From: Blautia faecicola
GTDB taxonomy: Bacteria; Bacillota; Clostridia; Lachnospirales; Lachnospiraceae
NCBI RefSeq assembly: GCF_004123145.1
Contig: NZ_SDKC01000001.1
Location: 89,501 to 153,500, forward strand
Reading direction: 5' to 3'
Length of the DNA: 64,000 nucleotides
Shown here: piece after piece, positions 1 to 64,000 of the stretch
How positions within the stretch are numbered: the first letter of the stretch is position 1
Layout: every line of letters begins with the position of its first letter
Made by a program: the position numbers and the translations under genes
The notes under the pieces: generated by a model
The model's database searches: none
The model's input: the letters and a program-made list of their open reading frames with translations, nothing else
What the model was told of the DNA's origin: nothing

Positions 1-2
1 GG

Positions 3-1523
3 CTTATTTATGCAGTTCTGACGATTCTGATATTTTATTGTATGGATACGCCGAATATTTTCGGGCGTGCGGAGGCGGGGGATCATTTTCACGCTCACGC
101 GTATTATAACTCTGTATACAATGTATATCAGGGCTTGCCTTATACAGATACAATGACAAGTATCTATGGGCATTATGGGCTGTTATTTAAGATACCGATG
201 AAACTGGTGGGCGGAGATTTCCGGATGTTCGTGCTGATGATCACGGCACTTGGAACACTGGCACACGTCTGTGCATTTCTGGTGCTGGAACTGACGGTGG
301 AAAGCCGGATCCTCCGGGCACTTGGCGCAGTTGCCGCGGCATTTCCGGTGCTCGGGATGCGGGGCGGTTATTACTGGCAGGTGTGGCCGCATCGGATGAT
401 CTTTCCGATGATCCTTCTGTTGTATGCGGCGATTTTAATGAAAAAACAGTGGTGGAATGTGTGGACCGGTCTGACCGGATATCTGATCTGTCTGCTGGCG
501 ATCCTCTGGAACACGGAAACCGGCGTGATTCTTGCCGTGGCATGGATGGCGCTTTTTGTTTCCCGGTGTCTTACCGGGGGAGAATGGCGGATCGGTCTTC
601 TGATCCGAACCGTACCGGTACACGCGGTCTGTGTGGCTGCATCATTTTTCGGAGCCTATGGAATCGTGAATCTCTATAATCTGTCCAAACACAGTCCGGC
701 AAATACACTGGGAGAATTCCTGATTCCGTTATTGTCGGATTCTTATATGGTGGATATCCTGCATCTGGATCTGCCGATGTATCCGAGTGCCTATATGGGT
801 GTGATCGCGCTGTTTCTGATCGGGACAGCGATGGGCATCAGTACCTGGTTTTATGCGAAACAGAAAAATGACGGACAGGTGCAGCTGATCTTTTTCCTGA
901 GTATCAGTGCACTGGGAAGAATTACATATTACGTCAACCGACCATCCTACCATAACCTGGACTGCGTCAGCCTGTCGGCAGTGATCCTGCTGGCATATCT
1001 GGGGCAGAGGGGAATGACATTTGTTAAGAAAAGAAAATGGAAACACTGGGAAGAGATGGATCTGGCGGGAGTCGTGAACGGTACACTGGGACTTGCCTGC
1101 GCAGCTGCAGTGCTTGCCATGAGTACAGGAACGGTGCTGCAGTTTTCCCAGAACAGTAAGATCAAAGAAAATTATCATAATGTGGGCGAGCTGGAGGCAT
1201 TTGTACAGGAAATTGCAGAAGTGGTTCCGGAAAATACGCATGGTTTCGGGTTAAATGTGGCAGAAATCTACAGTCTGCTTCACTGGAATACCCAGTGCTT
1301 TACCATGGATTTCAGCGATATGGCGGTGATCCCGGAATCCTTACAGGAGTTACAGGAACAGCTGACAGAGGCGGATGCACCGTATGTATTTACCAGTCGG
1401 TCGTCACTGCCTATCTGGGAGCGGAATGATCCGGAGACTTACCAGTGGTTTAGTGAAACGTATGAGCTGGATCAGACCTTCCCGTACTATGAGGAAGAAT
1501 TCCAGTTTTACCGGAAGAAATAA
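3..1523 (+). CDS. Polytopic membrane protein, 5'-truncated by the window edge
   Basis: The frame is open to the first bases of the window and the residues before the first in-frame ATG (position 42) are hydrophobic, so the true start lies upstream and this is a partial gene. The visible part has many membrane segments over roughly residues 60-350, an early loop rich in His, Tyr and Asp (DHFHAHAYYNSVYNVYQGLP) and a soluble C-terminal tail of about 120 residues. This layout, and its position at the head of a surface-glycan locus, resembles GT-C-type glycosyltransferases or polymerase-like membrane proteins. I do not recognise a specific family and see no proven catalytic motif, so the function is inferred from context only. 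Confidence 0.75.
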   Translation, partial: LIYAVLTILIFYCMDTPNIFGRAEAGDHFHAHAYYNSVYNVYQGLPYTDTMTSIYGHYGLLFKIPMKLVGGDFRMFVLMITALGTLAHVCAFLVLELTVESRILRALGAVAAAFPVLGMRGGYYWQVWPHRMIFPMILLLYAAILMKKQWWNVWTGLTGYLICLLAILWNTETGVILAVAWMALFVSRCLTGGEWRIGLLIRTVPVHAVCVAASFFGAYGIVNLYNLSKHSPANTLGEFLIPLLSDSYMVDILHLDLPMYPSAYMGVIALFLIGTAMGISTWFYAKQKNDGQVQLIFFLSISALGRITYYVNRPSYHNLDCVSLSAVILLAYLGQRGMTFVKKRKWKHWEEMDLAGVVNGTLGLACAAAVLAMSTGTVLQFSQNSKIKENYHNVGELEAFVQEIAEVVPENTHGFGLNVAEIYSLLHWNTQCFTMDFSDMAVIPESLQELQEQLTEADAPYVFTSRSSLPIWERNDPETYQWFSETYELDQTFPYYEEEFQFYRKK

Positions 1524-1535
1524 AAAGGAAACGAA

Positions 1536-1768
1536 GTAACTATTCAGCAGCCATTATCCTGCGAGGTGTTTTGGCATATTTATGCCAAAATCCCGAGACA
1601 TACAAGCAAAAATGCCATCACCGAAGGTGATTTACGCAAGCAACGAGTCAAAGTCCGTGCTTGCACGGAACCTTGAGGAGTGCCGCGATAACGATAAAAA
1701 CTCGCAAAGCGTGTTTTTATCGTTTAAATGCATTTTTGCTCGTAACTGTGAAGGTACTGAATAGTTAC
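1536..1768. repeat. Composite palindromic repeat element, copy A
   Basis: This fills the 274-bp gap between two genes. It begins with GTAACTATTCAG and ends with the exact inverted copy CTGAATAGTTAC (12-bp terminal inverted repeats). Its right end (1742-1768) is the 27-nt palindromic unit that recurs at five other places. Positions 1583-1632 match the reverse complement of 49234-49283 at 49 of 50 bases, and 1639-1667 are identical over 29 nt to 40383-40411. Internal hairpins are visible at 1571-1590 (TTTTGGCATA/TATGCCAAAA) and 1691-1723. A 60-codon reading frame inside it has no ribosome binding site and is not called as a gene. Confidence 0.85.
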
Positions 1769-1797
1769 GAAACGAATATAAAAAAGGAGCAGAAAAC

Positions 1798-3135
1798 ATG
1801 TTTGAAGAAATGACAGAACAGCAGGCGAGAGAACAGATTCTGGAGATGACAAAGGAATACTGCGAAAAATATCACAATCAGAAAAAACCGTATGAAAAAG
1901 GAGACCGGATCCCGTATGCATCTCGTGTGTACGATGCGGATGAGATGGTAAATCTGGTAGATAGTTCTCTGGAATTCTGGCTGACTTCCGGTCGGTTTAC
2001 AAAAGAATTTGAATCGGAATTCGCAAAATATCTGGGAGTAAAATACTGTTCTTTAGTAAACTCCGGATCTTCTGCGAATCTGCTGGCGTTTATGGCGCTG
2101 ACTTCTCCGCTGTTAAAGGAGAGACAGATCCTGCCGGGAGACGAGGTGATCACAGTAGCAGCAGGCTTCCCGACCACCGTAGCACCGATGATCCAGTACG
2201 GCGCAGTGCCGGTATTTGTCGATGTGGCGATCCCGCAGTATAACATTGATCCGAACCTTCTGGAACAGGCGGTTTCGGAGAAGACAAAAGCGGTGATGCT
2301 GGCACATACCCTGGGTAATCCTTTTGATCTGAAAGCGGTAAAAGATTTCTGTGACCGTCACAATCTGTGGCTGATCGAGGATAACTGCGATGCGCTGGGT
2401 TCCCGTTATACGATCGACGGAGAGAGCAGACTGACCGGAACGATCGGAGATATCGGAACCTCCAGCTTTTATCCGCCACATCATATGACAATGGGAGAAG
2501 GCGGAGCCGTCTATACAAAGAATCCGCTGCTTCATAAGATCGTGCGTTCTTTCCGTGACTGGGGAAGAGACTGCGTGTGCGCACCGGGACAGGATAACCT
2601 GTGTGGTCACCGGTTCGACCGCCAGTATGGAGAACTGCCATTAGGATACGATCATAAATATGTGTACTCTCATTTTGGATACAACCTGAAAGCAACGGAT
2701 ATGCAGGCAGCTGTGGGATGTGCCCAGCTGCGCAAGTTCCCGTCCTTTGTAGAACGCAGAATTCATAACTTTAACTATCTGAAAGAAGCATTAAAAGGAA
2801 CCGAAGACAAACTGATCCTGCCGGAGGCATGTGAGAATTCTGAACCGAGCTGGTTTGGTTTTCTGATCACCTGCCGGGAAGGTGTGGACAGAAATCAGCT
2901 GGTACAAAAGATCGAGGAAAAAGGCGTACAGACCCGTATGCTCTTTGCCGGAAACCTGATCAAACATCCGTGCTTTGACCGGATGCGTGCGACAGGAAAA
3001 GGCTACCGTGTGGCAGGAAGTCTGGAAAATACAGACCGGATCATGACAGATACGTTCTGGATCGGTGTGTATCCGGGAATGACAGATGCGATGCTGGATG
3101 CCATGGCAGATGCGATCAAAGAAGCGCTTGTATAA
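1798..3135 (+). CDS. rfbH: RfbH-type CDP-4-keto-6-deoxyglucose 3-dehydrase
   Basis: A DegT/DnrJ/EryC1-fold enzyme of 445 residues. At the position of the usual PLP lysine (SFxxxK) it has His228 in [14 protein letters not shown], the hallmark of the PMP-dependent E1 3-dehydrases (RfbH, AscC/DdhC) that remove the C3 hydroxyl of CDP-4-keto-6-deoxy-D-glucose. A Cys cluster for the [2Fe-2S] centre follows ([16 protein letters not shown]). The ribosome binding site AAGGAG precedes the ATG by eight bases. It starts the dense part of the glycan operon. In known pathways a reductase (E3) completes the reaction; none is visible in this window, nor are RfbF/RfbG, so the CDP-sugar precursor genes must be upstream or elsewhere. 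Confidence 0.92.
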
Positions 3136-3150
3136 CAGGAAGGAAGAACA

Positions 3151-4479
3151 ATGATACTGGACGAAAAACTCAGATGGTTTGGTTTCTGGCTGCTGGATGC
3201 CTTAAAAGGGAAAAAGGTAAGGACATATTATGACCAGATCCGGCGGGCATGGAAAGAAGGAACATCGATCGCAGAAACCGAAGAGCGGATTCGGGCGCTG
3301 ATTGCCCATGCGGTGGAGACAACCGAATTCTATAAGAACTATCCGGCAGACAGCGCGCTGACAGATTTGCCGGTCGTCAATAAAGATACGTTCCGGCAAA
3401 ACTATGACCGGTTTCTTTCAAAAACATACAAAGATGTACCGGATAACCGGGTGATGTGTACGAGCGGTTCCACCGGAACGCCGCTTCGGATGATCCAGAA
3501 CCGGGATAAGATCCGCCACAATACGGCGGGCGGGATTTTCCTGGGAGCGGCAGCCGGATATTATATCGGTATGAAAGAGGCTTTTATCCGTGTGTGGGTC
3601 AATAACGTAAAGAAAAGCAAATTTCAGCTGTTACAGGAAAATCTGATCATGATGGACAGCTCCCGGATGGATGCGCAGGCACTCGAGGAGATGTTCCAGG
3701 TGATCGAGAAGAAAAAAGTAAAATGTCTGGTCGGCTATTCATCGGCACTGGGGGAACTGAGCAATTATATTCAGAAAACAGGAAAAGATTGTAGCCGCTG
3801 CAAGGTGAGAGCGATCATTCCGATTTCTGAGACGATGCCGGAACCGGTGCGCCGGACACTGGAAAAACAGTTTGACTGCCCGGTACGTGCCTGGTATTCC
3901 AATGAAGAAAACGGAATTATGGGATTGCAGAATGAAGATAATGAGGGGTACCGGATCGACACAGAAACGTATTATTATGAAATTCTGAAGATGGATTCCG
4001 ATGAACCGGCAGAGCCGGGAGAACTTGGAAGAATCGTGATCACAGATCTGTTTAATTATGCGTTTCCGATTCTCCGCTACGATAACGGGGATACGGCGGT
4101 GGCAACCAGAAAAGAGAAAAACGGCAGATACAAGCTGTATCTGGATGAACTTTACGGACGGCGCAGCGATCTGATCTACGACTGCGAGGGAAAAGCGGTA
4201 ACGCCGTATATCATCACCAACAATCTGTGGGATATCGAAGGGGTAAAACAGTACCGTTTTATCCAGGAAGATGTGAAGGATTATACGATCTGGTTAAACG
4301 GAGATCCGCAGAAGATGAATCAGGAGGAGATCCTCGGACGGATCCGCCCGTATCTGGGGGAAGAAGCCAGAATCAAAGTAGAACTGGTGGACGAGATCCC
4401 GGTGCTTGCTTCCGGAAAGCGCAAATACATAGAAAACCGGTGCGAGAAATACAAAAATCAGACCGGTTTCTGCGGATAA
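3151..4479 (+). CDS. PaaK/CapK-like adenylate-forming enzyme, copy 1
   Basis: A 442-residue member of the phenylacetate-CoA ligase/CapK branch of the ANL (adenylate-forming) superfamily. The phosphate-binding loop TSGSTGTP lies at residues 104-111, and the later motif GELGRIVITDLFNYAFPILRYD with GD (ADP-ribose-binding core) is intact. A C-terminal subdomain ends with a conserved SGK lysine. PaaK-like proteins of this kind are frequent in capsule and O-antigen loci, where the real substrate is unknown; CoA ligation of phenylacetate is not implied. It starts 15 bp after rfbH and is followed 23 bp later by a flippase. It is a paralogue of the gene at 5728. Confidence 0.88.
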   Translation: MILDEKLRWFGFWLLDALKGKKVRTYYDQIRRAWKEGTSIAETEERIRALIAHAVETTEFYKNYPADSALTDLPVVNKDTFRQNYDRFLSKTYKDVPDNRVMCTSGSTGTPLRMIQNRDKIRHNTAGGIFLGAAAGYYIGMKEAFIRVWVNNVKKSKFQLLQENLIMMDSSRMDAQALEEMFQVIEKKKVKCLVGYSSALGELSNYIQKTGKDCSRCKVRAIIPISETMPEPVRRTLEKQFDCPVRAWYSNEENGIMGLQNEDNEGYRIDTETYYYEILKMDSDEPAEPGELGRIVITDLFNYAFPILRYDNGDTAVATRKEKNGRYKLYLDELYGRRSDLIYDCEGKAVTPYIITNNLWDIEGVKQYRFIQEDVKDYTIWLNGDPQKMNQEEILGRIRPYLGEEARIKVELVDEIPVLASGKRKYIENRCEKYKNQTGFCG

Positions 4480-4502
4480 GAATGAAGTGACAGGAGAAAC
4501 AG

Positions 4503-5723
4503 GTGGAAAAGAAAGAACAGAAAGAACAGAAAAAACGGATCGCTGCTAACACCCTGTATACGATGGGCGGGCTGATCTTTATGAACGGCGTTTTGCAGCT
4601 GATCGTCACGCCGCTGCTCAACCGCTATATGGGAGCAAAGCAGCTGGGAGAACTTTTGTATATTACAGGACTGGTGGCGATCATCTGTCCGTCCATCGGG
4701 CAGGCGTTGAATACGAGCCGTCTGGTGGTGCGAAGATCATATGAGGTAACCAATGGAGACTACGACTGGATCCTGTTGCTGTTCGGTGTACTGGGAAGCG
4801 GTGTGGCACTTTTTATGTCAAGGGATAGTATCAGCGGGATCCCTGTGGGAATCGGGGTATTTGCCCTGTTTCTGCTGACGGTTTTCCGGTACTACGGGGA
4901 TGTGGAATACCGGCTGAATCTGAATTATCAGAGGTATTTTATTTATTATCTGCTGATCGGTGTCGGATATCTTGCGGGATTTGTGATTTACCGTATCACG
5001 GATCAGTGGCTGTGGATCTATCTGGTCGGTGAGGCGGCTGCACTCGGTTATGTGGCAGTTACCGGATCCGTATTTCATAAGTTTTTTCAGCGGAGTGACC
5101 ATTTTTCCGTGGCGCTGGAGCGCGGATTTTTCCTGACGCTGTCGTATCTGATCACGAATACCACGATGAACATGGACCGTCTGGTGATCAAGCAGATCCT
5201 CGGAAACGAACAGGTGACGATCTACTATGTGGTTTCCCTGATCGGAAAGACTCTGGTGCTTCTGATCGCACCGATCAACACGATCGTGATCTCCTATCTG
5301 ACCAAACGCAAGGAACTGTTAAACCGGAATCAGTTTGGAAAGGCAGTGCTTGTAGGAGGCGGTGTGGCAGGTGTCTTTTTCCTGGGCTGTCAGGTGGGAA
5401 CACCGCTGTTTGTCTGGCTGTTTTACCATGACCTGTTTCCGTCCATCAAAGGACTGGTCACGGTGGTCAATCTGGCACAGGTGCTGGGATTGTTTTCCGC
5501 ATTTTTATTTATACTTGTTTTAACATTTACGGATGAAAAATGGCAGCTGTGGATACAGCTTGCACATTTTGTGATTCTGCTGACCACATCGGTGCTGGCA
5601 GCAAAAAATTATGGGATGATCGGATTTGCCTGGGCATGCCTGGGAGCAAATACGCTTCGGGTTGTGGCAGTGATCGCACTGGGGATCTGGAAGGCAAAAC
5701 CGGAGAAGAAAGAAGGAGAATGA
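4503..5723 (+). CDS. Wzx-like polysaccharide flippase (MATE/MOP superfamily)
   Basis: The 406-residue product starts with a charged Lys/Glu-rich N-terminus followed by about 11-12 membrane segments, the pattern of oligosaccharide flippases. The opening of the membrane domain (AANTLYTMGGLIFMNGVLQLIVTPLLNRYMG) matches the usual Wzx start. The start codon is GTG at 4503, preceded by CAGGAG. The gene lies between two PaaK-like ligase genes in the same operon. Its probable role is to flip a lipid-linked glycan unit assembled by the neighbouring transferases. Assignment to transport of this particular glycan is inference from context. Confidence 0.85.
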   Translation: MEKKEQKEQKKRIAANTLYTMGGLIFMNGVLQLIVTPLLNRYMGAKQLGELLYITGLVAIICPSIGQALNTSRLVVRRSYEVTNGDYDWILLLFGVLGSGVALFMSRDSISGIPVGIGVFALFLLTVFRYYGDVEYRLNLNYQRYFIYYLLIGVGYLAGFVIYRITDQWLWIYLVGEAAALGYVAVTGSVFHKFFQRSDHFSVALERGFFLTLSYLITNTTMNMDRLVIKQILGNEQVTIYYVVSLIGKTLVLLIAPINTIVISYLTKRKELLNRNQFGKAVLVGGGVAGVFFLGCQVGTPLFVWLFYHDLFPSIKGLVTVVNLAQVLGLFSAFLFILVLTFTDEKWQLWIQLAHFVILLTTSVLAAKNYGMIGFAWACLGANTLRVVAVIALGIWKAKPEKKEGE

Positions 5724-5727
5724 AAAG

Positions 5728-7044
5728 ATGCAGACAGGTGAAGTTCTTAGAAGAGTGGTGTTCAATCTTCTGGATGCTGCAAAAGGCGGTAAGCTGAAAA
5801 AATTAAAAGAAGTCAATAAAAGAGAGATCGCGGAAGGTGTGACACCGGAATATATGGAGCGGAGGATCGATCTGCTTCTGGACTATGTAAAAAACCATTC
5901 TCCGTATTATAAAAAACATCCGGAATGGACAAAACTGGAAGATTTCCCGGTGATGACCAAGGGAGATTTTCTTGAGCATTATGAGGAAGTGCTGGTGGAG
6001 AACAGCAAAGAACAGGGTAATCTGTACCGGCTGAGTACCAGTGGTTCTACCGGAACGCCATTTACCGTTCTGTGTGACGGTGACAAGATGAACCGGGTCA
6101 ATATGAACTTTATTTCCTGTATGGAACTGAACGGTTTCCGTCTGGGAATGAAGCGTGGGGAATTCCGCGCGTGGATAAAGGGGAAAAATACCATAAGTAT
6201 GTGGAAATCTTTCAAAAATAATCTGGTCATGGTGGATATCTCCAACATGGGAGATGATTCTCTGGAAAAGATCTGTAAAGATATCGAGAAAAAGAAGATC
6301 CAGGTGCTGGTGACGTATTCGAGTGCACTGACCGCACTGACCGGCTATATCAAGCGGACGGGAAGAGATATCAGCAAATGGAAGGTAGAGATGGTATTTT
6401 CCATGGGAGAGGCGCTGCCGGATGCGACATATGAACTGACAAAAGAGATCTTCGGATTCTCTCCGGTGCGCTCTTACGGAAATAACGAAAACGGATTTAT
6501 CGCGATCCAGCTGGGAGAGGATAAGGAATACACGATCGACCTGTATAACTTCTACCCGGAAGTGCTGAAGATGAACAGTGACGAACCGGCAGCTCCGGGA
6601 GAACTGGGACGGCTGGTTGTTACGGATTATTATAACAAAACGTTCCCGATGGTGCGTTACGATACCGGAGATACGGGTATCATGCGGATGTATCAGGATG
6701 AAAAAGGACGGATGCATGGAAAATACGTGGAGATCTACGGCCGCCGCGGTTCTCTGATGTATAATTGTATGGGCGAGCCGCTGTCGATCCATGTATTTAT
6801 GAACACGCTGTTAAAGTTTGAGGGTGTGGTCTATCAGGCAAAATGCATCCAGTGGGGACAGAAAGAATATGAACTGCTGGTCAACGCAGACCGGAAAAAA
6901 CTGGTGGAAGAGGATCTGATCGCTGCCTACCGGCATTATCTGGGTGAGGAAGCGGACATCCGGATCACTTATGTGGATGAGATTCCGATCCAGGCTTCCG
7001 GAAAATTCATGGTCTGCGAGAATAAATGGGATGGAAGGAAGTAG
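5728..7044 (+). CDS. PaaK/CapK-like adenylate-forming enzyme, copy 2
   Basis: A 438-residue paralogue of the gene at 3151. It shares STSGSTGTPF (residues 103-112), PGELGRLVVTDYYNKTFP followed by MVRYDTGDTG, and a C-terminal SGK motif. It begins four bases after the flippase stop codon with a purine-rich ribosome binding site (AAGAAGGAG) inside the flippase end. Two such ligases on both sides of a flippase suggest that the glycan carries two different acyl-type decorations, or that one activates an acid and the other transfers it; this is inference. True substrates cannot be read from the sequence. Confidence 0.87.
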   Translation: MQTGEVLRRVVFNLLDAAKGGKLKKLKEVNKREIAEGVTPEYMERRIDLLLDYVKNHSPYYKKHPEWTKLEDFPVMTKGDFLEHYEEVLVENSKEQGNLYRLSTSGSTGTPFTVLCDGDKMNRVNMNFISCMELNGFRLGMKRGEFRAWIKGKNTISMWKSFKNNLVMVDISNMGDDSLEKICKDIEKKKIQVLVTYSSALTALTGYIKRTGRDISKWKVEMVFSMGEALPDATYELTKEIFGFSPVRSYGNNENGFIAIQLGEDKEYTIDLYNFYPEVLKMNSDEPAAPGELGRLVVTDYYNKTFPMVRYDTGDTGIMRMYQDEKGRMHGKYVEIYGRRGSLMYNCMGEPLSIHVFMNTLLKFEGVVYQAKCIQWGQKEYELLVNADRKKLVEEDLIAAYRHYLGEEADIRITYVDEIPIQASGKFMVCENKWDGRK

Positions 7045-7049
7045 AGGAT

Positions 7050-8888
7050 ATGAAGCAGAAAGTGTCTGATTATATTGCGGATCGTCTGGCACAGGAAAGG
7101 ATCAGCCAGGTATTTACCGTGACGGGCGGCGGCGCGATGCATCTGAACGATTCGCTTGGACATCATCCGGGACTGTCCTGTCTCTATCATCATCATGAAC
7201 AGGCAGCAGCGATGGCGGCAGAAGCCTATGCGAGAGTAGATAACCGGATGGCGGCGGTCTGCGTGACTTCCGGTCCGGGTGCGACGAATGCCATTACGGG
7301 GGTCTTGTGTGCGTGGATGGATTCCATCCCGATGCTTGTCCTGTCCGGACAGGTGCGATACGATACCACGGTGCGTCACAGCGGCTTAAAGATCCGCACG
7401 ATGGGTGTGCAGGAATATGACATCACGCCGTCCGTAGAACCCATGACAAAATATGCCGTCATGGTGACGGATCCGCTTACGATCCGGTATCATCTGGAGC
7501 GGGCGATCTATCTGGCCAAAACGGGTCGTCCGGGACCGTGCTGGCTGGATCTTCCGTTGAATGTACAGAGTGCGGTCGTGGAAACCGATGATCTGAAAGC
7601 GTATGATCCGAGCGAGGATGCAAAAGAACTTCCGGCTCCGGTAAGCGAGGAGACGGTGAAACAAATTCTGGAAAAACTGAAACTGGCATCCCAGCCTCTG
7701 ATTTTTGCCGGTCACGGGATCCGGCTGGCAGGAGCCTATGATGAATTTCAGCATCTGGTGGAACTTCTCGGAATCCCGGTGGTGACGGGGATGAGCAGTA
7801 TCGATCTGATGGAGTCCGCACATCCGCTGTATGTGGGAAGAAACGGAGGAACGGGAAACCGTCCGGGAAACTTTGCCGTGCAGACCTGTGATGTGTTATT
7901 TTCCATCGGAAGCAGACAGAGCTTTTTGCAGACCGGATTTGCCTATGAAAAATGGGCGGCACATGCCTATACGATCCTCAATGATATCGACGGGGAGGAA
8001 CTGAAAAAAGAGACACTTCATGTGGATCTTCCGGTGGCAGCGGATGCAAAAGAACTGATCACGAGCTGCATCCGGGTACTGGAAGCGGCGGGCTGTGATC
8101 GTGCACACCCGTGGTTTGCAGATGGAAAAACATCCTGGAGAGAGAAATGCCGTCACTGGAAAGAAAAATATCCGGTGGTAACAAAAGAAAAATATAAAGA
8201 GCTGGAACCGGGACGGACGAATATCTATGCATTTTATGACAGCCTGTCAAAAGTGCTCCCGGAAGGGGAACAGATCCTGGTCAGTGTGGGAACCTCCCGT
8301 GTGGCGGGAAGTCAGGCAATCTATCTGAAAAAAGATCAGAGATTTTATACCAATGCCGTGACCGCATCGATGGGTTACGGGCTTCCGGCGGCGATCGGCG
8401 TGTGTATCGGTTCCGGAAAAAAAGAAGTGATCTGTGTGAACGGGGAAGGATGCATGCAGATGAATCTGCAGGAGCTGCAGACCATCCGGCATCATAATCT
8501 GCCGATCCGGATCTTTGTGATCAATAACGAGGGATATCATTCCATCCGCCAGACGCAGACGGCTTATTTCGGCGGTCATCTGGTAGGTGTGGGCGAGGAG
8601 AGCGGGGATCTCAGTTTCCCGGATCTTTCCAGGCTGGCACCGGCGTATGGATTTACTTATAAAGAATGTAGAAACAGTGCGACACTCGAAGAAGATCTGC
8701 GGATGGTCATGGAAGCTCCGGCACCGGTGATCTGTCAGGTCTTTGTGTCGAAACTTCAGAAGACGGAACCGAAACTGGCGTCCAGACAGCTTCCGGACGG
8801 AACCATGGTGTCGGCATCCCTGGAAGATATGTATCCGTTTCTTTCGAGAGAAGAGATGGAGGAGGAAGGCGTATTATGGAAAGAGTGA
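7050..8888 (+). CDS. TPP-dependent acetolactate synthase-like enzyme (possible YerE-type)
   Basis: A 612-residue three-domain thiamine diphosphate enzyme. The N-terminal PYR domain carries the catalytic glutamate in HHHEQAAAMAAEAYAR (Glu50), and the C-terminal PP domain has the cofactor motif NGEG...NN at about residues 467-495. I chose the ATG at 7050, eight codons inside the longest frame, because GTAGAGG sits just before it and it lies after the preceding stop (7042-7044). Annotators would call it acetolactate synthase large subunit, but it sits beside RfbH and an SDR with no ilvN or other ilv genes. A relative, YerE, adds a two-carbon unit from pyruvate to C4 of CDP-3,6-dideoxy-4-ketohexose. 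That role is inferred here. Confidence 0.85.
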   Translation: MKQKVSDYIADRLAQERISQVFTVTGGGAMHLNDSLGHHPGLSCLYHHHEQAAAMAAEAYARVDNRMAAVCVTSGPGATNAITGVLCAWMDSIPMLVLSGQVRYDTTVRHSGLKIRTMGVQEYDITPSVEPMTKYAVMVTDPLTIRYHLERAIYLAKTGRPGPCWLDLPLNVQSAVVETDDLKAYDPSEDAKELPAPVSEETVKQILEKLKLASQPLIFAGHGIRLAGAYDEFQHLVELLGIPVVTGMSSIDLMESAHPLYVGRNGGTGNRPGNFAVQTCDVLFSIGSRQSFLQTGFAYEKWAAHAYTILNDIDGEELKKETLHVDLPVAADAKELITSCIRVLEAAGCDRAHPWFADGKTSWREKCRHWKEKYPVVTKEKYKELEPGRTNIYAFYDSLSKVLPEGEQILVSVGTSRVAGSQAIYLKKDQRFYTNAVTASMGYGLPAAIGVCIGSGKKEVICVNGEGCMQMNLQELQTIRHHNLPIRIFVINNEGYHSIRQTQTAYFGGHLVGVGEESGDLSFPDLSRLAPAYGFTYKECRNSATLEEDLRMVMEAPAPVICQVFVSKLQKTEPKLASRQLPDGTMVSASLEDMYPFLSREEMEEEGVLWKE

Positions 8889-9799
8889 TCGTGACAGGAG
8901 CGACCAGTATGATCGGGGAAGCGCTCATTGAGGAGTGCCTGAAACACGGAATCTCTGTGTGCGCGGTGATCCGGAAGGATACGGCAAGGAAAGACCGTCT
9001 GCCGGAAGATCCGCATCTGGAACTGGTGGAATGTAGTCTGGAAGAACTGGAAACGCTGCCGGAAAAAGTAAACGGAACCTTTGATACGTTCTACCATATC
9101 GCCTGGGGTTATACCGGTGCGGCGAGAAATAAAAGTGTCCGGCTGCAGAGCAAAAATATCGACTATACGCTGGAGGCGGTGGAGGCAGCTGCAAAGCTTG
9201 GATGCAGACGGTTTATCGGAGCGGGTTCTCAGGCGGAATACGGACCGCTGGATCTGGAAAAAATCGGTCCGGATGCGCCGGAACATCCGACAACCGCTTA
9301 CGGAACAAGCAAACTGGCAGCGGGAAAACTCTCAAAACTCCTGTGTAAGGAGCTTGGAATGGAATGGATCTGGCCGCGGATCTTCAGCGTATATGGAATC
9401 TATGATAAAGAGAGCACAATGGTGATGACTGCGCTGCGGCAGTTCCTTGCAGGAGAAGAGACCGCATTTACCCCGGGAGAACAGGAGTGGGACTATCTGT
9501 ACAGCAGGGACGCAGGAAATGCATTTTATCTGATCGGGGAAAAAGGAAAAGATGGTTCGATCTACTGTGTGGGAAGCGGAAAAGCAAAACCGCTTCGCGA
9601 ATACATTTACCAGATCCGGGATACGGCGGCTCCGGACGCTACACCGGGGATCGGTAAAAAAGCATACGGTACACAGCCGGTCATGCATCTGTGTGCGGAC
9701 ATATCGAGTCTGAAAAACGATACCGGTTTTGAGCCGGCGTATGAATTTTCCAGCGGGATCCGGGAGATGATCCGCTGGATGAAGGAGAGAGACAAATGA
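8876..9799 (+). CDS. NAD(P)-dependent sugar epimerase/reductase (extended SDR)
   Basis: The 307-residue product opens with a Rossmann motif VTGATSMIG and has the catalytic Ser118 and Y142xxxK146 (YGTSK) of extended short-chain dehydrogenases. It overlaps the TPP enzyme gene by 13 bases, with GGAGGAAGG before its ATG, so the two are translationally coupled. By context it could reduce the ketone left on the CDP-sugar after the RfbH and TPP-enzyme steps (a YerF-like job), or be a CDP-sugar 2-epimerase or 4-reductase (paratose synthase-like). The sequence alone does not separate these. Confidence 0.87.
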   Translation: MERVIVTGATSMIGEALIEECLKHGISVCAVIRKDTARKDRLPEDPHLELVECSLEELETLPEKVNGTFDTFYHIAWGYTGAARNKSVRLQSKNIDYTLEAVEAAAKLGCRRFIGAGSQAEYGPLDLEKIGPDAPEHPTTAYGTSKLAAGKLSKLLCKELGMEWIWPRIFSVYGIYDKESTMVMTALRQFLAGEETAFTPGEQEWDYLYSRDAGNAFYLIGEKGKDGSIYCVGSGKAKPLREYIYQIRDTAAPDATPGIGKKAYGTQPVMHLCADISSLKNDTGFEPAYEFSSGIREMIRWMKERDK

Positions 9800-10755
9800 A
9801 AAAGAAAATCTCTGTGGTAATACCCACATACAATGAAGAGGGAAATGTAAAACCTCTGGCAGAAGCCATTGTCACGGTGATGGAGACAGAACTGCCGCAA
9901 TACCGGTATGAGATCCTGTTTATCGACAACCATTCCAAGGACAGAACGCGGATGTATCTGCGGGAACTGTGTGCGAAGAATAAAAATATCAAGGCGATCT
10001 TCAATGCCAGAAACTTTGGGCAGCTGCGCTCACCGGTCTACGGACTGAAACAGGCGACGGGTGACTGTGTGGTCCGTATGTGTGCGGACTTCCAGGATCC
10101 GGTGGACATGATCGTAAAGTTTGTAAGAGAGTGGGAAAAAGGTTCCAAAATTGTCATCGGCATCAAGAAAGCAAGCAAAGAAAACCGGATGATGTACTGG
10201 ATCCGGGGATGTTATTATAAGTTGATCCGGAAGATCACGGATATCGACCATATCGAACAGTTTACCGGTTTCGGTCTGTACGATAAAGCATTTGTGGATG
10301 TGGTGCGGGATCTTCATGATCCGATGCCGTATCTGCGGGGAATCATTGCAGAACTCGGTTTTGACTATACGGCGATTCCCTATGAGCAGCAGAAGAGAAA
10401 AGCGGGAAAGAGTAAAAATAATTTCTACAGTTTATATGATTATGCGATGATCGGAATCACTTCGTATTCGAAAGTGGTTCTCCGGATGGCTACGTTTCTT
10501 GGATTTATCGTAGGCGGTATCAGCGTGGTGGCGGGGATTGTTTATTTTATCCTGAAACTGCTGTACTGGGATCGGTTTACGGCAGGCATGGCGCCGTTAC
10601 TCATCGGCATGTTCTTCCTGGGAGCAATGCAGCTGTTTTTCATCGGTCTGCTGGGTGAGTATGTGCTGAGCATCAATACCCGTGTGCTGGACCGTCCGCT
10701 GGTCGTGGAAGAAGAGAGACTGAATTTTGAAGAGAAAGAGGACAGTGAAAAATGA
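9796..10755 (+). CDS. GT2 family glycosyltransferase, GtrB/DPM1-like
   Basis: A 319-residue family 2 glycosyltransferase. The N-terminal catalytic domain has VVIPTYNEEGN, a metal/nucleotide-binding region around IDNHSKDRT, and the acceptor-side CADFQDP motif. Two C-terminal membrane helices (about residues 230-290) are as in GtrB and bacterial dolichyl-phosphate-mannose synthase-like enzymes that load a sugar onto undecaprenyl phosphate. It overlaps the SDR gene by four bases (ATGA) and is overlapped the same way by the next membrane protein. GtrB-like proteins usually hand the lipid-linked sugar to a GT-C membrane transferase; the next gene is a fair candidate. Confidence 0.9.
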   Translation: MKKKISVVIPTYNEEGNVKPLAEAIVTVMETELPQYRYEILFIDNHSKDRTRMYLRELCAKNKNIKAIFNARNFGQLRSPVYGLKQATGDCVVRMCADFQDPVDMIVKFVREWEKGSKIVIGIKKASKENRMMYWIRGCYYKLIRKITDIDHIEQFTGFGLYDKAFVDVVRDLHDPMPYLRGIIAELGFDYTAIPYEQQKRKAGKSKNNFYSLYDYAMIGITSYSKVVLRMATFLGFIVGGISVVAGIVYFILKLLYWDRFTAGMAPLLIGMFFLGAMQLFFIGLLGEYVLSINTRVLDRPLVVEEERLNFEEKEDSEK

Positions 10756-12599
10756 AAGCAAGACTGGCAAAGCGTAAGCCCGGATTTTGGGAACGGACAA
10801 AAGAAAGCTGGAAGAGCATGAAACTCTGGGATGCGGAAGAACTGAATAAGCTGGACTGGGTGATCTCAGCGGTGATCCTGATGTTTCTGTTTTTTACCTG
10901 TGCGTATGGGGATTTGATGCTGACGGGAAACCGGTCGTTTCTGATGTATGAGCATTTTACGGATTTTTACAAGGCAAGTTATGAGCAGTCCCATGGCTAT
11001 TATGCGAACTATCTGCCGAGTACGTTTCTGGCGTATGCAATCTGGAATCTTCCGTTATATCTGACCGGCCATGCACCGCAGGCGATGCTGACAAACAGTT
11101 TTATCAACAATATGTGGTACAAACTGCTTCCGGTTCTTCTGTATTATGCGACTTCTCATCTGATCTATCAGATCGGTGTGGAAGTGGGATTCGGAGAGAA
11201 GAAGGCAAAGCTTTGCAAGTTTGCATTTCTGGTATTTCCGATCGGAGTGTTCAGCCAGTTTATTTTCAGCCAGTATGATATCTTTACCGTATTTTTCATG
11301 GTACTGGGGCTTTATTTTTATGTGAGAGGCGGCTTATGGAAGTTTGCGCTGTCTTTCGGCGTTGCGGCAACGTTCAAATATCACGCACTGCTGTTTTTCC
11401 TGGTACTGCTGGTCCTGCGGGAAAAAAAGATCCGCAATCTGATCAAATACGCCGTGGCAATGGCGCTTCCGCTGATGATCGAAGTGCTGCCGAATATCGG
11501 AAATATTTACTTTAAACGAAATGTTTTAGGATTTGGCGTGCTGAAATTCGTGCAGAAACCATTTACCATTGGATTCTTTGACGGAATCAATCTGGTGGCT
11601 GTGGTAGCGGCTTTTATGCTGGTCTGGGCATACCAGAAAAAAGCAAAAGATAACCGGGAGCTGTTTTCCTGGGGGATTTTCCTGTGTGTGGGAATGAGTT
11701 TTGCAATCTTCGGATTCTCTTCCTGGAACCCGCAGTGGCTTCTGATGCTAGTACCGTTTCTGGTGTTAAATATTTTCATGAATGAAAATGGTAATCTGCT
11801 GGTGATGGTGACAAATGTGCTGATCGTGGCGTTGTATATCTTTTGCAGCCAGAACCTGGTGGATGAGCAGGTAATGAACTATGGAATTCTGAAATACATC
11901 CTGCCGGGACAGCAGTTTGCTGTGAGAATGTGGGATCTGTACATGTTCCATGATGAAAAAATGCTCTGCTCCGCGATGTGGGTGGTGCTTCTGGTCTATG
12001 TGGTCTTTGGACATCCGAAATACCATATCCGAAAAGGAACAGAGATCGCAAAAGGACTGGTATGGCAGATCCGTACGGCATTTCTGGTCAGCGTATTTGC
12101 CTTTGTGATCCCGGCTTCGATCTGCGCGCTTGGCATGTTCCAGGGAAAAATTGTTCTCCTGGATAACAGCCGTCAGGATCTGGAACCGGACAATATCATA
12201 CAGGTGGATGAGAGTTCTTCCGTGAGCCAGGAGCTGACGATGGAGGGAAGCGTACTGTCCAATCTGAAGATCCGTGTCTATACCGGAGAAAAGAGCGTTT
12301 CTGATACACTTACGGTGGAACTGATTGACAAAGAAACCGGTACTGTGGTATATCAGGGAGAAAAAGAGACAGACAGTTTTACAACCAATTCGGCACTGTA
12401 TTCCTTTATCGGAGAGAAAGTTCCGGTGGAAAAAGGGAAAACGTATGAGCTGCGGATCAGCAGTGAGGCGGAAGCAGGATCCGGTATCGGTCTGTACTGT
12501 GTGACGGCGGACAGTGAAGCGCAGCTTCTCGAACAGACAGAAGCCAGAGAGGAACTTCCGGCAAGCCGGTTACAGATGCGGGTGACCGGGGAACAGTAG
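10752..12599 (+). CDS. GT-C-like polytopic membrane protein with extracytoplasmic C-terminal domain
   Basis: A 615-residue protein. The first 35 residues are cytosolic and basic. About 11-13 membrane segments follow (roughly residues 38-465), including an acidic loop after the first helix (GDLMLTGNRS, then FTDFYKASYEQSHGYYANYL), as in GT-C glycosyltransferases that use lipid-linked sugars. The last 140 residues form a hydrophilic, beta-rich segment (SSSVSQELTMEGSVLSNLKI onward) likely outside the membrane. ATGA overlap with the GT2 gene supports a GtrB/GtrC-style pair that decorates a surface polymer. No family is assigned with certainty. Confidence 0.8.
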   Translation: MKARLAKRKPGFWERTKESWKSMKLWDAEELNKLDWVISAVILMFLFFTCAYGDLMLTGNRSFLMYEHFTDFYKASYEQSHGYYANYLPSTFLAYAIWNLPLYLTGHAPQAMLTNSFINNMWYKLLPVLLYYATSHLIYQIGVEVGFGEKKAKLCKFAFLVFPIGVFSQFIFSQYDIFTVFFMVLGLYFYVRGGLWKFALSFGVAATFKYHALLFFLVLLVLREKKIRNLIKYAVAMALPLMIEVLPNIGNIYFKRNVLGFGVLKFVQKPFTIGFFDGINLVAVVAAFMLVWAYQKKAKDNRELFSWGIFLCVGMSFAIFGFSSWNPQWLLMLVPFLVLNIFMNENGNLLVMVTNVLIVALYIFCSQNLVDEQVMNYGILKYILPGQQFAVRMWDLYMFHDEKMLCSAMWVVLLVYVVFGHPKYHIRKGTEIAKGLVWQIRTAFLVSVFAFVIPASICALGMFQGKIVLLDNSRQDLEPDNIIQVDESSSVSQELTMEGSVLSNLKIRVYTGEKSVSDTLTVELIDKETGTVVYQGEKETDSFTTNSALYSFIGEKVPVEKGKTYELRISSEAEAGSGIGLYCVTADSEAQLLEQTEAREELPASRLQMRVTGEQ

Positions 12600-12609
12600 A
12601 CGGAAAACA

Positions 12610-12636
12610 GTAACTTTGAAGGTACGAAACGGTTAC
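12610..12636. repeat. 27-nt palindromic repeat unit (solo)
   Basis: Begins GTAACTTTGAAGG and ends CGAAACGGTTAC. It has the same length and ends as the unit at 1742-1768. It lies in the 59-bp gap between the glycan locus and the MoxR operon, where it may form a weak hairpin. Confidence 0.55.
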
Positions 12637-12658
12637 AGAAAGAAAAGGGGAGAAAAAG

Positions 12659-13606
12659 ATGAAGCAGACAGAGAGTCCGGCGATCCGGGCGATACAGGAA
12701 ATCAAAAAAGCAGTCATCGGAAAGGATGACTGCATCATAAAAGCAATGACTGCGATTCTTGCAGGGGGACATATTCTGATCGAAGATGTGCCGGGAGTGG
12801 GAAAAACCACGCTGGCACTGGCTTTTTCCAAAGCCCTGCATCTCGAACAGAACCGTATCCAGTTTACACCGGATGTGCTGCCGGGAGATGTGACAGGATT
12901 TTCCTTATATCAGAAAGCAACCGGTACATTTGTGTATCAGCCGGGAGCTGTTATGTGCAATCTGCTTCTGGCGGATGAGATCAACCGTACCTCACCAAAG
13001 ACGCAGGCAGCGCTTCTGGAAGTCATGGAAGAGGGGAAGGTAACGGTGGATCAGGTCACGCATGAACTGCCGAAGCCGTTCGTGGTCATCGCGACACAGA
13101 ATCCGGTGGGAAGTGCCGGAACCTCCATGCTGCCGCAGTCGCAGCTCGACCGTTTTATGATCTGTATGCACATCGGGTACCCGGATATGAAATATGAGCT
13201 GGAGATCGTAAAAGGCAAGATCACAACCGATCCGCTGGATCTGGTAGAACCGGTGATGAACGGAGCAGAACTTCTGCGGCTGCAGGATGAGATCCATAAA
13301 ATTTATATTCACGATGCAGTCTATCAGTATATCGGGAAACTGGTCAATGCCACAAGAACGCATGCACTGATCGAACTGGGAATCAGTCCGAGAGGGACGA
13401 TCGCACTGGCGAGAATGGTACAGGCGCTTGCATATCTGCGGGGAAGAAATTATGTACTTCCGGTGGATATCGAGGACGTATTTATCGATGTGGAAGCGCA
13501 CCGGATCCAGTTAAACGGAAAGGCAAGAGTCAATCGGGTAACTGCTGAACAGGTACTGAAAGATATTCTGGAGGGAACAACGAAACCTTCTGTGGTGAAA
13601 AAATGA
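12659..13606 (+). CDS. MoxR-family AAA+ ATPase
   Basis: A 315-residue MoxR ATPase with Walker A DVPGVGKTTLA (about residues 42-52), Walker B LLADEINRTSPKTQAAL, and the sensor and lid regions of the family. A strong AGGGGAG lies before the ATG. It is followed with a four-base overlap by a DUF58 protein and then a transglutaminase-domain membrane protein, the classic MoxR-DUF58-TgpA order. Such ATPases are thought to act as chaperones for assembly or metal loading of the VWA-like DUF58 partner. The client here is unknown. Confidence 0.95.
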   Translation: MKQTESPAIRAIQEIKKAVIGKDDCIIKAMTAILAGGHILIEDVPGVGKTTLALAFSKALHLEQNRIQFTPDVLPGDVTGFSLYQKATGTFVYQPGAVMCNLLLADEINRTSPKTQAALLEVMEEGKVTVDQVTHELPKPFVVIATQNPVGSAGTSMLPQSQLDRFMICMHIGYPDMKYELEIVKGKITTDPLDLVEPVMNGAELLRLQDEIHKIYIHDAVYQYIGKLVNATRTHALIELGISPRGTIALARMVQALAYLRGRNYVLPVDIEDVFIDVEAHRIQLNGKARVNRVTAEQVLKDILEGTTKPSVVKK

Positions 13607-14688
13607 AAAACAAACTATTATATTTCGGACTGCTGGTGGTCACACTGTATCTGGCGATCCTGTATGACAGTCCCATGCTTCTCGGCCTGTGTCTGATGGA
13701 AGTGGTGCTGCCGGTCGTATCGGTTATCCTGCTATTATGGACTGCGGCACATATGAAGGCACAGATCTATCTTCCCATCGGGGTTGCCGAAAAAGAGCAG
13801 CCGGTCAACGTGGGGGTGCGGATTGAAAATAAGAGCCGCATCCCAGTGTCCCGGCTGGAAGCGAAAATAAAGATACAGAACAGATTTTATCAGCCGGAAA
13901 AAGAAGTAACTTTTCAGGGAATGGCTGATGGGAGAGGAACGACCCGCCTGACGACAGCCATTACCAGTAGTCAGTGCGGGCCGGTTGCGTTATGGGTGGA
14001 ACAGGCGAAAATATGGGATCTGTTTCATCTGTTTGGAAAGAAGATCAGGGTAGATGGAAAAGAGGAACTTTCCGTACTTCCGGAGTATTATGCCGCTGTG
14101 GTAGAAATCACATCACAGATCCGGGAGCAGCTGATCGACAGTGAAGAATACGATGAAAAGCGACCGGGTGATGATCCGTCCCAGATCTTTCAGATCCGGG
14201 AATACCGGGAAGGGGATCGGATGCAGCGCATCCACTGGAAAGCCAGTGCCCGTACCAGTCAGCTGATGGTAAAAGATTACAGCATGCCGATCGGATCGGG
14301 AGCACTGGTACTTTTTGATCTTTGGGTGGCGGAAGATGCGGGAATGGTTTTTCTGGATCAGGCAGTGGAATACGGACTTGCTATTTTGCAGGGTTTTTTG
14401 GATCAGGAGTATCCGCCGCGGGCGGCGTGGTATAACTGCCGGACACAGAGTATGGAACAGATGGAGATCCGGGAGTCGGAAGATCTGTATCTGCTGACGT
14501 CACGGCTGTTTCAGGCAGGACCTTACGGGGAAGAGATTCTTCTGGAAGAAGTTTATCAACATTCTTATCCGCAGGACGGATATCGTGTCTGTCTGCGGAT
14601 TACCACAGACGGTCAGTGGTGGGCAGACGGAATCCTGAAAGGAAAACTGACACGCGCCGGACTTGAGACAGAGGGGATCAGCGTATGA
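13603..14688 (+). CDS. DUF58 domain membrane protein
   Basis: A 361-residue protein with two N-terminal membrane helices (about residues 5-50), an extracytoplasmic or linker beta region, and the DUF58 signature IREYREGDRMQRIHWKASAR around residues 198-217. It is coupled to the MoxR gene by an ATGA overlap and to the transglutaminase-like gene by another. The family is VWA-like and the usual MoxR partner. It probably works with both neighbours in an envelope process, perhaps peptidoglycan or sporulation related given the genes that follow. Confidence 0.92.
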   Translation: MKNKLLYFGLLVVTLYLAILYDSPMLLGLCLMEVVLPVVSVILLLWTAAHMKAQIYLPIGVAEKEQPVNVGVRIENKSRIPVSRLEAKIKIQNRFYQPEKEVTFQGMADGRGTTRLTTAITSSQCGPVALWVEQAKIWDLFHLFGKKIRVDGKEELSVLPEYYAAVVEITSQIREQLIDSEEYDEKRPGDDPSQIFQIREYREGDRMQRIHWKASARTSQLMVKDYSMPIGSGALVLFDLWVAEDAGMVFLDQAVEYGLAILQGFLDQEYPPRAAWYNCRTQSMEQMEIRESEDLYLLTSRLFQAGPYGEEILLEEVYQHSYPQDGYRVCLRITTDGQWWADGILKGKLTRAGLETEGISV

Positions 14689-17114
14689 AACGACAGGTAG
14701 AAGACTGGCATCCTGCGGGGATCCAGGTGACAGGGGAGAAAAAATTAAAGATTGAATCTGGAAGGCGGCAGCAAAAATATGGGGTACTGTTGCGCTGTTT
14801 TTACCTGTATCTGTGTCTGGTGGGAACGATCCTCACACTGAGACTGGATCTGGGACTGAAATTCCGGGTGCTTCCGGTAGCCGGTGGTTTGCTGGTGTTT
14901 GCGCTGCTTGCAATACTGAAAAACATCTGGCGACCGTGGGGAAGACGGGTATACCAGGGGGCGTATCTTGTGCTCTTTCTCATCTGCGGTTTCGGATGGA
15001 AACATCTGGCGGCTGGCTGGCAGGCAGTGGAAAACGGGATCCGCCGTCAGCTGTCAGTGTATTACGGAGTAACGCTGGCGGAGAAGACACCGTTACTTAC
15101 CGGGGAACGAGGAGAACTGCTGTTGCTGCTGATATTTACATTGTTTTTCTGGAGTATGGAGACAGCAGTGACCCGAAAGGGACGAACAGGACTTTTTCTG
15201 GCTTCGGAGATTCTGATCGTGCTGCTGGAACTGCTGTGTGGCTGCCGGTTCCTGCATCCGGGAATCTTTCTGATCGGAGGATCTCTGCTGGCATTGCTTT
15301 CCATGGGGCAGATCCGTGGCGTAAGTAACCAGCGGATTCTGTACCGCTCCGGTCTGTGGGCGGGCGGACTGCTTCTTTGCCTGTCCCTTCTGGCAGGATA
15401 TACCGGCTCCCTGCTGAACGATCAGACAAAAGGATGGAACGAATGGCTGTATCAGAATGTACAGAAAAAGACCAGCCAGATTTCCCGTGCGTTAGAAAGC
15501 CAGAATGGATTGTTTGGCAACCATAATCCGACGGCAGACGGCAGTCTGAACAATTATCCGGTAGAACAGAAAGATGAGATTGATCTCACGGTACATACTT
15601 CCGGGAAACCGGCACACAATATGTATCTGCGGGGATTTACCGGCGGTGTGTATCAGGGAAATTCCTGGAGTGCGGTGAACCGGAACGATTTTGCAGATGC
15701 ATTTTCCGAGGCGGACAGCGGATGGCAGGTACAGAATATCCTGTACCGCTACATCGGTTCCCGGTCTTCGGAAGAAGAAGGAACCGTAACGGTCACCAGA
15801 AAACATCCGGGTGGCGATTATGGATATATTCCTTACGGCTGTGCAGTGCCGGACGATGGAAATGTGCAGGCGGACGGCTGTTATGCCAGTGCCGGAAAAG
15901 AGATCTCGTATCAGGGTTATGTAAACTGGATAGAGTGGATGGATCCACAGCCTTCGAAAGAGGCGGAATCGGAGATCGAGAGCGCTTACCGGGAGTATGT
16001 GGCGAAGGAATATCTGAAAGTTCCGGTGGAAGGACTGGATCGGCTGCGGGCTTACTGCGGGCAGCAGGATCTGCAGTCCGTGCAGGAAGTTATCGATTTT
16101 GTGGTACGGGATGTGCAGGAAGGACGTACCTACAGTATGGATCTGGAACAGGTTCCGGCGGGGCAAGATTTTGCGGAGTATTTTTTCTTTGATCAGAAAA
16201 AAGGATACTGTATCCATTATGCGACGACGGCAACGCTGATGTTCCGTCTGCTTGGCGTACCGGCGAGATATGTGACCGGCTATGTGGTGACACCGGAGGA
16301 TTTTACGGAAGACGGAGATGGCTATACGGCACAGATACCGGATACGCAGGCACATGCGTGGGTGGAAGTCTACCGTGCCGGAAAAGGCTGGATCCCGGTA
16401 GAAGTGACACCGGGCTATCAGGATAGCAGCGATGCAAATACAGATCCGGGGGAGAATGGCGAAGAGAGTACGCCGACACCGGAGCCGACTGAGGAACAGA
16501 CGGAAGAGGCAACACCGGAACTTACGGAAACACCACAGCCGGAGCAGGGCGGGACAACGGTAACGCCGGAAGGCGAAAATGGTCAGGGAACATCAGAACA
16601 GGAGACAAACATCGAAAATGGATCCGGCGGACAGAAACTCGCGGGAATCGGGCGCGTTCTTCTGAAGATTTTTGTGGTGCTGCTGATGCTTGCCGGACTG
16701 GCCGGCGGCAGTGTTGGCATGGTGGTTCTTCACAGAAAACGGGTATTGCAGGAGCGAAACCGCCGCTTTTTCCAGAAAAATATCAACAGGGGAATCTGTG
16801 AGATTTCCTATGCGATCTATCAGATCCTTCAGGATGCAAAAGAAGCAGGTGTACTGCAGGAAATCCCGGATCAGAAAGATGACCGGAAATTTGCCCGACA
16901 GACAGAAAAGAATCTGCCGTGGATGGAAGAGGGGGCATATACAGCGATCGTGGAACTGGCAGAGCGGGCGACGTTTGGGCCGGATCGGCTGACGAAGCAG
17001 GAGCGGGCGCAGTGTTATCAGTTTTATGAGAGTCTGGAGCAGCAGTTCTGGATACAGATGCCGAAACAGAAAAGATTCTGGTGGAAATACATGAAAGCGT
17101 ATCAAACTTCATAA
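14685..17114 (+). CDS. TgpA-like membrane transglutaminase-domain protein
   Basis: An 809-residue protein: about six N-terminal membrane helices (residues 35-250), a large extracytoplasmic region with a transglutaminase-like core, a Thr/Glu/Pro-rich linker (about 590-640), one further membrane helix (about 655-680) and a cytosolic DUF4129-like tail. The nucleophile is Cys509 in GYCIHYATTATLMFRLLGVP and the catalytic His is His557 in HAWVEVY. Where many members have Asp after GW there is Glu (WIPVEVTPGY), so the third residue is conservatively changed. It closes the MoxR-DUF58-TgpA unit. The enzymatic reaction of the family in Firmicutes is not established. Confidence 0.92.
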   Translation: MKRQVEDWHPAGIQVTGEKKLKIESGRRQQKYGVLLRCFYLYLCLVGTILTLRLDLGLKFRVLPVAGGLLVFALLAILKNIWRPWGRRVYQGAYLVLFLICGFGWKHLAAGWQAVENGIRRQLSVYYGVTLAEKTPLLTGERGELLLLLIFTLFFWSMETAVTRKGRTGLFLASEILIVLLELLCGCRFLHPGIFLIGGSLLALLSMGQIRGVSNQRILYRSGLWAGGLLLCLSLLAGYTGSLLNDQTKGWNEWLYQNVQKKTSQISRALESQNGLFGNHNPTADGSLNNYPVEQKDEIDLTVHTSGKPAHNMYLRGFTGGVYQGNSWSAVNRNDFADAFSEADSGWQVQNILYRYIGSRSSEEEGTVTVTRKHPGGDYGYIPYGCAVPDDGNVQADGCYASAGKEISYQGYVNWIEWMDPQPSKEAESEIESAYREYVAKEYLKVPVEGLDRLRAYCGQQDLQSVQEVIDFVVRDVQEGRTYSMDLEQVPAGQDFAEYFFFDQKKGYCIHYATTATLMFRLLGVPARYVTGYVVTPEDFTEDGDGYTAQIPDTQAHAWVEVYRAGKGWIPVEVTPGYQDSSDANTDPGENGEESTPTPEPTEEQTEEATPELTETPQPEQGGTTVTPEGENGQGTSEQETNIENGSGGQKLAGIGRVLLKIFVVLLMLAGLAGGSVGMVVLHRKRVLQERNRRFFQKNINRGICEISYAIYQILQDAKEAGVLQEIPDQKDDRKFARQTEKNLPWMEEGAYTAIVELAERATFGPDRLTKQERAQCYQFYESLEQQFWIQMPKQKRFWWKYMKAYQTS

Positions 17115-17148
17115 ACTAGGAAAAAGACATCGGGCAGTCGGTGAAAAT

Positions 17149-18033
17149 ATGAAAGAAAAACTTCGTATGATCCTGGCAGTGGCGGGGATTTTTCTGTTGC
17201 TTCCCCTGCTTCTGACGGTTTTCCTGTCGGGCAGAGAGGCGTTGCGCATAAAAAAACAATGGAATATGGAATCGGTTCTCCCCATGCTGATGTGCAGGGA
17301 AATTCCCTGGGAGTATGAGGAGGAGATGAAAAAAGTACAGGCTGTTCTTACAAGGAGCAGCCTGTATTTGCGTATAGAAGAGGAGGGAATGGACGGGGAA
17401 GCGTGGGAAAAACTGTGGAAGGAAGCGAAAGCAGCGCAGCGTCAGAAGGGGTATCAGCAGGCATATCGGAGTATGGAGGCAGCAGTCAAAGAGACCGAGG
17501 GGGAGATGCTTTTTTATCAGTCGAAGGTCTGCGAGGGTGTGTTCCACCGGATCAGCAGCGGCGCGACCCGTGACGGACTGGAAGTGTTTGGAAAGATGGA
17601 GAAAGGGTATCTTCTCAGTGTGGACAGCAACTGGGATATGTATGGGGACGGTTATCTGAGCGGCCATTATTTTTCGGAAGAAGCGTTGCGGGAACAGCTG
17701 GAAAAAGCGTATCCCGGGCTGGTATTTACGGAGGAACCACTGGAAAAACAGATAAATATGCATAAACGGGACAAAGTGGGATACATTTTATCCTTGACAG
17801 TGGGAAATAAGACGATCTCGGGGGAAGAATTTCGCCAGCTTCTGGAACTGCCGTCGAGTAATTTTACGATGCAGGCAGCAGATAGGAAAATCCGCTTTTT
17901 ATGCAAGGGACAGGGGCACGGGCTGGGACTTTCGCAGTATGGGGGAAATGTGCTGGCAAAAGAAGGGAAATCGTATCAGGAGATCCTACGGTATTATTTT
18001 CCGGAGTGTGAGGTGAAAACGAAAAAATCCTGA
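17149..18033 (+). CDS. spoIID: Stage II sporulation protein D-like (SpoIID)
   Basis: The 294-residue product has one N-terminal membrane helix (about residues 8-27) and then the SpoIID domain. Landmarks are ALTRSSLYLRIEE-like text early in the domain, SSGATRDGLEVFG in the middle and GQGHGLGLSQYGGNVLAKEG near the C-terminus. SpoIID is a peptidoglycan lytic transglycosylase needed for engulfment during sporulation. In Clostridia it commonly neighbours spoIIQ, as here. The RBS is weak (GGTGA). It lies only 34 bases after the TgpA-like gene, so it may be partly read from that operon. Confidence 0.92.
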   Translation: MKEKLRMILAVAGIFLLLPLLLTVFLSGREALRIKKQWNMESVLPMLMCREIPWEYEEEMKKVQAVLTRSSLYLRIEEEGMDGEAWEKLWKEAKAAQRQKGYQQAYRSMEAAVKETEGEMLFYQSKVCEGVFHRISSGATRDGLEVFGKMEKGYLLSVDSNWDMYGDGYLSGHYFSEEALREQLEKAYPGLVFTEEPLEKQINMHKRDKVGYILSLTVGNKTISGEEFRQLLELPSSNFTMQAADRKIRFLCKGQGHGLGLSQYGGNVLAKEGKSYQEILRYYFPECEVKTKKS

Positions 18034-18044
18034 GAAAATTTTGT

Positions 18045-18072
18045 GTATACTTCCCTCAAAGAAGGGAATTCT
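18045..18072 (+). promoter_or_regulatory. Candidate forespore-type (sigma F/G-like) promoter of spoIIQ
   Basis: GTATA at 18045-18049 and GGGAATTCT at 18064-18072, 14 bases apart, resemble the GYATA and GGnnAnnnT boxes of sigma F/G promoters. SpoIIQ is sigma F-dependent in Bacillus. The spacer is a base short of the usual 15-16 and the match could be chance. Confidence 0.3.
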
Positions 18073-18093
18073 ATAGATAAAGAATCTGGATGA

Positions 18094-18120
18094 GTAACTG
18101 GGACTGACGGGGACGGTTAC
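18094..18120. repeat. 27-nt palindrome, divergent member of the repeat family
   Basis: GTAACTGGGAC at the left and GGACGGTTAC at the right, total 27 nt. It shares ends and length with the units at 1742, 12610, 37307, 40301 and 49189, but the centre differs. It lies between the putative promoter and the spoIIQ start. Confidence 0.4.
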
Positions 18121-18157
18121 TGGTTTTGTTCTTTAGTATAGAATAGCAGAGGTGAAG

Positions 18158-18949
18158 ATGATGAAAAAAGAAAAGACATTGCGTATGGCAGTTACCGGTG
18201 CGCTGCTTCTGACCGTGGTTGCAGCGGGGATCTCCATGTACCGGACGGATACGACACCGAAAAAGGAAAGCAAAGCACAGCAGGAACAGGCGATGCAGGA
18301 GGAAGACAGCAAAGATGTGACGAGCAAAGATGCTGAGGCACAAGATACCGGAGAATTGGCAAAGAATACCACAGAAAATCAGGAAGCGACTCCGTCGCCG
18401 ACCATGAATCAGGATAACCCGGACAATGCGATCCCTCCAACACAGGAAGGAGAAAATACCCAGGAAACCACAGAAACCCAGGAATCTGCCGATACATCCG
18501 CAGCCGTACAGCCGGAACTGAACTTTACAGAGGACAGCCAGATGCTCTGGCCGGTCAACGGTCAGGTGGTGATCGATTACAGCATGGATGCCACCACATA
18601 TTTTCCGACACTGGATCAGTACAAATATAACGATGCCCTGATGCTTGGCTGCGAAAGCGGTGAGCCGGTGCAGGCAGCAGCAAACGGTCAGGTGGTTTCC
18701 ATCAGCGAAGATGTCGAGACCGGAACTACTATGGTCATGGATCTCGGAAACGGCTATCAGGCAACCTACGGTCAGCTGAAAGACATCACCGTAGAACCGG
18801 GACAGACCGTGGAGAGCGGAACTATCCTTGGCTACGTCAGTGACCCGACAAAATATTACGTCAAAGAGGGCGCCAACCTGTATTTCGCCATGACCAAAGA
18901 CGGCAACCCCATCGACCCGATGATCTATATCGAGACGGTGACAGAATAG
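18158..18949 (+). CDS. spoIIQ: SpoIIQ-like protein with degenerate M23 (LytM) domain
   Basis: A 263-residue protein with a short cytosolic end, one membrane helix (about residues 9-25), a Thr/Glu/Gln-rich linker, and a C-terminal LytM/M23 fold (about residues 125-263). The M23 metal ligands are gone: the region expected to read HxGxD is NDALMLG, YxHL is YGQL, and HLHF is NLYF. It is therefore likely a structural, not hydrolytic, domain, as in Bacillus SpoIIQ, which forms the engulfment channel with SpoIIIAH. I chose ATG 18158 (18161 is equally possible) after AGAGGTG. It lies directly downstream of spoIID. Confidence 0.88.
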   Translation: MMKKEKTLRMAVTGALLLTVVAAGISMYRTDTTPKKESKAQQEQAMQEEDSKDVTSKDAEAQDTGELAKNTTENQEATPSPTMNQDNPDNAIPPTQEGENTQETTETQESADTSAAVQPELNFTEDSQMLWPVNGQVVIDYSMDATTYFPTLDQYKYNDALMLGCESGEPVQAAANGQVVSISEDVETGTTMVMDLGNGYQATYGQLKDITVEPGQTVESGTILGYVSDPTKYYVKEGANLYFAMTKDGNPIDPMIYIETVTE

Positions 18950-18953
18950 AAAG

Positions 18954-18995
18954 ATCCGTCTGTCTGAAGTCCTGCTTCGGACAGGCGGATTTTGC
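18954..18995 (+). terminator. Rho-independent terminator after spoIIQ
   Basis: ATCCGTCTGTC at 18954-18964 pairs with GACAGGCGGAT at 18980-18990, followed by TTTTGCTGTT. Confidence 0.85.
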
Positions 18996-19139
18996 TGTTG
19001 TACTGTGCCCGTGTTTTAAATCACCGAACGATGACAACGGCTATGATATCTCGGATTACCGGGATTATATCAGATCGTGTTCTTTGTGGTTCCTTTTTAG
19101 AGGAAGGATGTGTATAATAGAGAACGGGAAGTGAACAGA

Positions 19140-19376
19140 ATGAATTATACATATATCTTAAAGTGCAGCGACGGCACATACTACACCGGATGGACGAACG
19201 ATATGGCGAAGCGCCTGAAAACCCATAACGAGGGAAAAGGTGCAAAATACACAAGGGCTCGTCTGCCGGTAACGCTTGCGTACTACGAGGCTTTTGAGAC
19301 GAAAGAGGAAGCCATGCGGCGCGAGTGGGAGATCAAACAGCTGTCGAGAAAAGAGAAAGAAAAGCTGATCTTATAA
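19140..19376 (+). CDS. GIY-YIG domain protein (UPF0213/YhbQ type)
   Basis: A small 78-residue protein that is all GIY-YIG domain: [19 protein letters not shown] carries the YIL...YTG core, followed by [12 protein letters not shown] and the conserved Glu of [11 protein letters not shown]. Known members of this family are small nucleases or nuclease-like proteins of unclear role. A longer frame starts at 19110, but a clear -10 hexamer TATAAT (19113-19118) lies over that region and GGAAGTG precedes the ATG at 19140, so I use 19140. Confidence 0.88.
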
Positions 19377-19391
19377 GAGGGAGAGGAAGGA

Positions 19392-29843: not shown

Positions 29844-31391
29844 ATGGACGGAATCAGTAAAAAAATATATCTGGAACTTCAGGCTCCGACCGAGGACGAT
29901 AACCGGTCCGATCAGAGAAGGATCCAGGACGGATTAAAGGAACAGGGGATTGAGGCAAAAGTAAGCCTGCGGGTACTGCGAAAACTATATCCGCTGTGCG
30001 AAGAGGCAGAGTGGAAAGTGACCGTGTCGCTGGCGTGGGACGGTCAGACGTGGCATGGCGTGGATCTGGAAGCGGGAGATACCACCGGGTTACATTACGG
30101 TGTGGCGGTGGATCTGGGAAGCACCACCGTGGTTGCCCGTCTGGTGGACTGCGCGACAGGAAAGATCCTGGGCGAAACCAGCACGTTCAACGGGCAGATC
30201 CCCTATGGAACGGACATTCTGACCAGAATCTTTCACTGTCAGGAAGACCGTGGAACGCTGGAGATCCTTCGAAAAGCAGCGGCAACCAGCATTACCACCT
30301 GTGTGAGAGAACTGGAAGCACAGCAGCAGTTACCGGAAAACAGCTGTATCGCGATGGCAATCGGGGGCAATACAACGATGATTCATTTTCTGCTTGGGAT
30401 GGATGCGTTCTGTGTCTTCCACACTCCGTATGCGGTGCACGCAGACCAGCCCGGATTTCTCCCGGCAAGAGATCTGGAACTGCCGGTGAAGGGATATGTT
30501 TACATTTATCCGGCAAAGTCCAATTACCTGGGCGGCGATATCATCAGCGGCATGGTGGCTACGGGAATCTATAAAAAAGAGAAGATCAACGCTTTTTTCG
30601 ATATCGGAACGAACGGGGAACTCGTACTGGGGAACCGGGATTTTCTGTTATGCGGTGCGGGAGCTGCGGGACCTGCACTGGAAGGCGGTGTGGTAAAGAC
30701 GGGCATGCGCGCGATGGAAGGCGCGGTGGATCGGGTAAAAATGGAAGATGGAGAACTGCACTGCCACGTGATCGGGGAGGCAACGGCGAAAGGAATCTGC
30801 GGATCCGGGATTGTGGATCTTCTGGCGGAATTGTTTTTGCATGGATGGATCGATATCCGGGGGATCTTACAGCCGGAGAAAAGCCGGTGGATCGTGGAGA
30901 AAGACGGGATGCTGGCGGTGAACTATGCACCGGAGCTGTATTTTTACCAGGGTGACATCGAAGAATTTATCCGGACAAAAGCGGCGGCATACACGATGGT
31001 GGCGATCATGCTGCGGGAGTCCGGGATCGAACTTTCGGAACTGGAAGGATTCTATGTGGCGGGCGCTTTTGGAAAACATGTGTCCAAAGAATCCGCGATC
31101 GCTATCGGCATGTACCCGGACATGGAACGGGATCGGATCATCCATGCGGGCAATTCTTCCCTGGAAGGTGCGGTATGTGCACTGCTGGATCGCGGTGTGG
31201 CAAAAGAAGTGGAGGAGATCCTGGAGAAAATGGTATATATCCAGTTCGCAGCGGTAGAAGATTTTCTGAATACAATGGTGGCAGCACAGGCACTTCCCCA
31301 TACCGATCTGGAGCGGTATCCTACGGTGAAGGAGAAACTGGAACGGCTCCGAGAAGAAGAGAGAGCAGCGGATGTTCAGAAACAGAAATAA
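29844..31391 (+). CDS. ASKHA-domain corrinoid-activation-like protein lacking the ferredoxin domain
   Basis: A 515-residue protein of the RACo/RamA-like DUF4445 group. After a 75-residue linker-type region, the core starts at YGVAVDLGSTTVVARLVD (phosphate-1 loop) and includes AMAIGGNTTMIHFLLG, FFDIGTNGELVLGN and the C-terminal YVAGAFGKHV. Relatives are ATP-dependent reductive activators that return corrinoid proteins to the Co(I) state and usually begin with a [2Fe-2S] ferredoxin domain. Here no CxxxxCxxC-type domain is present at the N-terminus, so an external electron donor would be needed. No corrinoid methyltransferase gene is adjacent. Confidence 0.85.
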   Translation: MDGISKKIYLELQAPTEDDNRSDQRRIQDGLKEQGIEAKVSLRVLRKLYPLCEEAEWKVTVSLAWDGQTWHGVDLEAGDTTGLHYGVAVDLGSTTVVARLVDCATGKILGETSTFNGQIPYGTDILTRIFHCQEDRGTLEILRKAAATSITTCVRELEAQQQLPENSCIAMAIGGNTTMIHFLLGMDAFCVFHTPYAVHADQPGFLPARDLELPVKGYVYIYPAKSNYLGGDIISGMVATGIYKKEKINAFFDIGTNGELVLGNRDFLLCGAGAAGPALEGGVVKTGMRAMEGAVDRVKMEDGELHCHVIGEATAKGICGSGIVDLLAELFLHGWIDIRGILQPEKSRWIVEKDGMLAVNYAPELYFYQGDIEEFIRTKAAAYTMVAIMLRESGIELSELEGFYVAGAFGKHVSKESAIAIGMYPDMERDRIIHAGNSSLEGAVCALLDRGVAKEVEEILEKMVYIQFAAVEDFLNTMVAAQALPHTDLERYPTVKEKLERLREEERAADVQKQK

Positions 31392-31415
31392 GAAGATTTG
31401 AATAAAAAATAAAAA

Positions 31416-31461
31416 ACTTCAGCAGACAGAAGAAAGCTATTGTGTCTGCTGGAGTTTTTTT
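31416..31461 (+). terminator. Rho-independent terminator of the ASKHA gene
   Basis: ACTTCAGCAGACA (31416-31428) pairs with TGTCTGCTGGAGT (31443-31455), followed by a T run to 31461. Confidence 0.88.
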
Positions 31462-31563
31462 ATGGAGTAAAGAAACCAAGATTATATTGCAGATGTTTGC
31501 GGTGGCGTATGAATCTTGCTGTGGATCTGCAATGATATCTGAAATTAAAATTATGTAAACTAG

Positions 31564-31721
31564 AGCGTGTTTGAAAAATCATTCCTGCAATCCGCACGCC
31601 CCACTTTGCGGCATATTTTACCTTCATTCGGTTGACGTAGCCCGCTACGCCGCCCTCATTCAGGAAAAATCTCCCACAAACTGTGACGCACATCTTGCAG
31701 AAAGCCTTTTTCAAACACGCT
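31564..31721. mobile_element. 158-bp MITE related to the neighbouring IS5-family element
   Basis: Perfect 15-bp terminal inverted repeats AGCGTGTTTGAAAAA / TTTTTCAAACACGCT identical to those of the IS to its right. CTAG flanks both ends (31560-31563 and 31722-31725). It encodes no transposase. Its minus strand reads through as part of a small frame containing AKWGVRIAGMIFQTRS, a sequence I recall being annotated in many Lachnospiraceae as a short protein family (DUF6783); that frame is best seen as a MITE by-product. The element is presumably mobilised by the IS transposase. Confidence 0.85.
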
Positions 31722-31725
31722 CTAG

Positions 31726-32602
31726 AGCGTGTTTGAAAAATAAAAATTGCACAAAACGCATGTTTCATTTCCCTTTTTCATGATAAAATAAAGAAAAAGG
31801 GGTGTTCACTATGTTGAGACGATATGAGTTAACAGATGAAGAATGGAACCGCATTGCACCGTTACTCCCGCCTGAAAATACAGGGAAACAGGGACGTCCA
31901 CGAAAAGATAACCGCATCATTCTTAATGGGATGGTCTGGTTGGCACGCAGTGGTGCACCCTGGCGAGATCTCCCAGAACGTTATGGATCCTGGCAAACCG
32001 TATATAGTCGTTTTCGCAAATGGATTGATGATGGGATTCTGGATAATATTTTTCGCGTTCTAAGTCTGGAAGCTGAATTGGAAGAACTATCTATAGATGC
32101 TTCTATTGTTCAGGCTCACCAGCATAGTGCAGGTGCTAAAAAGGGGGGCTCCCAAATGAAGTCGGACATAGCCGTGGAGGAGCCAGTACCAAAATCCATG
32201 CAGTAGTAGATGCCTATGGGTATCCGGTGTATTTTATGATCAGTGAAGGGCAGCGTAATGATATCAATTACGCAATCCCTTTGTTGGATCATATCCGAAT
32301 AGATGGCAGCAAGGTTCTGGCGGACCGTGGATACGATAGTAATCAACTGATGGATTACATTTACGACCACGGAGGAGAGCCGACCATTCCATCCCGTCGA
32401 GGAGCTAAATTTGACCGTTGTTGCGATTGGTGGCTTTACAAGGAAAGACATCTGGTCGAAAATTATTTTTTGAAATTGAAAGCATTTCGCCGAATAGCAA
32501 CACGTTATGATAAATTAGCATTCACCTACTTAGGCTTCTTATGTATCGTTTCAATATTAATTTGGTTAAAATGAACAACTTAAAATGTTTTTCAAACACG
32601 CT
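31726..32602 (+). mobile_element. IS5-family insertion sequence, 877 bp, apparently intact
   Basis: Ends are the same perfect 15-bp inverted repeats as the MITE, flanked by CTAG at 31722-31725 and 32603-32606, which fits the YTAR target duplication of the IS5 group. It contains one transposase gene in two overlapping frames. It shares its left CTAG with the MITE, so the two are a head-to-tail tandem. Its right CTAG contains the stop codon of the MATE gene on the opposite strand. Confidence 0.9.
31811..32574 (+). CDS. IS5-family DDE transposase, two frames joined by -1 frameshift
   Basis: Frame 1 (31811-32206) holds the N-terminal DUF4096-like part (RRYELTDEEWNRIAPLLPP) and the first Asp region (SIDASIVQAHQ). 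Frame 2, read to 32574, contains HSRGGASTKIHAVVDAYG, the second Asp (VLADRGYDSNQ) and the catalytic Glu (RHLVENYFLKLKAFRRIATRYDK). The frames overlap at G GGG GGC (32143-32149), a good -1 slippery heptamer, so a fused protein of about 254 residues is expected, as in other IS5 members. AGGGGTG precedes ATG 31811. Alternatively the shift is a mutation and the copy is dead. Confidence 0.88.
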
Positions 32603-33979
32603 CTAGCAATCAGAATTTTCCTTTGCCATTCGTTTCAGCTCCGGCATTACCGTACACAGCATCACGATGAAGCAGGCGCTTCCGCCAAGCACATTGGATA
32701 CCGGTTCTGCGAGGAAGACACCGTCACTTCCCATATGGAACAGATACGGAAGGATGTAGGTAAGCGGAACCACGATGATGACCTTGCGAAGCAGAGAGAA
32801 GAAAATCGCGAATTTTTTCTTGCCCAGTGACTTGAACATCGTCTGTCCCACATACTGGAGTGCCTGAAAAACAAAGGCTCCGAAGTACAGTTTCAGTGCC
32901 GGGATCGCATCGGTGAGCAGCGCCTGGTCGGAACTGAAGATACCGATCAGGAAACGCGGTGCAAACAGGATCACGCCCCAGGCGAGCAGTGTATACAGGA
33001 TCGCCATCACGCTCATGGTGAGCCAGGACTGGAACACTCTCTTAGGCCGGCGTGCGCCATAGTTATAACTGATGACCGGGGAGGAACCTTCGGTAATGGC
33101 ATGGATCGGTGTATCGATGATCTGTCGGATACTCGATACGATCGTCATCACGGAGATATACAGATCGCCTCCGGTGACCGAAAGTACATTGTTGCAGCAG
33201 ATCGTCACCAGACTGTTGGTAAGCTGCATGATAAAACCTGCGGTTCCGAGGCTGATAATATTTTTTGCCCGCCTTCCGCAGTCACGGATCTCTTCTTCGG
33301 ACAGAAGACGGACTTTCAATTCGGTCTTTTTCCGCAGAAAATACAGGACAAACGCTGCGGAAAGAATCTGTGATAACACCGTAGCGATCGCCGCACCGCG
33401 GATACCGAGTCCGAACACAAAGATAAAAACCGGATCCAGGATCAGGTTGGCAATTGCACCGATCGCTACAGAAAACATCCCTGTGGTGGCGTATCCCTGC
33501 GCATTGATAAATGGATTCATACCGGTAGAAACCATAGAAGGAAAAGTTCCGATCAGATAAATCATCAGATAAGGATACGCGTAGATCAGTCCGTTTTCCG
33601 AACTTCCGAACAGAAGCAGAATCGGTTTCGCAAAGATCATACCGACAGCCATCAGAAGCAGGGCACAGACACAGATCAGAAAGAATGAGGTATTCATGAT
33701 CATCGAAGCCTCTTTCGTATCTTTTCTTCCACGCTCGATCGAAAAAAGCGGCGCACCGCCGGAACCGAAGAGGTTACTGAAAGCAAGAATAATCGTAATG
33801 ATCGGAAAACACAGCCCGACAGCTCCAAGCGCTGTGGTTCCCACATCCGGGATCCTTGCAATATAGATTCGGTCCACAATATTGTAGAGCAGGCTTAAAA
33901 CCTCCGCCACAAGCATCGGAATGGAAGCCCGCAAGATATTATCGGTGATTTTCCCATGTTCAAAGTCAATCTGTTTCAT
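32603..33979 (-). CDS. MATE-family multidrug/sodium antiporter
   Basis: A 458-residue protein with twelve membrane helices in two homologous halves. It begins with the family pattern ILRASIPMLVAEVLSLLYNIVDRIYIARI, and has NPFINAQGYATTGMFSVAIG in the first half and GSSPVISYNYGARRPKRV at the start of the second. I start at 33979 (AAAGGAG upstream) instead of 34039. The stop codon TAG is part of the CTAG that borders the IS, so the insertion took place exactly at the gene end. It is divergent from a LysR-type regulator that probably controls it. Confidence 0.92.
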   Translation of the reverse strand: MKQIDFEHGKITDNILRASIPMLVAEVLSLLYNIVDRIYIARIPDVGTTALGAVGLCFPIITIILAFSNLFGSGGAPLFSIERGRKDTKEASMIMNTSFFLICVCALLLMAVGMIFAKPILLLFGSSENGLIYAYPYLMIYLIGTFPSMVSTGMNPFINAQGYATTGMFSVAIGAIANLILDPVFIFVFGLGIRGAAIATVLSQILSAAFVLYFLRKKTELKVRLLSEEEIRDCGRRAKNIISLGTAGFIMQLTNSLVTICCNNVLSVTGGDLYISVMTIVSSIRQIIDTPIHAITEGSSPVISYNYGARRPKRVFQSWLTMSVMAILYTLLAWGVILFAPRFLIGIFSSDQALLTDAIPALKLYFGAFVFQALQYVGQTMFKSLGKKKFAIFFSLLRKVIIVVPLTYILPYLFHMGSDGVFLAEPVSNVLGGSACFIVMLCTVMPELKRMAKENSDC

Positions 33980-34093
33980 GATAAAACTCCTTTGCGTATG
34001 AGGTAGATGATGCAGGTATATGCGTTGTGCTACCGTCATGCATCTGTGTAAAATTTAGGTAAATTGCTGTTGCGCTTTTAGTGTAGCACAGAT

Positions 34094-34099
34094 TATAAT
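34094..34099 (+). promoter_or_regulatory. -10 box of the LysR-type regulator in the divergent intergenic region
   Basis: Perfect TATAAT at 34094-34099 with only a weak -35 (TTGCGC at 34070-34075). The AT-rich, partly palindromic tract 34096-34150 between it and the regulator gene may hold LysR-type binding sites. The 195-bp gap shows no other feature. Confidence 0.45.
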
Positions 34100-34174
34100 A
34101 TATGAAAAATATTGTTTTTATATAAATAAAAAATAATTTCTATATAGATATGAGAAAGGAAAACGGAGGAAACT

Positions 34175-35014
34175 ATGGAGATCAAACAGCTGGAATATTT
34201 TCGGGCAATTGTAGATGAGGGAACCATCAGCGGTGCGGCCAGAGCCCTGCATATGACACAGCCGCCGCTTAGTTATCAGATGAAAATGCTGGAAGAAGAA
34301 CTGCAGGTACGCCTGTTTGTACGGGGGAGCAAACATATCCGGCTGACAGAGGCGGGAAAAGCACTGTATGTGCGGGCGGAAAGTCTTCTTACCATGACCG
34401 ATATTACGAAAAGAGAAGTGATCAAAGTTAGCCAGGCAACGACGATCCATCTCGGCGTGACGCCATCCACGGTGAATATGATGGCAAAATATCTGGTAAA
34501 ATACACCAATCATCATCCGGACATTCGTTTTGTGATCCATGATGGATCTACCTTTACATTAAAAGACGAACTGGAAAACGGAATCCTTGATGTAACGACA
34601 CTTCGTACTCCTATTGCTTTAAATGGATTCTGTTCCAAACTGCTGAAACAGGAACAATTGCTGGCAATGGTTCCACAGGGGCAGGCAGAAGCAGGATGCC
34701 GGGAACTGACACTGGAAGAACTGGCGGGACATCATCTGATCCTTTCCAAGCGTCACAGAAAGTATGTGCTGTCCATTTTTGAAAAACACGGTCTGTCCAG
34801 CGATGTTTATTATGAATGTGAGGATGCAAGAACAGCCATGAGCCTGGCAGCCAGCGGACTGGGGACAGCGATTCTTCCGGCGTCTATGAAAGATCAGTCG
34901 GAAAAAATCTGTCCGGTTCCGATCAGAGAGAAGGAACTGACGACGGATGTTCTGCTGGTGTGGAGAAACGAAGAACATTCGGATGTAGTAGAATCCTTTA
35001 TTCGTGAGTTTTAA
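34175..35014 (+). CDS. LysR-family transcriptional regulator
   Basis: A 279-residue LysR-type regulator. The N-terminal winged helix (residues 1-60: MEIKQLEYFRAIVDEGTISG, then AARALHMTQPPLSYQMKMLEEEL) is followed by a periplasmic-binding-like effector domain. It is slightly shorter than the usual 290-300. It is transcribed divergently from the MATE gene, which suggests it activates that transporter in response to its substrate. AACGGAGG precedes the start. Confidence 0.95.
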   Translation: MEIKQLEYFRAIVDEGTISGAARALHMTQPPLSYQMKMLEEELQVRLFVRGSKHIRLTEAGKALYVRAESLLTMTDITKREVIKVSQATTIHLGVTPSTVNMMAKYLVKYTNHHPDIRFVIHDGSTFTLKDELENGILDVTTLRTPIALNGFCSKLLKQEQLLAMVPQGQAEAGCRELTLEELAGHHLILSKRHRKYVLSIFEKHGLSSDVYYECEDARTAMSLAASGLGTAILPASMKDQSEKICPVPIREKELTTDVLLVWRNEEHSDVVESFIREF

Positions 35015-35050
35015 GTTCCCTTACAGGCAGAATTGTGGTATGATTAAAAA

Positions 35051-35075
35051 AATGTGTCAGGACACATTCTTTGTT
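35051..35075 (+). terminator. Terminator of the LysR gene
   Basis: Compact stem AATGTGT-CAGG-ACACATT (35051-35068) followed by CTTTGTT. Confidence 0.6.
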
Positions 35076-35101
35076 ATCCAATAACAAACAGGAATAAAAA
35101 C

Positions 35102-35130
35102 TTGTATTAACCAAGATAATATGATAAAAT
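35102..35130 (+). promoter_or_regulatory. Sigma A promoter of the shikimate kinase-like gene
   Basis: TTGTAT (35102-35107), 17-bp spacer, TAAAAT (35125-35130), 26 bp before the start codon. Confidence 0.65.
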
Positions 35131-35156
35131 GATAAGCTGCGATAAGGATGAGAGAT

Positions 35157-35648
35157 ATGAAGAACATAGTATTAATCGGAATGCCCGGAGTCGGAAAAAG
35201 TACCATTGGAGTAATTCTTGCAAAAGAATTAGGATATCAGTTTGTAGACGCAGACCTGCTGATTCAGGAGCAGGAGAAGAGATTATTAAAAGAAATTATC
35301 AGTGAAGAGGGCATCGAAGGCTTTATTGCAATTGAAAATCAGGTGAATGCTTCGATCGAAGCGGACCGCACAGTAATTGCCACAGGAGGCAGCGTGGTAT
35401 ACGGAAAAGAGGCTATGGAGCATCTTGGAGAGATTGCCACGGTCATTTATCTGAAACTTTCTTACAAAGCCCTGAGAAAACGTCTGGGCAACCTGAAGAA
35501 CCGCGGCGTGGTTTTACGGGACGGACAGACATTGAAGGACCTGTATGAAGAGCGTGTGGTACTGTATGAAAAATATGCAGATATCACAATTGATGAGGAA
35601 AATAAAAATTTAGAGGAGACTTTACAGAGTATTATCGATACGCTGTAA
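35157..35648 (+). CDS. Shikimate kinase-like P-loop kinase with altered substrate motif
   Basis: A 163-residue kinase with Walker A GMPGVGKST (residues 8-16), the acidic pair D31/D33 (FVDADLLI) and lid arginines (RGVVLRDG, EERVVLYEKYAD). Two substrate-binding signatures differ from true AroK: the shikimate-binding arginine of FRxxE is Ile57 (GFIAIEN), and the GGG loop is GGS (ATGGSVV). It may be a divergent AroK or a kinase for another small molecule. I use ATG 35157, since AAGGATG is well spaced for it and would abut the ATG at 35148. It has its own promoter. Confidence 0.8.
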   Translation: MKNIVLIGMPGVGKSTIGVILAKELGYQFVDADLLIQEQEKRLLKEIISEEGIEGFIAIENQVNASIEADRTVIATGGSVVYGKEAMEHLGEIATVIYLKLSYKALRKRLGNLKNRGVVLRDGQTLKDLYEERVVLYEKYADITIDEENKNLEETLQSIIDTL

Positions 35649-35800
35649 AAGTATTTGGAAAAGTTCAGTGGACAATATGAACAAAAAGATAAGAAATCTT
35701 TAAAATTTATTTACAAAGACTTTGATTTGTTATAACATAAAAATGAATGAGAGGGCTTATCGGGACTTGTATTGGGCTGAATAAAACATAGAGGTGAACT

Positions 35801-37096
35801 ATGGATCAGTATATTATTAAGGGTGGAAACCCGTTAGTTGGAGAAGTAGAGATTGGCGGAGCAAAGAATGCAGCACTTGCGATTCTGGCAGCCGCTATTA
35901 TGACAGATGATACCGTCCGGCTGGAAAATCTTCCGGATGTCAATGATATAAATGTACTTTTAGAGGCCATCGGAGGAATCGGAGCAAAGGTGGAGCGTGT
36001 AGACCGCCACACTGCAGTGATCAACGGTTCCACGATCGGTGATATCAGTGTAGATTACGAATATATTAAGAAAATCCGTGCATCCTACTATCTGTTGGGC
36101 GCACTTCTTGGAAAATACAAAAAAGCAGAAGTACCTCTGCCAGGTGGCTGTAACATCGGAAGCCGTCCGATCGACCTGCATCTGAAGGGATTCCGTGCCC
36201 TGGGTGCGACTGTTGATATCAAATACGGTGCCATCGTGGCATCCGCACCGAATGGACTTCACGGAACCCATATTTTCATGGACACCGTGTCAGTAGGTGC
36301 AACGATCAATATTATGATGGCAGCTTCCATGGCAAAGGGAAACACCATCATTGAAAATGCAGCAAAAGAACCGCATGTGGTAGATACCGCGAACTTCCTG
36401 AACAGCATGGGTGCCAATATCAAGGGTGCCGGTACGGATGTGATCCGTATCCGTGGTGTGGAAACACTGCACAGTACCACATATTCTATCGTACCGGATA
36501 TGATCGAGGCGGGAACCTATATGTTCGCTGCAGCGGCAACACGGGGTGATATTCTGATCAAGAATGTGATTCCGAAGCATCTGGAAGCGATCACCGCAAA
36601 ATTAGAAGAGATCGGATGCGAGGTAGAAGAATTTGACGATGCAGTCCGTGTGATCTCGGCAAAGAAACTGCGCAGAACTCATGTAAAGACACTGCCGTAT
36701 CCGGGATATCCTACCGATATGCAGCCGCAGATCGCCGTGACACTGGCGCTGGCAACCGGAACCAGTATCGTCACAGAGAGTATCTTTGAAAACCGCTTCA
36801 AATATGCGGACGAGCTTACCCGTATGGGCGCTTCTGTGAAAGTAGAAGGCAATACAGCGATCATTGACGGCGTGGAAAAACTGACAGGAGCAAGAGTCAG
36901 CGCACCGGATCTTCGTGCAGGTGCGGCACTGGTAATCGCCGGACTGGCAGCAGAAGGAATTACGATCGTAGATGATATCGTATATATCCAGCGTGGATAT
37001 GAGGATTTTGAAGGAAAACTGAGAAGCCTGGGCGCAGAGATCGAACGTGTGACCAGTGAAAAAGAAATTCAGAAGTTTAAACTGAGAATCGGGTGA
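35801..37096 (+). CDS. murA: UDP-N-acetylglucosamine 1-carboxyvinyltransferase
   Basis: A 431-residue enolpyruvyl transferase with the two-domain EPSP synthase fold. It catalyses the first committed step of peptidoglycan synthesis. Lys22 (GGAKNAAL) and the catalytic Cys117 in PLPGGCNIGSRPIDLH, the residue alkylated by fosfomycin, are both present. AGAGGTGA precedes the ATG. The 152-bp gap upstream is AT-rich and has a plausible -10 (TATAAC at about 35733). Confidence 0.97.
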   Translation: MDQYIIKGGNPLVGEVEIGGAKNAALAILAAAIMTDDTVRLENLPDVNDINVLLEAIGGIGAKVERVDRHTAVINGSTIGDISVDYEYIKKIRASYYLLGALLGKYKKAEVPLPGGCNIGSRPIDLHLKGFRALGATVDIKYGAIVASAPNGLHGTHIFMDTVSVGATINIMMAASMAKGNTIIENAAKEPHVVDTANFLNSMGANIKGAGTDVIRIRGVETLHSTTYSIVPDMIEAGTYMFAAAATRGDILIKNVIPKHLEAITAKLEEIGCEVEEFDDAVRVISAKKLRRTHVKTLPYPGYPTDMQPQIAVTLALATGTSIVTESIFENRFKYADELTRMGASVKVEGNTAIIDGVEKLTGARVSAPDLRAGAALVIAGLAAEGITIVDDIVYIQRGYEDFEGKLRSLGAEIERVTSEKEIQKFKLRIG

Positions 37097-37306
37097 CAGA
37101 AGAACCGAAAAGGGGGGCCTGACTCCCGTATACATAAGAGGGGTGTTGTCAGAAGGCGGCATCCCTTGTTTACTTTCCAGAAAATTAATTTCGTTCTTCT
37201 ATTCATACATTTTATCAATAACTGTGCCGGTACAGGGCAGTTATATTTTGACAAGAAACAGGCAGTATGATACACTTAAAAAGATTATGGATAACTATAA
37301 AAATAA

Positions 37307-37333
37307 GTAACTGTGAAAGTCTCAGACAGTTAC
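37307..37333. repeat. 27-nt palindromic repeat unit (solo)
   Basis: GTAACTGTGAAAGT followed by CTCAGACAGTTAC. Same length and ends as the other units. It sits 31 bp upstream of the following gene. Apart from it, the 268-bp gap 37097-37364 shows only a weak hairpin-free AT-rich stretch. Confidence 0.7.
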
Positions 37334-37364
37334 AGATTTGATAGAAAAAGCAGAGGTGAGTACA

Positions 37365-40292
37365 GTGGATAAGACAGAATACCATTTGAAATTGGAGGAA
37401 ATCAACAGACTTGTGGACGCACAGGATTATGAAGGGGCTCTTACGATTGCCGATTCCATCGACTGGCGCAGAGTAAAGAGTGTGCGGACATTGTGTATGG
37501 TAGCAGATATCTACGAAGTGAATGGTGAGCTGGAACAAAGCATGAAGATGCTACAGCTGGCATACAAACGTTCATCCATCGGAAAGATGATTCTGTACCG
37601 TCAGGTGGAACTGGCTTTGAAGATGGGGTTAAATGATGATGCCGTAAAATATTATAATCAGTATCTGGAAACGGCATCCAACGATACCTCCAAATACATT
37701 CTGAAATACAAGATTTACAAAGCAAAGAAAGCACCTCTGGAAGATCAGATTGAGATCCTGGAGGAGTATAAAGAACGGGAATATACGGAACGCTGGGTAT
37801 ACGAACTGGCAAAGCTGTATAAGAAAGCAGGACAGGAAAAGAAATGTATCGAAACCTGTGACGATCTGGTTCTGTGGTTTGGCGAGGGTAAATATGTAAC
37901 CAAGGCGATGGAACTGAAGATGACTTATACACCGCTGTCACCGTCCCAGAAAGAGAAATATGAGAAGGCGAAAGCGGCTGGAGAGACCAGTGCGAAACCG
38001 CAGCAGACGGAAGAAGTGAAAAATACGATTCTGCCGGGGGTATCTGCGGCAGCGATGGCAAATCTTCAGAAAGCGGAAGAAGTACGGGAACAGGCGCAGG
38101 AAGAAGCAGCGGCAACTGTGGAGGATGCACAGGGAACCACGGAAACGGTAACCGTTGTGGAGACAGAGCCTGTAAGACCGGAGCCGGAGATTCCTCATAT
38201 TGATACCGAAAAGCTTCAGGAACGTCTTTCCAAGAGCTTCCAGGAGATTCTTTCCGGATTCAACCGTACCAAGGCGGTAGATGCTTTTGAGGCACTGGGA
38301 AGAGCCGCAGGAGCAGAGATTCCACAGGAACCGCAGGAGGAAGAAAATATTGAAGATTATCATGTACAGGATCTCGAACCGGAGGCTGTAAACGAAGGCA
38401 TTATTTCTGCGGACAGCGGGGTTGCCGGCGTGAGCAGAACCGAGATGGACGAACTGGAAATGATAGAAAAACCGAAGGTGGAAAAACCGGAGGATAAAGA
38501 AATTGTCAGTGTACAGGAAGTAGATCTGGATGCGTTGTTTGCAGAGACTTCTTCTTCCCTGGCAAAAGAAGCGGGCGGAGAAGTACCGGCAGAGGAATCT
38601 GCGGAAGAACCGACCGTGGAAGAGGTAACGACAGAAGAGATCATCGGGGAACCGGAAGATGTGGTCGCCGAGGAAACCGTGGATGCATCCGGTGCGGTTC
38701 TGGAAGAAGAAACTGTTGCAGAGCCGGAGGATGTAATCATTGAAGAACCGGCAGTGGAAGAGACAGAATCAGAACTGACAGATACGGCTGAAGAAGAACC
38801 GGAGACAGAAGCTATTGTGGAAGAAAGGGAAGAGATTCCGGCAGAAACTGTAGAAGAGGAAAACGTCGAAGAAGACACGATTCAGGAGGTACCGGAAGAA
38901 AAATCAGCAGAAGATATCGCCGCAGATGAAGCTATGGCAGCTTTTGAAGCGAGTCTTTCCAATATTTCTCTGGACTTCGGAGAAGAAAACGGGGATTCGA
39001 CGGAAGTGCCGGAAGCAGCGGACGCGGAACCGGAAGCGCCTGTGGAAGTAACGGAAGAACAGGCTGCTGAAGAAGAAACGGTCACAGAACCGGAAGAGTC
39101 AGAGGAAACGGAAGATCTGGATGCAACGAGAATCATTCCGGATATAACAGCACAGAGCGCAGAGCAGGAGACGCCGGGAGAAACACAGGAATTTAATCTG
39201 GAAAAAGAACTGCGGGCAGCTCTTGGAAGCCTGGAAGTATTCCAGGAGCAGAAAGAGGAACAGCAGCCGGTAAGTCTGGAACTGGAACCGGAGACACCGT
39301 CTGTAGAAGAAGTTACTTTTGCGGATGAGAAAACAGAACCGTCGGCAGAAGAAAATATTGCAGAAGAATCACATACAGAAGCTGATGACACCGACGAAGA
39401 AGAGCCGGAGGAGACAGAGAACGATCATATCGAAAAGATGCTGGCAGAAGCAGAGATGCAGCCGGATATCAGTGATATGACGGTAGAACGAGAGACACCG
39501 GAGGAAAAACGCCAGCGGATCCTGAACAATACCAGACCGGAACGTCTGACCGCAGAACAGAAACAGTTGTTTTCCTATTTTGCAAAAGTACCTGGTATGG
39601 ATGAACAGATCCTGGATGCGATCCAAGGAGCGTATGAACACGCGAGTGAGAAGACCTCTCATCGTGGAAATATCGCGATCATGGGAAGCCACGGAACCGG
39701 AAAAACCCGTCTGAGCGAAGGACTTGTGAAAGCGATCTGTAAAGAACTGGGTCTGAAAGCAGTCAAATACGCAAACCTGGATGCGTCTGACATCAACAGA
39801 AAAGATCCGGCAACCATCATCAGCAAGATGGCAGGAGGATTTCTTCTGATCGAGCGTGCAAGCTTTATGACACCGGAGACCATCGAGAAACTTTCTCAGG
39901 CGATGGATTTCCGTACAGACAGTCTGATTCTTCTGATCGAGGATGACAAAGCGAACATGCGTAAGATGCTGGCAGATTATCCGGAATTTGCAGAGAAATT
40001 CGAAACGGTGATCTCGATCCCGGTATTTACCAACGATGAGCTGGTAACCTTTGCAAGAACGTATGCAAGAGAAAATGGTTTCCGGATGGATGAGATGGGT
40101 GTACTTGCCCTCTATACCATGATCGGTGACAACCAGAAAGAAGACGAACCGATCACCGTCGGAAAAGTAAAAGAGATGGTAGACGGAGCGATCCGAAAAG
40201 CAAGCGGCGTCAAACTGGGAAGAAAACTTTCCAAACGTCACACGGATGCAGAAGGACGGATTCTTCTTTACGAAAAGGATTTTGACTTATAA
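37365..40292 (+). CDS. Large TPR-acidic linker-AAA ATPase protein
   Basis: About 975 residues. Residues 1-200 are helical with TPR-like repeats. Residues 220-730 are a highly acidic, low-complexity stretch (Glu/Val/Thr/Pro) that looks disordered. The C-terminal 230 residues form an AAA domain similar to SpoVK/CbbX-type ATPases: Walker A GSHGTGKT at 774-781, but Walker B reads GGFLLIERA, where Glu-Arg replaces the usual Asp-Glu. It may therefore bind rather than hydrolyse ATP. I start at GTG 37365, five bases after AGAGGTGA; the longer TTG start is poorer. Function unknown; it stands between murA and rsmA. Confidence 0.82.
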   Translation: MDKTEYHLKLEEINRLVDAQDYEGALTIADSIDWRRVKSVRTLCMVADIYEVNGELEQSMKMLQLAYKRSSIGKMILYRQVELALKMGLNDDAVKYYNQYLETASNDTSKYILKYKIYKAKKAPLEDQIEILEEYKEREYTERWVYELAKLYKKAGQEKKCIETCDDLVLWFGEGKYVTKAMELKMTYTPLSPSQKEKYEKAKAAGETSAKPQQTEEVKNTILPGVSAAAMANLQKAEEVREQAQEEAAATVEDAQGTTETVTVVETEPVRPEPEIPHIDTEKLQERLSKSFQEILSGFNRTKAVDAFEALGRAAGAEIPQEPQEEENIEDYHVQDLEPEAVNEGIISADSGVAGVSRTEMDELEMIEKPKVEKPEDKEIVSVQEVDLDALFAETSSSLAKEAGGEVPAEESAEEPTVEEVTTEEIIGEPEDVVAEETVDASGAVLEEETVAEPEDVIIEEPAVEETESELTDTAEEEPETEAIVEEREEIPAETVEEENVEEDTIQEVPEEKSAEDIAADEAMAAFEASLSNISLDFGEENGDSTEVPEAADAEPEAPVEVTEEQAAEEETVTEPEESEETEDLDATRIIPDITAQSAEQETPGETQEFNLEKELRAALGSLEVFQEQKEEQQPVSLELEPETPSVEEVTFADEKTEPSAEENIAEESHTEADDTDEEEPEETENDHIEKMLAEAEMQPDISDMTVERETPEEKRQRILNNTRPERLTAEQKQLFSYFAKVPGMDEQILDAIQGAYEHASEKTSHRGNIAIMGSHGTGKTRLSEGLVKAICKELGLKAVKYANLDASDINRKDPATIISKMAGGFLLIERASFMTPETIEKLSQAMDFRTDSLILLIEDDKANMRKMLADYPEFAEKFETVISIPVFTNDELVTFARTYARENGFRMDEMGVLALYTMIGDNQKEDEPITVGKVKEMVDGAIRKASGVKLGRKLSKRHTDAEGRILLYEKDFDL

Positions 40293-40300
40293 AAGAACAC

Positions 40301-40482
40301 GTAACTGTTCAGTACCTTCACAGTTACAAGAACATGACAATATGGGGCATGGCGACAGAAAGCTATGCCCTGTTTTTACGCGAGCAACGAGTCAAAGTCC
40401 GTGCTTGCACGAGATTTTGACGACTGTCGCGATAATCAAAAATTGATCCACTGGATCAATTTTTGATATGCGAGCAACGAGA
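40301..40482. repeat. Composite palindromic repeat element, copy B
   Basis: Starts with the 27-nt unit in inverse orientation (40301-40327, GTAACTGTTCAG...CACAGTTAC). Positions 40383-40411 are identical to 1639-1667 of copy A over 29 nt, and two GCGAGCAACGAG copies frame the right part. An internal hairpin TCAAAAATTGATCCA/TGGATCAATTTTTGA lies at 40433-40464. It fills the whole gap before rsmA. Confidence 0.8.
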
Positions 40483-40505
40483 AAATAAAAGAGAAAGGAA
40501 AAACT

Positions 40506-41384
40506 ATGAGTAAGAGAGAGCCTTACCTTGGCAATCCCCAGGCAACCATCGCCGTGCTGAATAAATACGGCTTTACATTTCAGAAAAAGTTCGGGCAGAA
40601 CTTTCTGATCGATACCCATGTGCTGGATAAGATCATCCGTGCAGCGGAGATTACCGAAGATGATTTTGTCCTGGAGATCGGACCGGGAATCGGAACGATG
40701 ACACAGTATCTGGCATATGCGGCGAGAGAAGTATGTGCGGTAGAAATCGACAAAAGCCTGATTCCGATTCTGGAGGATACGCTGAGTGATTATGATAATG
40801 TAACCGTGATCAATGAAGATATTCTGAAAGTGGATATCACAAAACTGGCAGAAGAGAAAAATGGCGGCCGCCCGATCAAGGTGGTTGCAAACCTGCCGTA
40901 TTATATCACAACACCGATCATCATGGGGCTGTTTGAGAGTCATGTACCGGTGGAATCCATCACTGTCATGGTACAGAAAGAAGTAGCGGACCGGATGCAG
41001 GTAGGACCGGGAACGAAAGATTACGGGGCACTGTCGCTGGCAGTACAGTATTATGCAGAGCCGTATATCGTGGCAAATGTTCCGCCGAACTGTTTTATGC
41101 CAAGACCGAAGGTGGGAAGTGCGGTCATTCGTCTAACCCGCCATGCACAGACACCGGTGCAGGTGGAAAATGAGAAGCTGCTGTTTCAGATCATTCGTGC
41201 TTCGTTTAACCAGAGAAGAAAGACCCTGGCGAATGGGCTGAAGAATTATGAGGGATTGTCGTTTGAAAAAGAGACGATAGAGGCTGCGATCGCAGAATGT
41301 GGATTTTCTCCGTCGGTGAGAGGGGAAGCCCTTTCCCTGGAAGAATTTGCAAAACTTGCAAATGTGCTCGGACGTGCCAAATAA
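40506..41384 (+). CDS. rsmA: 16S rRNA dimethyladenosine transferase
   Basis: A 292-residue RsmA/KsgA. It has the SAM motif LEIGPGIGTMT, the catalytic NLPYYITTPII, and the C-terminal rRNA-binding helical domain (FNQRRKTLANGLKN). It dimethylates two adenines in helix 45 of 16S rRNA during 30S maturation. The leading text QKKFGQNFLID is typical. GAGAAAGG precedes the ATG. Confidence 0.97.
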   Translation: MSKREPYLGNPQATIAVLNKYGFTFQKKFGQNFLIDTHVLDKIIRAAEITEDDFVLEIGPGIGTMTQYLAYAAREVCAVEIDKSLIPILEDTLSDYDNVTVINEDILKVDITKLAEEKNGGRPIKVVANLPYYITTPIIMGLFESHVPVESITVMVQKEVADRMQVGPGTKDYGALSLAVQYYAEPYIVANVPPNCFMPRPKVGSAVIRLTRHAQTPVQVENEKLLFQIIRASFNQRRKTLANGLKNYEGLSFEKETIEAAIAECGFSPSVRGEALSLEEFAKLANVLGRAK

Positions 41385-41396
41385 AAAAAGTAAAAT

Positions 41397-41445
41397 AAAA
41401 ACGTGTTGACCAGAACGAGGAAATTCCGGTCAACACGTTTTAATT
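41397..41445 (+). terminator. Terminator after rsmA
   Basis: ACGTGTTGACC (41401-41411) pairs with GGTCAACACGT (41428-41438), flanked by A and T tracts. Confidence 0.88.
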
Positions 41446-41633
41446 TTATTTTTAAAGGAAGGAGTGTCGATTTTCATCGACATATGAAAAAGAAAAGTTA
41501 TAAAATAATTTGTATTAATTATTTTATGGTTATAGTATATCCGGGAAATGTGAGAAAACCGTGTTGAAGTTGTGAAGATTTTATGAATGAATGGGAAAAG
41601 ATTTATGAATATGTGTATCACAGAAAAAAAGTG

Positions 41634-41642
41634 TGTTATACT
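41634..41642 (+). promoter_or_regulatory. Extended -10 promoter of the DUF1002 gene
   Basis: TGT-TATACT, an extended -10 element, 75 bp before the start. The 332-bp gap 41385-41716 otherwise holds only the rsmA terminator and AT-rich sequence. Confidence 0.45.
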
Positions 41643-41716
41643 ACGGAGTATCAGTCGGAGAGAGGACTGAAAGAACAATTCCGAGAGGATAAGAAGAAAA
41701 AAGAGAGGTAATAAAG

Positions 41717-42610
41717 ATGAAGATAAAGAGAATCATGGCAGGAATGTTGGCGGCAATAACCGTACTGGGAAGTCTTGCGGCGCCGATGAGTGTAAAGGCA
41801 GATCAGATTGATGCGCCGTATCTGGCACTGGGTGCGGATCTGAATGAGACAGAAAAATCTACGGTATTAAGTCTGCTGGAGATCAATGAAGCGGACCTGA
41901 GCCATTATCAGGTCATCACCGTGACAAATGCGGACGAACACAAATATCTGGATTCCTATCTGGATTCCAGCGTGATCGGAACCAGAGCACTTTCTTCCGT
42001 ACTGATCGAAAAGAAGGACAAAGGAAACGGGATCAAAGTGACCACCAACAATATCACCTACTGTACGACCGGTATGTATCAGAATGCACTGGCAACCGCC
42101 GGCGTGACGGATGCAGATGTTCATGTGGCAGGACCGTTCAACATCTCCGGAACGGCAGCTCTGGTAGGTGCAATGGAAGCCTACAGCAATATGACCGGTG
42201 AGACGCTGAAAGCGGAAAATGCAGACGCAGCCACGGAGGAACTGGTAACGACCAGTGATCTGGGAGAGTCGATCGGAGATAAGGAACAGGCGGAAGAACT
42301 GGTCGGAGCGGTAAAAGAAGCAGTTGTCTCCAACGATCTGTCTGATCCGGAAGAGATCGAAGCGGTTGTAGATGACGCTGCAAAAGAAATGGACATTCAG
42401 CTGTCAGACGAGGATAAACAGAAGATCGTAAGCCTGATGCAGAAGATCAGCAGCCTGGATCTGGATGTGGATGCGTTAAAAGAGCAGGCAAAAGATCTGT
42501 ACAATAAACTGGAGAGCCTGGATCTGAACATCAATCAGGAGCAGGTCAAAGGATTTTTTGATAAGATCGTAAGCTGGTGCAAGAACCTCTGGAGTTCTAT
42601 CTTTGGATAA
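41717..42610 (+). CDS. Secreted DUF1002 domain protein
   Basis: A 297-residue exported protein. A signal peptide ends near residue 28 (GSLAAPMSVKADQ). The DUF1002 domain follows (about 30-160: YLALGADLNETEKSTVLSLL, then GIKVTTNNITYCTTGMYQNA). The C-terminal 110 residues are acidic, helical and heptad-like, ending in an amphipathic WCKNLWSSIFG. Known in Firmicutes as a conserved extracellular protein without defined function. AGAGGT precedes the ATG. Confidence 0.88.
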   Translation: MKIKRIMAGMLAAITVLGSLAAPMSVKADQIDAPYLALGADLNETEKSTVLSLLEINEADLSHYQVITVTNADEHKYLDSYLDSSVIGTRALSSVLIEKKDKGNGIKVTTNNITYCTTGMYQNALATAGVTDADVHVAGPFNISGTAALVGAMEAYSNMTGETLKAENADAATEELVTTSDLGESIGDKEQAEELVGAVKEAVVSNDLSDPEEIEAVVDDAAKEMDIQLSDEDKQKIVSLMQKISSLDLDVDALKEQAKDLYNKLESLDLNINQEQVKGFFDKIVSWCKNLWSSIFG

Positions 42611-43011
42611 TGTGTTGAAAAATTCCGGAAAATAAAAAGAAAATGATGGATGATTTGACGAATTAACAGGATGAAGTGAAAAAGCAAAAACAACAGAACA
42701 GTGTAAAGTGTCATAAAAACAAAGAAAAAAGAAAAACGAATTGTGCAAATTAACCATAAATTCATATTACGTTCATAATTTGTTCATAAACTGTTGCTAT
42801 GATAATAATAGTTCCGAAAGGAACATCTCAAAATTGTTTGTAATGGGTTCATTACACATAGAATTTTTTCATAATAATAGCCCGGGTACTGAGAGGTATC
42901 CGGGCACTCCTCATTTTATGGAGGATATTTGTCTTCACGAAGCCATCAAGGTTGACACAGACATGGAATAGAAATTATGGGATGTAAATAAGGAGTAACT
43001 GTTTTAAACAG
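42611..43011 (+). other. 401-bp non-coding gap with a chain of small hairpins
   Basis: No supported gene. Hairpins occur in order: GTTCC-GAAA-GGAAC (42811-42824, GNRA loop), GTAATG-GGTT-CATTAC (42840-42855), GCCCGGGTAC/GTATCCGGGC (42880-42905), then a terminator-like stem AGGAGTAACTGTTT/AAACAGCTACTCCT (42991-43019) with a T-rich tail. A weak promoter-like TTGTTC-N17-TAATAA (42780-42808) precedes them. This could be a small RNA of about 210 nt, but each element alone is common. Confidence 0.3.
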
Positions 43012-43689
43012 CTACTCCTCTTTCTTTTCCTCGGCTTCCTCTGATTTTTGAATCGCTTCTTTTTGAATCGCTTCGTTCAGAGAAAGCATCTTTTCATCCA
43101 GTTCGGCTACAAACTCTGCACAGGCGCGGAGATCCCGGCTGATATATTCCGGTGCACTGCCCTCGAATTTGTAATAGATCTTATGCTCCAGGCTTGCCCA
43201 GAAGTCCTGGGCGATGGTGCGGATCTGTACTTCCACGGTGATATCCACGACACGGTCGGAAAGATGAACCGGGACGGCTACCAGCATATGGTAGCTGCGG
43301 TATCCGCTGACTTTTGGATGAGTAAGATAGTCGGTCAGCTCCACCACACGCAGATCGGACTGTTTTGCCAGCATATCGGCGATCCGGTAAATGTCCTGGG
43401 TAAATGAACAGATGATACGGATACCGGCGATATCTTTGATATATTTTAACATATTTTCCAGGGTGACTTCATGTCCCTGGCGCTTTAACTTCTTGACGAT
43501 ACTTTTCGGTTCCTTGATCCGGGACTTCACATGTTCGATCGGATTGTAATTATGAATATGGATGAATTCCTCATTCAGAATATCAATCTTTGTGGACATC
43601 TGGCGAAGTGCGGCATCGTAGAGAAACATCATGGTTTCCCAGGAGTCCGCATCGTCGAGAATCTGTGATACATATTTTAATGCGTCCAT
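43012..43689 (-). CDS. Small alarmone synthetase (RelA/SpoT-like synthetase domain only)
   Basis: A 225-residue protein of the RelQ/YjbM type: a synthetase domain without the hydrolase, TGS or ACT domains of long RSH proteins. Motifs include EHVKSRIKEPKSIVKKL, DIAGIRIICSF, GYRSYHMLVAVPV and VEVQIRTIAQDFWASLEHKIYYK. It makes (p)ppGpp from ATP and GDP/GTP. The C-terminus is Glu/Lys-rich. Its stop codon lies inside the hairpin 42991-43019, which may act as its terminator. Confidence 0.93.
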   Translation of the reverse strand: MDALKYVSQILDDADSWETMMFLYDAALRQMSTKIDILNEEFIHIHNYNPIEHVKSRIKEPKSIVKKLKRQGHEVTLENMLKYIKDIAGIRIICSFTQDIYRIADMLAKQSDLRVVELTDYLTHPKVSGYRSYHMLVAVPVHLSDRVVDITVEVQIRTIAQDFWASLEHKIYYKFEGSAPEYISRDLRACAEFVAELDEKMLSLNEAIQKEAIQKSEEAEEKKEE

Positions 43690-43723
43690 ATATTTTCTCT
43701 ATACTTTCTGATTTTTTATATTT

Positions 43724-44260
43724 TTATTTTTCGATTCCCGGGCGGGCAGGAAGTCCCTGATCAAAAGGATGTTTGATCTTACGGATCTCGGAGACATAAT
43801 CGGCAAGTTCCACCAGTTCATCACTTGGCTGCTGACCGGTCAGGATGACTTCGAGATGTTCCGGTTTTTCCTTTTTCAGATAATCCAGAAGAATCTGCTC
43901 ATCGAAGAGTCCGGCGCGGATCGTATAGATCAGTTCATCGAAAAACAGAAGATCGTAGTCTTCTTCGGCAGCTTTTGCTGTAATTTTCCGGAACTGTTTT
44001 TCATAGTAGTTTTTCCGTTCCAGTTTCTCGGAAAGCGTCATCTGAAAACTGAACTTTTCCTGCTCCAGTCCGTTGACAAAAGTAATGTTCGGAACCTGCT
44101 GCAGAATCTTTCGCTCGCTGGTCTTATTATTTTTCATAAACTGATAGATCAGTACTTTATATCCATAACCTGCGGCACGGGTACAGAGTCCCATCGCAGT
44201 AGTAGTCTTTCCTTTTCCATCCCCGCAATATACATGTACATAACCTAAATTGTCTTTCAT
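43724..44260 (-). CDS. cobO: Cob(I)yrinic acid a,c-diamide adenosyltransferase
   Basis: A 178-residue P-loop protein of the CobA/CobO/BtuR type: GDGKGKTTTAMGLCTRAAGYG at the N-terminus, LLFFDELIYTI as Walker B, and the end KHPFDQGLPARPGIEK. It adenosylates corrinoids to form coenzyme B12 precursors. I start at 44260 with GGAGGTG upstream; the 12 extra codons of the longer frame are unlikely. It lies 34 bases upstream of the alarmone synthetase gene on the same strand. Confidence 0.93.
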   Translation of the reverse strand: MKDNLGYVHVYCGDGKGKTTTAMGLCTRAAGYGYKVLIYQFMKNNKTSERKILQQVPNITFVNGLEQEKFSFQMTLSEKLERKNYYEKQFRKITAKAAEEDYDLLFFDELIYTIRAGLFDEQILLDYLKKEKPEHLEVILTGQQPSDELVELADYVSEIRKIKHPFDQGLPARPGIEK

Positions 44261-44409
44261 GATAAACACCTCCAAACAGTAATATGTCACGTTCATCGCT
44301 GTTAATATTCAGTATACAGGAAAACCGGCAAAGATGCCAGTGAAAGGAGCGCAGAAGAGGAAGGTTTAAGAAAATTTTTAGAAATCCGGTGATTCCCTGC
44401 TGTCTGCAT

Positions 44410-44447
44410 AAAAAAATAACCCCGGCTGCAAACTGTCAGCCGGGGTT
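44410..44447 (-). terminator. Terminator of the rubrerythrin gene
   Basis: AACCCCGGCTG (44418-44428) pairs with CAGCCGGGGTT (44437-44447); the minus strand continues into TTATTTTTTT. Confidence 0.88.
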
Positions 44448-44463
44448 GAGTTCCTTTTAAATC

Positions 44464-45006
44464 TTAACCGAAATATCTTTTCAGCAGACCTTCGAAAGCT
44501 TTTCCATGTCTTGCTTCGTCTTTTGCCATTTCATGAACGGTGTCATGGATTGCATCCAGGTTTGCAGCTTTTGCACGTTTCGCCAGATCGAATTTTCCTT
44601 CGGTTGCGCCGTGCTCAGCATCTACACGCATTTCCAGGTTTTTCTTTGTGCTGTCGGTTACAACTTCACCTAACAGTTCAGCGAATTTTGCTGCATGTTC
44701 AGCTTCTTCGTAAGCAGCTTTTTCCCAGTACAGACCGATTTCCGGATATCCTTCTCTGTGAGCTACACGAGCCATAGCCAGGTACATACCGACTTCAGAG
44801 CATTCACCTTCGAAGTTTGCTCTCAGGTCAGCCAGGATGTCTTCCGGAACGCCCTGTGCAACACCTACTACATGTTCAGCAGCCCATGTTTTTTCTCCGC
44901 TCTGCTCTTTGAACTTGGAAGCTGGTGCTTTACAAACCGGACAGACTTCCGGTGCGGTTTCTCCTTCGTAAACATATCCACATACAGTACAAACAAATTT
45001 TTTCAT
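44464..45006 (-). CDS. Reverse rubrerythrin
   Basis: A 180-residue protein with an N-terminal rubredoxin domain (CTVCGY and CPVCKAP, residues 5-45) followed by a diiron ferritin-like domain with [22 protein letters not shown] and DEARHGKAF ligands. This domain order is that of reverse rubrerythrins of Clostridia, which reduce peroxide and oxygen. ATG 45006 is better spaced from GGAG than the ATG six bases upstream. It has a PerR-like operator in its promoter and lies next to the regulator gene. Confidence 0.92.
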
Positions 45007-45094
45007 GGTCATATTCTCCTTTTCTTTTTTGTAGTTTATCTTGAAAACGGATTCCCTATACGGTGAATCGCTTTCTTGAGTTCGAATTAATAAT

Positions 45095-45142
45095 AGTAAT
45101 TATTACTGATATTAGATTAACATATTGCTTCCTGTTTGTCAA
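45095..45142 (-). promoter_or_regulatory. Rubrerythrin promoter with PerR-like operator
   Basis: Minus strand TTGACA (45137-45142), 17-bp spacer, TAATCT (45114-45119). Just downstream lies the palindrome AGTAAT-T-ATTACT (45095-45107), embedded in ATTAATAA...GATATTA. The same block occurs in the regulator promoter. Confidence 0.78.
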
Positions 45143-45201
45143 GATGATTTTAAAACTCTTTTGTTCTTTTCGTTTTGTTCCTCTGACAATCCAGGAAGCG
45201 T

Positions 45202-45597
45202 TTACATCGTATCTTTTTTCAGACAGTCGGGACAGATTCCATAGAAGTTTGTCACATGTCCCAGAATCTTTCCTTCAAAATGTTGTGCGGCCAGATCCTC
45301 CGGTTCTTTCATGTATTCCAGATCCAGATCCATCACCTGATGGCAGCGGGTGCAGATTACATGATAATGAGGGGTGACCTGTCCGTCGAAGCGGTCAGCA
45401 CCATCGCCGGTACAGATTTTCTGAATCTCTCCGATATCTGCCAGCAGTGCCAGGTTACGGTAGACGGTTCCGAGACTGATGTTCGGATAAATCTTGCGTA
45501 ACTGATGATAGACGGTGTCAGCCGTAGGATGATCGGTACGTGTCATCAGAAATTCTTTGATGGATTCCCGTTGACGGCTGTATTTCAGAGTTGCCAT
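45202..45597 (-). CDS. perR: Fur-family regulator, PerR-like
   Basis: A 131-residue Fur-family protein. The DNA-binding helix is around SLGTVYRNLALLADIGEI; the metal site region is DGQVTPHYHVICTRC, and the structural zinc site uses CTRC and CPDC. Adjacent rubrerythrin and shared operators favour PerR (peroxide sensing) over Fur or Zur, but metal selectivity cannot be read with certainty. I start at 45597 with GGGAGG upstream; the longer frame adds 25 hydrophobic, unlikely residues. Confidence 0.88.
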   Translation of the reverse strand: MATLKYSRQRESIKEFLMTRTDHPTADTVYHQLRKIYPNISLGTVYRNLALLADIGEIQKICTGDGADRFDGQVTPHYHVICTRCHQVMDLDLEYMKEPEDLAAQHFEGKILGHVTNFYGICPDCLKKDTM

Positions 45598-45624
45598 TAC
45601 GATCCTCCCTTCTCGATTAATAAC

Positions 45625-45672
45625 AGTAATTGTTACTAATACTAATATAAAATAAAACGGAGAAAATGTCAA
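45625..45672 (-). promoter_or_regulatory. perR promoter with the same operator (autoregulation)
   Basis: Minus strand TTGACA (45667-45672), 17-bp spacer, TATATT (45644-45649), then AGTAATTGTTACT (45625-45637) downstream. The block around it matches the rubrerythrin operator region at nearly every base. Confidence 0.78.
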
Positions 45673-45688
45673 GCGATTTCTCCGTTTT
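45654..45688 (-). terminator. Terminator of the DUF1292 gene overlapping the perR -35
   Basis: Perfect 12-bp stem AAAACGGAGAAA (45654-45665) / TTTCTCCGTTTT (45677-45688). The TTGACA of the perR promoter falls in its loop. Confidence 0.8.
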
Positions 45689-45701
45689 ATTTAAAAAATT
45701 C

Positions 45702-45959
45702 TTATTCAAAATCGTTACGTTCGCAGAACAGATCAAACACGGCATTGATCAGGTCTTCGTCATCCAGACCTTCGAATTCCATTTCATCCAGATCGAGATT
45801 TTCGGAAGTGATCCGCAGGATATGAACCGGTTCATCGTCACCGCCATCGGCAGGATAGAGAACAGCAAATTCCTGATCTTCGTATTCCACAATATCGAGA
45901 AGTTCAAAACGAACAGATTCGCCGTACTGGTCTGTCAGAGTAATAATATTTGGTTCCAT
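45702..45959 (-). CDS. DUF1292 family small acidic protein
   Basis: An 85-residue, strongly acidic protein with the DUF1292 pattern (IITLTDQYGESVRFELLDIV, then YEDQEFAVLYP) and an acidic tail EGLDDEDLINAVFDLF. Homologues are common next to yrrK/yqgF in Firmicutes but have no proven role. AAGGAGG precedes the start. Confidence 0.9.
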   Translation of the reverse strand: MEPNIITLTDQYGESVRFELLDIVEYEDQEFAVLYPADGGDDEPVHILRITSENLDLDEMEFEGLDDEDLINAVFDLFCERNDFE

Positions 45960-46141
45960 AAGGGCCTCCTTTGTAAACGGTATACATGTTATTTTATCTC
46001 GTTGATTATAGTACAGATTTGGAGTTTTGAAAAGCGTTCGGTATAAAAATGCAAGGTATAAAAGTGTCGAGCGAAAAACAGGGAAACAAGTAGTATTCAG
46101 GACATATTTCTGGTATATTAAAAGAAGAAACAGGGGAGGAG

Positions 46142-47641
46142 TTGGAGATTATTTTTAAGAAGAAAAAGCAGAATCCCGGAGGAAGCTATGTAGGAGCAAT
46201 TGCGGTATTTATCCTGGCGATTATCATCGGTCTGGTTTCCTTTTTTGTGACAGCACAGAGAACGATCGAGAGCAGTTCGCAGGAGAGAATGAGAAACAAT
46301 GTGGCGAGACAGAGCGAACATCTCCGAACCATTTTAAATATTCATTATTCGTATCTGGAAGGCATTGCAGAGAAGATGGGAGAGAGCGGAGACCTTCTCA
46401 GCGAGGAAAATATGCAGATGCTGACAACATTTCAGGAGAGTACCGCGCTGGATCGCACGGCGCTGATTCAGCCGAATGGTGATGCACACTACGATAATGG
46501 GCTGGTAAAAAATGTGGCACACCGGAGATACTTTAAGGAAGGGATCAGCGGCAGCCGTACGTTGAGTGATCCGCTTGAGAGCAGTGTGGATCAGGAGACG
46601 AAGGTAGTTCTTGGCGTTCCGGTTTTTCATGAGGAAACGGTCATTGGTGTTCTTGGCAGTTCCTATAATGTCGGTGAACTGAGCCGTATGCTGTTTGATG
46701 ATCTGTTTTCGGGAAAAGGATACAGCCTGATCGTTACCAGAGATGGTGAGATCATTGCCCATGACGGCGATGCGACAGATTACAAGCTTTCTTATGGAGA
46801 TAATATTTTTGAATTTTACAAATTCAAGAAAATAGGACAGGGACACAGCATCGAAGAGATTTCACAGGATTTCAACGAAGGAAAGGAAGGACTGATCCGG
46901 TTAAGAGGTTATGCGGACAGTTCCGACCGCTATCTGGCATATGCGCCGCTGGGAATCAATGACTGGATGATCTGCTATGTTGCACCGGTGACCGTTGCAC
47001 AGCAGTCGTATGCGTTCGTGGAGCAGTATGAATTTATCTTTCTGGGATGCTTTGGCGTTCAGGTTTGTATCCTGATCTTCTACATCATACGGAAAAACCG
47101 TCAGAAAACAGAAGAAATCCTCCGTTCCGCCCGGACGGATGAACTGACGCAGGTATATAACAGAAAATACGCGGAATCGTATACGGAGCGGATTCTGAAC
47201 GAAAATCATGGAGAGAGGCAAAGCGCATTCTTTATCATGGATGTAGATAAGTTTAAAGAGGTCAACGATGTATACGGACATACCGTGGGCGATGCGGTGC
47301 TGCATACGTTTGGCGAACTGCTGAACAGACAGTTCCGGGAAAACGACATTGTGGGCCGGATCGGCGGTGACGAGTTTACCGTCCTGATGTGGAACGTAAG
47401 CAGTCGTGAGGCAGTCCGAAGCAAAGCGGAAAAACTGCTGGAGGAGACGAAGAAGCTTGCATTTGCTGAGATGGATGGAAAAGGAATCACAATCAGCATC
47501 GGAATCGCTCTGTACCCGGAACACGGAAACACCTACATGGAACTGTACCGAATCGCGGATCAGGCACTTTATGAGACCAAGCGGGGTGGACGGAACGGAT
47601 ATACCATTTGCGGTGAATCTCGAAGAAATTTACCGCGGTAA
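46142..47641 (+). CDS. Membrane diguanylate cyclase with extracellular sensor domain
   Basis: A 499-residue protein: a membrane helix (about 16-38), an extracytoplasmic Cache-like sensor (about 40-290), a second helix (about 297-316) and a GGDEF domain at the C-terminus. The active site RIGGDEF is at residues 406-412 and is intact; it should make cyclic-di-GMP. The start is uncertain: TTG at 46142 lies only two bases after GGAGG, and no ATG is nearby, so an ATT at 46148 cannot be excluded. Confidence 0.9.
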   Translation: MEIIFKKKKQNPGGSYVGAIAVFILAIIIGLVSFFVTAQRTIESSSQERMRNNVARQSEHLRTILNIHYSYLEGIAEKMGESGDLLSEENMQMLTTFQESTALDRTALIQPNGDAHYDNGLVKNVAHRRYFKEGISGSRTLSDPLESSVDQETKVVLGVPVFHEETVIGVLGSSYNVGELSRMLFDDLFSGKGYSLIVTRDGEIIAHDGDATDYKLSYGDNIFEFYKFKKIGQGHSIEEISQDFNEGKEGLIRLRGYADSSDRYLAYAPLGINDWMICYVAPVTVAQQSYAFVEQYEFIFLGCFGVQVCILIFYIIRKNRQKTEEILRSARTDELTQVYNRKYAESYTERILNENHGERQSAFFIMDVDKFKEVNDVYGHTVGDAVLHTFGELLNRQFRENDIVGRIGGDEFTVLMWNVSSREAVRSKAEKLLEETKKLAFAEMDGKGITISIGIALYPEHGNTYMELYRIADQALYETKRGGRNGYTICGESRRNLPR

Positions 47642-47685
47642 CGTAAAAAAGGGATTGCACACGGGGAAGAGAAGTGCTATGATAT

Positions 47686-47740
47686 AAAAAAGCAGAACAA
47701 AGGGGTTCGGATGAATCCATTGTTCTGCTTTTTTCTTTAT
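47686..47740 (+). terminator. Terminator after the diguanylate cyclase
   Basis: A 15-bp stem AAAAAAGCAGAACAA (47686-47700) / TTGTTCTGCTTTTTT (47720-47734), T-rich tail. Confidence 0.9.
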
Positions 47741-47788
47741 AGATAAGAGAAACTTATAAGCAGTCTGGAATGAGAGGAGAGGATTATT

Positions 47789-47935
47789 ATGAAAAAATTC
47801 ATGGAGAAATTCAGAGAGGCTGTAAGAAAATATGAGGAGCTGCTGGCGTATGCACAGGGAGAATTTATCGTTCCTTATCATTCAGGGGCAGGGATGATCG
47901 GGTATTATTATAGTCCGGTTCCGTTTGTGAAGTAG
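47789..47935 (+). CDS. Small 48-residue protein, unknown function
   Basis: ATG preceded by GAGGAGAGG at a good distance. The product starts with a basic, amphipathic helix (MKKFMEKFREAVRKYEELLA) and ends in an aromatic Gly/Tyr/Pro stretch (GMIGYYYSPVPFVK). It lies between the diguanylate cyclase terminator and a strong terminator at 47943-47981, so it appears to be its own transcription unit. I know no family; it may be a short regulatory or membrane-associated peptide. Confidence 0.6.
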   Translation: MKKFMEKFREAVRKYEELLAYAQGEFIVPYHSGAGMIGYYYSPVPFVK

Positions 47936-47942
47936 AGATTTT

Positions 47943-47981
47943 GTAAAAGGGGATGCCGGGAGACGCGGCATCCCCTTTTAC
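47943..47981. terminator. Strong bidirectional terminator
   Basis: Perfect 15-bp stem GTAAAAGGGGATGCC (47943-47957) / GGCATCCCCTTTTAC (47967-47981). It separates the small gene from the convergent DAHP synthase. Confidence 0.9.
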
Positions 47982-47991
47982 AATTTTTCAA

Positions 47992-49044
47992 TTACCAAAG
48001 CTCCGCCAGTTCATAAATCAGTTTCTCGGTTTTCTCCCAACCCAGGCAAGGATCCGTAATCGATTTTCCATAGCAGTGCTCACTCACCTTCTGAGCGCCG
48101 TCTTCGATATAACTCTCGATCATCAGTCCCTTCACCAGTTTGTGAACATCCTCCGAAACCTTGCAGCTGTGCATAACATCCTTACTGATACGGATCTGTT
48201 CTGCGAAGCGTTTGCCGGAGTTGGAGTGGTTGGTGTCTACGATGACAGCCGGGTTGACCAGTTTTGTCTGCGCGGACTCATTGACTTCCTGATAATGTTC
48301 CAGAAGATTTTGCAGGTCCTCGTAATGGTAGTTTGGCATATTTCTTCCGAATTTGTCTACATAACCACGAAGAATCGCATGTGCATAAGGGTTACCAGGA
48401 GTTTTTACTTCCCATCCACGGTACAGGAACATGTGACCGTGCTGTGCGGCGATGATGGAGTTCATCATAACGGAGATATCTCCGCCGGTTGGGTTCTTCA
48501 TACCTGCCGGGATGCCGACGCCGCTGGCGGTCAGACGGTGCTGCTGGTCTTCGACGGAACGGGCACCGATGGCAACGTAAGATAACAGATCGGATAAATA
48601 TCTGTGGTTCTCCGGATACAGCATCTCATCTGCACAGGTAAAACCGGTCTCGTTGACCGCTCTGGTGTGCAGATCGCGGATCGCGATGATACCCTTTAAC
48701 ATATCTTCTTTTTTCTCCGGATCCGGCTGGTGCAACATTCCCTTATAGCCCATGCCGATCGTTCTCGGTTTGTTTGTATAGATACGCGGAATCATAAAAA
48801 TCTTATCTGCGACCTTATCCTGTACGGTACGAAGCCGACTGATGTAATCAATTACCGCATCTTCATTGTCCGCGGAGCAAGGTCCGATGATCAGCAGAAG
48901 TCGGTCATCTTTTCCCTCGAAGATTTCCCGGATCTGTCTGTCGCGATCCTCTTTGATTGCTGCTATTTTTTCACTTACCGGAAACTGTTCTTTTAACTCC
49001 TTCGGGGTTGGTAGTTTCCGTAAGAATTCCATATCCATTTCCAT
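47992..49044 (-). CDS. aroF: 3-deoxy-7-phosphoheptulonate (DAHP) synthase, AroF/G/H type
   Basis: About 350 residues, class I-alpha DAHP synthase. Motifs are LLLIIGPCSADNEDAVIDY, the metal/substrate regions KPRTIGMGYKG and NPTGGDISVMMN, and VDTNHSNSGKRF. It condenses PEP and erythrose 4-phosphate, the first step of aromatic amino acid synthesis. I start at 49044 (after GGAGG); 49062 and the longer frame to 49119 are less likely. Which aromatic product inhibits it cannot be told. A 22-bp palindrome sits in its leader. Confidence 0.93.
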   Translation of the reverse strand: MEMDMEFLRKLPTPKELKEQFPVSEKIAAIKEDRDRQIREIFEGKDDRLLLIIGPCSADNEDAVIDYISRLRTVQDKVADKIFMIPRIYTNKPRTIGMGYKGMLHQPDPEKKEDMLKGIIAIRDLHTRAVNETGFTCADEMLYPENHRYLSDLLSYVAIGARSVEDQQHRLTASGVGIPAGMKNPTGGDISVMMNSIIAAQHGHMFLYRGWEVKTPGNPYAHAILRGYVDKFGRNMPNYHYEDLQNLLEHYQEVNESAQTKLVNPAVIVDTNHSNSGKRFAEQIRISKDVMHSCKVSEDVHKLVKGLMIESYIEDGAQKVSEHCYGKSITDPCLGWEKTEKLIYELAELW

Positions 49045-49079
49045 AATTTCAAAAGCCTCCATAAAAAATAAAGAATTTT

Positions 49080-49143
49080 GCACTTCAACGCGTTGCAGTG
49101 CGAATCTGCTTATAATCATACTTGGTTACAGATGATTCGTCAA
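49080..49143 (-). promoter_or_regulatory. DAHP synthase promoter with 22-bp palindromic operator
   Basis: Minus strand TTGACG (49138-49143), 17-bp spacer, TATGAT (49115-49120). At 49080-49101 lies a 22-bp palindrome with 20 matching positions, centred on AACGCGTT (outer arms GCACT and AGTGC), a likely repressor site at about +7 to +28. Confidence 0.7.
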
Positions 49144-49188
49144 CCCTTTTTTGAAATTTAATTACTCAATCTGCCATTTACAAATTTC

Positions 49189-49312
49189 GTAACTCTTCAG
49201 TACTCTCACAGTTACGAACCAAAATGCATTTCTAATCACCTTCGGTGATGGCATTTTGGCTTGTATGTCTCGGGATTTTGGCAAAAAACATGGCCACCGA
49301 CTGAATTGTTAC
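49189..49312. repeat. Composite palindromic repeat element, copy C
   Basis: Starts with the 27-nt unit (49189-49215) and ends CTGAATTGTTAC (49301-49312), which pairs with the first 12 bases at 10 positions. The middle (49234-49283) matches copy A reversed at 49 of 50 bases. It lacks the central part of copies A and B, so it is a shortened form. Confidence 0.85.
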
Positions 49313-49344
49313 CTGTTTTCTTCAAAATCATGTTCATAAAAAAT

Positions 49345-49384
49345 ACCGGGAGCTTTTCAGATTTTACAGAGAAAAGCATCCGGT
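49345..49384 (-). terminator. Terminator of the EamA transporter gene
   Basis: ACCGGGAGCTTTTC (49345-49358) pairs imperfectly with GAAAAGCATCCGGT (49371-49384); the minus strand then reads ATTTTTTATG. Confidence 0.8.
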
Positions 49385-49396
49385 GGGACAAACATA

Positions 49397-50308
49397 TTAT
49401 GCTTTTTTCCCGGAGGGAAGCTGTGCCAGAATGATCGCTGCAAACATCAGCACACATCCTGATAACTCCCGTGCAGAAAGCTTCTGATTCAGAAGGATCC
49501 AGCCTGCCAGTACCGAGATGCAGGATTCCAGACTTAAGATCAGAGAAGCCACAGTCGGGTTCATATCTTTCTGTCCGATGATCTGCAGGGTGTACGCAAC
49601 ACCGCAGGACATCACACCGGCATAAAGAATCGGTGCCCAGGCGGCAAAGATATCTGCCAATACGATAGGTTCCGTAAAGACAGCCGGGATCGCACATAAG
49701 AATCCGCAGACAAAAAACTGGATACAGGACATTTTCACACCGTCAACCTTGGGCGAAAAATAGTCGATTACCAGAATATGTAAGGAAAACAGCAGGGAAC
49801 ATACCATGACCAGCAGATCCCCTTTTCCAACGGAAAAACCGTCTGTGATGCAAAGCAGATACAGTCCTGCCAGTGCAAGTGCAACAGCGATCCAGATGGT
49901 GGCGCCGCATTTTTTACTCAGAAAGAAATGGCCAAGAATCGGAACGATAACAATATAGCAGGCAGTGATAAATCCTGCACGTCCGACCGTTGTATACTGG
50001 ATGCCCATCTGCTGAAAACTGCTGGCAAGTGCCAGAAGAATACCGCAGCAGACACCGCCGAGAATCAGTGTACCGGTCTGTTCTACCTGTTGTTGAGGCG
50101 ATGGCAGTTCCTCTTTTTGGGCAGATTTTCTGTGATCCAGAAAGAAAATGCATGGAATCAGGACGATTCCTCCGATGATGCTTCGAATAGCGTTGAAAGT
50201 AAACGGACCCACGTGATCCATACCAACGCTCTGGGCTACGAAAGCCACACCCCAGATGGTGGCTGTCAGCAGCAGAAGCAGAGAATTTTTAAGCTGTGTC
50301 TTTTTCAT
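49397..50308 (-). CDS. EamA/DMT-family transporter
   Basis: About 303 residues with ten membrane helices in two EamA repeats (start LLLLLTATIWGVAFVAQSVG; second repeat SCGVAYTLQIIGQKDMNPTVASL). This is a drug/metabolite transporter family of mostly amino-acid or metabolite exporters; the substrate is unknown. The long open frame extends to 50488, but AAGGGA and the family start favour ATG at about 50308. It is divergent from feoAB. Confidence 0.9.
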   Translation of the reverse strand: MKKTQLKNSLLLLLTATIWGVAFVAQSVGMDHVGPFTFNAIRSIIGGIVLIPCIFFLDHRKSAQKEELPSPQQQVEQTGTLILGGVCCGILLALASSFQQMGIQYTTVGRAGFITACYIVIVPILGHFFLSKKCGATIWIAVALALAGLYLLCITDGFSVGKGDLLVMVCSLLFSLHILVIDYFSPKVDGVKMSCIQFFVCGFLCAIPAVFTEPIVLADIFAAWAPILYAGVMSCGVAYTLQIIGQKDMNPTVASLILSLESCISVLAGWILLNQKLSARELSGCVLMFAAIILAQLPSGKKA

Positions 50309-50472
50309 AAAATCCCTTCCCTTCATAGTAATATCGGTAAAAGACAACTGTTCAACAGACACACAGATACCAAACAGCGTAACATATGCAATCATATCAT
50401 GAGAAAAGAAAAAAAGGAAGCAAGAATAAGGAGGGTTCAGATACTTTTTGGAGATTTTTTGGGGTTTTCTAT

Positions 50473-50487
50473 TGATAAATATTATCA
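50473..50487 (+). promoter_or_regulatory. Iron-box-like palindrome upstream of feoAB
   Basis: TGATAA-ATA-TTATCA, a 15-bp inverted repeat resembling half of a Fur box (GATAATGATAATC type). It lies about 100 bp before the feoAB start, with AT-rich -10-like sequence following. It is a plausible iron-dependent repressor site. Confidence 0.5.
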
Positions 50488-50585
50488 TTAAGGATAAAAT
50501 CTACATAGTTGTCGGGAGGATTTTGAGATTCTGGAAACCTTCGGACGGATGACAGCAAGAAAATAAAGAAAAGAGGAATGCAGTC

Positions 50586-52931
50586 ATGACATTAAGAGAT
50601 TTACCGGTAGGAAAGACAGCAACGATTCGCTCGGTAGGCGGAGAAGGGGCGCTGCGTCAGCATTTTCTGGATATGGGACTGATCCCACAGGGAGAGGTAA
50701 CAGTAGTAAAGTACGCTCCCATGGGAGATCCGGTGGAACTGCGGATTCACAGTTATGAACTGACACTGCGTCTTGCAGATGCGGAGAAAATCGAGATTGA
50801 AAATATACGGGATGCCGGACAGGTAAAACCGGAAAAAAAAGAACGAACAGTAATCCCCCATCCGGGACTTGGAGAGGGTGGTAAATATCATGAGAAGGAA
50901 ACGGAACATCCTTTGCCGGATACAGAGGTGCTGACATTTGCACTTGCAGGGAATCAGAACTGTGGAAAAACCACACTGTTTAATCAGCTGACCGGATCCA
51001 GTCAGCATGTGGGTAACTTTCCGGGAGTAACGGTGGACCGAAAAGATGGAACTATCCGGGGAAAAGAAAACACACTGGTGACCGATCTTCCGGGAATCTA
51101 TTCCATGTCCCCATATTCCAGTGAGGAGATCGTTACAAGAAATTTTGTGCTGAATGAACATCCGAAAGGAATCATCAACATTGTGGATGCTACCAATATT
51201 GAGCGGAATCTGTATCTGACCATGCAGCTGATGGAGCTGGATATTCCGATGGTGCTTGCTTTGAATATGATGGATGAGGTACGGGAAAACGGCGGATCGA
51301 TTCTGGTCAACCAGATGGAAGAGATGCTGGGGATACCTGTGGTTCCTATTTCGGCGGCGAAGAATGAAGGTATTGATGAACTGGTAGCCCATGCTCTGCA
51401 TGTGGCAAAATATCAGGAACGGCCAAAGGAGATAGATTACTGTGATGCCAATGAAGATGGTGGTGCGGTACATAGATGTCTGCATGCGATCATGCATCTG
51501 ATCGAAGATCATGCAAAGGCAGCACAGATACCTGTCCGTTTTGCGGCGGCGAAGCTGGCAGAAGGGGATACGCTGATTCTCGAGGCATTGAAACTGGATC
51601 AGAATGAAAAAGAGATGCTGGAGCATATCGTGAAACAGATGGAAACAGAGCGTGGTCTTGACCGGGCGGCGGCAATTGCGCACATGCGATTTGATTTCAT
51701 TGAAAATATCTGCGATGAGACAGTGGTCAAACCACGGGAGAGTAAAGAGCATCTGCGAAGTGTGAAGATCGATAAGATACTCACCGGAAAATACACGGCG
51801 ATTCCGTGTTTTATCGCGATCATGGGGCTGGTATTTTTCCTGACTTTTGGAGTGATCGGTGCTTTTTTACAGAATATCCTGGAAGTAAGTATCGATGCGC
51901 TGGGAGGTCTGGTGGATCAGTGGATGGGGGCAGCGAATGTCAACAGTGTCCTTCGGTCTCTGGTAATGGATGGAATCTTTACCGGCGTGGGAAGTGTCCT
52001 GAGTTTCCTGCCGATCATCGTTACACTGTTTTTCTTTTTATCTATGCTGGAAGACAGCGGATATATGGCAAGGGTGGCTTTTGTGATGGATAAGCTGCTC
52101 AGAAAGATCGGACTTTCCGGAAGAAGTATCGTACCGATGCTGGTAGGTTTTGGATGTACAGTACCGGGAGTTATGGCGAGCAGAACGTTGCCTTCAGAAC
52201 GTGACCGTAAGATGACGATTCTTCTGACACCGTTTATGAGTTGTTCGGCAAAGCTTCCCATCTATGCTTTTTTTGCGGCGGCATTTTTCCCGAAGCATAG
52301 CGCACTGGTGATGATCGCTTTGTATTTTGGCGGTATTCTGATGGGTATCCTGATGGCACTGGTATTCCGTGGGACTCTTTTTAAAGGCAATGCTGTACCG
52401 TTCGTGATGGAACTGCCCAATTACCGGATGCCGGGAGCCAAGAATGTGGGACACCTTCTGTGGGATAAGGCAAAAGACTTTCTGCAGCGTGCATTTACCG
52501 TGATTTTTATGGCGACACTGGTAATCTGGTTCTTACAGACCTTTGACAGTCACCTGAACATCGTCAGCGATTCGCAGGAGAGTATTCTGGCGACGGTGGC
52601 CAGTGTGATCGCGCCGGTATTTGCACCGATGGGATTTGGCGACTGGAGGATATCCACGGCGCTGATCACCGGATTCATGGCAAAAGAGAGTGTGGTATCT
52701 ACGTTATCCGTTCTTTTCGGGCAGACTTCGGCGCTGCTTGGCTGTATCACACCGGTATCCGCAGCCGGTCTTCTGGTGTTCTGCCTTTTGTATACACCGT
52801 GTGTTGCGGCGATTGCTTCTATTAAAAGGGAGCTTGGCGGCAAATGGGCAGCCGGTGTGGTGATCGGCCAGTGTGTGATCGCATGGGTGGCAGCGTTTGT
52901 GGTTTATCTTGTGGGAAGTGCGATTGTGTAA
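50586..52931 (+). CDS. feoB: FeoA-FeoB fusion ferrous iron transporter
   Basis: A 781-residue fusion. Residues 1-75 are a FeoA SH3-like domain (MTLRDLPVGKTATIRSVGGE). After a linker comes the FeoB G-protein domain with GNQNCGKTTLFN (G1), DLPGIYSMSPYS (G3), NMMDEV (G4) and ISAAKNEG (G5), then about eight to ten membrane helices including the gate motif GFGCTVPGVMASR and MSCSAKLPIYA. It imports Fe(II). In most bacteria feoA and feoB are separate; fusion occurs in some Clostridia. Its own RBS is AGAGGAATG. Confidence 0.95.
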   Translation: MTLRDLPVGKTATIRSVGGEGALRQHFLDMGLIPQGEVTVVKYAPMGDPVELRIHSYELTLRLADAEKIEIENIRDAGQVKPEKKERTVIPHPGLGEGGKYHEKETEHPLPDTEVLTFALAGNQNCGKTTLFNQLTGSSQHVGNFPGVTVDRKDGTIRGKENTLVTDLPGIYSMSPYSSEEIVTRNFVLNEHPKGIINIVDATNIERNLYLTMQLMELDIPMVLALNMMDEVRENGGSILVNQMEEMLGIPVVPISAAKNEGIDELVAHALHVAKYQERPKEIDYCDANEDGGAVHRCLHAIMHLIEDHAKAAQIPVRFAAAKLAEGDTLILEALKLDQNEKEMLEHIVKQMETERGLDRAAAIAHMRFDFIENICDETVVKPRESKEHLRSVKIDKILTGKYTAIPCFIAIMGLVFFLTFGVIGAFLQNILEVSIDALGGLVDQWMGAANVNSVLRSLVMDGIFTGVGSVLSFLPIIVTLFFFLSMLEDSGYMARVAFVMDKLLRKIGLSGRSIVPMLVGFGCTVPGVMASRTLPSERDRKMTILLTPFMSCSAKLPIYAFFAAAFFPKHSALVMIALYFGGILMGILMALVFRGTLFKGNAVPFVMELPNYRMPGAKNVGHLLWDKAKDFLQRAFTVIFMATLVIWFLQTFDSHLNIVSDSQESILATVASVIAPVFAPMGFGDWRISTALITGFMAKESVVSTLSVLFGQTSALLGCITPVSAAGLLVFCLLYTPCVAAIASIKRELGGKWAAGVVIGQCVIAWVAAFVVYLVGSAIV

Positions 52932-52960
52932 AAATTACATAGTTAGTACTTATTAGCATA

Positions 52961-53012
52961 ACAGGTCGTACAGATAAGGGAGAAGATCTTTAATCTGTGC
53001 GATCTGTTTTTT
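52961..53012 (+). terminator. Terminator of feoAB
   Basis: ACAGGTCGTACAGAT (52961-52975) pairs with ATCTGTGCGATCTGT (52993-53007), T run to 53011. Confidence 0.88.
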
Positions 53013-53084
53013 ACATGGAAAATTATATAAGAGAAACTAAAAAGAGGAGAGTTGTAATAAGCTACAGGAAATAGATTTATATTC

Positions 53085-53114
53085 TTGTAAATGGGAAGGA
53101 GTCGATGATATACT
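53085..53114 (+). promoter_or_regulatory. Candidate promoter of the methyltransferase gene
   Basis: TTGTAA (53085-53090), 18-bp spacer, TATACT (53109-53114), 52 bp before the start codon. Confidence 0.55.
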
Positions 53115-53165
53115 TTTGTAAAGTAAGATAGAAATGTTAAACAGCTGATGAAGAGAGGGTATTAA

Positions 53166-53726
53166 GTGTATGATAAGAGACCTTATCAACCAATAGATCA
53201 AACACCTTCAAGATTCCTGGTTGATAATTTAAAATTGGTAGATATATCGGATAAACCTATTCTGGATGTTGCTTGCGGATATGGAAGAAATGGAGGATAC
53301 TTGGCAAAAAACAATCATAGAGTTGTGTTTATAGATAAAGATATTGAGTGCTTGAGATATATCAAAAATGGTGGAAAGCTAAGTGAGCAAGGGCACGTGG
53401 ATACAAGAAATGTCTATGCGTTATATAAGAATCTCGATGAGGGGAAACTTTCTTTTCCGAATGATTCAACAGGCGGAGTGATAGATATACACTATTATAA
53501 TCCGTTGTTGATCGATGAATTAATAAGAGTATTAGATAAGGGTGGATTTTTTTGTTTTGAATCAATCAGTGCAAGAGGGAAAAATGTTTACGAATTACCA
53601 GACTACCACTTTATTAAAGACAAGTTGAAAAATTTCAAAATTATAAGCTATGTTGAGAGAAAAGTTAATCCAGAGGAACTTGGCAAATCGGTAATGAAGA
53701 TTTTTGCAATAAAACAATATAGTTGA
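53166..53726 (+). CDS. Class I SAM-dependent methyltransferase
   Basis: A 186-residue protein with a Rossmann methyltransferase core: ILDVACGYGRNGGYLAKNNH (motif I), FIDKDIECLRYI (acidic ribose-binding end), and late strands GVIDIHYYNPLLIDELIRVL. The start is GTG at 53166 after AGAGAGGG. The substrate is unknown. It marks the start of the AT-rich region; it could be part of the acquired segment but is separated from the Hxs operon by a promoter and terminator. Confidence 0.85.
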   Translation: MYDKRPYQPIDQTPSRFLVDNLKLVDISDKPILDVACGYGRNGGYLAKNNHRVVFIDKDIECLRYIKNGGKLSEQGHVDTRNVYALYKNLDEGKLSFPNDSTGGVIDIHYYNPLLIDELIRVLDKGGFFCFESISARGKNVYELPDYHFIKDKLKNFKIISYVERKVNPEELGKSVMKIFAIKQYS

Positions 53727-53751
53727 TTAATTTTACTTATACTTGTATAAT
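53723..53751 (+). promoter_or_regulatory. Promoter of the Hxs operon
   Basis: TTGATT (53723-53728, over the methyltransferase stop codon), 17-bp spacer, perfect TATAAT (53746-53751). Confidence 0.8.
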
Positions 53752-53800
53752 ATATGTAGTGCTCAAACAATATAGAGCCGACTTTTAGTAAAATGATGAG

Positions 53801-53830
53801 GAGCATGCCTGGGTGGGGTATGCTCTTTTT
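53801..53830 (+). terminator. Intrinsic terminator in the Hxs leader, possible attenuator
   Basis: GAGCATGCC (53801-53809) pairs with GGTATGCTC (53817-53825), followed by TTTTT. It lies about 45-75 nt after the predicted transcription start and 64 bp before the first Hxs gene. Confidence 0.7.
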
Positions 53831-53893
53831 GAATAGAAATTAATTTATAAAAATTAATAAAGAAGTTCGGAAGAATAGTGAGGAATAATATTT

Positions 53894-54259
53894 ATGAGAC
53901 AACTAAAATATAATAGGGAACTTTATTCGAAAATTGCACTTATAAAGAGTGCCTATAATTTTACAGATAGAGCCTATATACATCTTGATGCTGATAGAGA
54001 TTATTATTATGTTTCGTTAAGTAAAAAAGAGGGAAAGCAGGAAGTCACTGACGAAGAATTTGAAAATGAAATTTTAGCGCAGAGTGCTCGTCATGAAATT
54101 TATTTGCAAACCAAAAATATACGTGAGCTTATGCTTGCCAGGGCAGTCGCAACAAGTGTGGTTGCAGCAGGAGATGAAGAGTTAGAATCCGATAGTGAGA
54201 TTGCACAGGAATTTAGTGAAGATGAAATATTAAAGGATTGGTTTGATGCTGATGAATAA
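53894..54259 (+). CDS. hxsD: His-Xaa-Ser system protein HxsD
   Basis: A 121-residue protein that matches the HxsD pattern as I know it: an opening YNRELYSKIALIKSAYNFTD, a beta hairpin (YYYVSLSKKEG), then EEFENEILAQSARHEIYLQT and NIRELMLARAVATSV. The last 35 residues are acidic. HxsD accompanies HxsB and HxsC in all predicted Hxs systems and may be the substrate-recognition partner, by analogy with PqqD-like domains; that is inference. AGGA precedes the ATG. First gene of a coupled operon. Confidence 0.82.
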   Translation: MRQLKYNRELYSKIALIKSAYNFTDRAYIHLDADRDYYYVSLSKKEGKQEVTDEEFENEILAQSARHEIYLQTKNIRELMLARAVATSVVAAGDEELESDSEIAQEFSEDEILKDWFDADE

Positions 54260-54458
54260 GTCGATGTTAAATATGGATATTTATTCTGTAGAGAATATAA
54301 AGAAAACGTGCAATGCATATAAAGATTTTGCAAGAATCAAGATTAAGAGAAATTATAATTATATGGAACTGACTTTTGATAGATGCAAGTATGATACAGA
54401 TATTACGATAAAAGAATTTGAAAATTATTTGATTAATATAGAGAATATGAAAAAATGA
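54246..54458 (+). CDS. Second, shorter HxsD-like protein
   Basis: About 70 residues, overlapping hxsD by 14 bases and the next gene by four. Its text IYSVENIKKTCNAYKDFARI-KIKRNYNYMELTFDRC-ITIKEFENYLINIE follows the first half of HxsD (helix with Ala/Tyr, hairpin, EFEN helix) but stops before the RELML helix. It looks like a truncated HxsD paralogue. ATG 54246 has AAAGGA eight bases upstream; 54252 is the alternative. No other family recognised. Confidence 0.6.
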   Translation: MLMNKSMLNMDIYSVENIKKTCNAYKDFARIKIKRNYNYMELTFDRCKYDTDITIKEFENYLINIENMKK

Positions 54459-55480
54459 TAATTATAGAAATTATATTTATAGTAGCATTATTGTCGTTAG
54501 GAATAATAGCATCCATAACTGACCTTAAAAATGGCAGAGTTTATAATAAAATTTTATTGATATATGCTTTGTTGGGATGCGTACTGGATACATTCTATTA
54601 TGGTTATTTTGCGAGAGATTTGTTTGTACTTTATATATTTAATATAGGAATTTTGGGTGTAATTAGCCTGATTTTGTTTTATACACATTCATTTGCTGGA
54701 GGAGACTGTAAATTAACAGTAGTGATGGCTATTTTGTATCCGGCAAATTGCTATCTGATATATGGGACAACAGATATAACTTTGTATTTTACATTATGTT
54801 TGGCAATTTTATATGGATATCTATACTTGTTAGGATTTTCTTTATATTCGCTGGTTAAGGGAAGGGTGAGCCTTTCTAAAAAATATGTTAAGGGATATTT
54901 AAAGACCTTCCTGAAATCTTTTGTGTCTGCCTCAGGATATATATGTTTGATAAATCTTCTTTTCATCATTATAGGTTTGCAAGGAGTATATATCAACGAA
55001 TGGATCATTAGAATTATATGTATGTTATCAGCATGGATAATTGGTAAAAAGAACAGGTTAAAAAAATGGCAGATAGTTGTTGGAATTTACTGCATTGATA
55101 TAGTCATTGGATTGATATTAGGATTTATGCCGTTTTCGTTTAATCCAGAAAATTACATTTTAGTAATACTACTGTTACTTTGTCAGATGACAATTCGAAC
55201 AAGCTTATATCAGGAAGTTAAAGTATGTGATCTGAAAAAAGGAATGATATTATCAAGTATTTCATCAATACTTATGCAGAATTCCAGAGTACGAGGTCTT
55301 CCACCTGTATCTACAGAGGATTTGAAAAGTAGACTGACCGAAGAACAAATAAATAGTATTAATCGATGGGCAGGGAGCAGAAAGATATTGACTGTAACAG
55401 TTGTTAGAAAAATTCCGTTTGCAATATTTATATTTGCCGGATTTTTGAGTTATTTTATTATATGGAGTGTGGTTAGATGA
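54455..55480 (+). CDS. A24 prepilin-peptidase-like membrane protease
   Basis: A 341-residue protein with about eight membrane helices. It carries the two aspartates of A24 aspartic proteases: Asp23 in ASITDLKNGRVYNK and Asp84 in FAGGDCKLTV (GxxD/GGD motif). After the membrane core it has a cytosolic loop with GLPPVSTEDLKSRLTEEQI and a last helix. Prepilin peptidases cut leaders at the start of a hydrophobic helix. No pilin gene is visible here; its likely substrate in the operon is HxsA. Coupled by ATGA overlaps on both sides. Confidence 0.85.
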   Translation: MIIIEIIFIVALLSLGIIASITDLKNGRVYNKILLIYALLGCVLDTFYYGYFARDLFVLYIFNIGILGVISLILFYTHSFAGGDCKLTVVMAILYPANCYLIYGTTDITLYFTLCLAILYGYLYLLGFSLYSLVKGRVSLSKKYVKGYLKTFLKSFVSASGYICLINLLFIIIGLQGVYINEWIIRIICMLSAWIIGKKNRLKKWQIVVGIYCIDIVIGLILGFMPFSFNPENYILVILLLLCQMTIRTSLYQEVKVCDLKKGMILSSISSILMQNSRVRGLPPVSTEDLKSRLTEEQINSINRWAGSRKILTVTVVRKIPFAIFIFAGFLSYFIIWSVVR

Positions 55481-56583
55481 TTACAAAGCTGGAGAAATAT
55501 AGTGGAAAATATAAAATAGTATCTTTAGCTTTTGATCAGGTATCAAGAGATGATTTACTTGAAGATAATATAGATCTACTGTATATATCCGAGAAGGATA
55601 TAAAATTATATCCGGAAAATATTGTGGTATCAGAAGATAAAGATGTAATTGATAAACTCGGACATGTACATAATTATGATGTATATGAACTTTGGGAAAA
55701 TGGAAAATTGTCGGAATATTATGATGACAGTTCTTTGGATAATTATTTTTTTGTAACCGCAAAATGCAATTCTAATTGTATTATGTGTCCTTCACCTGAT
55801 GTTTCTCGTCAGAAGGGTGGAAGTACCAGCGTGGATACTCTCATAGAAATAGCAAAACATATACCGGCAGATGCACCGCACCTTACAATCACAGGTGGAG
55901 AGCCATTTCTGATAGGCCCCGATATATTCCGATTTTTGAAATTCCTTCGTGATAAATTCGAGTATACAGAATTTCTATTTTTAACGAATGGAAGAATATT
56001 TGCTATCGAATCATATGTACAAAGATTTATGGAAAATGCGCCGGAAAATAGTATTGTCGCAATACCTGTTCATGGATCTACGGCAGCAACACATGATATG
56101 ATAACGCAAACAAAGGGAAGTTTTGAACAGACTATACTTGGAATAAAAAGATTGTTGAAAGCAGGAATTCATATTGAAGTAAGGATTGTTGTAAGTGGAA
56201 TGAATAGCAATGATATTAAAAATATTGCTTGGTTGATTGCTCGGGAAATTCCCAAAGTAGATTATGTCAGCATTATGGCAATGGAGATGACCGGAAGTGC
56301 AAGGATTAATCGGGATAAAGTTTGGATACCGTATGGAAAAGCTGCATTAGCAGCAGAAGAGGCAGTATTGGTGCTGATGGAAAATGGAATTGATGTGAAA
56401 TTATATAATTTTCCATTATGTGTTGTCAAAAAGGAATTTTGGACTCTGTGTGAAAAAAGTATATCTCCAGGTAAAGTAAGATATGCTGAAAAATGTGAAA
56501 AATGTAAAATGAAAAATGCCTGCGGTGGGGTATTTGCAGGAACGATTTCAATGGAAAAGGGAGAATTAAGTGCGATTATATGA
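55477..56583 (+). CDS. hxsC: His-Xaa-Ser system radical SAM maturase HxsC
   Basis: A 368-residue radical SAM enzyme. The [4Fe-4S]-SAM cluster motif CNSNCIMC has Cys97, Cys101 and Cys104; LTITGGEPF is the SAM-binding GGE motif. A C-terminal Cys set (KCEKCKMKNACGGVF) probably holds an auxiliary cluster, or is structural. The N-terminal 90 residues are a non-radical-SAM domain as in HxsC. Coupled with the A24 protease and HxsB genes through ATGA overlaps. It is expected to modify the His-Xaa-Ser repeats; the chemistry is unknown. Confidence 0.85.
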   Translation: MITKLEKYSGKYKIVSLAFDQVSRDDLLEDNIDLLYISEKDIKLYPENIVVSEDKDVIDKLGHVHNYDVYELWENGKLSEYYDDSSLDNYFFVTAKCNSNCIMCPSPDVSRQKGGSTSVDTLIEIAKHIPADAPHLTITGGEPFLIGPDIFRFLKFLRDKFEYTEFLFLTNGRIFAIESYVQRFMENAPENSIVAIPVHGSTAATHDMITQTKGSFEQTILGIKRLLKAGIHIEVRIVVSGMNSNDIKNIAWLIAREIPKVDYVSIMAMEMTGSARINRDKVWIPYGKAALAAEEAVLVLMENGIDVKLYNFPLCVVKKEFWTLCEKSISPGKVRYAEKCEKCKMKNACGGVFAGTISMEKGELSAII

Positions 56584-57971
56584 AACTGAATTATTTTAAT
56601 TTTAAGCAGTTTGGTGATTCTGTTTTAATGACAAATGATTTTGGAAAGTATGTATTTGTAAGAAAAGAAGATTTTCAAAGTATACTGTCGTTAAATGTTG
56701 ACAGGGAATCAGAATTATACAAGCTGCTTATCGAGAGAAAAATGATATATGATGAATCTGATTTGGAGTATTCATCAGTAAACAAGTATGCGCTGAGAGG
56801 AATAAAAGGGCATGTAAATGTTGCAACATCATTACATATTTTTGTGGTAACTACGGTATGCAATATGGGCTGCGTCTATTGTCAAGCGAATAATGGCGTG
56901 GAGTGTTCACACCTTATTATGAATAAAGAGATGGCGGAAAGAGCGGTAGATATAGCATTGCAGTCACCGGAAAGGTCATTATGTTTTGAATTCCAGGGAG
57001 GAGAGCCGTTAGTTAATTTTGAAATTATAAAACATATAGTGCAATATGCAGAAATGCACAAGGGAAAGCATGATATAGCTTATACGGTGGTAACCAATCT
57101 GACATTACTGAATGATGAAATGTTGGAACTTTTCACACAATATTGTTTCGGAATATCGACCTCAATAGATGGAAATGAACTGGTACATAATAATAACCGG
57201 CCATATGCTAATGGGGATGGAACATTTAAAAAGGTTATTGATTCGGTTGAACGAGTAAGAAAAGCAGGATTACAGATTGGAGCCATAGAAACAACCACGA
57301 GGTTCTCACTCGATTTTCCGAAAGAAATTGTCCATACGTATATAGATATGGGATTTGAAAGTATTTTTATAAGACCGTTAACTCCATTAGGAAAAGCGGC
57401 AAAGAGCTGGGGAAAAATAGGATATACTTCTGAAGAATTTATAGAATTTTATCAGAAAGCATTAGATGAACTGATTGAGATAAACAAAAAGGGAAGGTTT
57501 ATCAAGGAAGATCATGCAGCGATTCTATTGAGAAGAATAAGAGGCGATTTCATGAATTATATGGAATTGCGTTCGCCGTGTGGGGCAGGTGTTGGGCAGT
57601 TAGCATATTATGCAGACGGCAATATTTTTACATGTGATGAGGGCAGAATGTTGCATGAGATGGGACAAAGTACATTTCAGTTGGGAAATGTGTATAGCAG
57701 TAACTACACAGATCTGATAAATAACAACGTGTGTAAGACTGTATGTGCATCAAGTGTGCTGGAAACAATTCCAACATGTTGTGATTGTGTATACCAGCCA
57801 TATTGTGGAACCTGTCCAGTTGTGAACTATGCACTCGATGGAGATGTTATAGAAAAACAGCCGCGAGGATATAAATGCAGGATTTATTCTGGAATATTAG
57901 ATTATCTATTTTCAAAATTTTATAAAAATGATATGGAAACAATGAGGATATTAAATTCATGGAGTGATTAA
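56580..57971 (+). CDS. hxsB: His-Xaa-Ser system radical SAM maturase HxsB
   Basis: A 463-residue radical SAM/SPASM enzyme. The motif is CNMGCVYCQA (Cys94, 98, 101), followed by FEFQGGEPLVNF. The C-terminal SPASM domain is Cys-rich: CGAGVGQLAYYADGNIFTCD, GRMLHEMG, CCDCVYQPYCGTCPVVN and a final YKC, which should bind two auxiliary clusters. The CGAG...GNIFTCDEGRML pattern is typical of HxsB. It begins with ATGA inside the hxsC stop. Confidence 0.88.
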   Translation: MKLNYFNFKQFGDSVLMTNDFGKYVFVRKEDFQSILSLNVDRESELYKLLIERKMIYDESDLEYSSVNKYALRGIKGHVNVATSLHIFVVTTVCNMGCVYCQANNGVECSHLIMNKEMAERAVDIALQSPERSLCFEFQGGEPLVNFEIIKHIVQYAEMHKGKHDIAYTVVTNLTLLNDEMLELFTQYCFGISTSIDGNELVHNNNRPYANGDGTFKKVIDSVERVRKAGLQIGAIETTTRFSLDFPKEIVHTYIDMGFESIFIRPLTPLGKAAKSWGKIGYTSEEFIEFYQKALDELIEINKKGRFIKEDHAAILLRRIRGDFMNYMELRSPCGAGVGQLAYYADGNIFTCDEGRMLHEMGQSTFQLGNVYSSNYTDLINNNVCKTVCASSVLETIPTCCDCVYQPYCGTCPVVNYALDGDVIEKQPRGYKCRIYSGILDYLFSKFYKNDMETMRILNSWSD

Positions 57972-57972
57972 G

Positions 57973-59337
57973 ATGGCAGAGTTAGAACAAGATAAAATAT
58001 CCGAAGAGGATGTGAAAAAGTTAGAAAATAACAATGTAGTAGACCCTATAATATCTCCAGAAGAAGAGTATAATAAGGCCCTTAAACGAAGAAAAAGGAT
58101 ATCTGTGTGGGGACTGGTTCTTCTGATTGCGACGGAGATAACAATTACTGGAGGACTGGGAGAGAGAATAAATGCTGATCATTTACAAAATAGGGTTGTA
58201 AGAGAACATGAGATGCGGTCATCCGGGCAAATTCAGCTTACAAAAGGTTTGTATGAGGGAGAAACAGATTTTGGCTATTTTTCCGGAAAGGGTCAATTTT
58301 CATTTAACACTGGGGCTGAGTATACAGGAAATTGGAAGCAGAACCAGCTAGATGGAAAAGGCACGTTGCGTGTTCCAAATGAAGGTACATATGAAGGAAA
58401 ATTTACATCATCAAAAAAGAGTGGAAAGGGAATTTTTACATGGGATGATGGAGCTGTTTATGAAGGTGAATGGAAAAATGACAAGATGTGTGGTCAGGGT
58501 GTATATACAACGCCAGAGGGAATAAATTTTTCCGGAACCTTTAAAGATAATTCTTTTGATGATGGAAAATGTACTTTTGAAAATGATACAGGAAGTTATA
58601 GCTTAACTTATAAATCCGGTGTCATTGAAAAGGCATCTATAGAATATTCGGATGGTTCCAAATATGTAGGAGAATGTGATGCAAAAGAGTTAAATGGTAC
58701 AGGAAAATTAACTTTTGTGAGTGGAGACATTTATGAAGGAAATTTTCAGAATGGCTGTAGAAACGGACAAGGAGTATATACATGGGCATCAGGCGATAAA
58801 TATGATGGAGAATGGGAAACTGATCAGATGGAAGGATCAGGGACATATACATATTCGAATGGAGGCTACGCGAGTGGTACTTTTGATAAAAATACTTTCG
58901 TGAACGGCAGCTACCATATAGAAAACGATTTTGGTAATTATACATTTACAATTACCGATGGAGAGCCAACGGATGTCGAGATGTCACTGGCAAATGGAAC
59001 TACTTATAGCGGAGCTATGAGTGATGGAAAATTATCAGGGCAGGCACAGATAAAATACAGTAATGAAGATCAATATAATGGAAATGTTTCTAATGGTCAA
59101 AAATCAGGTCAGGGAACTTATACATGGACAAGTGGTGCTTCTTACGAGGGAAACTGGTCTGAAGATAAAATGAATGGAGATGGAACTTATTTTTATCCTT
59201 CCGATGAAAAGGGATATAAGCTTACAGGTTCTTTTAAAAACGGCAAACCAAATGGAGAATGCCAGTATTATACAGATTCGTCAACCCATTATCAGACGGA
59301 TTGGGCGAATGGAAAGTGTGTGAAAATATATGAATAA
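57973..59337 (+). CDS. Membrane-anchored MORN-repeat protein
   Basis: 454 residues. An acidic cytosolic N-terminus of about 42 residues, a basic KRRKR stop signal and one membrane helix (about residues 44-60) are followed by 13 or so MORN repeats (YEGEWKNDKMCGQGVYTW type) that fill the rest. If the basic residues mark the inside, all repeats lie outside the membrane. MORN repeats bind membranes or proteins. ATG 57973, one base after the hxsB stop, has GGAG eight bases upstream. Its stop overlaps the hxsA start, so it is probably part of the same machine. I know of no described link between MORN proteins and Hxs. Confidence 0.82.
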   Translation: MAELEQDKISEEDVKKLENNNVVDPIISPEEEYNKALKRRKRISVWGLVLLIATEITITGGLGERINADHLQNRVVREHEMRSSGQIQLTKGLYEGETDFGYFSGKGQFSFNTGAEYTGNWKQNQLDGKGTLRVPNEGTYEGKFTSSKKSGKGIFTWDDGAVYEGEWKNDKMCGQGVYTTPEGINFSGTFKDNSFDDGKCTFENDTGSYSLTYKSGVIEKASIEYSDGSKYVGECDAKELNGTGKLTFVSGDIYEGNFQNGCRNGQGVYTWASGDKYDGEWETDQMEGSGTYTYSNGGYASGTFDKNTFVNGSYHIENDFGNYTFTITDGEPTDVEMSLANGTTYSGAMSDGKLSGQAQIKYSNEDQYNGNVSNGQKSGQGTYTWTSGASYEGNWSEDKMNGDGTYFYPSDEKGYKLTGSFKNGKPNGECQYYTDSSTHYQTDWANGKCVKIYE

Positions 59338-59926
59338 TATGGATGAATTATTTCCGCAATTGCAAAAAAGTATAGAAGATTTAATAGAAGATGAAGAGGG
59401 AAATATTCCCGGTCATAAGTTACTTATGCTGGGTACAATGATTGTTGTATTGGGAAGCTTAATGCAAGTGAATGTTTTTGCAGGACATAGATCGCATAGC
59501 TCTCACAGATCACATAGTTCGCATAGTTCTGGATCAAGCGGGCATGGAAATCATGGAAGTCATGAGAGTCATTCAAGCCATGTGTCACATTCGGATCATA
59601 GCTCACATTCGAATACGCATTCCAGTCATGCGAGTCATACGTCACACTCAAATACATCATCACATTCTAATTCATCATATAGTTCAGAGGGTGATGTTAC
59701 ATATAGTGCACCAGCAGCATCATCTGTGCCTACAATAAAGACACCTGCTGTTACTGCGACAGCAGATACATTTAAGCTGCCGGATGTAAACCAGAATATA
59801 GAACTTCCGAATGGAACACCGGCATCAAGTATTATGCCGTCATTGGCAGTGCCGGCATCGAGTACAGCAACACGAATTGATACTGGAAAAATTCATCAGC
59901 CGTCTACAACAGATGAGATCGAATAG
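59330..59926 (+). CDS. hxsA: His-Xaa-Ser repeat protein HxsA, predicted modified substrate
   Basis: 198 residues. Residues 1-27 are a hydrophilic acidic leader (QKSIEDLIEDEEGNIPG), 29-50 a hydrophobic segment ending NVFA-G, then 53-114 a repeat tract with 18 histidines, 13 of them exact His-Xaa-Ser and the other five followed at +2 by Asn or Asp, mostly at three-residue spacing. A Thr/Ser/Pro-rich tail of 80 residues follows. VFA before Gly52 fits signal peptidase I; PG-HKLL at 28/29 could instead fit an A24-type cut. It overlaps the MORN gene by eight bases. Such repeat proteins are the predicted HxsB/HxsC substrates. Confidence 0.85.
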   Translation: MNNMDELFPQLQKSIEDLIEDEEGNIPGHKLLMLGTMIVVLGSLMQVNVFAGHRSHSSHRSHSSHSSGSSGHGNHGSHESHSSHVSHSDHSSHSNTHSSHASHTSHSNTSSHSNSSYSSEGDVTYSAPAASSVPTIKTPAVTATADTFKLPDVNQNIELPNGTPASSIMPSLAVPASSTATRIDTGKIHQPSTTDEIE

Positions 59927-59946
59927 TGGGGGTAGGAGTACTTTAG

Positions 59947-61053
59947 ATGGAGATATTGAATAAAATTTTTTCTGGTGGGAAACCGAAGGACAATATAATT
60001 AACTGTGAAGATAAATATTTGCAAGAGGCGCAGGAAGCAGTAGAGATTGTTAATAATGGTGTCGAAAATGGTTCTTTCTCTGAAATGATAGAACAGCTTG
60101 ATAAACTACCAAGCGTCAGTGCTAATAGAGATAAGTATGTTTTTAAAAATCACCGTTCTGTATTAAGTATAGTAGCTATGGTAGTGTGTGCGTTGCTGAC
60201 GATTTCGTGTTTACGTTATATACCAATTTGTATTGGAACTATAGTTTATTCCGGTAAATATAGGATGTTTGCTGGTATTGGTATCATTATATCGTTATTC
60301 ATCATTGTAATTAATATTTTTGTTATTGTAAAAGAAGTTTATCAAATACAGTTTAGCAATAGGTATGACATATATGTGAAAGATTTGCGTTTTAAAAATA
60401 TTGAAATTGTAGACGATTTGGCAGTGTATGCAAAAGTAAAATCTGAAACAGTAATAAAAGACCTGAATAAAGCTATGCGAATGAAATTGATTCCACAGGG
60501 ACATTTTGGAAGAGATAATTTGATTTTCATTGTTTCTGACGAAGTGTATGGGAAATATAAAGAGAAGCAGGCTGTATATGATAGATATTATAAAAAACAG
60601 GTTGAAGAACGACTGAGAATGAAAGAGCGTACAAAAGAAATACAGAGCATTATGGATCAGGGCCAGGGATATATTGATAAAATACATGAGAGCAATAATA
60701 TAATTAAGGACAAGACTATTTCCCAAAAACTTGATCGTATGGAAAGTGTAGTGTCGACAATTTTTCATGAAGTTGATATCAATCCACAAAACGCAGATAA
60801 ACTTGGAATGTTTATGAATTATTATTTGCCAACAACAGAGAAATTACTTGAAACATATATAGAGATTGATGAAAAACAGGTGAAGGGAACAAGTCTGGAA
60901 AAAACAAAAAAAGACATAGATGATGCTATTGATAAAATTATAGATTCATTTGAAGGACTGTTGGATAAATTTTATCAGCAAAAAGAACTTGATATAGCAA
61001 CAGACATTTCAGCGATGGAGATCCTTATGAAACAAGATGGGCTTATAGAATAA
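59947..61053 (+). CDS. XpaC-like membrane protein
   Basis: A 368-residue protein of the XpaC (5-bromo-4-chloroindolyl phosphate hydrolysis) family. After 65 hydrophilic residues come two membrane helices (about 70-120), then a long helical coiled-coil C-terminus (MKERTKEIQSIMDQGQGYID...NYYLPTTEKLLETYIEI). XpaC is usually encoded next to TelA; here two TelA-family genes follow. The biochemical role of XpaC is not known; the hydrolase name comes from a phenotype. TAGGAG precedes the ATG. Confidence 0.82.
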   Translation: MEILNKIFSGGKPKDNIINCEDKYLQEAQEAVEIVNNGVENGSFSEMIEQLDKLPSVSANRDKYVFKNHRSVLSIVAMVVCALLTISCLRYIPICIGTIVYSGKYRMFAGIGIIISLFIIVINIFVIVKEVYQIQFSNRYDIYVKDLRFKNIEIVDDLAVYAKVKSETVIKDLNKAMRMKLIPQGHFGRDNLIFIVSDEVYGKYKEKQAVYDRYYKKQVEERLRMKERTKEIQSIMDQGQGYIDKIHESNNIIKDKTISQKLDRMESVVSTIFHEVDINPQNADKLGMFMNYYLPTTEKLLETYIEIDEKQVKGTSLEKTKKDIDDAIDKIIDSFEGLLDKFYQQKELDIATDISAMEILMKQDGLIE

Positions 61054-61078
61054 GTTAACAACAGATGAGGTGATACGT

Positions 61079-61972
61079 TTGGAGAGGGAAGATAATGATA
61101 TAAAAATCTTTTCGCAGAACAAGCTGATTGTGGGAAATGCAGACAATATATTGACATTTGGCTGTGAAGACCAACAGCGGTTGAGAGAATATTCAGCAAG
61201 AATTTCCTATCAACTGATTGATAATAGTGGGGAATTGGAATATCTAATTCAAGATATTCTTAATGAACTTAATGATTTTCAAAATCTGGTCGAGAAAAAA
61301 CAAATTTTTCCTCTGAAAAATAATGAAAAGAAGAGAGAGAATTTAATGAAAAAATACAATTCAGTTCTTGTTTATATGGATAAAATGGAACTGGCTCTGA
61401 AATTGCAAGAAGTACAGCTGATTAAAGACTCAAAAATGTTTGAAGAACTGGACAGACAAATGGAGTGTACAATGGCTGGATTGCAGAAAAATATATCTTA
61501 TGGGAAAGATGTGATGAGACAGAAACCAGGTAATCTGGTTTCTGAAGATATTATCAATTGGTATGAAAGACTTTCAAAGAAAATTGAGGATTTGGAGATG
61601 TCTTACACAGTAGCGATACAAACCGGAACTCAGATAAGGTTAATGCTGAGAAATAACACACAACTAATAGATAAAATTGTGAAAACAATATCTGAAACAA
61701 TTCCAATATGGCGAAATCAAATTACTATTCTTTTAGGAATAGAAAAACTGAATCGAAATCTGGAAGTTCAGAATAAAGTAGTGGAAATTACTCAGAAGTA
61801 TATAACAAAAGAGAAAACAATTCTTAGGAAAAGTCATAAAAGGCAAAGAGAATTCAGCACTGAAAAATTACTGTGGACAAATGAGACTTTAAAAAAGGCA
61901 TTAGATGACCTTGAACTGGTGGAAAAGTGTGATGGGAATATCAGAACAGAACTATGCAGCCTTTTAAGATAA
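61079..61972 (+). CDS. TelA-like protein, shortened paralogue
   Basis: About 297 residues, all helical. The second half parallels the following TelA: QTGTQIRLMLRNNTQLIDKI and ETIPIWRNQITILLGIEKLN correspond to QSAPQVRMLQNNDRELLDKL and NTIPLWRNQLVLSLGIEHTS. It lacks the first 100 or so residues of a normal TelA. I use TTG 61079 (GAGGTGA five bases upstream); GTG 61070 is possible. A partner role for the full-length TelA is inference. Confidence 0.75.
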   Translation: MEREDNDIKIFSQNKLIVGNADNILTFGCEDQQRLREYSARISYQLIDNSGELEYLIQDILNELNDFQNLVEKKQIFPLKNNEKKRENLMKKYNSVLVYMDKMELALKLQEVQLIKDSKMFEELDRQMECTMAGLQKNISYGKDVMRQKPGNLVSEDIINWYERLSKKIEDLEMSYTVAIQTGTQIRLMLRNNTQLIDKIVKTISETIPIWRNQITILLGIEKLNRNLEVQNKVVEITQKYITKEKTILRKSHKRQREFSTEKLLWTNETLKKALDDLELVEKCDGNIRTELCSLLR

Positions 61973-61990
61973 CAAAACGATGGGGGTATT

Positions 61991-63154
61991 ATGGAAGAAG
62001 AAAAGATACATTTGACATTGAATTCAGGACAAAAATTTACGGAGACATTTCTAGATAGTACGCCTACACTGCAGAGTACAGTTGAAAAAGCAGAATCAAA
62101 TTATTCTGCCGGAACTATTGATGAAAGTATGCTTTCTGAAGAAGAAAAGAAAATGGTAGAGCAGTTCGCAAGTGAAATTGATATTGAAAACGTGGATCAG
62201 ATTGTAAATTACGGACTAAAAGCACAAACTAACATATCTGAATTCTCGGCTACGATATTAAAAAAAGTAAAAACATATGATTTGGGAGAAGTAGGGATTT
62301 CATTAAAAGAACTGACTGTGGCATTAGATGCGACAACAGAACCAGAGAAAAAGGGAATTTTAGGAATTTTTCAAAAGGCAAAAAGAGGAATTGGATCTAT
62401 AAGAGCCAATTATGCCAAGGCAGAAAGTAATGTTGACAGGATAGAAAAGGACCTGATTAAACATAGAGATGTATTGGGGCAAGATATTTCTATGTATCAG
62501 CAAATGTATGAGCTGAATATGCAATATTATAAAGAATTAACTATGTATATAATAGCTGGTAAGAAGGCACTTGATCAGGCAAAACACACAAAACTTAAAC
62601 AATTAAAAGAGAATGCTGAAAACTCGGATAAACAGGAGGATGTACAGGTATATCGTGATTATGAGGATCTTTGTCATAGATTCGAAAAGAAATTATCAGA
62701 CTTGGAGTTAACAAGAGTTATTTCAATCCAATCAGCACCTCAGGTACGTATGCTTCAAAATAACGATAGAGAATTACTTGATAAACTGCAGTCATCATTA
62801 GCAAATACGATACCTCTTTGGAGAAATCAATTAGTACTTTCACTGGGAATAGAGCATACAAGCAGAGCTTTAGCTGCACAGGGAGCATTGTCTGAAAAAA
62901 CAAATGAACTGTTAAGAAAGAATTCTGAGACATTGAAAATGGCAACGGTTGAAACGGCAAAGCAATCAGAAAAAGCGATTGTGGATATAGAGACATTAAA
63001 ACAGTGTAACAGAGATTTGATTGTCTCGATAAACGAGGTTGTAAAGATTCATGAGCAGGGAACGGTTCAGAGAGCGAAAACACAAGAAGAATTGGTTAAA
63101 ATAGAAGAGGAATTGAAACAGGCAATGCTTAAAGCCGGAAAGAACAGAAGATAG
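61991..63154 (+). CDS. telA: TelA family (toxic anion resistance) protein
   Basis: A 387-residue TelA/KlaA-family protein with the full family architecture: an early region QIVNYGLKAQTNISEFSATI, a helical core with FQKAKRGIGSIRANYAKAES, and the conserved SAPQVRMLQNNDRELLDKLQ and IPLWRNQLVLSLG. The family was named from tellurite resistance but is widespread with unknown molecular role, often beside XpaC or TerD-like proteins. Strong RBS GGGGGT before the ATG. Confidence 0.9.
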   Translation: MEEEKIHLTLNSGQKFTETFLDSTPTLQSTVEKAESNYSAGTIDESMLSEEEKKMVEQFASEIDIENVDQIVNYGLKAQTNISEFSATILKKVKTYDLGEVGISLKELTVALDATTEPEKKGILGIFQKAKRGIGSIRANYAKAESNVDRIEKDLIKHRDVLGQDISMYQQMYELNMQYYKELTMYIIAGKKALDQAKHTKLKQLKENAENSDKQEDVQVYRDYEDLCHRFEKKLSDLELTRVISIQSAPQVRMLQNNDRELLDKLQSSLANTIPLWRNQLVLSLGIEHTSRALAAQGALSEKTNELLRKNSETLKMATVETAKQSEKAIVDIETLKQCNRDLIVSINEVVKIHEQGTVQRAKTQEELVKIEEELKQAMLKAGKNRR

Positions 63155-63189
63155 AATGAATATATTCTATTTGGAGAAAGTGAGAAATC

Positions 63190-63771
63190 ATGCATAGAAA
63201 ACTTAAAATTACATTTAATGCACCTGTAACATTAGGTTTTGTATTAATCTGCTTTATTGCTACCTTATTGGGAAGTATTTCTGGCGGAAAAATCACACAG
63301 AAAGTTTTTATGACATATCATTCTTCATTAACAAATCCGATGACATATTTTCGATTTATTACGCATATATTTGGGCATTCAGGATGGGAGCACTTTATCG
63401 GAAATGCATCTTATTTGTTGTTGCTTGGGCCGATGCTAGAGGAAAAATATGGTTCTAAAGAATGGGTTGAAGTGATTGGAATGACTGCCGTTGTTACCGG
63501 ATTAATGAATTATATATTCTTTTGGAATACCGGACTGTGTGGTGCTAGTGGGGTGGTATTTGCTTTTATTATACTGGCATCATTTACAAGTTTTAGAGAG
63601 GGCGAGATTCCATTAACTTTTATTTTAGCTGCTGTTTTGTTTATAGGGCAGCAGATATATGAAGGGATTATGGTAAGGGATAATATTTCAAATACGGCTC
63701 ATATTACAGGAGGAATAGTTGGGGCTGTAATAGGATATGGATCGAATAGAAAATCCAAATATGATTTGTGA
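63190..63771 (+). CDS. Rhomboid-family intramembrane serine protease
   Basis: A 193-residue protein with six membrane helices. It has the rhomboid HxxWxHFIGN motif (His63, His68, Asn72), the catalytic GAS120G and His171 in AHITGG. It cleaves membrane proteins within or near the lipid bilayer. As the last gene of the Hxs operon it may process an operon product, such as HxsA or the MORN protein; this is inference. GGAGAAAG precedes the ATG. After it 63772-63967 holds no gene and no clear terminator. Confidence 0.88.
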   Translation: MHRKLKITFNAPVTLGFVLICFIATLLGSISGGKITQKVFMTYHSSLTNPMTYFRFITHIFGHSGWEHFIGNASYLLLLGPMLEEKYGSKEWVEVIGMTAVVTGLMNYIFFWNTGLCGASGVVFAFIILASFTSFREGEIPLTFILAAVLFIGQQIYEGIMVRDNISNTAHITGGIVGAVIGYGSNRKSKYDL

Positions 63772-63881
63772 CTCATCAAAATTATTTCTACATAAAGGAC
63801 GTATAGAAGATGGACTAAAAATACCGATAGGAGTGCACTTGTAGATAGAAAAGAAATAACGAAGAATATAGGCAATCTCTG

Positions 63882-63911
63882 TTGACCACAGAACCGTACA
63901 ACAGGTAAAAT
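63882..63911 (+). promoter_or_regulatory. Sigma A promoter of the gene at 63968
   Basis: TTGACC (63882-63887), 18-bp spacer, TAAAAT (63906-63911). Confidence 0.65.
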
Positions 63912-63967
63912 CATAGTAGGATTTCCATAAAGATGATGGAAAAATAATAAAAGAGAAGGTAAGCAAA

Positions 63968-64000
63968 ATGGATAAATTACTGTATGGGGTGGCGTACTAT
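63968..64000 (+). CDS. Start of a probable GH42 beta-galactosidase, cut by the window end
   Basis: Only 11 codons are visible (MDKLLYGVAYY). The text LLYGVAYY is the usual opening of bacterial GH42 beta-galactosidases. GAGAAGG precedes the ATG, with a promoter 57 bases upstream. Assignment from so few residues is tentative. Confidence 0.5.
   Translation, partial: MDKLLYGVAYY

Follow-up and report, generated by a model that had tools for sequence, protein, structure and literature searches.

Among the closest described systems are the classical hxs loci, whose components HxsA, HxsB, HxsC and HxsD (TIGR03976-79) were reportedly predicted by Haft and Basu to be a peptide-modification system. 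The literature search covered open-access papers and yielded no experimental account of the products of Hxs enzymes. Prepilin peptidases, the second family of interest here, cut at a Gly or Ala preceding a hydrophobic stretch, and the published pilin expression reads [GAS]-[uncharged]4-[DE], i.e. with an acid at +5 (PMC3244431).

The DNA analyzed in the present work, hereafter the window, is a stretch of 64,000 nt of Blautia faecicola (GCF_004123145.1, NZ_SDKC01000001.1, 89,501-153,500, forward strand). The reading favored here, with a probability of roughly 0.6, is that it carries on a genomic island an Hxs system of the HxsA3 type whose precursor is cut by a prepilin-type peptidase encoded in the same operon.

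The hxs operon and its island

Eleven open reading frames, all located on the plus strand, follow each other from 53894 to 63771 in the ORF list, in agreement with a first-pass annotation of this DNA. These genes and the features surrounding them are listed below.

52932..63940, no strand: genomic island, approximate ends (GC 0.33-0.34 versus 0.49 in the flanks)
53166..53726, plus strand: class I SAM methyltransferase, part of the island and located ahead of the operon (PF13649 27.8 bits, cut-off 27)
53723..53751, plus strand: promoter-like site TTGATT-17-TATAAT (motif scan; weak evidence)
53798..53828, plus strand: 13-bp hairpin then a T run, between the promoter-like site and hxsD (folding)
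53894..54259, plus strand: HxsD (TIGR03976 80.1 bits, cut-off 50)
54243..54458, plus strand: HxsD-like protein (NF038315 62.8 bits, cut-off 41)
54455..55480, plus strand: A24-like (prepilin-type) aspartic peptidase, ~7 membrane helices (PF01478 24.6 bits; hydropathy)
55477..56583, plus strand: HxsC radical SAM maturase (TIGR03977 323.6 bits, cut-off 267.9)
56580..57971, plus strand: HxsB radical SAM/SPASM maturase (TIGR03978 536.3 bits, cut-off 370)
57964..59337, plus strand: MORN-repeat protein, one N-terminal membrane helix at residues 46-64 (PF02493, 8 stretches; hydropathy)
59330..59926, plus strand: HxsA3 precursor (NF038309 118.2 bits, cut-off 65)
59947..61053, plus strand: XpaC-type protein, two membrane helices (PF10112 43.7 bits, cut-off 29.8; hydropathy)
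61070..61972, plus strand: TelA family, divergent copy (PF05816 106.8 bits, cut-off 30)
61991..63154, plus strand: TelA family, second copy (PF05816 354.3 bits, cut-off 30)
63190..63771, plus strand: rhomboid protease (PF01694 80.4 bits, cut-off 22.6)

HxsD, the HxsD-like protein, HxsC, HxsB and HxsA3 were scored against the NCBIfam cut-offs and all five pass. The locus is therefore a member of the Hxs systems, with HxsB, HxsC, HxsD and a named HxsA-type repeat precursor all over cut-off. The assignment of the two radical SAM proteins to HxsB and HxsC, for which a match to these models had been chosen in advance as the test, is thereby confirmed. The HxsD family is present as well, in two genes and not in the single one initially proposed. 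Matches over the Pfam cut-offs, including PF05816 for TelA and PF10112 for XpaC, bear out the identities given earlier to the MORN, XpaC, two TelA and rhomboid proteins, and the motif GASG and a conserved-looking His can be read off the rhomboid sequence. The PADLOC models returned no match for MORN, XpaC or either TelA; HxsB matches the viperin models weakly (45.2 bits), as is expected of any radical SAM enzyme. The comparison of HxsD to solved structures produced two matches, both at chance level.

Six of the ten gene junctions, spanning hxsD to hxsA3, overlap by 4-17 nt and the final four are gapped by 16-35 nt, which corrects the earlier statement of genes mostly overlapping by 4-14 bases. 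The evidence for the single strong promoter postulated in front of the operon is weak: the number of promoter-like sites between 53000 and 64000 is near chance (60 found versus 55.2 expected) and the hairpin with its T run intervenes before hxsD. This hairpin is contained in a 139-nt stretch with a folding z of -3.28; it is absent from the list produced by the terminator scan, and no Rfam match was obtained anywhere in the 50-64 kb region. It would be either the terminator of the upstream gene or an attenuator.

The 11-kb block is foreign and was brought in as an island. In addition to its low GC content, it is missing from a sister species (G784), where ~170 bp separate the same flanks, and HxsA3 is found in one of the five genomes of the genus, namely that of the window itself. 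The methyltransferase had no relative among the phmmer listings for the surroundings of the other cassettes.

Conserved and local partners of HxsA3

Fifteen HxsA3 cassettes were compared, that of the window included, and HxsA3 is over the NF038309 cut-off in every one of them. The scan of genome contigs contributed one locus (L035). Two further loci were left out of the count: L050 (G1052) is truncated, with hxsC-hxsB alone on a 3.7 kb contig and no HxsA3 downstream, and L053 (G1132) was rejected as an hxs locus because its HxsC match is weak (40.8 bits, with HxsB at 388.6 bits over cut-off) and HxsD, HxsA3 and A24 were not found in the available DNA. An A24-like gene lies directly 5' of hxsC in 15/15 cassettes. 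In 12 of them a MORN gene immediately precedes hxsA3, the other three keeping A24, and both adjacencies survive a change of gene order among cassettes. Twelve classical hxs loci were scanned over their whole available DNA, and neither A24 nor MORN of the HxsA3-cassette type was present in any; this set includes L066, counted as classical though very divergent (end branch 3.55) and with no HxsD listed, and L065, which is cut at its 5' end. The A24-like protease and the MORN protein are thus conserved partners, and the 'maturation plus cleavage' part of the first-pass annotation is well founded.

The same does not apply to the complete envelope-anchoring unit proposed along with it. In the DNA around the cassettes, XpaC occurs in 2/15, TelA in 1/15 and the rhomboid in 1/15, the downstream DNA being short for these counts in L035 (~3 kb) and L128 (~1 kb); another downstream module, made of a ClpB-like AAA protein, a kinase, an FHA protein and mostly a PP2C, is present in four cassettes. 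Neither this module nor the island boundary nor the prepilin-like leader of HxsA3 described below figures in the first-pass annotation. Rare co-occurrence of the partners with hxs genes had been set beforehand as the outcome that would count against the proposed combination, and this is what was found for XpaC, TelA and the rhomboid, while A24 and MORN do recur. The XpaC/TelA/rhomboid tail is local cargo, outside the conserved part.

It is slightly more probable than not that two adjacent units make up the region: the hxs module (hxsD through hxsA3) and an XpaC-TelA-TelA-rhomboid cassette for envelope stress that is separable from it, the two sharing only the island and perhaps a transcript. 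Besides the low counts of the tail genes, this is suggested by the junctions, where overlaps give way to gaps after hxsA3, and by the existence of another XpaC-TelA pair in the genome of the window. Of the TelA relatives retrieved, the closest (431 bits, G277) has UvrD helicases and a gene with weak similarity to XpaC (25.7 bits) as neighbors, on a different contig from the hxs locus of that genome. An envelope-stress role is also in line with a study in Listeria, in which a TelA mutant was reported to be more susceptible to tellurite (2-fold) and to nisin (4-fold) (PMC12791056). On the other hand, low GC extends over all 11 kb as a single island, and the XpaC of the window has a close relative in L049 (346.5 bits) which is likewise directly 3' of hxsA3. 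Such a division is a matter of the tail and does not conflict with the proposed cutting of HxsA3 by A24.

The HxsA3 leader and the A24-like peptidase

The HxsA3 of the window consists of a leader (EDEEG/NIPGHK, the slash marking the predicted cut site), a membrane helix (~residues 31-49) and the H-x-S repeats, for which the previous count of 13 triplets was reproduced when overlapping triplets are included. Among the cassettes, the leader consensus ahead of the helix is [DE]-E-[ED]-[GA]/[NS]-[IV]. Position -1 is Gly in 14/15 and Ala in one (L060), so that all share the Gly or Ala before a hydrophobic stretch found in type IV and Flp pilins. At the leader Gly, however, none of the 15 fits the published pilin expression since no acid is present at +5; Arg is found at +4 in 11/15 and Lys at +6 in 15/15. 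HxsA3 was therefore rejected as a canonical pilin. Pfam Flp is without a match in the table of the window HxsA3, and no Flp family appears among the 25 of 43 Pfam matches listed for nine HxsA3 members (E up to 10). The acidic-Gly motif was detected in 3/219 other ORFs with an N-terminal membrane segment, all three prepilin-like (2/147 in an earlier, smaller run), and in 0/9 classical precursors. Some Flp/TadE prepilins located beside other A24 genes in the same genomes carry the same kind of leader; in L107, a Flp-like ORF just 5' of an A24 gene has an acidic-Gly leader and no acid at +5. Such a leader is not general in prepilins: 14 rows were compared, ~12 of them prepilin-looking, and four of these ~12 strictly carry it.

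The A24 protein of the window scores 24.6 bits against PF01478, below the cut-off of 26.5, and 28.6 bits in a six-frame search, where the cassette A24 exceeds the cut-off in six of eight genomes and falls below it in G915 (23.1) and G534 (18.1). Asp23, Gly83, Asp84 and Lys86 (Gly83-Asp84-x-Lys86) are invariant in 14/14 aligned relatives. Asp23 and Asp84 are presumed to be the catalytic pair, in keeping with the two Asp residues and the G-D-x-K motif of family A24. The prepilin-peptidase-like assignment made initially is marginal by the score of the window protein, but the presumed catalytic aspartates are invariant. The A24 family profile aligned to the FlaK structure 3s0x_A with an E of 0.061. 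Pairwise identity of A24 tracks that of HxsB (r 0.85) and HxsC (r 0.82), HxsB and HxsC being themselves correlated (r 0.88), over 91 non-independent pairs. The A24 alignment search retrieved no relative from viral contigs and so missed L060, although the HxsB alignment had found it there; plasmids queried with the window A24 yielded no relative either.

The proposed mechanism can be outlined as follows. HxsA3 would be synthesized with D/E-E-E-G at the end of its leader, which would lie in the cytoplasm, followed by a membrane helix and, at the C-terminus, the H-x-S repeat. HxsB and HxsC, presumably aided by HxsD and the HxsD-like protein, are predicted to modify the repeat in the cytoplasm. 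HxsA3 would then insert with its N-terminus in and its C-terminus out, and the A24 peptidase of the operon would cut after the Gly at the cytoplasmic face, as TadV does on Flp prepilins. This cut would strip the maturase-binding leader and leave a membrane-held, modified, His-rich surface peptide. The MORN protein, with its membrane-anchored repeats, may serve as a scaffold or partner of this peptide, and XpaC, TelA and the rhomboid, which are related to the envelope, would be an optional addition found in this strain.

The mechanism is supported by the Hxs families over cut-off and by the linkage of A24 and MORN to HxsA3 cassettes and not to classical loci. It is further supported by the Gly or Ala in all 15 leaders, by the acidic-Gly motif, seen in the local background only in prepilin-like proteins, by both aspartates being invariant, by the A24 identity tracking HxsB and HxsC and by the similar leaders of some Flp/TadE prepilins. 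It is weakened by the failure of every leader to fit the pilin expression, the lack of a listed Flp match, the uneven occurrence of the leader in prepilins, the score of the window A24 under the Pfam cut-off and a possible signal peptidase I site in 15/15. The HxsB tree splits HxsA3-type from classical systems (support 100/99), and leader type and A24 presence separate along this one branch, so that their correlation counts as one event and not as many.

Two alternatives to this cut were considered. RiPP leaders commonly bear maturase recognition motifs, and the D/E-E-E-G leader could be only the recognition site of HxsB, HxsC and HxsD, with A24 cutting another target (e.g. MORN) or playing another membrane role and HxsA3 left uncut at Gly. 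The residues at +4, +5 and +6, unlike the published pilin expression, and the joint change of A24 and leader type on one branch are in line with this possibility, which is nevertheless judged unlikely: classical HxsA precursors use related maturases without the motif, the local background shows it only in prepilin-like proteins, and MORN is absent from three cassettes retaining A24. Slightly more doubtful again is an ordinary secreted HxsA3 cut by signal peptidase I at [AVI]-x-A just before the repeat, A24 at most clearing the leftover signal peptide, for although 15/15 have [AVI]-x-[AG]-[GAK]-H between the helix and the repeat (the last small residue being Ala in 14 and Gly in L052), x-A-x-H also opens the repeat in 6/9 classical precursors (L055, L057, L058, L059, L061, L064) far from the hydrophobic stretch, and may therefore mark the modified core, while the constant A24 gene and the acidic-Gly motif are left unexplained.

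The mature peptide can be tested for directly, since the model predicts where HxsA3 is cut and that the product stays in the membrane, and names two aspartates of the dedicated peptidase. If true, the work of prepilin-type peptidases would extend to RiPP-like maturation, and searches for new modified peptides could be anchored on A24 genes. There is about an even chance that the HxsA3 systems are one class, in which membrane peptides are modified by radical SAM enzymes and RiPP maturation meets prepilin processing: a precursor mimicking a prepilin, a dedicated prepilin-type peptidase and surface display in Clostridia beside a MORN scaffold.

Comparison with known systems

HxsB, HxsC, HxsD and a precursor with H-x-S repeats are common to the classical and HxsA3 systems. 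Classical loci, which also occur on plasmids and in phage records, are ordered D-B-C, or B-C where HxsD is unannotated, and their precursors have a Sec-like or plain hydrophobic N-terminus, whereas HxsA3 cassettes have D-(D-like)-A24-C-B-(MORN)-A3, or a rearranged version of this order, and display the acidic-Gly leader. All 15 cassette precursors are members of NF038309 over its cut-off; this family names the peptide only, to which the present analysis adds the constant A24, the frequent MORN and the prepilin-like leader. The XpaC-TelA pair of Firmicutes belongs to the same families as the tail genes, and the additional pair in the genome of the window (L097) is of this kind, but the tail has in addition a further TelA, which is divergent, and a gene for a rhomboid, and is situated inside an hxs operon. 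The Tad pilus provides a close parallel for the proposed cut, as TadV and Flp combine an A24 peptidase devoid of the PilD N-terminal domain with a small N-terminal-helix substrate in which acidic residues and then Gly precede the helix. Assembly of a pilus by the hxs operon was rejected because none of its genes encodes an assembly ATPase or a platform protein. HxsA3 differs from Flp in having no acid at +5 and in not fitting the published expression, and its operon differs from the Tad system in having no secretion ATPase or platform gene and in encoding radical SAM maturases of its own.

Gene content and setting of the operon

Eleven plus-strand open reading frames (ORFs) were found, in agreement with the eleven genes of the first-pass annotation, whose observation stands with corrections and whose interpretation is supported in part. 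Its Hxs assignments, including those of the two radical SAM enzymes, were borne out: HxsD, the HxsD-like protein, HxsC, HxsB and HxsA3 all pass their NCBIfam cut-offs. Among the Pfam matches are MORN repeats in eight stretches, one domain of the XpaC type (PF10112), two TelA domains and one rhomboid domain. The third gene resembles the A24 family of prepilin-type aspartic peptidases, with a Pfam score of 24.6 bits as a protein against a cut-off of 26.5, and of 28.6 bits in a frame search. The overlap previously ascribed to most genes holds from hxsD to hxsA3 (4-17 nt by ORF coordinates), but all four junctions 3' of hxsA3 are gaps of 16-35 nt. The features of the window are:

53166-53726, methyltransferase gene of low GC with weak TehB-like similarity, upstream of the operon
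53798-53828, 13-bp hairpin followed by a T run, between a promoter-like site and hxsD
53894-63771, plus strand, the eleven ORFs of the operon

The hairpin is either an attenuator or a terminator for the methyltransferase gene. GC content falls from 0.489 in feoB to 0.332 in the methyltransferase gene and 0.344 in the operon, and is 0.492 in the DNA that follows. In the congener G784 the two flanks lie approximately 170 bp apart, with identities to the window of 97.9% over 3,103 nt (left) and 93.1% over about 16.8 kb (right), and HxsA3 was detected in one of five genomes of the genus, that of the window. The simplest reading is that about 11 kb were gained as an island, methyltransferase gene included; loss of this DNA from G784 is a possible alternative.

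Four genomes scored above the HxsB cut-off in each of three samples, of 392 genomes from the order, 397 from the family and 391 from the class, the last four including G1132, whose locus is not hxs. HxsA3 was found in 2 of 398 genomes of the phylum, in 1/200 in the class of G534, 2/51 in the order of G1377 and 4/92 in the order of G1453; the draws behind all these counts overlap and each contains its own centre genome.

The conserved unit and what follows it

Fifteen HxsA3 cassettes, whose precursors all pass the NF038309 cut-off, were retrieved via HxsB or HxsA3 and none via A24: the window, L049 (G915), L035 (CAMHAH010000018.1), L040 (G320), L041 (G277), L042 (G249), L043 (G534), L051 (G1377), L124 (G1662), L052 (G1453), L125 (G1760), L126 (G1749), L127 (G1739), L060 (IMGVR_UViG_3300048598_000421) and L128 (MT837156.1, whose unverified record describes a bacteriophage clone from human faeces). 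Two loci with HxsB above cut-off were dropped before counting: L050, which reaches the end of its contig, and L053, which does not otherwise qualify as hxs.

Among the partners which the first-pass annotation had combined into a single unit, two recur widely. The A24 gene lies directly 5' of hxsC in all fifteen cassettes and the MORN gene directly 5' of hxsA3 in twelve (missing from L035, L040 and L041). HxsD is present in 14 (none was found in L060) and the HxsD-like protein in eight. The order is D-(D-like)-A24-C-B-(MORN)-A3 in ten cassettes, MORN-A3-D-A24-C-B in L052, L125, L126 and L127, and MORN-A3-A24-C-B in L060. That A24 and MORN retain the same neighbours through this rearrangement argues for function over hitchhiking. 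A24, HxsC, HxsB and HxsA3 make up the retained unit, joined by HxsD in nearly every cassette and by MORN in most.

All 14 aligned A24 proteins share Asp23 and Gly83-Asp84-x-Lys86 without variation, and both motifs were recognized by eye in that of L128. The cassette A24 passed the Pfam cut-off in six of the eight genomes searched. Profile comparison with solved structures yielded a single relative, the A24B peptidase FlaK (E 0.061, residues 7-101), a weak but supportive match. A24 identities correlate with those of HxsB (r 0.85) and HxsC (0.82) almost as closely as HxsB and HxsC do with one another (0.88), over 91 non-independent pairs and computed without an unrelated gene as control.

The remaining partners fared differently: XpaC occurs in two of the fifteen (the window and L049) and TelA and rhomboid in one, and this tail is no conserved part of the hxs system. 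A second XpaC-TelA pair is located elsewhere in the window's genome, the closest TelA relative seen (G277) has a weakly XpaC-like gene and UvrD helicases as neighbours, and a Listeria TelA mutant is described as 4-fold more susceptible to nisin and 2-fold to tellurite (PMC12791056); together these suggest a role of the tail in envelope stress. The G277 locus, which may serve defence or stress, also encodes an 855-aa protein with no Pfam match at E 0.01. Four cassettes, in genomes of different families, carry another, conserved module in place of the tail. Its coordinates, and those of the separate G277 locus, are:

L114:8862-17467, TelA locus of G277, with a weakly XpaC-like neighbour and two genes for UvrD-type helicases that give GajB-like matches
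L042:1348-9731, L043:1979-11807, L051:8226-17000 and L124:176-9695, alternative module after hxsA3

By Pfam and NCBIfam names, the module comprises a ClpB-like AAA ATPase, a protein kinase, an FHA/zinc-ribbon protein, a DUF5050 membrane protein, a small radical SAM activase-like protein and a 255-281-aa protein, with PP2C in three and DUF4236 in three; it looks like a phospho-signalling module.

Classical, plasmid and viral loci

HxsB matched 338 plasmid records (314 from Klebsiella), of which five classical loci were examined, and two phage records, both examined, namely L128 and L129. Of seven viral loci with HxsB, six are classical in kind, L066 loosely so. hxs genes lie on viral contigs and phage records (L060, L061-L066, L128 and L129), including Leptospira phage KF114877. 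The cassette A24 and MORN profiles gave no match in the whole available DNA of the 12 classical loci. In the HxsB tree, built without L128, L129 and the truncated L065, a single branch (support 100/99) separates 14 A24 loci from 10 classical ones; the A24 association with HxsA3-type hxs is therefore stable, yet counts as one event.

At L053:8288-16254 (G1132), an HxsB-related maturase (388.6 bits, above cut-off) stands near a weakly HxsC-related protein and a pair of small peptides which we take to be Nif11-like; HxsD, HxsA3 and A24 were looked for there and not found. The locus is probably a different peptide-modification system.

The HxsA3 leader and its proposed prepilin-type processing

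HxsB and HxsC are described as putative maturases (PMC9062424). Most likely, HxsA3 is a prepilin-like membrane precursor that would be modified by the radical SAM enzymes and then cleaved by A24 at a conserved Gly, a cleavage and a chemistry that we infer. Among the open-access papers listed, judged by title and start of abstract and with PMC8446631 and PMC6537148 included, there was no experimental study of Hxs, nor any link of radical SAM enzymes or RiPPs with a prepilin peptidase.

The motif [DE]-E-[ED]-[GA]-[NS]-[IV] precedes the helix in all fifteen HxsA3 proteins, with Gly in 14 and Ala in L060. Prepilin-like leaders near other A24 genes of cassette genomes include EEESG/VGVVE (G915), WNEEDG/MGVVE (G320), KDDNAG/MGTIE (G277) and FRDENG/DAVIE (G249); among about 12 rows judged prepilin-like out of 14, four (G915, two of G320, one of G249) display strictly two acids, one residue and Gly. 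The acidic-Gly motif was absent from nine classical precursors, in which an N-terminal hydrophobic stretch is followed by a linker and then the repeat. A background scan of 674 other ORFs from 38 loci, leaving out those with H-S-S-H or H-S-T-H, returned it in 3 of 219 ORFs with an early membrane helix (2 among the 147 of a smaller scan). All three are TadE/Flp prepilin-like in appearance and come from loci fetched for holding A24 genes. One of the three, a Flp-like ORF just 5' of an A24 gene (L107:5884-6120, G249), lacks an acid at +5, as HxsA3 does. The same scan on 14 HxsA3 proteins scored 12 with Gly and L060 with Ala, L052 being unscored as its start was placed too far upstream.

Prepilin peptidases cleave at Gly or Ala ahead of a hydrophobic stretch, and in Gram-positive TadV a large portion of the PilD N-terminal region is missing (PMC3244431). 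Pilins fit the expression [GAS]-[uncharged]4-[DE] given in the same source, whereas HxsA3, although Gly or Ala precedes its helix, does so in none of 15 cases: an acid is missing at +5, Arg occupies +4 in 11 and Lys +6 in all 15. The missing Glu at +5 argues against ordinary pilus assembly, and HxsA3 may thus be processed like a prepilin while being no pilin.
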